Shown piece by piece: positions 1 to 33,948 of a DNA stretch of 33,948 nt. Location of the stretch: positions 1-33,948 of the IMG/VR virus record IMGVR_UViG_3300020477_000079; one strand, 5' to 3'. The position numbers and the translations under genes are program-made. This stretch comes from a virus. The notes under the pieces are model-generated. The model searched no databases. It had not been told where the DNA came from and worked only from the letters and a program-made list of their open reading frames with translations. Every line of letters starts with the position of its first letter. The stretch's first letter is position 1.

Positions 1-1
1 T

Positions 2-3000
2 AGTGCAATTTTACCATTAGTTGATGCGACACAATATACAGTAGTAAGATACGATGATAATAGAATTACAGTAAAAGGATCAGGTGGTGGAGCAGCAACA
101 ACAATAACAAATGATACAGCAGGATCAAATTCTAATGCTTCAAATCAAGCATTTTTTCTTGATATAGAAACTGCGGCAGGATTTGCTCCAGTGGGTGCTA
201 CAATTACACAAATTGAATATAGAGGTGATTTTAGTTGGGTCGGTGAATATGTTGTCTTAACTATTGGTTCAACTAATTACAATATTGGTCAAAGTGGTGG
301 TGCAGATACAGGAACATTTAGAACAGATAGTACATGGCAAAGTTTAACCATTGATTCTTTATTAGGAACTCAAGGCGGTAAAATAGGACTTGCAATATCA
401 TGTTCTCCTACTGCGGCAATCAATTTTTCTCCAGGCGGAATGCCAAATGGTTGGTGGTGGCAGTTTAGATTTACAATTGATGTTGCTGCACCAGGAACAC
501 AAATATTTACATCAGCAGGTACACAAGATCATACATTTGATGTTATTAATCTTATAGGTGCATATGATGGTGTTTTTGATATGGAATCAGTACCAACTCC
601 ACAAACATTTACAATGAAAGGAAGTTTTCAAATTCCATTCAGAGATTATCCTGTTACATCTGCGATAATTGATAATGCAACAGATATTATTACATTTGCT
701 GATCCTCATAATTTGATTACTGGTGAAGAAGTTACTTATGATTCACAGTTGAATACAAGTATTCTTCCAGCTGGATCTAATAATACTGTTTTTGCAATTC
801 CCACAGGAAACAATACAGTAAAATTAGCAACAAGTACTGCGGACGCAGAAGCAGGAAATCCAATTAATATAACAGGACAAACTGGTAATCATCTTTTAAG
901 ATCTACAAACGTAATTAAATCAGTTAGAGGTACAGGTAATGTTAATATAACAAATAATAGCATTATCATTAGAGGTACAGGTGATACAAGTTTCTTAACA
1001 AACTTCAAAAGATATGATCCCATTTACATAAACACAGGAACAAAAGTTGAAAAATATTTAGTAAATCAAATTACAACTGCTAATACTATGACATTGTTTG
1101 ATCCTGTTGCGGATCTTGCGACATCTACAATAAATGAAACTGATTATTATTATATTTCTCAGTTAGCTTTAAGACCAGATGGTTTTGTTTTACATAAACC
1201 ATTTGATGGTGGTGTTGATATGACCGCGGGAACAAGTCCTAATAGTAAAATAACAAGACAAACTCGTAAGTATTTTAGATATCAATCTGGTAAAGGTATA
1301 CAAACATCAGTTGCTATCAATTTTAATCCACCAAGAATTGTTTCTGAATTAATTAAAGCGACTGGTGCTACGGCGACAGTTAAGACACAAGAACAGCATA
1401 ACTTAGCAGTTGGAGATACTATACTTATTAATGATGCGGTTGTTGATTCTGGATTTAATTATTATAATGGAACACATGCTGTTGCGACAGTCCCTGATCC
1501 ATTTTCTTTTACATACACAATGGCTGGTGAACCTGGAAACGTAAAAGCACAAGGGTTTCCAACTTATGTAAGAGATTCATGGACAGATGCTTTTGTGAGA
1601 ACAGGAATGTTTGATGATCAGAATGGTTTTTTCTGGGAATTTGATGGACAAAAACTATATGCGGTTAGAAGAAGTAGTACAAAGCAATTGGCAGGAACAG
1701 TTAATGTTATAACTAATAGTCAAGTTGTCACAGGACAAAATTGTAGTTTTACTACTCAAGTTAATGCAAATGATAATTTAGTAATTAGAGGACAAACATA
1801 TAGAGTTGTTCAAGTTAGTTCTGATCAGAAGATGATTGTTCAACCAGCTTATAGAGGTATTACTGCGAATGCGGTTAAAGCAACTTTAACTGAAGATGTT
1901 AGAACTCCACAAGAAGAATGGAGTCTTGATCAAGCTGATGGTAATGGATTTTCTGGATTTCTTTTAAATACTAAGAAAATTCAAATGGCTTACATTGATT
2001 ACTCTTGGTATGGTGCGGGTAAAATTAGATATGGTTTTAAAGATAATAAAGGTCATATTAGATATCTACATGAATACATTCATAATAATAAATTGGATGA
2101 GAGTTATTTTAGAAGTGGTAACTTACCAGCAAGATATGAAATTGAAAATGGAACTAATGCAACTACGGCACCAACATTGTTTCACTTTGGTACTTCTGTA
2201 ATAATGGATGGAAGATTTGATGATGATAAAGCATATCAATTTACTGGACAAAGTAAACCTTTCGCATTTACTCAAGGACAATCAAGAAGCATTTCTTCAA
2301 CAGCAGTATCTGAATTTGAACAAATAACACTTGATGGTTCTAGAGTTTATGTTTATTCATTTCAATGTAGTGCTAGTGATGCGACAGCAACTACTGTTGG
2401 TCAAGCAGTATCTCATCAAGATTTAGTTGCGGGAACATATGTTTCACAAGTAAAAGTGGATGGTGCATCTAGTAAAATATATTTAAGTTATCCATCAACA
2501 TCAACTGATCCAACTGGTGGTGGTGTTTATGATTCTATTGCGTCAGGACAAGTCTTTGTATTGGGTGAATCTAATTCTGGAAAGAACTTACCAGTTGACT
2601 TAACACGTCCATTACCATTGGTTAGTATAAGACTTGCACCTAGTGTTGATAGTAGTTTGACAGGTAAACTAGGTGAAAGAGAAGTTGTTAATAGGATGCA
2701 GTTAAAACTAATGACTTGTAGTTTAACAGTTAATCAAGATGCTGAATTATTTTTAATTCAAAATCCATTACCAAGTGAATTAACTTTTATTAAAGCACAG
2801 AATCCTAGTTTGAGTGAAATTATTAAACATAGTTCTGGTGATACATTATTAAATGGAACAACTATATACAGTACAAAACAAAGTACTGGATCTGCTTCAA
2901 TTGACATTTCCTCATTGTTGGAAATGGGTAATAGTATTCTTGGTGGTGATGGAATTTTCCCAGCTGGCCCAGACTTATTAACATTAGCGGTCCAGCCTCA

Positions 3001-3076
3001 AGATACTTCTGGTGTTTCTGAATCAGCACCATTCTTTGCGGCAGGTAAGATTAGTTGGTCTGAATCACAAGCATAG
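2..3076 (+). CDS. Large virion structural protein, 5' end outside window
   Basis: The frame is open from base 2, so the gene begins before the window; the in-frame GTG at 191 is an internal codon, not a credible start. At least 1024 residues are visible, rich in Thr, Asn, Gly and beta-strand-like segments, with no signal peptide or membrane helix in the visible part. Short repeated modules of the kind 'GT-x-hydrophobic-NN-x-hydrophobic...F' occur around 930-1000 and 1690-1790. The stretch at 1960-2130 (containing DYSWYGAGKIRYGFKD and YIHNN) resembles, from memory, a conserved block of large T4-like marine phage virion proteins. The gene stops 6 bases before the next one and lies upstream of the possible capsid-cargo genes. 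I infer a tail or fibre-associated structural protein; the exact role is unknown. Confidence 0.7.
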   Translation, partial: SAILPLVDATQYTVVRYDDNRITVKGSGGGAATTITNDTAGSNSNASNQAFFLDIETAAGFAPVGATITQIEYRGDFSWVGEYVVLTIGSTNYNIGQSGGADTGTFRTDSTWQSLTIDSLLGTQGGKIGLAISCSPTAAINFSPGGMPNGWWWQFRFTIDVAAPGTQIFTSAGTQDHTFDVINLIGAYDGVFDMESVPTPQTFTMKGSFQIPFRDYPVTSAIIDNATDIITFADPHNLITGEEVTYDSQLNTSILPAGSNNTVFAIPTGNNTVKLATSTADAEAGNPINITGQTGNHLLRSTNVIKSVRGTGNVNITNNSIIIRGTGDTSFLTNFKRYDPIYINTGTKVEKYLVNQITTANTMTLFDPVADLATSTINETDYYYISQLALRPDGFVLHKPFDGGVDMTAGTSPNSKITRQTRKYFRYQSGKGIQTSVAINFNPPRIVSELIKATGATATVKTQEQHNLAVGDTILINDAVVDSGFNYYNGTHAVATVPDPFSFTYTMAGEPGNVKAQGFPTYVRDSWTDAFVRTGMFDDQNGFFWEFDGQKLYAVRRSSTKQLAGTVNVITNSQVVTGQNCSFTTQVNANDNLVIRGQTYRVVQVSSDQKMIVQPAYRGITANAVKATLTEDVRTPQEEWSLDQADGNGFSGFLLNTKKIQMAYIDYSWYGAGKIRYGFKDNKGHIRYLHEYIHNNKLDESYFRSGNLPARYEIENGTNATTAPTLFHFGTSVIMDGRFDDDKAYQFTGQSKPFAFTQGQSRSISSTAVSEFEQITLDGSRVYVYSFQCSASDATATTVGQAVSHQDLVAGTYVSQVKVDGASSKIYLSYPSTSTDPTGGGVYDSIASGQVFVLGESNSGKNLPVDLTRPLPLVSIRLAPSVDSSLTGKLGEREVVNRMQLKLMTCSLTVNQDAELFLIQNPLPSELTFIKAQNPSLSEIIKHSSGDTLLNGTTIYSTKQSTGSASIDISSLLEMGNSILGGDGIFPAGPDLLTLAVQPQDTSGVSESAPFFAAGKISWSESQA

Positions 3077-3082
3077 GGTTGT

Positions 3083-5356
3083 ATGAAAAGTTTCAAATCT
3101 TTATTTCTTTCTGAAGATCTGTTAGATGAATCAGTTGGTCCTTGGAGACCTGAGGACCAAGTTGGAAAAAATGCTCATGCGTTCCATCGTGCCCAATGGG
3201 ATCATCACATGGATCAAAAAACTCAAGGAAAGCATAAAGGATTTAAACAATTACAAAAGGGTGTAGTATTTCAAAGTAATAGTGGTACTTGGGTTGGCCA
3301 GAGAAATGGTGTAAAACAAAAAGAATATTTTCCTTCTAGGCAACAAGCAGAGCATTGGGTTAATGGAACAATGCCAAATAAAGGTGGTATTTCTTTTCTT
3401 TCTAGAGATAAAAAATTTCACAATGATAGTTCTGCGTCATATGACCATGGAGAAAAAGAAATTCCTGGTAAGTTTCAACATGCTCCTTCAAAGATGCCAA
3501 GTGAAAAACCCAAAAAAGTTTCTAAACCAAAACCTAAAGTAGAGAAACCAAAACAAACAGATCATGAATTAGCACAAAAAGCATTAGAAAAATCTGAACC
3601 TGAACAACAACCAGAAAAAGAAACAACAAAACCTTTACAAAGAAATACTCCTGATGATCCACATTATCAAGAATTAAAAGAAAGGGATACTGCAAAAGTT
3701 GCAGAGTCTCTATCTATGACAAGAGATCAAGCTCAAGATAGAGCAATGGAAGCAGCAGAGCGAGGTATTGGTGCAGGAAACCCAGTATCGCAAGCTGGTG
3801 AATGTATGACAGTAAGAACAGTTCAAAGAATGCTTGAAGGTGGAAATGAAAATGATATTAGAGCAGAACTACAAAATATTGTAAATCAACCTGACCATGT
3901 TTTAAATAGTAAATCCGGAAAAGAGTGGGTTGATGCGGGTATGGCATGTGCACATAATATAATTGACACACATGGATTAGAAAATATTCAAGATGTTGCA
4001 TGGGATACGGATGAAGGAAATCTTTTGATGGGAACATCAGGACATGGAACAGCCGCTGATATGTTTGTTAAATTAGCAGACGGCACAAGAGTTGGTGTTA
4101 GTTTAAAAAAGGATGGTGCTATTAGAATTCATAATGGTGGATATGATAAAGTCTCAAGAAAAATTGCACAAGGTATGAGGGATCGTGGTGTTGATGAGCA
4201 AACAGTTAAGAAATTTGAAGAAGCAACTAATACCAATAATTACTGGAAAGATATTAATGAAGCTTTGAGTCCTGAAAAATTAAAACAATTTCAAAAAGAT
4301 ACACAGTCTGTTATTAATAAAATAGTTGATAGACCTTACAGTTTATATGCGGATGAAGTTTTAGGTGATGCGGCAGATAAAAGTAAATACACTGATATTA
4401 TGGTAGATGATGAAAATGGTGTACCAAAATTTTTATCAAATATTCAAAGAGATCTTGGACCCGAAGGTAGAGCAGAATTTAAATCAAAGATGGAAAAGTA
4501 TCATCAAGGATTGTTGAAAAAGGCACCAAGAGAAGGACCAGATGAAAATTCATTAAAAGTTTTATCAAAGATTGCTGCATATCAAGGTATGGATTTATAT
4601 TCTACTTTGAGAGATGCAGATGTAAAGCATTTTAATAGATTTATCACAACAATGAAAGGTGATTCTGGTTTGGAAAGTGCCATGAAAGATGAAATTTTAC
4701 ATGGTATGGAATTAGATCAAATATTAGGAATAGAAAAAAATCCAGCATTAGATAAGTTATCTGTTGTTTATGGAGTTCCACCAAGAGGTGCTGAATTGAA
4801 TGAGCAATCATTAATGAATATGTTAGGCAATGATACTCAAGATTTGTTAGAAGGTGTTCATGAACAATTTAGAACACACACAGATGACAAAAAGAAAAGT
4901 CTCGCTAAAGAGGCTTTAATGAAAAACATAAAAGATAAAATAGAAGTAGATTATGCAACTGGTGCTAAAGATGGTACAATTAAGTTTATTAAAGATTTAG
5001 GTAATGGACAAAAAACAGAATTTCCAATCTTTACTATGGGAGTGAGAACAAAAGGTATTGGTGTTTCACCAGGTTTTGAAATGGTCCAAACACAATTCAT
5101 GGGAAATGCATTAGAACATGGATTTGATATTGATCAATGGCCTGAGAAAGCAAGAAAAAAATGGTGGAATAATGAAATGACAAGAGCAAGAAAACAATTG
5201 AAAGATCTAGATGAAACAGATAAACAAACTTCACAGAGAGGTAAATCAGTTTCAGAGTACATGAAGTTTTTAACTGATAGAGTTCATAACTTAAAAGAAT
5301 CATATAAATCCATAGCACATAGTATTCATGAAATCTTTCAGCGATCATTTAATTAA
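3083..5356 (+). CDS. Putative capsid-targeted protein with PD-(D/E)xK-like nuclease region
   Basis: 757 residues. The N-terminus (MKSFKSLFLSE, then DLLDE) fits an MK(S/T)(F/Y) leader ending in LxE, like T4 internal head proteins cut by the prohead protease. Residues 58-96 form a small basic module (GTWVGQRNG...FPSRQQAEHW); 135-190 is a Lys/Pro/Glu-rich linker. Residues 235-360 contain E240, then AADMFVKLADGTRVGVSLKK with D326 and S340-x-K342, compatible with a D...(E/S)xK nuclease core followed by an NGGYDK segment. The rest is helical and charged. The start is 6 bases after the previous stop with no strong ribosome site, suggesting translational coupling. The 3' end overlaps the next gene by 29 bases. 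The nuclease assignment is a motif reading only; it could equally be a structural head protein. Confidence 0.6.
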   Translation: MKSFKSLFLSEDLLDESVGPWRPEDQVGKNAHAFHRAQWDHHMDQKTQGKHKGFKQLQKGVVFQSNSGTWVGQRNGVKQKEYFPSRQQAEHWVNGTMPNKGGISFLSRDKKFHNDSSASYDHGEKEIPGKFQHAPSKMPSEKPKKVSKPKPKVEKPKQTDHELAQKALEKSEPEQQPEKETTKPLQRNTPDDPHYQELKERDTAKVAESLSMTRDQAQDRAMEAAERGIGAGNPVSQAGECMTVRTVQRMLEGGNENDIRAELQNIVNQPDHVLNSKSGKEWVDAGMACAHNIIDTHGLENIQDVAWDTDEGNLLMGTSGHGTAADMFVKLADGTRVGVSLKKDGAIRIHNGGYDKVSRKIAQGMRDRGVDEQTVKKFEEATNTNNYWKDINEALSPEKLKQFQKDTQSVINKIVDRPYSLYADEVLGDAADKSKYTDIMVDDENGVPKFLSNIQRDLGPEGRAEFKSKMEKYHQGLLKKAPREGPDENSLKVLSKIAAYQGMDLYSTLRDADVKHFNRFITTMKGDSGLESAMKDEILHGMELDQILGIEKNPALDKLSVVYGVPPRGAELNEQSLMNMLGNDTQDLLEGVHEQFRTHTDDKKKSLAKEALMKNIKDKIEVDYATGAKDGTIKFIKDLGNGQKTEFPIFTMGVRTKGIGVSPGFEMVQTQFMGNALEHGFDIDQWPEKARKKWWNNEMTRARKQLKDLDETDKQTSQRGKSVSEYMKFLTDRVHNLKESYKSIAHSIHEIFQRSFN

Positions 5357-6560
5357 AGAAGCAAAAGAAGGAAAGAATCTTCATCTTGAACATATAGAAG
5401 ATGAGGTTTTGAATGGTGGAGTAGTAGGTACTAGAGGTGCCATTAACTTTCTTCAATCACTTAGAGATATGCTAGCTGGTAGTTCTGCTACTAATACTTT
5501 TATAACTACTAAGTGGGATGGTGCCCCAGCAGTTTTTGCAGGAATTAATCCAGAAAATAATAAATTTTTTGTTGGTTCTAAAAGTATTTTTAATAAAACA
5601 CCAAAGATAAACTACACACCACAGGATATAGATAATAATCACCCACCAGGACTTGGTGAAAAATTAAAAGTTGCATTGCAACATTTACCAAAATTAGGAA
5701 TAAAAGGAATACTCCAAGGTGACATGATGTTTGCTAAAGAAGATTTAGCAATGAAAACAATAGATGGGGAACAATATGTTACTTTTCAACCAAACACTAT
5801 TGTTTATGCAGTACCATTAAAAACTCAATTGGCAAGAGAAATACTAAATTCTAAAATGGGAATAGTATTTCATACAATGTATACTGGTACAAAAATGGAG
5901 GATATGAAATCTTCTTTCAATATAAATATTAGTAGTTTAAACAAAACAAGGGATGTATGGTTCAGAGATGCTAAGTTTACTGATGCATCTGGAACAGCAA
6001 CATTCACTAAACGTGATACAGATAGTATCACAAGAATACTTTCTCTTGTAGGGAGAACTTTTCAAACAATAAGTGCGAATACATTAAATACAATAGCGGA
6101 GCAATCTGACATCAATCTGATTATTAAAACTTTTAATAATAGTAAGATACGAGTAGGACAGACAATAGGTAATCCAAAGAGACATATAGATGAGTTGATT
6201 AAATATATAGAGACTAAGTTTGATAAGGAAATTGATAAATTAAAAACAGATAAATCTAAGAGTATACGAAGACAGAAAAAAGTAGAGTTTTTAAAGTTCT
6301 TCCTACAAAATAAAGGTGATCTCACAAAGATCTTTAGTTTAATGAATATGTTGATAGATGCTAAAATGATGTTAGTATCTAAGTTAGAAAAAATGGAACA
6401 ATTAACACAGACTTTTGTTCGTGATGGAGCGGGATACAAAGTTACAGCCCCAGAAGGATTTGTAGCAGTAGACAAAATAAAAGGTGGGGCAGTGAAGTTA
6501 GTCGATAGGTTAGAGTTCTCAAGAAATAATTTTAATGTAGAGTTAAAGAACTGGAGCTAA
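5328..6560 (+). CDS. Ligase-like covalent nucleotidyltransferase, putative capsid cargo
   Basis: 410 residues. K62-W-D64-G65 matches motif I (KxDG) of DNA/RNA ligases and capping enzymes, where the lysine is adenylylated. It is followed by a GSKS segment (83-86), ILQGDMMF (128-135, motif III-like), a hydrophobic FQPNTIVYAV segment (153-162, IIIa-like), then E376-G377-F-V (motif IV-like) and K390-L-V (motif V-like). An unusually long helical insert (about 200-365) separates IIIa from IV. The N-terminus MKSFSDHLIKEA resembles the T4 capsid-targeting sequence, with a possible I-K-E/A cleavage site. The start lies inside the end of the previous gene (29-base overlap). I infer a nucleic-acid ligase or related nucleotidyltransferase; substrate and cofactor (ATP or NAD+) cannot be told from sequence. 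Confidence 0.6.
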   Translation: MKSFSDHLIKEAKEGKNLHLEHIEDEVLNGGVVGTRGAINFLQSLRDMLAGSSATNTFITTKWDGAPAVFAGINPENNKFFVGSKSIFNKTPKINYTPQDIDNNHPPGLGEKLKVALQHLPKLGIKGILQGDMMFAKEDLAMKTIDGEQYVTFQPNTIVYAVPLKTQLAREILNSKMGIVFHTMYTGTKMEDMKSSFNINISSLNKTRDVWFRDAKFTDASGTATFTKRDTDSITRILSLVGRTFQTISANTLNTIAEQSDINLIIKTFNNSKIRVGQTIGNPKRHIDELIKYIETKFDKEIDKLKTDKSKSIRRQKKVEFLKFFLQNKGDLTKIFSLMNMLIDAKMMLVSKLEKMEQLTQTFVRDGAGYKVTAPEGFVAVDKIKGGAVKLVDRLEFSRNNFNVELKNWS

Positions 6561-6563
6561 AAA

Positions 6564-7163
6564 ATGCAAGATTTAGTAAAAACGGCATACGGAGTTATGG
6601 TAAATGAAGACGAGGCAATGTCTCCTAAGTTGAGACAACTTGTTCTCGCAGGACTAATAAAAGAAAAGAAAGATTTACCTTATTTCAAATCTGCTATGAA
6701 GAAGGTAAAAGGTGGAGCAATGACAACCGTTCAAGAAAGACAAGTATTGATTAGTGTATTGACACAATTCTTGGACATGATTGACGAAGCTCCTGAATTT
6801 TTTAATTTGATGAGACGTGAACTTGCAAAACCAAAAAAAGAAGAAGTTGATTTGGAAGAAAAAGCAGACCATGATAAAGATGGTGATGTTGATTCTGATG
6901 ATTGGAAGATAGCAAGAGATAAAGCGATCAAAAAAAGAATGAAAAAAGAAGATTATGCTAATGCTAAAATTAAAAAAGATGAAGGGCATAAGGGTGATAA
7001 AAAGGGTGCTGATAAAATGCAACATTTGAAGAAACTCAAAGAAGATCCAGAAGTGGAAAAGGCCCATGAAGAAGCTTTGATAGAAAATGCTTTAAGAGAT
7101 AAATCTGATAAAGATTATGGATTTACTGGATTTAAATCTTTTACAAATAGAAATATGAAATAG
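6564..7163 (+). CDS. Small charged protein with a single EF-hand-type calcium loop
   Basis: 199 residues. The N-terminal half (1-90) is helical. Residues 102-113 form a textbook EF-hand loop, DHDKDGDVDSDD, with acidic residues at loop positions 1, 3, 5, 7, 9 and 12, Gly at 6 and Val at 8, followed by a helix (WKIARDKAIKKRMKK). The C-terminal part is Lys/Asp/Glu-rich and probably disordered. It starts 3 bases after the ligase-like gene, so it belongs to the same transcript. Similar 'DKDGD-DSDD-ARDKAIKK' segments occur, as I recall, in other marine T4-like phage proteins of unknown role. A calcium-binding head or internal protein is a reasonable guess; no enzymatic motif is visible. Confidence 0.65.
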   Translation: MQDLVKTAYGVMVNEDEAMSPKLRQLVLAGLIKEKKDLPYFKSAMKKVKGGAMTTVQERQVLISVLTQFLDMIDEAPEFFNLMRRELAKPKKEEVDLEEKADHDKDGDVDSDDWKIARDKAIKKRMKKEDYANAKIKKDEGHKGDKKGADKMQHLKKLKEDPEVEKAHEEALIENALRDKSDKDYGFTGFKSFTNRNMK

Positions 7164-7173
7164 GAGAAAAATA

Positions 7174-7419
7174 ATGTCAAGAAATGAAATGAAAGATTGG
7201 ATAGTAATGATGTTAGCAGGTGGTACTATTGTATTATTGTTTGTCATTACTTTAGGAGATTTTTATAACGCAATCCAAACAAACAGGCCTCCAGACAAAG
7301 ATGTTATTAATCTATTGTCTATGGCAATTACTGGTATAGTTGGTATTATTGCTGGTTTTATTTCTGGTAAAAATGCTGCTGATCAAGCTAAACAAGCGGC
7401 AGAACAAGGGAAAGTATAA
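7174..7419 (+). CDS. Small two-helix membrane protein, holin-like
   Basis: 81 residues with two predicted membrane helices: about 9-29 (WIVMMLAGGTIVLLFVITLG) and 44-65 (VINLLSMAITGIVGIIAGFISG), joined by a short polar loop and followed by a Lys/Gln-rich tail. There is no cleavable signal sequence. A good ribosome site (AGGAG, within TAGGAGAAAAATA) precedes the start. Size and topology fit class II holins, but no endolysin gene is adjacent. The neighbours are putative head or internal proteins, so it could instead be a virion-associated membrane protein acting during genome entry. The membrane-protein call is firm; the holin function is an inference. Confidence 0.6.
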   Translation: MSRNEMKDWIVMMLAGGTIVLLFVITLGDFYNAIQTNRPPDKDVINLLSMAITGIVGIIAGFISGKNAADQAKQAAEQGKV

Positions 7420-7424
7420 GTATA

Positions 7425-7814
7425 ATGAAAACTTTTTTAGAGTCCTTACCACCCCATCTTGCTAAACACTTTGATAAAAAAGGTGATGCTATAAAAGGTG
7501 AATGGAAAGATGGTAAGTGGAAGGCTCTTAAAAAGAAACCAGATTTTAAAGTTACAGATGTAACTCCAAAAGGTTATGGACCAACTGATGAAGAATCTAA
7601 TATAGAAAGATTAAGAAAACAGTTGGCAATTCATAAGTTTAAAAAGTCTGGTGGTAAGATAGAAAAACAACCAGAAGGAGACGCTTACAACGCCATGAAG
7701 TGGAGAGGTAAAACTCATTCCACTCGTGATGAAGATGATGAAAATGAAAGAGCCAGAAGTGTTATGGCTTATCGAAAAAAGTTACGTGATAAGAAAAAGG
7801 CAAAAGGAAAATGA
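7425..7814 (+). CDS. Small basic protein with MKTF leader
   Basis: 129 residues, strongly basic at the C-terminus (KKLRDKKKAKGK). It begins MKTFLESLPPHL, sharing the MK(S/T)(F/Y) start of its neighbours although no LxE cleavage motif follows within the first dozen residues. The middle contains EWKDGKWKAL and a charged RDEDDENERAR stretch. It overlaps the next gene by 4 bases (ATGA), so translation is probably coupled. No recognised domain; a DNA-associated internal head protein is possible from charge and context, but this is inference. Confidence 0.6.
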   Translation: MKTFLESLPPHLAKHFDKKGDAIKGEWKDGKWKALKKKPDFKVTDVTPKGYGPTDEESNIERLRKQLAIHKFKKSGGKIEKQPEGDAYNAMKWRGKTHSTRDEDDENERARSVMAYRKKLRDKKKAKGK

Positions 7815-9196
7815 AGACATACAAAAATTTGATTCGTGAATCAAAAAGTAAAACAGCAGTGATGGTATTTGGTAGATTTAATCCACCAACCATCGGTCAC
7901 GGTAAATTACTTGAATCAGCTGGTAATACTGCTAGAAGATTTAAAGCTGATTTGTTTGTTTATGGAAGTCAATCTCAAGATCCAAAAAAGAATCCTTTGT
8001 CTAATAAACAAAAGATGGGATACATGAGAGAGATGTTTCCTTCATTTAAAAATTCTATACAAGCTGATCCAAATATAAGATCTGCAATTGATGCGGCAGT
8101 TAAATTAAATGAGTATGATCAATTAGTTATGGTTGTTGGTAGTGATAGAGTTGCTGACTTTAAAAAACTTTTAGAACAATATAATGGTAAACAAGCTAAA
8201 CATGGTATCTATGAATTTGATACAATTAGAATTGTGAGTGCGGGCGAAAGAGATCCAGATGCAGAAGGTGTTACAGGAATGTCTGCATCTAAAATGAGAA
8301 AGGCGGCAGCAGAAAGAGATATTGAATCTTTTAGAAAAGGTGTTCCTTCTGGAATGGCTGAACAATCTATGACCAGAATGATGAAAGCGGTTAGAAAAGG
8401 ATTGAATTTAAAAGAAGCAATTTTTGACAAAGAATGGCCAACTAGACCAGATAAAATTACATTAGAAGTACCAGAAAAAGATTTAGAATATAATTACATG
8501 GGATATGAAACAGAATACTTTTCTCATATGCCCATAGTTGAAGAAACTTTTTCTGAACTTAGAAGTCTTTCATTATCAAAAACTAAACACAATAGAACCA
8601 TAGTTGAAGCAATGAAAGAGACAGATAACTTAATTGAAAAAATGTGTTTGTTTGAATTGGGTCATACAGGTTTAGAAAATAAAATAGAATCATCTGTAAA
8701 AAAGATAGATAAACTTTTTGAAAGTATTGAAAAAGATTTTGGTGCATCAAAGGGTGATCTTTTTTATAGACCATTTTTATATCAAATATTAGAATCAATT
8801 ACTTGGGGTCCACATCCCGGCAAAATGGATACATCAGATACACAAGAGAATGGAAGATTTGGACAAAATGTAAAATCCATGGGACCTGTTGAGTGGGGAA
8901 CACCTGAGATGGTTGAGAGATATGCAGATTCTACTCCTGGGCAAGATTCTGAAAAAATATTATATGATACATATAAGTATAAAATGCAAAGAGATGTTAC
9001 TGGTGAAGCAGACAACTATGGTACAGTTGAACTTGCACAAGAAGAAGGTCCAGTAGCAAAAGTTAAAAAAGAATACGCAAGAAAATATAAAGATTTGATT
9101 TCAAATAGAAAGAAAGATGTTGGTAGTGCAAGGGTTGATCATGCAAGTAAAAATTTGAAATCAGCACAAAATTATTCTTCAGGAAGTAAAAGATGA
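7811..9196 (+). CDS. HxGH-family nucleotidyltransferase (NMN adenylyl/cytidylyltransferase-like), putative capsid cargo
   Basis: 461 residues. The leader MKTYKNLIRES aligns position for position with T4 MKTYQEFIAEA, giving a possible I-R-E/S prohead-protease site. Residues 15-165 form a nucleotidyltransferase domain: GRFNPPTIGH (21-30, the nucleotide-binding TxGH-type motif), VVGSDRVADF (108-117) and TGMSASKMRKAA (155-166, equivalent to the ISSTxxR/SGTxVR motif). These motifs define the NadM/NadD/CoaD/cytidylyltransferase superfamily. Residues 180-461 form an additional charged, helical region of unknown function, so the protein is more than twice the length of a stand-alone NadM. It overlaps both flanking genes by 4 bases. 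The likely reaction is adenylyl or cytidylyl transfer to a phosphorylated substrate; NMN is one candidate. Confidence 0.75.
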   Translation: MKTYKNLIRESKSKTAVMVFGRFNPPTIGHGKLLESAGNTARRFKADLFVYGSQSQDPKKNPLSNKQKMGYMREMFPSFKNSIQADPNIRSAIDAAVKLNEYDQLVMVVGSDRVADFKKLLEQYNGKQAKHGIYEFDTIRIVSAGERDPDAEGVTGMSASKMRKAAAERDIESFRKGVPSGMAEQSMTRMMKAVRKGLNLKEAIFDKEWPTRPDKITLEVPEKDLEYNYMGYETEYFSHMPIVEETFSELRSLSLSKTKHNRTIVEAMKETDNLIEKMCLFELGHTGLENKIESSVKKIDKLFESIEKDFGASKGDLFYRPFLYQILESITWGPHPGKMDTSDTQENGRFGQNVKSMGPVEWGTPEMVERYADSTPGQDSEKILYDTYKYKMQRDVTGEADNYGTVELAQEEGPVAKVKKEYARKYKDLISNRKKDVGSARVDHASKNLKSAQNYSSGSKR

Positions 9197-10764
9197 AATT
9201 ACAAGAATCAATTTTACAAATCATTGACGTTGGTGGTACAGACATTAGTGGAAATGCTAAACCACAAGCAACAAAGATAACTGGTGGACCACATTGGTTA
9301 CAACATGAAATAACAGAAGATGTTGAAGAAACAATGGAAACATCTGTAAAAGGTGCATTAGAACAAATTGCTAAAGGTAAAACTTATGATGAGTGGGCAA
9401 AAACTACTAAGATGAGTGCTGAAGTAAAAGCTGAAGTAAGAAAAAGATTAGATGAAATGGGCGATGAAGAAGAAGGAGATGAAGAAGAATCTCATGGTGC
9501 CCATCATCAAAAAGATCATATAACAAAAGCAGTGTTCGATTCTTTACCACCTGAAGAACAAGAAAAACAACAAGACAGTTTAAGAAATGCAATGAAGTCA
9601 CATGGTTTGGGTGATGATGAAGAAGAACAACAACCAGAAGGTGAAGAACAACCTCAAGAAGAACCACCACCCGCACCACAACAAACAAATGGTAATGGTT
9701 TGGACTATGAAATAGAAGATGAAAAGAAAGAGAAGAAAGAACCAAAAGTAAAACTTTCAAATAAAAAGGAAAAGGTGACTATCAATCCGAAAATGGAATC
9801 AAAGGAAATGAAAAGAAAGTCTTTAATCAATGAATTAAGACAGAAACATTTACAAGAAAAAGCTCCACCAGGGAGAGAAGATCAAGTCAAAGCTTTGAAA
9901 AGTAAAGTAGGAAAAGATAGTGCTTATGCTATTGCTTGGGCACAACACAATAAACATGGTAAACCAAGCAAAGAAGAAGAAGTTGTTTCTAAAGAAGTTA
10001 GAAAAGTTGACTTTGTTGATGGTATTACAGAAGAATTAACAAATAAAGATGGTCATACTTTTGTTATTAGTGATAGAGGTATTAAAGGTAAAAGTCAAGA
10101 TAAAGTAAGAATGCATGTCCAAGATAAGAGTGGTAAGAAGATTAAAGATTGGGGATCTCATGTTTCATTAGACCAAGCTAGAAAGTTTGCTAAGTCCAGA
10201 GGATTTAATGAAATGTCTGGTGATATGGCATATCGTGCAATGGATAAAGCTGAGAAAAAAAGCAGGGGTGAAATGTCAGTTAATGATCCTGAAAAAGCTA
10301 AAAGAAAAGCAAAACAAGCACAAAAATTTGCTGACTATTCTATAAAGAAAACACTTAATAAAGAAGATAAAGATCCTTGTTGGAAAGGTTATAAACAAGT
10401 AGGAATGAAAAAGAAAAATGGTAAAAAAGTTCCTAATTGTGTTCCAGAAGAACAAGTAAATGAAAAGTATGATGAAATGAAAAATGTAGTTCAATCAAGA
10501 ATGTCACCATTGGAAATAGTAAAGGCATTGAAAGATAAGGTTGACTCTGTAGATCCTTCAGAAATGAGAGGAAGTTCTTGGTCAGACTATGAACAAGGTC
10601 TTCAAGAGTTGGAGAAGATGGTACAACCAGGAAGAAATGCATTAATGTATAGAATAAGAGATTTAGATACAGGAGACTCGGGGGAGATTGAGAATTTTGT
10701 ATTTGTAATGGTAGATAAAATACCTAAATATAAGGAAATGGGCTATCAGGTAGTAGCTGATTAA
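9193..10764 (+). CDS. Charged multi-segment head-associated/structural-type protein
   Basis: 523 residues. It begins MKLQESILQI, a weaker relative of the neighbouring leaders. Residues 85-210 are low-complexity Glu/Gln/Pro/Lys (EEEGDEEE, PPPAPQQ) and probably disordered. Two compact motifs follow that I recall from many marine phage proteins: KSKVGKDSAYAIAWAQHNK (about 236-254) and a Cys-containing DPCWKGYKQVGMKKKNG...PNCVPEE segment (about 393-420). A region with HTFVISDRGIKG...LDQARKFAKSRG lies between them. The C-terminal 90 residues are a separate acidic domain. It overlaps the preceding gene by 4 bases. I infer a prohead core or internal head protein from context; the function is not demonstrated. 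Confidence 0.6.
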   Translation: MKLQESILQIIDVGGTDISGNAKPQATKITGGPHWLQHEITEDVEETMETSVKGALEQIAKGKTYDEWAKTTKMSAEVKAEVRKRLDEMGDEEEGDEEESHGAHHQKDHITKAVFDSLPPEEQEKQQDSLRNAMKSHGLGDDEEEQQPEGEEQPQEEPPPAPQQTNGNGLDYEIEDEKKEKKEPKVKLSNKKEKVTINPKMESKEMKRKSLINELRQKHLQEKAPPGREDQVKALKSKVGKDSAYAIAWAQHNKHGKPSKEEEVVSKEVRKVDFVDGITEELTNKDGHTFVISDRGIKGKSQDKVRMHVQDKSGKKIKDWGSHVSLDQARKFAKSRGFNEMSGDMAYRAMDKAEKKSRGEMSVNDPEKAKRKAKQAQKFADYSIKKTLNKEDKDPCWKGYKQVGMKKKNGKKVPNCVPEEQVNEKYDEMKNVVQSRMSPLEIVKALKDKVDSVDPSEMRGSSWSDYEQGLQELEKMVQPGRNALMYRIRDLDTGDSGEIENFVFVMVDKIPKYKEMGYQVVAD

Positions 10765-10781
10765 TTTATAAAGGAGACAAA

Positions 10782-10943
10782 ATGGCTGAATCAGGAAAGA
10801 AAACTGAATCAAAAAAACCAGAAGCGCCAAAAGCGAAACCTGCTCCACCACCTCCTGCACCAAAAAAGGATGATGGAAAGTGGAAAGAGTTGGGATTTAG
10901 ATCTCAGGCGGCTTATCAAAAATTTTTAGACAAAGGTTTATAA
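10782..10943 (+). CDS. 53-residue Lys/Pro/Ala-rich small protein
   Basis: ATG at 10782 follows a strong ribosome site (AAGGAGACAAA); TAA is at 10941-10943. The first 30 residues are a Lys/Pro/Ala-rich, probably disordered linker (PKAKPAPPPPAPKK), and the last 20 form a small hydrophobic helix (WKELGFRSQAAYQKFLDKGL). The good ribosome site and tight packing between two genes support it as real. No function recognised. Confidence 0.6.
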   Translation: MAESGKKTESKKPEAPKAKPAPPPPAPKKDDGKWKELGFRSQAAYQKFLDKGL

Positions 10944-10952
10944 GGAGTACAT

Positions 10953-11195
10953 ATGGCTTTATGGGGAGCAGACGATAGCGCGGGTAGCAAACCAAAATGG
11001 TTAACCGCATCAGAAAAAACAGGTTGTTTAGGTGCCGATGCAACAGAAACGGCGGCATCAAGTAAAGTAAATCATCAAGGCTGGACAGTTGCTGCCGGTG
11101 GTAATGGTAATGCAAATGCAATGAGAGAAACATTGGTTTGTGTTAATATGACATCTGACGTCGGCGCTGGTGACGATTCTGATCTTGGTGCATAA
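10953..11195 (+). CDS. Small conserved marine-phage protein (virion-associated?)
   Basis: 80 residues starting MALWGADDSAGSKPKWL, with GWTVAAGGNGNANAMRETLVC in the middle and an acidic end (GAGDDSDLGA). From memory, T4-like marine phages carry short proteins of this pattern (MA-WG...PK...GWV...GTGGR...ETLV) in structural regions. AAGGAG lies 8 bases before the start. No transmembrane helix. A small structural or decoration protein is likely, but the role is unknown. Confidence 0.6.
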   Translation: MALWGADDSAGSKPKWLTASEKTGCLGADATETAASSKVNHQGWTVAAGGNGNANAMRETLVCVNMTSDVGAGDDSDLGA

Positions 11196-11221
11196 TTTTT
11201 TAATTTAGGAGATTTTAAATA

Positions 11222-11515
11222 ATGGCTGATAAAAAAATAACAGACTTGAATGCAGCAACTGCTGCAAGTATTGATGATTTAGTAATGATCGTCAATGATC
11301 CTACTGGTAATTCTCCTGCTAACCAAAAGATTACTGTTCAAAACTTCTTTAAACTTCCTACTGGAACTACAGCTGAAGTTGGAGCTTGGACTAATCTAGC
11401 GGCAGGACAATTAGCTTGGATTAGTGATGGAAACGCTGGTGCAGCAACACTCGGTGTTTATGATGGAGCGGCATGGAAAGTTGTAACAATGGGAGCTACT
11501 GCGTCCGCAAGTTAA
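11222..11515 (+). CDS. Small fibre-like structural protein
   Basis: 97 residues. The N-terminal half, KKITDLNAATAASIDDLVMIV followed by KITVQNFF, matches the short module often found at the start of phage tail-fibre proteins. The C-terminal half (GQLAWISDGNAGAATLGVYDGAAWKVV) resembles a beta-rich fibre repeat. AGGAG occurs 15 bases upstream of the ATG. The protein is much shorter than a complete fibre, so it may be a tip or accessory piece, or an attachment subunit. Confidence 0.6.
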   Translation: MADKKITDLNAATAASIDDLVMIVNDPTGNSPANQKITVQNFFKLPTGTTAEVGAWTNLAAGQLAWISDGNAGAATLGVYDGAAWKVVTMGATASAS

Positions 11516-11545
11516 TATTATATTATTTTTATTTGAAAGGTTATT

Positions 11546-11746
11546 ATGAGTGTTGACAGTAAAGATTTGGCAATGGATGATGTATTTAAAAAGCGTGAAG
11601 AGTTGGTGAATACTAATAAAGTATTAGGAGAAAAATTCACCAACCTTCAACAAGAGTTAGTGAATACTGAAAAACAAATTCACATGGTTAATGGTGCACT
11701 TAATGTAATTGATCTATTAATCAATGATAATAAAGATGAGGAATGA
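11546..11746 (+). CDS. 66-residue coiled-coil protein
   Basis: Nearly the whole protein is a predicted amphipathic helix with heptad-like spacing (VFKKREELVNTNKVLGEKF, NLQQELVNTEKQIHMVNGAL), followed by an acidic tail NDNKDEE. AAAGG precedes the ATG. The stop overlaps the next start (ATGA). No known family; a small oligomeric scaffold or chaperone is possible. Confidence 0.55.
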   Translation: MSVDSKDLAMDDVFKKREELVNTNKVLGEKFTNLQQELVNTEKQIHMVNGALNVIDLLINDNKDEE

Positions 11747-12138
11747 GATTTGATAATCTCGAAGAAGATAATATAAATCTTTATTGCATGAAACATTATG
11801 ACAATCCTCAATGTAATACTGAAGTTGAGTATTATGAGGACTTGAAAAAAATTACTTATATTAAGAGACTTTTTAATCATTATAGATTGACAGGTGAATT
11901 AAAAACTAGATTAATCTTAAATCATTTTATAGTTTTTACTAATGTTTTTCCAGTTGAGCATGCAGTTAGAATATTATTTTTTAAAATGAATTCTGAATAT
12001 TATTCAATACTGAAAGGATTCTTAGTATACTTGTTTATGATGCCAAAGGTTGTGAAAGGTATAAGAGGAGAAAACATAATTTCATCTGATATTTTTATCG
12101 ATGAAAATGTTATAGAACAATTAAGGAATCTAAAATGA
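11743..12138 (+). CDS. Conserved phage protein of unknown function
   Basis: 131 residues: MRFDNLEEDNINLYCMKHYDNPQC..., then KKITYIKRLFNHYRLTGELKTRLILNHFIVFTNVF. I recall this 'LY-KHYDNP-C...YIKRL...G-L--RLILNHI' pattern from other T4-like marine phages, where it is unnamed. It is mostly helical, soluble, and has a hydrophobic stretch (GFLVYLFMMP) that is probably buried, not membrane-spanning. It is joined to both neighbours by ATGA overlaps, so it is expressed with the 226-residue protein that follows. Confidence 0.65.
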   Translation: MRFDNLEEDNINLYCMKHYDNPQCNTEVEYYEDLKKITYIKRLFNHYRLTGELKTRLILNHFIVFTNVFPVEHAVRILFFKMNSEYYSILKGFLVYLFMMPKVVKGIRGENIISSDIFIDENVIEQLRNLK

Positions 12139-12815
12139 GTATCGTAGGATCAGGTGTAGATTATTATCTAGCATATCAATTTATTAAAAAATTATCCACA
12201 CCATTCAAAGATACTGATGCTTACAAGTTAGGTATCATTGATGATAAGGGTAAGGTATTGAAGAAAAGAAGTCAACTGACTTCTAAAGAAAAAGAATCAT
12301 ACAAACTAATGGACACATTAGTTTTTAATTTAAAAAAATTTTTAGCAAAAGTTCCTGGTGGACAATCCAAGATAGGAACTCTTACTGCCGCATTGTTTCT
12401 ACTAAAGGAAGATATTCTTAGACATTCTTCTCTTAATCAATTAGAAGAACAATATAAAGAATTTGTGAACTCTCAAAAATGTTATGATCTTTTAAAAGAA
12501 TATCAAGAACCAATAAATAATTTTTTAAAAGAATCTGGACCTGGTACAGTAGCAACAGGTCAAGCGGGGTTAGGTTCAAATCCCCCTGGTCCAAAGAAGT
12601 TTGCAGGAGCAAGAGTATTTAAAGTTCCTACATCTACTTTTTTAAAAGCAAGAATGGGTAAGAAAAAATATGAACCATATCGAAAAATATTGGGTGAAAT
12701 TGATAATGGCGAAGAAATAAGACAATACGGAAGAAAGTATTATAAAGAACCAATTATCTTAGAAGATGAAACTACAGGTGCTATGTGTTATTTGAGATAT
12801 GGTAAGAAAGGATAA
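12135..12815 (+). CDS. Conserved phage protein of unknown function (virion-associated type)
   Basis: 226 residues. The N-terminal 120 residues (YQFIKKLSTPFKDTDAYKLGIIDDKGKVLKKR...YKLMDTLVFNLKKFLAKVPGGQSK) resemble a family I recall from marine and enterobacterial phages. A Gly/Pro-rich linker (140-155) leads to a C-terminal part with FKVPTSTFLKARMGKKKYEPYRK and YLRYGKKG. Basic overall, with no membrane helix. The upstream AAGGAA and the ATGA overlap support this start. No enzyme motif seen. Confidence 0.65.
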   Translation: MSIVGSGVDYYLAYQFIKKLSTPFKDTDAYKLGIIDDKGKVLKKRSQLTSKEKESYKLMDTLVFNLKKFLAKVPGGQSKIGTLTAALFLLKEDILRHSSLNQLEEQYKEFVNSQKCYDLLKEYQEPINNFLKESGPGTVATGQAGLGSNPPGPKKFAGARVFKVPTSTFLKARMGKKKYEPYRKILGEIDNGEEIRQYGRKYYKEPIILEDETTGAMCYLRYGKKG

Positions 12816-12817
12816 AA

Positions 12818-13249
12818 ATGTTACCTCTATTAGTACCTATGTTGACAAATGTTATTGGTGGTCTTGTTGCGGAAACTGCAACTGATCTTGCCAAAGAGCA
12901 TGTTACTGACATGATTGAAAAAGTAATTCCACCTGAAGCAATGCAAATAGTGGATAAATTAGTTGAAGCAGATCCTAGTCAACCATGTTCTGGTATGGTT
13001 GATTTAATTTCAAGAATGGCTGATCCTGATGATTTAGATGTTCCTGTTCCACCAATGCCAAGTGCTGATCAAATGTTGGGATGGTCTGAATCAATGGCTC
13101 CAGCGGCAGGACAAATAGTAGGAACTGCTATGGTGTCAGCGGCAGCGGCCATGAACACGTCAACATCAAATGAATTACATTTAACAATTAGACATGATAG
13201 TGAAACTGGTGCGTGGTCTTTTGAAGAACATGCCCATCCTCACTCATAA
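12818..13249 (+). CDS. Small protein with hydrophobic N-terminus, unknown
   Basis: 143 residues. The first 20 residues (MLPLLVPMLTNVIGGLVAET) are hydrophobic and may form an amphipathic or membrane-associated helix. Residues 85-113 are Pro/Met/Ala-rich, including AGQIVGTAMVSAAAAMN. The end is His-rich (EEHAHPHS). It starts 2 bases after the previous stop with AAAGGA upstream. Not recognised. The high Ala/Met content and the hydrophobic segments suggest membrane or virion-interior association, which is weak evidence. Confidence 0.55.
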   Translation: MLPLLVPMLTNVIGGLVAETATDLAKEHVTDMIEKVIPPEAMQIVDKLVEADPSQPCSGMVDLISRMADPDDLDVPVPPMPSADQMLGWSESMAPAAGQIVGTAMVSAAAAMNTSTSNELHLTIRHDSETGAWSFEEHAHPHS

Positions 13250-13260
13250 GGGAGATAGTT

Positions 13261-13593
13261 ATGGCAGGTATTCAAGAAACAAAAGAAGTACTTAAATTTA
13301 TTTTTTCATTGTCGGAAGCAGTGAATAAATCCATGGAGGATGATGACTTTAGTTGGTCTGATGCGAGATATTTTCTTGAACCACTAAAGGCATTGAAGCC
13401 CGCATTAAATGATATAGATCAAGTTATTCCAGAAGTAATGGATTTGGACGAATCTGAATTAGATGAATTAGTTGCTTATGCAAAAGAAGAATTTGATTTG
13501 GATGATGATGCGGCAGAAGAAAAAGTAGAACGTGTTGTTGATTGCGGTGTAGAACTACTTAAACTTTTCACAGAGTTAAAAAAGCCAGAATAA
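13261..13593 (+). CDS. Acidic helical protein, unknown
   Basis: 110 residues, very acidic (DDDFSWSD, DLDESELDELVAYAKEEFDLDDDAAEEKVE), helical and without Cys clusters or membrane segments. GGGAG lies upstream of the ATG. It is the last gene before the primase promoter region, so it probably closes an operon. Net acidity and small size are compatible with a chaperone or a DNA-mimic-like protein, but nothing specific supports either. Confidence 0.55.
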   Translation: MAGIQETKEVLKFIFSLSEAVNKSMEDDDFSWSDARYFLEPLKALKPALNDIDQVIPEVMDLDESELDELVAYAKEEFDLDDDAAEEKVERVVDCGVELLKLFTELKKPE

Positions 13594-13598
13594 ATAAC

Positions 13599-13627
13599 TT
13601 GACAATTTCCTCTTTGGGGTGTATACT
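13599..13627 (+). promoter_or_regulatory. Sigma70-type promoter for the primase operon
   Basis: TTGACA (13599-13604) is followed after exactly 17 bases by TATACT (13622-13627), one mismatch from the bacterial housekeeping consensus. Transcription would start near 13634, about 23 bases before the primase ATG. The promoter sits in one of the two largest intergenic gaps of the window and marks the switch from structural genes to replication and metabolism genes, as expected for an early promoter. Confidence 0.8.
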
Positions 13628-13654
13628 TACAGTGTAACTTTTCAAAGAGGAAAT
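13605..13654. promoter_or_regulatory. Perfect 12-bp inverted repeat spanning the promoter and the primase ribosome site
   Basis: Left arm ATTTCCTCTTTG (13605-13616) fills most of the spacer between the -35 and -10 hexamers. Right arm CAAAGAGGAAAT (13643-13654) contains the ribosome site AGAGG just before the ATG at 13657. In RNA made by read-through from upstream the arms could pair and hide the ribosome site; RNA from the local promoter would lack the left arm and stay open. It could also be a protein operator. Both are inferences from the repeat. Confidence 0.7.
13627..13637. promoter_or_regulatory. Short palindrome at the expected transcription start
   Basis: TTACA-G-TGTAA is an 11-base near-palindrome starting in the last base of the -10 hexamer and covering the predicted start of transcription. 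The position is typical for a repressor or phage regulator operator. It is short, so chance occurrence is possible. Confidence 0.3.
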
Positions 13655-13656
13655 AT

Positions 13657-14655
13657 ATGAGTTTATTCACTGATCAAAAGTATCTTAATATTCTATCTTC
13701 ACAACTACCTCTCTTTAAAAAGAAGGGAGATCATTTGTGGAACTTTCGTTGTCCCATCTGCGGTGACTCACGCAAAAACAAAACAAAAACTAGAGGGTAT
13801 GTTTACAGAAAACAAAACAATCTATTTTTTAAGTGTCACAACTGCGGGGATGGAAGATCTGTATCCAACTTAATTAAATTTTTAGATACAGATTTACATA
13901 AGCAATATGTTCTAGAAGTATACAAAGATTCACAAAATAGATTTACACAACCAAAAGAAAAACCTCAATATAATTTTAGAAGACCCACTTTTAAGAAAAA
14001 GAAACAAGTAAAGTTACCTACCATAAAATCATTATCAGATGATCATTACGCTAAATCATATCTAGTTAAAAGAAAGATACCAGATAAGTTTCTTAGTTTA
14101 ATTTATTATGCGGAAGACTTTTCTTCTTGGGTCAAACAATATGATGAAGAATATAAAGGTGACTCTGATCCAAGAATATTAATTCCATTTTTTGATAAAC
14201 ATGGAAACTTAATTGCTGCTCAAGGTAGAGCTCTTAATAATACTAAATTAAGATATATCACTATAAAAATTGAGAAGGATGCACAGAAATTATATGGACT
14301 TGATAGAGCAAATTTAAATAAAAAAGTTTATGTGGTTGAAGGTCCAATAGATTCTATGTTCTTGGATAATTGCGTTGCCATGGCTGGATCAGATGTTTCT
14401 GATCTTTCATCCATAAAGGATAAGGTTATTATATATGATAATGAACCAAGAAACAGAGAGATAGTGAAAAAGATGGAAAAAACTATTGAAAATCAAACAC
14501 CTATATGTATTTGGCCATCCGACTTGAAATTTAAGGATATTAATGATATAATAATATCAGGTGTTAGTAAAGATAGTATCAAAGATATTATAGATAGTAA
14601 TACATATGTTGGTCCACCAGCAATCTTAAAGTTAAATTTTTGGAGAAAGATATGA
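13657..14655 (+). CDS. 61: DNA primase, T4 gp61-like
   Basis: 332 residues, close to the length of T4 gp61 (about 340). It makes RNA primers for lagging-strand synthesis together with the replicative helicase. An N-terminal zinc finger is clear: C32-P-I-C35 and C60-H-N-C63, with basic residues between. The TOPRIM catalytic domain follows: VYVVEGPIDS with E228 and D232, VIIYDNE with D261, and a KFKDIND segment (291-297). AAGAGGAAA lies 6 bases before the ATG, within a perfect inverted repeat that may control its access. It is the first gene after a strong promoter. It ends in an ATGA overlap with the small gene at 14652. Confidence 0.9.
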   Translation: MSLFTDQKYLNILSSQLPLFKKKGDHLWNFRCPICGDSRKNKTKTRGYVYRKQNNLFFKCHNCGDGRSVSNLIKFLDTDLHKQYVLEVYKDSQNRFTQPKEKPQYNFRRPTFKKKKQVKLPTIKSLSDDHYAKSYLVKRKIPDKFLSLIYYAEDFSSWVKQYDEEYKGDSDPRILIPFFDKHGNLIAAQGRALNNTKLRYITIKIEKDAQKLYGLDRANLNKKVYVVEGPIDSMFLDNCVAMAGSDVSDLSSIKDKVIIYDNEPRNREIVKKMEKTIENQTPICIWPSDLKFKDINDIIISGVSKDSIKDIIDSNTYVGPPAILKLNFWRKI

Positions 14656-14837
14656 AAAAATATCTAGTAGTTTTAGAATCACCAGAAGGTGAATTAGTAA
14701 GAGAAGTTCATGAAGCAAATGATATAACAGATGCTAAAGTAAAAGTCTTTGGAATACCTGTTGACTCTGATGGTAAACATGGAGACAAAACAAAGTATGT
14801 AGATCATACATTTTTGAGAGCGGTTGAACAATTATGA
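14652..14837 (+). CDS. 61-residue small protein downstream of primase
   Basis: I prefer ATG 14652 (MKKYLVVLESPEGELVREV) over the TTG at 14640, because TGGAGAAAG lies just upstream at the right distance and the start overlaps the primase stop as ATGA. The protein is a compact alpha/beta-looking sequence with KVKVFGIPVDSDGKHGDKTKYVDHTFLRAVE. Unknown function; its operon position suggests a replication accessory role. Its stop overlaps the next start (ATGA). Confidence 0.6.
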   Translation: MKKYLVVLESPEGELVREVHEANDITDAKVKVFGIPVDSDGKHGDKTKYVDHTFLRAVEQL

Positions 14838-15310
14838 ATATATTTTTCTTAGATAAAGATCCAATCACTGCAGCACAATATCATTGTGATAAACATTGTG
14901 TTAAAATGATATTGGAATCTGCACAACTTCTATCTACTGCACATAGAATATTAGATGAAGATGATGCACATCCTAACTTATATAAAGTAGCCCATAAGAA
15001 TCATCCAAGTACAATTTGGACTAGATCTTCAGAGGATCACTATATATGGTTGTATGAATTGTTTAGAAATTTATCTATTGAATTTAGTAATAGATATAGT
15101 AAAGTACATTTGTCATGGGAAAAGTTAGGTTTTATTCTTGACTCTTTACCAAAAAATATTAAAGATAATGGATGGATAGACCCCCCTCAATGTATGCCTG
15201 ATTACTGTAAAAAGTCTGATACTGTTGAAGCATACAGAACATATTACAAGTCAGAGAAAGCAAGTTTCTGTACTTGGAAAACACAACAACCCATATGGTG
15301 GAATGAATAG
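14834..15310 (+). CDS. Conserved Cys/His-rich phage protein, unknown
   Basis: 158 residues. The N-terminus MNIFFLDKDPITAAQYHCDKHCVKMILESAQLLSTAHR has a tight H17-C18...H21-C22 cluster that could bind metal. Conserved-looking HPSTIWTRSSEDHYIWLYEL and an IDPPQCMPDYC segment follow, and the C-terminus is AYRTYYKSEKASFCTWK. I recall relatives in many marine T4-like phages without a proven role. It sits between a primase-linked small gene and a Mom-like DNA-modification gene, and its end overlaps the latter by 8 bases. An enzyme acting on nucleic acid is plausible from context only. Confidence 0.65.
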   Translation: MNIFFLDKDPITAAQYHCDKHCVKMILESAQLLSTAHRILDEDDAHPNLYKVAHKNHPSTIWTRSSEDHYIWLYELFRNLSIEFSNRYSKVHLSWEKLGFILDSLPKNIKDNGWIDPPQCMPDYCKKSDTVEAYRTYYKSEKASFCTWKTQQPIWWNE

Positions 15311-16022
15311 TATAAATCATGAAGGAGTTAATTTTCATTTCTGTACTGGTGAAAGAAAACCCGCAAGACAATTAGTTTTAGATTATCATTATTCTGGTAG
15401 ATGTCATAACAATCCAGTTATGGTTGGAAGTCTACATTTAGATGGTGGACTGTTTGGTGATAAAGGTGAGATAGTTGCTGCATGTATATTTGGTTTGTCA
15501 AATAATAATACATGGGCAGTTAAAAAAGTAAATGTTATTGAGTTAGTTAGACTAGTAAGAAAAGAAGGTATTAAAGCACCCTTGAGTTGGCTCATATCAA
15601 AGACTATCAAAGCATTAAAGCAAAAGGGTGGTTATGATATCGCTATATCCTATGCTGATGCAACACAAGAACATCATGGAGGAATCTATCAAGCATGTTC
15701 ATGGAACTATCATACATACAGAGAACCAGGTGAAGATGGTTTAATTATTGATGGGGAGTTTGTTCCACGCAGAAGTGTTTCAACTAGATTTGGAACTTAT
15801 TCAAAAGGTAAACTAAGTGAAATGTTTGATGAAGTTAGAGATGATCCTGGTATTCTTGCATTTGCTGGTGAAGTAGAAAAAGTTAAAAAAGTTGAATGGA
15901 AAGAACACATAGATAAAGGTAAGTACTTGTATTGGATTTCTTTAAATAAAAAAGGAAAACATATAGCAACCAAAGAATTAAATTTTGAGATGAATCCTTA
16001 TCCAAAACCTGAAAGGAAATAA
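15303..16022 (+). CDS. Mom-like (GNAT-fold) DNA modification protein
   Basis: 239 residues from ATG 15303, which overlaps the previous stop; a longer start at 15225 would overlap the previous gene by 86 bases. Mu Mom converts adenine in phage DNA to a carbamoylmethyl-type derivative that blocks restriction. The Mom-type pattern is visible in order: HYSGR (29-33), IVAACIFG (57-64), IELVRLVRKEGIKAPLSWLISKTIKAL (79-105) and ISYADATQEHHGGIYQACSW (115-134). These match the 'HYSxR', 'ELxRL...S..I' and 'SYAD..xGHxGxIYQAxxW' elements of that family. The C-terminal 80 residues are basic. Location next to the primase and before glycosyltransferases supports a DNA-modification role. The exact chemistry is unknown. 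Confidence 0.7.
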   Translation: MNSINHEGVNFHFCTGERKPARQLVLDYHYSGRCHNNPVMVGSLHLDGGLFGDKGEIVAACIFGLSNNNTWAVKKVNVIELVRLVRKEGIKAPLSWLISKTIKALKQKGGYDIAISYADATQEHHGGIYQACSWNYHTYREPGEDGLIIDGEFVPRRSVSTRFGTYSKGKLSEMFDEVRDDPGILAFAGEVEKVKKVEWKEHIDKGKYLYWISLNKKGKHIATKELNFEMNPYPKPERK

Positions 16023-16675
16023 TGAAACCTGGAGATGAAGCATTTACATATTTTAATGATCCAACATTTCCAATTGGAAAATATATAGATCCAGATGAAG
16101 TAAAAAATATTTTGGAATTGGGTGCTAGAGATGGGGAAGAATCTGTTAGATTAAGTCAATATTATAATGCAAATGTGTATGCATTTGAGTGTAATCCAAA
16201 TATTTTAGAATTATGTTCTAATACAATTGAAGGCCATGAGAATGTAGAACTTATAAAAAAAGCAGTTTGGCATGAGAATACTGAAATAACATTTCATCCA
16301 GTTATTAATGGAAACTATGGAGCTTCTTCATGTTTTAAATCTAATAATTCTTATCCATATGAATCTCCATTTCAACAAACAGAAGTTAAAGTAGAAGCAA
16401 TAAAATTAAGTGATTGGTTGGATGATAGAAATTTGTCAATAGATCTTTTGTGTGTAGACTTGCAAGGTGCAGAAAAAAATGCTTTACTTGGAATGGGAGA
16501 ACATCTCAATGACGTAAAATATATAATAACAGAAGGACAAACAAAACCCATATATCATGAATCATCAATGCTTAGTGAAATAACTGAAATATTAAATAAT
16601 TATAATTTTATTTTAAAAGAATCGAAAATTGTAAATGAATACTTTGGAGATTTCTTTTTTATTAAGGAAATATGA
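16022..16675 (+). CDS. FkbM-family SAM-dependent methyltransferase
   Basis: 217 residues. Motif I is ILELGARDGEES (30-41), followed by VYAFECNPNILELC (52-65, the acidic ribose-binding position and the FkbM 'E-P/N' segment). IDLLCVDLQGAEKNALLGM corresponds to the family's 'DVEGAE...L-G' signature. The family usually O-methylates sugars or small acceptors. The start overlaps the Mom-like stop (TAATG), and the end overlaps the following glycosyltransferase (ATGA), so it is tightly coupled to a glycosylation gene. A sugar on a glycan or on glycosylated DNA is a plausible substrate. Confidence 0.8.
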   Translation: MKPGDEAFTYFNDPTFPIGKYIDPDEVKNILELGARDGEESVRLSQYYNANVYAFECNPNILELCSNTIEGHENVELIKKAVWHENTEITFHPVINGNYGASSCFKSNNSYPYESPFQQTEVKVEAIKLSDWLDDRNLSIDLLCVDLQGAEKNALLGMGEHLNDVKYIITEGQTKPIYHESSMLSEITEILNNYNFILKESKIVNEYFGDFFFIKEI

Positions 16676-17655
16676 AACTTACTATTTTTCAAGAAAGATT
16701 ACCACTTCCTGTTGAAGGATATGGTGGTACAGAAAGGGTATCCCAAGCACATTTTATTGGTCAATGTGAATTAAACGTTCATGAAGTTACTTTAGTCTGT
16801 AGAAGTGAGTCTACAATATCTCATCCAAATGGAAATGTAATTAAATTAGATGAAAATATATTACAAGATCTTAGAAAAGGAAAAAGAAAAGTAAAAGATT
16901 ATATTCCAGATGGTGATGTTATTCTAGTACAATTTCCTGAATCAACAGATCCAATGGATTTGACAGATACAAATTATACTAGGGTTTCTGTTTGTAATGG
17001 TGATGTTGGAGAAGCTTCAGGAAGTAAATATCAAGTGTTTGTTTCTCAAGGTCAAAAAGCAGCACATGAAATGATGAGATCTGACTATAGTGAAAATAAA
17101 TTTGTAGTTCATAATGGTATATTACCAAATGATTTTGATCTTGTCAAAGAAAGAAAAGAAATAGTTTGGTTTAGTTCTTTGGATGGAAGAAAGGGACATC
17201 ATTTAATTCCGTATATTTCTGAAACAGTTGGTGATATAAAAGTAGCAGGATCACATGGTCAGTTTCATCATCCAAATGTTTATTGGTATGGAGAATTAAA
17301 AACAGAAAAAGAAAAGAGTGTGTTTTTATCTGATGCAGAAGTTTATATTCATACCGCACAAACACCACATTTCAATGAACCTTTTGGTTTAACATTAGTT
17401 GAAGCACAATTTTGTGGAGTACCAGTTGTATGTCTCAATTCAGGTGGAGTTTCAGAAGTTGTCTTTGATACAGATTATGTTTTTACAAATGTCAATGATC
17501 TTATTAAATGTTTACAAGATAAACCATATTTGAAACATGAACCACAAGCAATTAGACGTTGGAGTATTTCTAAATTTAACCACACCGCTTTAGCTGAAAG
17601 ATATAATAAAATATTTTATGAAGTTTTGATGAATGAAAATAAACATAATATATAG
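16672..17655 (+). CDS. GT4-type (GT-B fold) glycosyltransferase
   Basis: 327 residues. The N-terminal GYGGTERV (17-23) is the Gly-rich loop of GT-B enzymes. VWFSSLDGRKGHHLIP (165-180) is the 'GRL-x-KG' region, and EPFGLTLVEAQFCGVPVV (236-253) holds the E-x7-E donor-binding motif (E236, E244) seen in GT4. It transfers a sugar from an NDP- or phospho-sugar to an unknown acceptor. It is soluble, with no membrane helix. It overlaps the next gene by 23 bases. Confidence 0.85.
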   Translation: MKLTIFQERLPLPVEGYGGTERVSQAHFIGQCELNVHEVTLVCRSESTISHPNGNVIKLDENILQDLRKGKRKVKDYIPDGDVILVQFPESTDPMDLTDTNYTRVSVCNGDVGEASGSKYQVFVSQGQKAAHEMMRSDYSENKFVVHNGILPNDFDLVKERKEIVWFSSLDGRKGHHLIPYISETVGDIKVAGSHGQFHHPNVYWYGELKTEKEKSVFLSDAEVYIHTAQTPHFNEPFGLTLVEAQFCGVPVVCLNSGGVSEVVFDTDYVFTNVNDLIKCLQDKPYLKHEPQAIRRWSISKFNHTALAERYNKIFYEVLMNENKHNI

Positions 17656-18349
17656 AACTTGTGATGTTGTAGAAGCAGTACACGGAACATCCCGCCCATT
17701 TGGTTTATCAAAAACAAATTTAATTAATGTTTGTTTTAAGTCATTAGTCAATTCACTACGAGATATTGAATTTGATATGACTATATTGGGTGATAGATTA
17801 ACCAATGAAAGAATAGAATTTTTTCAACCATGGTGTCATAATTTATACAATGGTGAACTTGGTAATGGAAAATCCATCGCTGAATGTTTTACTTTAGCTT
17901 CCAAATTGCCTGATGATGAGTGGGTTTATTTTTGTGAAGATGATTATTTACATCAGAATTTTTCTTTAAAATGGATACTTGATTTTATTCAAAATTTTAA
18001 TTATGAAAATCTTTTTATTCATCCCGTTGATTATCCAGACAGATATACAAGATTAGAAGATGTTAATACTAGGTGGCATTTATTTAAAAGTAATCACTGT
18101 CATTGGAGACAGATATATAATACAACATATACTTTTTTATGTCAAGTGAAAACATTTAAAAAATTTTTTGATATCTTTATGAAGTCTGCACCTGATTGGA
18201 ATGATGGATTGTTTTCAGAACAAGTTTATAAAAGAAATGATGTTCTTTGTTTAAGTCCCATACCTTCTTTGGCGTGTCATATGCATGAAGTATGTATGAG
18301 TCCTTTTGTTGATTGGAAAAAAATTATAATGGAGTTACAAAATGATTGA
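17633..18349 (+). CDS. GT-A-like glycosyltransferase
   Basis: 238 residues. WVYFCEDDYLH (97-107) provides an acidic E102-D103-D104 cluster after a hydrophobic strand, in the position of the DxD metal/nucleotide-sugar motif of GT-A enzymes. An upstream FDMTILGDRL segment (47-56) and downstream FIHPVDYPDRY suggest the same fold. The start lies inside the preceding GT4 gene and its end overlaps thyX by 8 bases. I infer a second glycosyltransferase acting in the same pathway; this is less certain than the GT4 call. Confidence 0.6.
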   Translation: MKINIIYRTCDVVEAVHGTSRPFGLSKTNLINVCFKSLVNSLRDIEFDMTILGDRLTNERIEFFQPWCHNLYNGELGNGKSIAECFTLASKLPDDEWVYFCEDDYLHQNFSLKWILDFIQNFNYENLFIHPVDYPDRYTRLEDVNTRWHLFKSNHCHWRQIYNTTYTFLCQVKTFKKFFDIFMKSAPDWNDGLFSEQVYKRNDVLCLSPIPSLACHMHEVCMSPFVDWKKIIMELQND

Positions 18350-19130
18350 AGAAAAAAAAGTACACCAACATGGTTTTGTTAAATTACTTGAAGTCATGGG
18401 TGATGATGAAGAAGTGGTTAATGCAGCAAGAATAAGTTATGGTAAAGGAACTAAAAAGTTTTCTGAAACTAGAAACTTAATTAGGTATCTGATGAGACAC
18501 AAACATACATCACCTTTTGAAATGTGTGAAGTAAAGTTTCATTTAAAATTACCAATCTTTATAATGCGTCAGTTAGTTAGACATAGAACTGCAAATATAA
18601 ATGAATACTCTGGCAGGTATTCTGAAATGTCAGATGAATTTTATATACCAGAAAATGAGTACATTCAAAAACAATCCAAGACAAACAATCAAGGTAGAGG
18701 TGATGAATCAGAAGAAAAAGGATTAGTAAAATTTGAAATGAATAGATCTGCAGATGGTGCTTATCACGCTTATCAACATATGTTAAATTATGATATTGCA
18801 AGAGAGTTGGCAAGAACAGTACTACCAGTTTCTAACTATACTGAATGTATTTGGAAAATAGATTTACATAACTTTTTTCATATGGTTCATCTAAGATCTG
18901 ATTCACATGCTCAAATAGAAATTCAAGATTATTCTAATGCAATGTATAGTTTAGTTGAACCTCACTTTCCAATTTGTTGTGAAGCGTTTGAAGATTATGT
19001 TGTTAATGCAAGATCATTTAGTGCAGAAGAAATGAGAATAATTAAAGATCAATTAGATGGAAGTTGGGTAATGGATAAGTATAATTTGTCTAAAAGAGAA
19101 CGTGAAGAATTCTTATGGAAACTGAAGTAA
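18342..19130 (+). CDS. thyX: Flavin-dependent thymidylate synthase
   Basis: 262 residues. ThyX makes dTMP from dUMP using methylene-tetrahydrofolate, FAD and NADPH. The ThyX signature RHRTANINEYSGRYS is at 80-94, preceded by MRQLV, with SPFEMCEVKFHLKLPIF (57-73) upstream and LVEPHFPICCEAFE near the C-terminus. The usual RHRxxSxNxxSxRY has Asn (N85) in place of the first Ser; from memory this variant occurs in alphaproteobacterial and phage ThyX. It lies inside a glycosylation cluster: it overlaps the GT-A-like gene by 8 bases and the first GT9-like gene by 16. It is expected to supply thymidine for phage DNA along with the class II reductase at 22263. Confidence 0.93.
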   Translation: MIEEKKVHQHGFVKLLEVMGDDEEVVNAARISYGKGTKKFSETRNLIRYLMRHKHTSPFEMCEVKFHLKLPIFIMRQLVRHRTANINEYSGRYSEMSDEFYIPENEYIQKQSKTNNQGRGDESEEKGLVKFEMNRSADGAYHAYQHMLNYDIARELARTVLPVSNYTECIWKIDLHNFFHMVHLRSDSHAQIEIQDYSNAMYSLVEPHFPICCEAFEDYVVNARSFSAEEMRIIKDQLDGSWVMDKYNLSKREREEFLWKLK

Positions 19131-19987
19131 AAAAATTAGGAGTAGGTTTTACTTGCACCAATGATGGTATCATTGCCGCTAGAGATGCGGGAACAGAATC
19201 AATTGGCGATTGGGTTATGTTGACATCTATTCCAGAAAATTTTTATAAATTAACTAATGATAAAATTTATGATATACATCAACATTGGGCATTTGATAAT
19301 AACCCATATGTTGACAGATCAGTGACCGCAGAACAACACGCACAATCTGGTATGAGTTTTGAAGGTGTTCCAGTATTTGATACACCAATAGGTAAACTTA
19401 TAGACTTCAAACCATGTTGGTTTAAATCTTTTAGAGAGCATCCTGTTATGCTTTCTTTACATGATAACTTTATGGCATATCTTGGAAGTGATCAATTAGG
19501 TTTTTTAAGACATCCAAGATTATATAAGTTTGAAGATTCAGAAATGATTCCCAATAGACTTATTATTCATGCAGAGGGTGCAAAAAATAAACGTGTACCT
19601 AGAATCATGAATGATGATGTTGTTCAATATATACTTGACAAATACAAAAACTATGATATAATACAAGTAGGTGGATCTTCTGATAAAGTAATAGAAGGAA
19701 CTGTAAACAATTTGGGAATGGATTATTGGGAAGTTGTTGAATTGATTGCATCATGTTCTATTTTTATTGGCATAGATTCAGGACCATTTCATATAGCACA
19801 AGCATATCCTAGAATTAATAGAAAATTAATAGTAACAACAGACCAATTAGAAAAAAAAGATTGGATGCCCGATGGTTGGATTTTGGATCAACAACATGAT
19901 CCATCATTGTGGTATGATTGGGATACAATGTTTTATAATGAATTAGATAGAGATGTTGGATTAACAACAAGTTACTTAAAAATATGA
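19115..19987 (+). CDS. GT9-like (heptosyltransferase-type) glycosyltransferase, copy 1
   Basis: 290 residues. SIGDWVMLTSIPENF (29-43) matches the N-terminal G-D loop of GT9 enzymes, and SIFIGIDSGPFHIAQAY (215-231) matches their C-terminal 'G-DSGP-H-A' donor-binding motif. The middle carries HPRLYKFED and YDIIQVGG. It shares all these blocks with the next gene (19995), including the last residues SYLKI, so the two are tandem paralogs. The start lies inside the end of thyX. It likely transfers a sugar to a glycan, LPS-like or modified-DNA acceptor; the acceptor is unknown. Confidence 0.7.
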   Translation: METEVKKLGVGFTCTNDGIIAARDAGTESIGDWVMLTSIPENFYKLTNDKIYDIHQHWAFDNNPYVDRSVTAEQHAQSGMSFEGVPVFDTPIGKLIDFKPCWFKSFREHPVMLSLHDNFMAYLGSDQLGFLRHPRLYKFEDSEMIPNRLIIHAEGAKNKRVPRIMNDDVVQYILDKYKNYDIIQVGGSSDKVIEGTVNNLGMDYWEVVELIASCSIFIGIDSGPFHIAQAYPRINRKLIVTTDQLEKKDWMPDGWILDQQHDPSLWYDWDTMFYNELDRDVGLTTSYLKI

Positions 19988-19994
19988 GGTAAGC

Positions 19995-20819
19995 ATGACA
20001 TTAACTGTGACAGATAAACAAGAGGGTGAACTTACTCAATTTGGTATGCATTTTAGACAAGATAAAATAGGAGATGGATTAATTTATTCATCTTGTCCAG
20101 AAAATTTTTATAATGCGGGCAAAGGAAAAATACTTGATGCAAAAAGGGCATGGTTCTTTGACCACAATCCCTATGTTGTTAGAAGTGGAAGAGCAAGAAT
20201 GACAATTGATATGCAAAGTTTTGCAGATCAAACAACATTTTTTAATTATGGCAGAAGTGGTTTGCCATGTTTTTTATCTGTAGCTGATAGATTTAATACT
20301 AAGTTTGGTGTTCCTACAAGATTAAGGCATCCAAGATTATATAAGTATGAAGATATTAATAAAATTCCAAACAAAGTAGTTGTACATACAACTGGTGATG
20401 TGAAAGAACCAATTGCACTTTATGAAGATAGAGGTGCGACTATGGATGAGGAAGTAAAAGATGTTATTGCTGAAAATTATAAACAATATGACATAGTACA
20501 AATAGGAGGAAAAGATGATAGTCCTTTTGAAAGAGGATGTATTGATAAAAGAGGATTACCTATTTGGGATTCAGTAAAAGAAATAGCAGAGGCAGCAATT
20601 TTTATTGGTGTTGATAGTGGTCCAATGAACATTGCTTTATGTTATCCAAGAACACAAATAAGATGTTATGAACCACAATTTCCTGCGATGGTTTGGGAAA
20701 ATTTTTATATTCCAATGGATGCAAATTTTCCACATAATCAATGGAAAGATTGGGGAATTAAAATATTTAATAGATATGATGCAGATTTAGGTGTTTCTTA
20801 TTCTTACTTAAAGATATGA
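19995..20819 (+). CDS. GT9-like glycosyltransferase, copy 2 (tandem paralog)
   Basis: 274 residues. KIGDGLIYSSCPENF (24-38), RHPRLYKYED (111-120), YDIVQIGG (165-172) and IFIGVDSGPMNIALCYPR (202-219) align with the preceding protein, and both end in SYLKI. Compared with copy 1 the His of the GPFHIA motif is Asn here (GPMNIA), a possible change in donor or activity. A clear GAGG ribosome site precedes the ATG by 8 bases. It overlaps the following methyltransferase gene by 4 bases. Confidence 0.7.
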   Translation: MTLTVTDKQEGELTQFGMHFRQDKIGDGLIYSSCPENFYNAGKGKILDAKRAWFFDHNPYVVRSGRARMTIDMQSFADQTTFFNYGRSGLPCFLSVADRFNTKFGVPTRLRHPRLYKYEDINKIPNKVVVHTTGDVKEPIALYEDRGATMDEEVKDVIAENYKQYDIVQIGGKDDSPFERGCIDKRGLPIWDSVKEIAEAAIFIGVDSGPMNIALCYPRTQIRCYEPQFPAMVWENFYIPMDANFPHNQWKDWGIKIFNRYDADLGVSYSYLKI

Positions 20820-21310
20820 TTAAAACAATTTCTTATAAAGGAAAAATATATCCTGAATTTCAAGCAAATGGATTTGCTGCAAAATACATACATCCCTTTG
20901 CTAAAGAAGTTTGCACTGGTATGGGTTTTGATATTGGATGTAATAGAAAAGAATGGTGTTTTCCTGGAGCAGTTCCAATTGATTTAGAGTTTGATGATGA
21001 ATGGCATGCTTTAAATTTACCATATGATGTTGATTATATTTTTAGTTCACATATGTTAGAACACGTTGATGGTGATTGGGTTGACGTTTTAGATTATTGG
21101 ACTCAGCATTTAAATACAGGTGGTACTTTGTTTTTATATCTTCCACATTACAATCAAGAATATTGGAGGCCGTGGAACGATAGAAAACATAGATATATAT
21201 TTACAGCAGAAATTATTGAAGACTACATGAAGGACCGAGGATATGTTAAAATATTCTCATCGCAAAAAGATTTAAATGACTCATTTGCGGTCATGGGAAT
21301 GAAAATATGA
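20816..21310 (+). CDS. Class I SAM-dependent methyltransferase (short)
   Basis: 164 residues. MGFDIGCNRKEW (36-47) is motif I, FDDEWHALNLPYDVDYIFSSHMLEHVDGDW (69-98) holds the 'D-h-h-x-SSHxLEH' signature of type 11 methyltransferases, and LNTGGTLFLYLPH (108-120) is the following strand. It is shorter than the usual 200-250 residues but has all core motifs. ATGA overlaps on both sides place it between the second and third GT9-like genes, so a methylated sugar product is likely. Confidence 0.75.
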   Translation: MIKTISYKGKIYPEFQANGFAAKYIHPFAKEVCTGMGFDIGCNRKEWCFPGAVPIDLEFDDEWHALNLPYDVDYIFSSHMLEHVDGDWVDVLDYWTQHLNTGGTLFLYLPHYNQEYWRPWNDRKHRYIFTAEIIEDYMKDRGYVKIFSSQKDLNDSFAVMGMKI

Positions 21311-22251
21311 GAGAAGAAATAAGAATTAGATATAAACAAATTATGGGAATTAATCCAGCCCATGCACCAGGCCAAGGTGAAAATCAAAAGACTATGGGTA
21401 ATGATCCAAGAAATATGCATCAAGCACCATGGAGAATAGGTGATTTAGTTTCTTTGATGATTTGTGCAAATTTTAAAAAATTAGTTAATAATTCATATGT
21501 TAAGTATGAATATGTTGATGAACTTCATAAAAGTATGAGAGCTGATATCATATTTAAAAATGTAATAAATGAAACAATACTCCATATTGATGATGAAGTT
21601 AAGGGTGATTTTAGTGATGTTTATGATCCAGGATTACTTTGGTTAGCGGCACCATATTATGTAAAAACATATGGCTATGATATTATTCCAGAATTAAATT
21701 GGGATGATGATGAGTATGATGGACCAGATTTACCAAAAGGTGAGTACATTATTTTTTGTCCTTTGACGGATGCTCAATATAATCTTGAAAGAAATATGTC
21801 ACAAGAGTTAGTTGAGTCTATGTGTTTGAAATTAAAAGAAAAATTTGGTGATAGTCTATATGTTATAGTAAATCCTAATAATGAAAACCTCGTAGATTCA
21901 AATAATATAAATAGAATTATCTCGGATAGAATATATGATTTAGCATACATCATAGCACATTCAAAATGCTTCATTGGTGGTGACACAGGATTCAGTCATT
22001 TAGCAGGAAGCTCACGGTTAAAACAACAAATATGTCTTGGTTGGCCAAAACAAAGAATTGAGAAGTTTAATTATTCTGATTGGCCTTGGTTTTTTATTAA
22101 TCCATTTTCCCTACAGGGACAATTTATGAATCATACTTGGGATATGTACCCACAAGTTGATAAATCAGTAACAGATTATCATGAATTTCTACTTGAAAAT
22201 AATACATTGAGTGAAGCACAAATAGATAAATTAATAACAATAATAGAATAG
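21307..22251 (+). CDS. GT9-like glycosyltransferase, divergent third member
   Basis: 314 residues. WRIGDLVSLMI (42-52) matches the N-terminal GT9 G-D loop and KCFIGGDTGFSHLAGSS (220-236) its C-terminal 'G-D(S/T)G-xH-A' donor motif. It is clearly related in architecture to the two genes upstream but too diverged to be a recent duplicate, and it has an extra N-terminal 40 residues (PAHAPGQGE...) and a C-terminal tail. A Cys-Pro-Leu-Thr segment (151-154) begins the second Rossmann half. It ends 11 bases before the ribonucleotide reductase gene. Confidence 0.65.
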   Translation: MREEIRIRYKQIMGINPAHAPGQGENQKTMGNDPRNMHQAPWRIGDLVSLMICANFKKLVNNSYVKYEYVDELHKSMRADIIFKNVINETILHIDDEVKGDFSDVYDPGLLWLAAPYYVKTYGYDIIPELNWDDDEYDGPDLPKGEYIIFCPLTDAQYNLERNMSQELVESMCLKLKEKFGDSLYVIVNPNNENLVDSNNINRIISDRIYDLAYIIAHSKCFIGGDTGFSHLAGSSRLKQQICLGWPKQRIEKFNYSDWPWFFINPFSLQGQFMNHTWDMYPQVDKSVTDYHEFLLENNTLSEAQIDKLITIIE

Positions 22252-22262
22252 AAGGAATAGAA

Positions 22263-24224
22263 ATGCCATTACCTACAGAGTATCAATCATTCATCCATCT
22301 TTCCAGATATGCAAGATGGGATTATGAAAAGAAAAGACGTGAAACATGGGAAGAAACAGTTAATAGATATTTTGATTTTTTTGCCGATCACTTAAAAGAA
22401 AACCATGGATTTAAATTAGACAATGGAGAAAGAATTAAGATACAAGATGCGGTAATTGATCTAAAAGTTATGCCTTCTATGAGATGTTTGATGACTGCGG
22501 GCGAAGCTCTTAAAAAAGAAAATACAGCAGGATATAATTGTTCTTATATTAAAGTAGATAATCAAAGATCTTTTGATGAAATTTTATATGTATTAATGAA
22601 TGGAACAGGAGTAGGATTTTCTGTTGAAGATGAATATACAAATCAATTACCAGTTGTTCCAGATGAGTTATATGAAACTGATACAGTAGTTGTTGTAGCT
22701 GATTCTAAATTAGGTTGGGCTAAAGCACTGAAAGAATTAGTTTCTTTATTGTATGGTGGACATATAGCAAAGTGGGATGTTTCTAAAGTAAGAGCGGCAG
22801 GTACACCACTTAAAACATTTGGCGGCCGTGCGTCTGGACCAGAACCTTTAGTTGATTTATTTAATTTTGTCATAAATACATTTAAGAACGCAACAGGAAG
22901 AAAGTTAAAGTCTATTGAGTGTCATGATATCGTTTGTAAAATCGCAGAAATTGTTGTCGTGGGCGGTGTTAGGCGTTCTGCTCTTATCAGTCTTTCTAAT
23001 CTTAATGATCGTGAAATGCGATTCGCAAAATCAGGATCTTGGTGGGAAGCTAACGTACAACGAGCACTCGCAAACAATTCGGTTAACTATAAAGAAAAGC
23101 CAGACGTTGGTACTTTCATGCGAGAGTGGCTCAGTCTCTACGATAGTAAATCCGGGGAACGGGGGATTTATAGCAGTCTGTCGGCCCAAAAGCATGTTGA
23201 ACAATTAAACAAACAGGAAACAGATGGAGATGGAAATTTTATTCAGCGACGAGAACCAAGAACAGACTTTGGAACTAACCCCTGCAGTGAGATCATCCTT
23301 AGAAGCAGAGAGTTCTGCAATCTTAGTGAAGTCGTTATCAGAAGATCAGACGATGTCCAATCTTTGGAAGAAAAAGTTAGATTTGCAACTATCATTGGCA
23401 CCTTCCAATCCACTCTTACCAATTTCAAATACTTGTCAAGAGAATGGAAACGAAATTGTGACGACGAGCGACTTCTTGGAGTATCTCTTACAGGAATAAT
23501 GGACAATCCTTTAACTAACGGCACTAAAAAGGGATTAGATGAATTACTTGAAAGACTTAAAAAGGTGGCAGTGGAAACTAACAAAGAGTATGCAGAAAAA
23601 CTTGGAATTCCTAGAAGCGCCGCCATTACTTGTGTCAAACCCTCTGGCACTGTTAGTCAGTTGGTCGATAGCGCTAGTGGTATTCATTCCCGTCACAATC
23701 CTTATTATATCAGAACTGTGAGAGCAGACAACAAAGATCCATTGTGCGTGTTCATGAAAGAAGCAGGATTTCCTAATGAACCAGATGTAACTAAACCACA
23801 ACATACAAGTGTATTTTCTTTTCCTATGGAAAGTCCAAAAGGTGCGGTGTGTAGACAAGATGTATCATCACAAAAACAATTAGATCTTTGGCATACATAT
23901 GCTAAAAAGTGGTGTGAACATAAACCATCAGTAACTATTTCAGTTAAAGAAGATGAATGGGTAGATACTGCTGCATGGGTGTATGAAAAATTTGATGACA
24001 TTTCTGGTATTAGTTTTTTACCTTTTAGTGATCATAGTTATCAACAAGCACCATATCAAGATTGTACTAAAGAAGAATATGAAGAACTATTAAAAACAAT
24101 GCCAAAAAATGTTGATTGGTCTGACTTATCAAAATATGAAGAACAAGATTATACGGCAGGAGCACAAGAATTAGCTTGTGCTGCAGATGGTGGATGTGAA
24201 GTAGTAGATCTACCAACAACATAA
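22263..24224 (+). CDS. nrdJ: Adenosylcobalamin-dependent (class II) ribonucleotide reductase
   Basis: 653 residues (the Lactobacillus monomeric enzyme has 739). It reduces ribonucleotides to deoxyribonucleotides using coenzyme B12 as radical source, without oxygen. The active site is complete: N339-P-C341-S-E343 (thiyl cysteine and general-base Glu/Asn) with C352 eleven residues later. This reproduces the spacing of N406, C408, E410 and C419 in the Lactobacillus enzyme; C93 (YNCSY) is the partner of C352. A C-terminal redox pair C639/C645 lies in CAADGGC. AAGGAA precedes the ATG. The central third of the gene is more GC-rich with many CGN arginine codons, unlike the flanks. No intein interrupts it. 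Confidence 0.93.
   Translation: MPLPTEYQSFIHLSRYARWDYEKKRRETWEETVNRYFDFFADHLKENHGFKLDNGERIKIQDAVIDLKVMPSMRCLMTAGEALKKENTAGYNCSYIKVDNQRSFDEILYVLMNGTGVGFSVEDEYTNQLPVVPDELYETDTVVVVADSKLGWAKALKELVSLLYGGHIAKWDVSKVRAAGTPLKTFGGRASGPEPLVDLFNFVINTFKNATGRKLKSIECHDIVCKIAEIVVVGGVRRSALISLSNLNDREMRFAKSGSWWEANVQRALANNSVNYKEKPDVGTFMREWLSLYDSKSGERGIYSSLSAQKHVEQLNKQETDGDGNFIQRREPRTDFGTNPCSEIILRSREFCNLSEVVIRRSDDVQSLEEKVRFATIIGTFQSTLTNFKYLSREWKRNCDDERLLGVSLTGIMDNPLTNGTKKGLDELLERLKKVAVETNKEYAEKLGIPRSAAITCVKPSGTVSQLVDSASGIHSRHNPYYIRTVRADNKDPLCVFMKEAGFPNEPDVTKPQHTSVFSFPMESPKGAVCRQDVSSQKQLDLWHTYAKKWCEHKPSVTISVKEDEWVDTAAWVYEKFDDISGISFLPFSDHSYQQAPYQDCTKEEYEELLKTMPKNVDWSDLSKYEEQDYTAGAQELACAADGGCEVVDLPTT
22925..23760 (+). 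other. Compositionally distinct tract inside nrdJ
   Basis: Between about 22925 and 23760 the gene switches from AGA-dominated arginine codons and high AT to frequent CGT/CGA/CGG codons and visibly higher GC (for example around 23130-23190), then returns to the local style. By hand I count about a dozen CGN codons here, against almost none in the flanking parts of the gene. The tract covers the catalytic core (NPCSEI, EFCNL). It suggests a recombined or laterally acquired segment; boundaries are approximate. Confidence 0.6.
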
Positions 24225-24232
24225 AGGAACAT

Positions 24233-25249
24233 ATGAGAATTCATGAAAAAGAATATGTGACTATACCAAAAGTTATATTAAACTTAAAACTTGCAAGTTT
24301 ATATGCATACAATACTAGAACTGAACAACCTTCTTTTAAAAAAGATATAAAAAATAAAACAGATTTTTTTAATCTAATCCAAGGAGATGTTGCAGATTTT
24401 AAAAGTTATGGATTAAATTTTGCAGAATTACATTTTAATATTCCAAAATTCTCTAAAAATAATTCAATAACAATGAAGTCAATGTATGGTTGCATTTTAG
24501 ATTTATGCAACCATACTGGTGGATCATCAACCTATGGCTTTAAATCAAACATTTGGTTTGATCTTGATTTGAGAAAAGGAAATGATGTAAAAGAACAAAC
24601 AACTTTAGTTGAACAACTTCTTCGTTCATACAAAGAAAGAGAAGATTATTATGGTGGAGTTAATCTAATAGTTGATTCTAGAGTTGAACCAGAAACACTA
24701 CAAATTGTAGAAAAATTTTTGGTTACAAAAGCTCTAAAATCAAAATTAGAAAGAGGTTTGTCTTTTGAATTTGACGTAAAAGATGTTCTAGATCTTAATG
24801 AAAAACAAATTGGTGAACAGATAAAGTCATGGCTTTTGTTTTTGAAATCTTTTTGTCAAAGAAAAAGATTGCATATTTCTTGGGAAACTAACACTTTGAT
24901 TGATGATTTTCAAAAAATTTTTTCAGAAGGAATGTCATACCATCTAGAAAATTTTGATATACCTGTAACTTTATCTCCGTACTATCAGTATCAAGAAGAA
25001 AAAGATATAAAAGTTCATGATACTTATGAATCAAAAAGAAATTATGGTGTGACATTAGATCACGCACAATCTATGTTGGGGAAAAAAGCAATTCCTTTTT
25101 CTTGGGGCCATTATGTAAACAGTAATTATTCCTATAAAAATGTCATGAATGACGTTTATCATGATGGTGTTTCTAAACAAAGAAGTATAGAATCTTTACA
25201 ATCAGTTCATCTTAGAGATTTGTATAATAGACATTTGAAGCATTTATAA
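24233..25249 (+). CDS. Protein of unknown function
   Basis: 338 residues, not recognised. It begins MRIHEKEYVTIPKVILNLKLASLYAYN. It is soluble, mixed alpha/beta, with FDLDLRKG (109-116), GGVNLIVDSRVEPETLQIVEKF and FEFDVKDVLDLN segments that could belong to a barrel or Rossmann-type fold. The C-terminal part has DHAQSMLGKKAIPFSWGHYVN and many aromatic residues. AAAGGAAC lies just before the ATG. It is the last gene before the fibre module, separated from it by 52 noncoding bases, and follows nrdJ by 8 bases, so it is probably in the metabolic operon. Confidence 0.6.
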   Translation: MRIHEKEYVTIPKVILNLKLASLYAYNTRTEQPSFKKDIKNKTDFFNLIQGDVADFKSYGLNFAELHFNIPKFSKNNSITMKSMYGCILDLCNHTGGSSTYGFKSNIWFDLDLRKGNDVKEQTTLVEQLLRSYKEREDYYGGVNLIVDSRVEPETLQIVEKFLVTKALKSKLERGLSFEFDVKDVLDLNEKQIGEQIKSWLLFLKSFCQRKRLHISWETNTLIDDFQKIFSEGMSYHLENFDIPVTLSPYYQYQEEKDIKVHDTYESKRNYGVTLDHAQSMLGKKAIPFSWGHYVNSNYSYKNVMNDVYHDGVSKQRSIESLQSVHLRDLYNRHLKHL

Positions 25250-25263
25250 AAATAAATTTCCTA

Positions 25264-25286
25264 AATATTATAAGTACTATAATATT
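25264..25286. promoter_or_regulatory. AT-only inverted repeat upstream of the fibre operon, overlapping a TATAAT
   Basis: AATATTATA (25264-25272), five bases AGTAC, then TATAATATT (25278-25286) form a perfect 9-bp inverted repeat. The right arm contains TATAAT (25278-25283), the consensus -10 hexamer, about 19 bases before the ATG at 25302; there is no good -35. A phage late-type promoter (which needs no -35) with an overlapping operator is possible. It is the only intergenic gap comparable to the primase promoter region. Confidence 0.4.
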
Positions 25287-25301
25287 ATATTTGGGAGAGA
25301 A

Positions 25302-25637
25302 ATGGCTCAGTCATTAAATTTAACAATTGATCAAGGTTCTGATTTTTTAGTAAATTTGACAGTTACAGATGAATCTGGTGTTGCTTATGATCTAACACAA
25401 TGGACTGCAAATTCTTCTTTTAGAAAACATCATACCGCCTCTACATATTATGATTTTACTACAGAAAATGTAGTTCCTGGAAATGGCAACTTAAACATAT
25501 TAATGCCCGGTGTTAATTCAGCTGCAATACCAGCTGGAAGATATGTTTATGATGTTGTTCTAAAATCTACATCAAATACTGCGGTTAAAAGAGTCTTACA
25601 AGGTACAGTAAAAGTAGATCCGAAAGTATCTCGATAG
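25302..25637 (+). CDS. Small beta-sandwich-type virion protein
   Basis: 111 residues: MAQSLNLTIDQGSDFLVNLTVTDESGVAYDLTQWTANSSFRKH, then IPAGRYVYDVVLKSTSN...VLQGTVKVDP. This is the pattern of the small Ig-like or BppU-like N-terminal domains found in phage baseplate and fibre genes ('GxxF...YDLTGWT...AGRYxYDV..'). GGGAGAG lies upstream of the ATG. It ends one base before the giant fibre gene, so the two are co-translated; it probably forms part of the fibre attachment. Confidence 0.65.
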   Translation: MAQSLNLTIDQGSDFLVNLTVTDESGVAYDLTQWTANSSFRKHHTASTYYDFTTENVVPGNGNLNILMPGVNSAAIPAGRYVYDVVLKSTSNTAVKRVLQGTVKVDPKVSR

Positions 25638-25638
25638 T

Positions 25639-28600
25639 ATGGCTCAAGTTACGGTTCAAACGCCTGATAGAGTTCAGGTAAAAGTTTCAGCCAATACTGT
25701 TCAATCTGCTTTTACAGTTGGTGATCCTGCCTTACGAACAATTGCGCCCTCTGGTTCTGAAACAATAGTAAATTTAGAAGGTAATACTAATGTAGCAGTA
25801 GCTGGTTCTTTAGCTAGTGTTATTAATTATTTCAGTGCTTTAGATGTAGATTTTGGTGTAGCAGGAACTGGCGCAAATAATGATGTAGTTTTTGGTACTG
25901 CTTCTGTCAGAATAAATGGTAGGAGAGCACCAAACTATGTTCATGTCACTGATACAAATGGTTATATAAAAATAGGTGATGCAACACTAACACAAACTGG
26001 TGGAAAATTTTCATTAGGTGGAGACACATTAATTAATCTATCTAATTTGGAAGATGTTCCTTCAATATCATCTGGTGATGCAGGTAAAGTATTAACTGTT
26101 AATTCTACAGAAGATGGTTATGAATATTCTACTGTTTCTGGTGGAGGTGGCGGAGGTGGTGCAACAACCTATACTGCCTTAACTGATACTCCAGGTTCTT
26201 TGGGTACGGCAGGACAAGTGGTATCAGTTAATTCTACTGGAACTGCATTAGAATTTTCAACTATTAATATTCCAACAGTTGATAAAGCAACAATAGATGC
26301 TTTACTTATTAATGCAGCAACTTTAGATGGAAAAGATTCTACAGATTTACAAAATTATAATAATCTATCAAACGCACCAACAATTCCATCCACAACTGGT
26401 GAATTAACTAATGATTCTGGATTCATTACAATTTCAGATGTACCAACATCATTAAGTGAATTAACTAATGATACTAATTTTGCTAATGTAAGTTATGTCG
26501 ATTCTCAAGTATCAGATCTGGTAAATAGTGCACCAGAAACAATGAATACTTTACAAGAACTATCAAACGCATTACAAAATAATCCACAAACTGTTCAAAC
26601 AATTTTAGATCAATTAGGAACCAAAGCTAATACTGCAATGTTAGCAGATATTGCAACCAATCCTACTTATTATAATTTGACAAACAGACCCGTTATTTCT
26701 ACAGTAGGTTTAACTGGTGAGTGGGAAGACATACTTTTTAAACCAGAATTATATACTCAACTTGAAGTTGCTGAAAAAATTGCAAATACAGTCACACAAA
26801 GTTATGTTAACGCATTATCTATAAATGCTGCAACTGTAGATAATAGAGACGCAACTAATTTTTTTGAAAGAAATAATCCACAATTTCCTTCATTGATTGG
26901 TGACTTTTCCAATGTTGATGCTAATACTAATTTAGCAGATGGAATGGTATTAATGTATCATTCTGCTAATGATACTTTTGTTATGGGTAATGCATTAGGA
27001 ACAGCAACAATAGGACAATTATTCAATGTTGATGTTGGAGTTGATAATATTACTTCTCCAGGTTATTTTATAAAATCAACTGGTAATGAAGGATCTGCGG
27101 AATGGGCAGCAGATTTATTAGAATTTGCAGATCTATCAAATACACCAACAACCATATCAGGTTATGGTATTACAGATGCTTTTGATGGTGAATTTTCTTC
27201 TTTAACAAATACACCAACAACAATGTTGGGTTATGGTATTACAGATGCGTTTGATGGTGCATATTCATCATTAGTTGGTGAACCAACTAAGTTAAGTGAA
27301 TTTCAATATGATATTCATCCTAGTGTAAATTTATCTATAGCAAACACAGTTACATTTGATTTTATTCAATCATTAAATGCAAATGTTGCATTTTTAAATG
27401 GACAAAATGGTGATCATTATCTTGACTATACAAATTTTACAAACAAACCATTAGGGTTGAGTGAATTTAATTATGATATACATCCTACTGTAAATTTATC
27501 TATAGCAAACACAGTTACTTCTGCGTTTGTTTCATCATTAAATGCAAATTCTGCTATAGCAAACAATGCTTTAAATCTTGGTGGTCAAAATGCATCTTAT
27601 TATTTGAATTGGGAAAATTTTACAAATAAACCAACTGCGGTAAGTGATTTTACAAATGATTTAAATTTTGCTACACAGACATATGTAAATGATCAAATGT
27701 CTGGTTCAATAAATGCCTCATACTTAGGAACACAATTACCTTCATATTATTTGGATTATGACAATTTTATAAACACACCATCAATCCCAGCGGCAGGTAA
27801 TATTGATATTGGAGATTTAAAAGATGTTTCTAATACTGCACCATCAACAGGACAAGTATTAAAATGGGATGGAAATCAATGGGGCCCAGGTGCTGATATT
27901 GTCGGTTCTGGTGGAGGCGGTGGCGGAGGCGGTTCAGGAAATGCAGATACATTAGATGGTTTTGATGGTTCATATTATTTGGATTGGACTAATGTATATG
28001 GCAAACCAACGGCGTTAAGTGATTTTACAAATGATTTAGATTTATCAAGTTTTGCTAATACTGTACACTATGCTAATACTGCCTATGTTAATAATACAAT
28101 TTTAGATATTGTTACAAAGTCATATGTTGATACTTTAAATTTAGAATATACTGCGTTAGCAAATACACCAACATTATTAAGTCAATTTACAAATGATCCA
28201 GTTTTTGCTAATACAGATTATGTCAATACAACAATTGAATCTATTGTTACAAAATCATATGTAGAATCTTTTAATGTCAACTCTGCGTTCTTGGATGGTG
28301 AAACAAAAAGTTACTATCTTGATTATCAAAATTTTACAAACACTCCAACAATACCTACTAATTTAAGTGAGTTGGCTAATGATGTAAATTTTGTTGATAC
28401 CACTTATGTTACAAGTGTTATAGAACCAAAAGCAAATACTACAATGCTAAGTGATTATGCATTGACATCATATGTTGATACTAAAGTTGCTAATGTTGTT
28501 GATTCCGCTCCTGAGACATTAGATACATTAAAAGAATTGTCTGATGCTTTAGGTGCTGATGAAAATTTTTCAACAACAATGACAACCCAGCTAGGACTAA

Positions 28601-31600
28601 AAGCAAATACAGCAATGTTGTCAAATGTTGCAACCACAGGTGATTATACAGATTTATCAAACTTACCAGACTTAGATAATTTATCATCAATTCCTACTGC
28701 GTTAAGTCAGTTAGCAAATGATACTAACTTCATAGATCAAACTTTTGTTGAAAGTAAATTAGATATTAAAGCTAATACTGCAATGTTAGCAGATGTTGCT
28801 ACTTCTGGATCATATACAGACTTGATTAATATTCCATCTTTAGCAGGAAATATAAGTGACCTAACAGATGATGTTGGAATAGTAACAAGATCAAACATAA
28901 GTGATTATGGAATAGGAACTTTAGAAAATGTTGCAAATGGTGCAAATTCTACATCAACTTCTAATGGAATGGTTCTTCTTTTTATTGCTAACAATTCATT
29001 AGAAACTGGTGGATTATGGACACCATCTACTATTGGTCAAATAAGTCAAGGTGTATTTCAAAGTTTTACGGGAACACAATTATTAGGTTTAATTTCTACA
29101 GTAGGGACACCTGTTCCTGATTTTGATGCAGATAAGTTGGATAGTCAACAAGGATCATATTATCTTGATTATCAAAATTTTACAAGTACCCCAACTAATC
29201 TTGATCAATTTAATAATGATCAAGAAAAATTAACAGATCATGATGGTAATTATATTGTATCAGAAAATGCTGGTGTAGATACTATTGTAACTGAAGCTTC
29301 TGGTCCTGGTTTTGTTACATTAACAAATACAGTTACTACAATAGGATCAACAGTTAACAAAACATATATTGATTTATTACAATCAAATGCAGGAACATTA
29401 AATTTTACACAAAAGACATTAACAGAAGCAGGTGATACTATTGTTACAGAAATAGCAGAACCAATACTTACGGAAAACTCTGGTGCTAAAGAATCATCAT
29501 ATTTTCTAGATTATACTAATTTACAAAATACACCTAATACTATTTCTGGTGTAGCAAATGTAGCACTAACAGGAAATATTCATTCACTAAATGATGTCTC
29601 TGATGTATTACCAACTGATGGACAAATTTTAAAATGGTCTTCTTCAAATAGTTCATGGTATGCAGCAGATGATGGTGGAGGTTCCGGTGGTGGCGGAGGC
29701 GGAGGATCTTTTTCTGGATTTGCGAATACATTAATTATTGGAACTCCAACTACTGACTATGGCGGTAGTTTATTACAAGATGGTGCAACAGTTGTTATGA
29801 AAGCAAATTCTACTGTAGCGGATGGGTTTGATATTTTAAATGAAACAATTTTAAATATTAGAAACAATACTTATGTGAGACACGCACAATTTACAATGTC
29901 AGTAACGGGTGAAGCCTCAGGACACTCTGGACACAATCACTCACCATTAACAGTTAATTTTACAGATACGGGTGATTATACTCTAGCAAGTCCAACACAT
30001 GAATGGACTTTTCAAACATCATCAGGGGATCAGACAAGTGGTGAAACAAATCCATCATTTACTTGGAATGAAGCTAATGGTGGAGAGTTTCAAATTTCTC
30101 ACAAAGTTTATAGTAATGATGTAGAATATCCTGGAAGTGCTGGTAGTTTTTCAATACATACAGCAAATGTTGTTGTTACTACTCCACTACCTGTTCCAAG
30201 TTTTGTTGCGGACGTAACTACTTTTGATTTAGATGGTGGAGGAACACAAGTTACTTTTACAAATAATTCACAATCAGCTAATAGATTTTTATTTGATTTT
30301 GGAGATGGTACTACGTGGCCAACGGGTGGACAGCCAGATGATCCTACTGGTTCAGGAGCAGGAAATGCCGCTTGGTTAGAAACTTCAGCACCAGTTTCAC
30401 ACACATATACTGGAACAGTTGATCAAAGATTTACAGTAAAATTATATGCGTGGCATACAAGTCATGATAGTTATACACCACATTCTAGTCACGTTATTAA
30501 TCAAACTAGAACTAATTATTTAAGTGGGTATGTTGCAGCAACACCATCATTTACTTTTACTACTTTAACAGGAAACAATCAAGCACCAGAAGATCAACCC
30601 GATGGATCAAATATTGAAGGACACAAAGTTACACTTACAAATACTACTTCAGGTGTAGGTAATTTTGGTCAACAATTTACATGGAAATTTGATGATGATG
30701 CTACTAACGCTTCATGGATTCAAGCACCTGGTGGTTCAACAGGAGAATCTTTAACTATAGATTCTCAATCTGGTTCTCCTGGTGATTATAATGTAGATGT
30801 TGTTAGATATTTTAGACGTCAAAATACAAGTGTTCATGCAGCAATTGTTTATAAAGTAAAATTACAAGTTGTTACTGGACATTCAAATTCACCTTTTGAA
30901 ACCGCAGAAACAGAAGTAGAAGTTTATAAAGATCCAAGAGCAAATTTTAGTTTTGGAATGAAAAATAATCCTACAGGTCATGGTAGTTATAGTGCAACAA
31001 GTGTAGGATTTTTATTTACGGGATATGATGGTTTAGATTATAACATTGTAACATTTAATGATGATTCTGAAAATGTAAATGCTTGGCAATGGGATTTTAA
31101 TAATGCGGGATCAATAGATCAATCTACCCAAGGTCCACATGATTATCAATATACAACATCTGGACAAAAATCTGTTAAGTTAATAGCAACAGGAACAACC
31201 TCAGAAAGTGCAACAGATGATACAGAAACTAAATCTGCTGCAATAACAATTAATCCTGCACCAAGTGCACCAAATGGTATGTCTGGTAGTTTAAGTATAA
31301 CAAACGGAACAACTGGTACTTCACCAAAAATAGCAACAGGAGCAACAGACAATAGTGGTGGTTCAATACCAGCGGCAGGACAATCAGCAAAGAGAATTGT
31401 TAGTTCTGGTGATGTTGTTTCATCAACTTCAGATTGGTTTAGAGCATGGCCTGGTAATACAGACACAACTGGTTCTGTAATGTCAATTATAAATGGTTCA
31501 ATTGACAGTACAATAACTTTAGCAGTTTCTGGAAATGCACAAACATCTGGTACTTTAGAAATTACTCAAGAATCAGATGCTAATAGTTTAGACGCTTCAT

Positions 31601-32823
31601 CATTTCCAAATAATTTTTTCAAAATATTAAAAGCTAAAGTTAAAAAAGCAAGTAATTCAGTTGGTTATAATACTTTTGCATTAAGACATACTGATGCACT
31701 TGGTACATCAAATGTTTCTGAATCAGGTTGGATGCAAGATGATTTTAATGATACACCAGTTATTAATTCTGCGTGGACAGTAACACAAGTTACACCTGGA
31801 ACATTGAGATATGTTTCTGGAATACCATATTATAATTCTGGTGCACAAGTTAGAATAAGTCAAATGACAATAGAAAAAATTTGTGGACAAATGTATAGAG
31901 ATACTTCATCTTTTGTAACAGTGCAAAATGCTACTGGTTCATCTATGAGTGGTTCTGTAACATTTAATTATGCTGATACATTGGGACAAGATATTCCAAA
32001 TGCAAATTCTTTATCAGCACAGAATATATCACCAATGTCAATTAACATTAACGGATCTGGGGAAGGATTGGGAACAATAAAAGCAAGTTGTGTTAATATC
32101 AATGGTTCTAGTGCAGAAGTTATTAATTCACAACAAATTAAATATTGGTTTACTTCTATTAGTTTTGATGAAACAAATTTACCAAGTTCTCATTCAGCGG
32201 GGGCTACATTAAAAAGAGTTGAGTTGGGATTGAGTGGAGCAACTCCTTCATTTACCCCAGCAAATTTTTCATCTACTTCTCCATGGAACAGTCAGACATC
32301 AACAATAACTGGAACAGATGAAGCAGTTACTTTACCTAATGGAGTTAATCATAACACTACTGACTATAGTGGATTTTTACCAGTTGGTCCTAATTATTCT
32401 TCAGGAAGAAGTGGAATACAATATGTAACATTTGCTTTTAATAAGCAAGCAACTTGGCAATTTACACTTACTATTTCTGGAACAGTTAGTTCAGCACATG
32501 CTGCAATGCCAGGAACAATTTTAGATGATGCGTGTAGTGATAAAAATGGATGGTGTGATATGTCTGTTGGTTATGATGGTTTTGGTATTCCTGGAGCGGG
32601 AAGTAGTAGTCCTAGTCCAAATGGTGTAAATGGTTGTGGGGATAATGATACCACAGGACCAGTGCCTCTAAATACTGCAATGACAAATAAAGAAATTCAT
32701 TGTTTTTTGATATCTAATTCATCTGGATCAGGAAACCAAGGAAGTTGTATGTTGTTGAGATTTGGACTTTCTTCCGGACAATCAATCACATCGATTAAAG
32801 TTGATACTAGATCATACGCATAG
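25639..32823 (+). CDS. Giant tail-fibre/adhesin-like protein
   Basis: 2394 residues. Residues 1-170 form an N-terminal region. Residues 170-1370 are a repetitive shaft built from modules like YLDYxNFTNxPT-LSxFxND-F--xxYV (copies near 27418, 27598, 27748, 27973, 28312, 29158 and 29500) and APETxxTLxELSxAL (26530, 28507), the latter typical of marine phage fibres. Three glycine runs at residues 168, 758 and 1346 each follow a DV...G-VL...W/Y module. Residues 1430-1870 hold about four Ig/PKD-like domains; FDFGDGT with a later VSHTYTG...FTVKLYAW is the clearest PKD. The C-terminal part (1870-2394) is Ser/Gly/Thr-rich with a Cys-bearing tip (KNGWCDMS, NGCGDN, GSCMLLRFG). I infer host recognition. 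No signal peptide, so it is virion-assembled. Confidence 0.8.
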   Translation: MAQVTVQTPDRVQVKVSANTVQSAFTVGDPALRTIAPSGSETIVNLEGNTNVAVAGSLASVINYFSALDVDFGVAGTGANNDVVFGTASVRINGRRAPNYVHVTDTNGYIKIGDATLTQTGGKFSLGGDTLINLSNLEDVPSISSGDAGKVLTVNSTEDGYEYSTVSGGGGGGGATTYTALTDTPGSLGTAGQVVSVNSTGTALEFSTINIPTVDKATIDALLINAATLDGKDSTDLQNYNNLSNAPTIPSTTGELTNDSGFITISDVPTSLSELTNDTNFANVSYVDSQVSDLVNSAPETMNTLQELSNALQNNPQTVQTILDQLGTKANTAMLADIATNPTYYNLTNRPVISTVGLTGEWEDILFKPELYTQLEVAEKIANTVTQSYVNALSINAATVDNRDATNFFERNNPQFPSLIGDFSNVDANTNLADGMVLMYHSANDTFVMGNALGTATIGQLFNVDVGVDNITSPGYFIKSTGNEGSAEWAADLLEFADLSNTPTTISGYGITDAFDGEFSSLTNTPTTMLGYGITDAFDGAYSSLVGEPTKLSEFQYDIHPSVNLSIANTVTFDFIQSLNANVAFLNGQNGDHYLDYTNFTNKPLGLSEFNYDIHPTVNLSIANTVTSAFVSSLNANSAIANNALNLGGQNASYYLNWENFTNKPTAVSDFTNDLNFATQTYVNDQMSGSINASYLGTQLPSYYLDYDNFINTPSIPAAGNIDIGDLKDVSNTAPSTGQVLKWDGNQWGPGADIVGSGGGGGGGGSGNADTLDGFDGSYYLDWTNVYGKPTALSDFTNDLDLSSFANTVHYANTAYVNNTILDIVTKSYVDTLNLEYTALANTPTLLSQFTNDPVFANTDYVNTTIESIVTKSYVESFNVNSAFLDGETKSYYLDYQNFTNTPTIPTNLSELANDVNFVDTTYVTSVIEPKANTTMLSDYALTSYVDTKVANVVDSAPETLDTLKELSDALGADENFSTTMTTQLGLKANTAMLSNVATTGDYTDLSNLPDLDNLSSIPTALSQLANDTNFIDQTFVESKLDIKANTAMLADVATSGSYTDLINIPSLAGNISDLTDDVGIVTRSNISDYGIGTLENVANGANSTSTSNGMVLLFIANNSLETGGLWTPSTIGQISQGVFQSFTGTQLLGLISTVGTPVPDFDADKLDSQQGSYYLDYQNFTSTPTNLDQFNNDQEKLTDHDGNYIVSENAGVDTIVTEASGPGFVTLTNTVTTIGSTVNKTYIDLLQSNAGTLNFTQKTLTEAGDTIVTEIAEPILTENSGAKESSYFLDYTNLQNTPNTISGVANVALTGNIHSLNDVSDVLPTDGQILKWSSSNSSWYAADDGGGSGGGGGGGSFSGFANTLIIGTPTTDYGGSLLQDGATVVMKANSTVADGFDILNETILNIRNNTYVRHAQFTMSVTGEASGHSGHNHSPLTVNFTDTGDYTLASPTHEWTFQTSSGDQTSGETNPSFTWNEANGGEFQISHKVYSNDVEYPGSAGSFSIHTANVVVTTPLPVPSFVADVTTFDLDGGGTQVTFTNNSQSANRFLFDFGDGTTWPTGGQPDDPTGSGAGNAAWLETSAPVSHTYTGTVDQRFTVKLYAWHTSHDSYTPHSSHVINQTRTNYLSGYVAATPSFTFTTLTGNNQAPEDQPDGSNIEGHKVTLTNTTSGVGNFGQQFTWKFDDDATNASWIQAPGGSTGESLTIDSQSGSPGDYNVDVVRYFRRQNTSVHAAIVYKVKLQVVTGHSNSPFETAETEVEVYKDPRANFSFGMKNNPTGHGSYSATSVGFLFTGYDGLDYNIVTFNDDSENVNAWQWDFNNAGSIDQSTQGPHDYQYTTSGQKSVKLIATGTTSESATDDTETKSAAITINPAPSAPNGMSGSLSITNGTTGTSPKIATGATDNSGGSIPAAGQSAKRIVSSGDVVSSTSDWFRAWPGNTDTTGSVMSIINGSIDSTITLAVSGNAQTSGTLEITQESDANSLDASSFPNNFFKILKAKVKKASNSVGYNTFALRHTDALGTSNVSESGWMQDDFNDTPVINSAWTVTQVTPGTLRYVSGIPYYNSGAQVRISQMTIEKICGQMYRDTSSFVTVQNATGSSMSGSVTFNYADTLGQDIPNANSLSAQNISPMSININGSGEGLGTIKASCVNINGSSAEVINSQQIKYWFTSISFDETNLPSSHSAGATLKRVELGLSGATPSFTPANFSSTSPWNSQTSTITGTDEAVTLPNGVNHNTTDYSGFLPVGPNYSSGRSGIQYVTFAFNKQATWQFTLTISGTVSSAHAAMPGTILDDACSDKNGWCDMSVGYDGFGIPGAGSSSPSPNGVNGCGDNDTTGPVPLNTAMTNKEIHCFLISNSSGSGNQGSCMLLRFGLSSGQSITSIKVDTRSYA
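27142..27279 (+). repeat. Two tandem 69-bp repeats in the fibre gene
   Basis: Copy 1 (27142-27210) encodes TPTTISGYGITDAFDGEFSSLTN and copy 2 (27211-27279) TPTTMLGYGITDAFDGAYSSLVG. They are in frame and directly adjacent. The shared core GYGITDAFDG is the recognisable fibre motif. Recent slippage or recombination is likely. Confidence 0.85.
27292..27549 (+). repeat. Direct repeat with 165-bp period in the fibre gene
   Basis: Segments 27292-27384 and 27457-27549 both encode LSEF-YDIHP-VNLSIANTVT--F--SLNAN, differing at few residues. Each is followed by a YLDY/YLNW-NFTNKPT element, so the period covers one whole shaft module of 55 residues. Confidence 0.8.
29930..31250 (+). other. Cluster of about four Ig/PKD-like domains within the fibre protein
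   Basis: Domain cores recur: PLTVNFTD...HEWTF...NPSFTWNE (about 29940-30110), TQVTFTNNS...FLFDFGDGT...VSHTYTG...FTVKLYA (30245-30460), HKVTLTNTTS...FTWKFDDD (30620-30710) and NIVTFNDDS...WQWDFNN...HDYQYTTSGQKSVKLIA (31040-31190). The second and fourth show the classic PKD 'W/F-x-F-G/N-D/N ... H-Y' layout. Such domains commonly act as spacers or bind carbohydrate or protein on surfaces. Confidence 0.65.
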
Positions 32824-32834
32824 GAGATTAGAAA

Positions 32835-33948
32835 ATGGCAATTGATCAATCAGTACTTGTTAATAGAATTGACAAAAAAGTAAACTATGGTTTAGCAAGA
32901 ACAGATTATTCTTCTATTAAGAGTGTTATTGCAGAATCAATAACATCACCATTTCCAAATCCTGCTCATACTTTATGGATGGATAGTGATTTAATTCCAG
33001 AAAATAGACCAAGTGTAAATTCTAATACCGTTGTTATACATCAGTATAATACTGCTGCAACTTATGGTTTTGGTAATGCACAGATAGGTGGTGTTTTAGA
33101 AATGACTCCCGATCCAACAGTTATTTCCAAAAGATGTTGGTTGGCGTGTACAACTCCTGGAAATCCAGATAGTACAAGATTAGTTGATTGGTTGCGTGTT
33201 ACTTTTGGATCACAATACTTTCCAAAATTTTGTGTAGGTCCAAGAAGTTATACAACTAATTCTGATGGTTCTATTAATCCTGGTGCAGGATCTGGATTGG
33301 GATCTGGTAATTATGATTTACAAGTTTCAGGTAGTTCTTCAGCAACATATAGAAATATAAGTTCTGTAAAAAATGGTGAAGAATATTATTTTGATACAGA
33401 AGCAGGAGTTTTAGTTTTTGCTGGTGATGATCTACCAAGCAATGTTGATAGCAGTGATTATTCTGTTTATCTTTATCTTGCAGGAAGATATGTTGGACCA
33501 AAAGGATTTAAAAATGCAAATTGGAATGATATTGTTACTATAGATTATAGTCAATTAAATATTCCTTCTACTCCATACTTATCATTTATTGGTGAAGTGA
33601 ATGATCCATCTTTTAATAATGGCGGAACTAATGTAAGTAGTTTATTATTTGATGTTGATAGCGGATTTGCTTTGGATCATTACGCTGCAAATAATACAGT
33701 TAAAGTTAGAATGGAGAGTACATTTAAAACATGGAAAATATATGAAGGTGTAACATCTCCAACTAGTTCTAATATTATAGCACAAGCAGTTGATACTATT
33801 TCTCTTTATGGAGGAACAGGAGTATCTTTGACTGCAAATACTGTAACGGGTTCTAAAGCATTAACAATTAACCAAGATCCAAATTACCTTACACCTTTTG
33901 CTAATACTTCAAGGTATGCACAAACATTATCTTCTAATGAATATGAAA
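32835..33948 (+). CDS. Virion/fibre-associated protein, 3' end outside window
   Basis: It is open from ATG 32835 (MAIDQSVLVNRIDKKVNYGLARTDYSSIKSV), with TAGGAGATT upstream, to the window end: 371 complete codons. It is beta-rich, with no membrane helix. The segment NGEEYYFDTEAGVLVFAGDDLPSN (about 193-216) resembles the 'FD--TGVL-F--DLP' element of T4-like marine phage structural proteins, and GRYVGPKGFKN follows. A gap of 11 bases to the fibre gene indicates co-transcription. It is likely another fibre or tail-spike component. Confidence 0.7.
   Translation, partial: MAIDQSVLVNRIDKKVNYGLARTDYSSIKSVIAESITSPFPNPAHTLWMDSDLIPENRPSVNSNTVVIHQYNTAATYGFGNAQIGGVLEMTPDPTVISKRCWLACTTPGNPDSTRLVDWLRVTFGSQYFPKFCVGPRSYTTNSDGSINPGAGSGLGSGNYDLQVSGSSSATYRNISSVKNGEEYYFDTEAGVLVFAGDDLPSNVDSSDYSVYLYLAGRYVGPKGFKNANWNDIVTIDYSQLNIPSTPYLSFIGEVNDPSFNNGGTNVSSLLFDVDSGFALDHYAANNTVKVRMESTFKTWKIYEGVTSPTSSNIIAQAVDTISLYGGTGVSLTANTVTGSKALTINQDPNYLTPFANTSRYAQTLSSNEYE

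Follow-up and report, generated by a model that had tools for sequence, protein, structure and literature searches.

The closest described counterparts of the protein analyzed here come from two systems. Among nucleic acid ligases, T4 Rnl2, the Naegleria RNA ligase NgrRnl, and RNA-editing ligase 1 (REL1), with their Rnl2-like and Rnl5 nucleotidyltransferase domains, carry motifs I, Ia, III, IIIa, IV, and V in that order, with a terminal lysine in motif IV, a motif V of the form KxK, and a C-terminal domain. The second system is the capsid targeting of T4 head proteins. The first ten residues are enough for capsid targeting in T4, residues 4 and 7 of this tag are important for targeting, and residues 8 and 10 for cleavage by the prohead protease, which takes place after L/I-X-E (PMC9026906). 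The T4 internal proteins IPII and IPIII start with MKTYQEFIAE↓A (the arrow marks the cut).

We analyzed one open reading frame (ORF) in a window that is the whole 33,948-base virus record IMGVR_UViG_3300020477_000079.

5328–6560, + strand: DUF6267 protein of 410 aa, predicted ligase-fold covalent nucleotidyltransferase (PF19782, phrog_455, AlphaFold2 model, structural matches)

The protein was found to be a full-length member of an unannotated family known as Pfam DUF6267, PHROG 455, and cyanophage cluster T4-GC71: it matched the PF19782 profile over residues 17–405 (E 2.2e-116) with 389.8 bits against a gathering cut-off of 27, and phrog_455 with E 3.9e-110. Neither Pfam DUF6267 nor PHROG 455 has been assigned a function, and a literature search by the Pfam name DUF6267 found no mention. 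By tblastn, DUF6267 occurs in 468 phage records, chiefly of T4-like phages of Synechococcus and Prochlorococcus, and also in phages of Pelagibacter, Methylophilales, Stenotrophomonas, and others. It is present in nearly all T4-like marine cyanophage records searched: 368 Synechococcus phage records had a DUF6267 match versus 375 with a UvsX match, and among records labelled Cyanophage 61 matched the one and 61 the other. Related loci were drawn from viral contigs and from genome records, the latter being mostly metagenome-derived bins in which the DUF6267 loci are probably phage contigs. On the evidence below, we take the protein to be, very probably, a divergent enzyme of the nucleic-acid ligase type; this reading would provide a role that can be tested for a gene that is near-universal in these marine phages and has no assigned function.

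A preliminary description of this DNA had recognized ligase motifs I, III, IV, and V in KWDG (62–65), GDMMF (131–135), EGFV (376–379), and KLV (390–392), and the 410-aa translation has all four at these positions. The elements identified are listed here, with their conservation in 92 non-redundant DUF6267 relatives (<85% identity).

5382–5399, + strand: N-terminal element H19-L-E-H22-I-E24; H19 and H22 invariant; structurally opposite the T4 Rnl2 N-terminus
5511–5522, + strand: motif I KWDG (62–65), predicted nucleophile K62; K62, D64, and G65 invariant (92/92)
5577–5585, + strand: motif Ia-like S84-K85-S86; K85 invariant
5715–5723, + strand: motif III Q130-G-D132; Q130 and D132 invariant (92/92)
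5793–5807, + strand: motif IIIa-like N156-T-I-V-Y160; N156 and Y160 invariant
6453–6464, + strand: motif IV E376-G-F-V379; E376, G377, and V379 invariant
6495–6503, + strand: motif V K390-L-V392, with K390 invariant and no second lysine as in classical KxK

K62, on whose conservation the preliminary description had staked its reading, is thus kept by every relative in the set. P67, H182, T183, Y185, and R394 are likewise invariant, and the acid of motif III, the Glu of motif IV, and the Lys of motif V (D132, E376, and K390) occur in order in 92/92; a second alignment, with short members added, retained every ligase motif residue. Judged from the sequences, the conserved residues correspond by position and order to motifs I, Ia, III, IIIa, IV, and V of covalent nucleotidyltransferases. 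The I-Ia, Ia-III, and IV-V spacings are 23, 47, and 14 in this protein and 23, 48, and 12 in a short DUF6267 member, as compared with 20, 40, and 13 in T4 Rnl1 and 19, 45, and 21 in T4 Rnl2. A regular expression running from motif I through Ia, III, IIIa, and IV to V matched 0 of 20,000 shuffles of the protein, and the looser chain K.DG...EG.V...K matched 17 of 20,000, figures that serve only as a guide because the expressions were composed after the motifs were known.

AlphaFold2 modeling with a 92-sequence alignment gave a mean pLDDT of 89.7 and a pTM of 0.85, superseding an earlier run with 32 sequences in which pLDDT was 43–68 over blocks of residues 351–410 (motifs IV and V). Foldseek against the PDB returned no significant match, the top one being human DNA ligase IV (E 0.12). 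With a second-look structural aligner, ligases accounted for 49 of the 50 matches listed, and RNA ligases were on top. The best match was NgrRnl (186 residues, 4.0 Å), whose Z of 8.6 barely exceeds a level often reached by models without clear relatives and can be unspecific; it was followed by REL1 (Z 8.2), fungal Trl1 (7.6), and T4 Rnl2 (1s68; 7.6), and lower values were obtained for human DNA ligase 1 (LIG1; 6.8), archaeal RNA ligases (5.9–6.5), and T4 DNA ligase gp30 (5.8). These matches span model residues 13–404 around an insert. In the 1s68 alignment, model residues 15–399 fall on Rnl2 residues 3–233, a range that pairs the HLEH element with the N-terminus of Rnl2 and brings K390 close to the lysines of its motif V; a reading of the HLEH element as a LigA-type NMN-binding domain was dropped on the strength of this placement. 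The model thus appears to have the covalent nucleotidyltransferase (ligase) fold that the preliminary description had expected of it, supported alike by matches that are almost all ligases, by the extent of these matches on both sides of the insert, and by the conserved motifs.

Sequence profiles gave a different picture, as none ties DUF6267 to Rnl1, Rnl2, or the ATP-dependent or NAD+-dependent DNA ligases. Profile-profile comparison with the T4 Rnl2 and gp30 families yielded nothing, although the ligase profiles are narrow and so are weak evidence of absence, and hhalign against the T4 Rnl2 family gave E 0.2 with the motifs out of register. PF09414 is not among the Pfam families listed for the protein, no ligase family is among the 25 families listed in a Pfam scan of the 92 members, and a PDB sequence search produced low-scoring matches only, mostly onto the helical insert. 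The earlier suggestion of a new branch of the ligase family therefore seems fair, in the sense of a known but unannotated family without a profile link to established ligases. The missing profile link and the middling Z values would also suit a protein that is not a nucleotidyltransferase and whose motifs are coincidental; we regard this as very improbable given that the motif residues are all invariant, that the motif spacing is ligase-like, and that the listed structural matches are nearly all ligases.

A further element is the insert itself.

6009–6389, + strand: helical insert, residues 228–354, six helices (AlphaFold2 DSSP, pLDDT mostly >90); mostly missing in short members

The preliminary description had pointed to a very long insert between the IIIa-like segment and motif IV. 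The gap from NTIVY (156–160) to motif IV is indeed about 218 residues, versus 50 in T4 Rnl1 and 87 in T4 Rnl2, and it contains a real six-helix domain in the model; the feature does not, however, extend to the whole family. The short members S-CREM2 gp87, P-SSM7, S-RIM8, and L196 (about 295–324 aa) carry all the motifs and lack most of the insert, with 141 residues from IIIa to IV in S-CREM2 gp87, so the insert marks one DUF6267 subfamily.

DUF6267 resembles T4 Rnl2, NgrRnl, and REL1 in its predicted fold, including the N-terminal element, in the order of its motifs, and in the I-Ia-III spacing, but differs from them in having no sequence-profile similarity, in the helical insert that separates IIIa from IV, in a motif V that reads KLV rather than KxK, in a motif IV without the terminal lysine, and in the absence of a C-terminal domain. 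The protein terminates 18 residues past motif V, where the model has just one helix (394–402), and the OB fold and motif VI of ATP-dependent DNA ligases are absent as well. Around motifs IV and V, the likeness is to T4 Rnl1: motif IV is EGFVAV versus EGYVAV, the IV-V stretch is EGFVAVD...VKLVDR versus EGYVAVM...FKIKSD with a nearly equal length, and motif Ia is TKG or SKS in DUF6267 and SKG in Rnl1; in contrast, no PF09511 match is listed, and the N- and C-terminal parts of Rnl1 are absent. This protein is missing two lysines usual in ligases, one at the end of motif IV and the other at the second lysine position of motif V; its chemistry could accordingly be altered or lost.

The reading we favor, held with roughly even confidence, is that DUF6267 is an RNA-ligase-like, end-sealing lysyl-AMP nucleotidyltransferase that is packaged and injected in this lineage. 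From the family, the invariant motifs, the predicted fold, the tag-like N-terminus, and the conserved neighborhood, all of which are observed, we infer AMP transfer, action on nucleic acid ends with RNA as the substrate, and packaging. Lysyl-AMP would form through attack of K62 on a nucleotide, most likely ATP, in a pocket completed by D132, E376, and K390. A 5'-phosphate end would next be activated by the AMP and sealed, and the helical insert may hold the substrate in place of the usual accessory domain. The likeliest task would be to mend broken RNA, for instance tRNA or rRNA that has been cleaved, because the catalytic domain is most like RNA ligases (NgrRnl, REL1, Trl1, and T4 Rnl2), the preference for RNA over DNA being drawn solely from the structural rank.

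DUF6267 might instead be the phage DNA-sealing enzyme that takes the place of T4 gp30, perhaps working alongside DUF6433, a small protein that is possibly a DNA-ligase N-terminal domain in detached form. In many relatives, the DUF6267 gene follows uvsX, gp41, and mazG in the replication cluster, and Melnitz, S-PM2, HTVC008M, P-HM2, Syn1, and C48C1 gave no match to PF01068, PF01653, PF09414, or PF09511. DUF6433 was present in 9/9 DUF6267 phages tested and T4 is without it; it weakly matched the start of a 532-aa ORF of DLP6 (E 6.5e-4) that also holds a PF01068 ligase domain, and it aligned in register with T4 gp30 residues 2–47, at an E value of 0.054 and a probability of 1%. We nevertheless consider this explanation unlikely. 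DLP6 and S-CRM01 carry a DNA_ligase_A_M protein besides DUF6267, which weakens the plain idea of gp30 replacement; moreover, DUF6267 has neither motif VI nor an OB domain, the structural matches place RNA ligases ahead of DNA ligases, and a head-packaging tag would be odd on a replication enzyme. S-CREM2 gp190, annotated as a DNA ligase, proved to be a DUF6433 protein without the KxDG motif.

The packaging part of the favored reading comes from the start of the protein.

5328–5360, + strand: capsid-targeting-like N-terminus MKSFSDHLIKE, predicted prohead-protease cut after E11 (I-K-E↓A); 54/92 relatives match

MKSFSDHLIKE↓A reads as a putative T4-type capsid-targeting sequence (CTS) with an L/I-X-E cleavage motif, and pLDDT is <50 over residues 1–14. 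An equivalent pattern begins 54 of the 92 relatives, with A or S most often following the Glu, and the full pattern is unmatched in the other 38/92. A strict form of the pattern was found at 50 of 91 DUF6267 starts versus 11 of 5478 internal Met positions (0.2%); among the immediate neighbors, it also occurred in 13 of 79 ORFs upstream and 17 of 80 downstream, and further off in 10% at the second downstream position and in 1–6% of ORFs elsewhere. As in IPII and IPIII, an aromatic residue stands at position 4, L or I precedes x-E near residue 10, and Ala follows the predicted cut; unlike those small basic proteins, DUF6267 has a ligase-fold enzyme as its mature part, and its cleavage is a prediction.

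Two neighboring genes start in a similar manner.

3083–5356, + strand: upstream ORF, CTS-like start MKSFKSLFLSE↓D; overlaps the DUF6267 start by 29 nt; D...SLKK stretch
7811–9196, + strand: NMNAT/cytidylyltransferase-like protein (GRFNPPTIGH), CTS-like start MKTYKNLIRE↓S; PF01467 E 4.8e-5, phrog_3041 E 1.4e-62

The common order in relatives is uvsX, gp41, often mazG, an ORF of ~350–600 aa, DUF6267, and an NMNAT/cytidylyltransferase-like gene. The upstream ORF had no family match in profile searches; its D...SLKK stretch, which recurs in the upstream ORFs of P-HM2, Syn1, P-SSM7, ACG-2014d, and S-H35, is possibly of the PD-(D/E)XK type and serves as a lead only. A nuclease reading of this ORF has just this short stretch and no profile in support. 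Of the 58 loci that had sufficient sequence, 35 have an ORF with a HIGH motif within 6 kb downstream, in several cases with an overlap of a few bases, and DUF6267-NMNAT-like fusions are evident from an S-PM2 fusion protein in BFVD and from the make-up of PHROG 455. This partnership, together with the single lysine of motif V, would accord with a nucleotidyltransferase in NAD+ chemistry, either countering an NAD+-depleting defence or recycling NMN, in which case an NAD+-consuming adenylyltransferase would release NMN for the neighbor to recycle. Such a role appears highly improbable, since the N-terminal element structurally matches RNA ligases and the LigA profile PF01653 was not matched in the DUF6267 phage genomes tested.

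In the favored reading, this phage and most long-form relatives would use the first ~11 residues as a tag that steers the protein into the prohead; once the prohead protease had removed this tag, the mature enzyme would be injected with the DNA, probably alongside the NMNAT-like neighbor. That neighbor is frequently tagged too, and cytidylyltransferase has been detected in cyanophage virions by mass spectrometry, both in S-CREM2 (PMC10665884) and in S-SM1 (PMC3037559). The S-CREM2 virion list, whose authors warn of possible co-purification, is without DUF6267 (PMC10665884), and the tag is absent from the S-CREM2 copy, which is of the short form; packaging of the protein encoded here in the virion head is hence a prediction from its sequence. 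An internal head or DNA-binding protein with a degenerate, non-catalytic ligase fold would likewise explain the tag-like N-terminus, the detection of the neighbor family in virions, and the loss of two usual lysines, but we think it improbable, as the core catalytic residues are all invariant across deep divergence, which a structural role does not require. More tentatively, T4-like marine phages may package and inject a ligase-type nucleotidyltransferase, an NMNAT-like enzyme, and possibly a nuclease by means of T4-style tags, which, if true, would allow nucleic-acid end repair before any phage gene is expressed. In the S-CREM2 virion proteome (PMC10665884), restricted to proteins of at least 75 aa, the tag pattern was found in 5 of 52 detected versus 0 of 99 undetected proteins (one-sided Fisher p 0.004; p 0.02 when three undetected tag-matching proteins of 55–66 aa are counted in), and the tagged virion proteins include a SAM hydrolase, a kinase, and the cytidylyltransferase (MKNFSSFLTE↓A). 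The tag pattern may thus offer a simple sequence rule for predicting virion-carried marine phage enzymes, one that fits the S-CREM2 mass spectrometry.

An N-terminus like the capsid-targeting tag of T4 was common to five proteins detected in virions of cyanophage S-CREM2 (loci L255 and L257), namely gp6 (MKDFDSFLEE), gp13 (MKDLHSFLTE), gp14 (VKRFDAFLTE), gp136 (MQTFSMFFSE) and gp154 (MKNFSSFLTE). A similar stretch, LRFASFMAEAA, lies ~16 residues into S-CREM2 gp12, annotated as Cas9, and the start of this gene is perhaps misplaced in the annotation.

Beside DUF6267 in the window, three neighbouring, unrelated ORFs begin as follows, the first two resembling this T4-like tag:
3083-5356, upstream ORF, MKSFKSLFLSE
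7811-9196, cytidylyltransferase-like protein, MKTYKNLIRE
7425-7814, ORF, MKTFLESL

At L036, the locus of a DUF6267 relative, tag-like starts were found on four small ORFs upstream of DUF6267 (MKSFKQYLKE, MISFKQYVVE, MISFKQYITE and MKSFKEFVNE), possibly a cassette of packaged proteins.

The older S-PM2 record (NC_006820, 103025-104804) has DUF6267 divided over two gene annotations, whereas it aligns as one piece in LN828717; BFVD A0A0M6VVW4 (S-PM2, 591 aa) is a DUF6267-cytidylyltransferase fusion.

S-CREM2 gp190 (L257:44929-45432), annotated as 'DNA ligase', is a 167-aa DUF6433 protein in which the KxDG motif is absent. DUF6433 is present in 440 phage records and in each of the nine DUF6267 phages tested, and is absent from T4. 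It weakly matches the beginning of the Stenotrophomonas phage DLP6 ligase ORF, and may correspond to the N-terminal domain of a DNA ligase existing as a separate protein.

Downstream, the window carries a replication and nucleotide metabolism set:
13657-14655, DnaG-like primase
18342-19130, thyX
22263-24224, B12-type ribonucleotide reductase-like protein (TIGR02505, score below cut-off)
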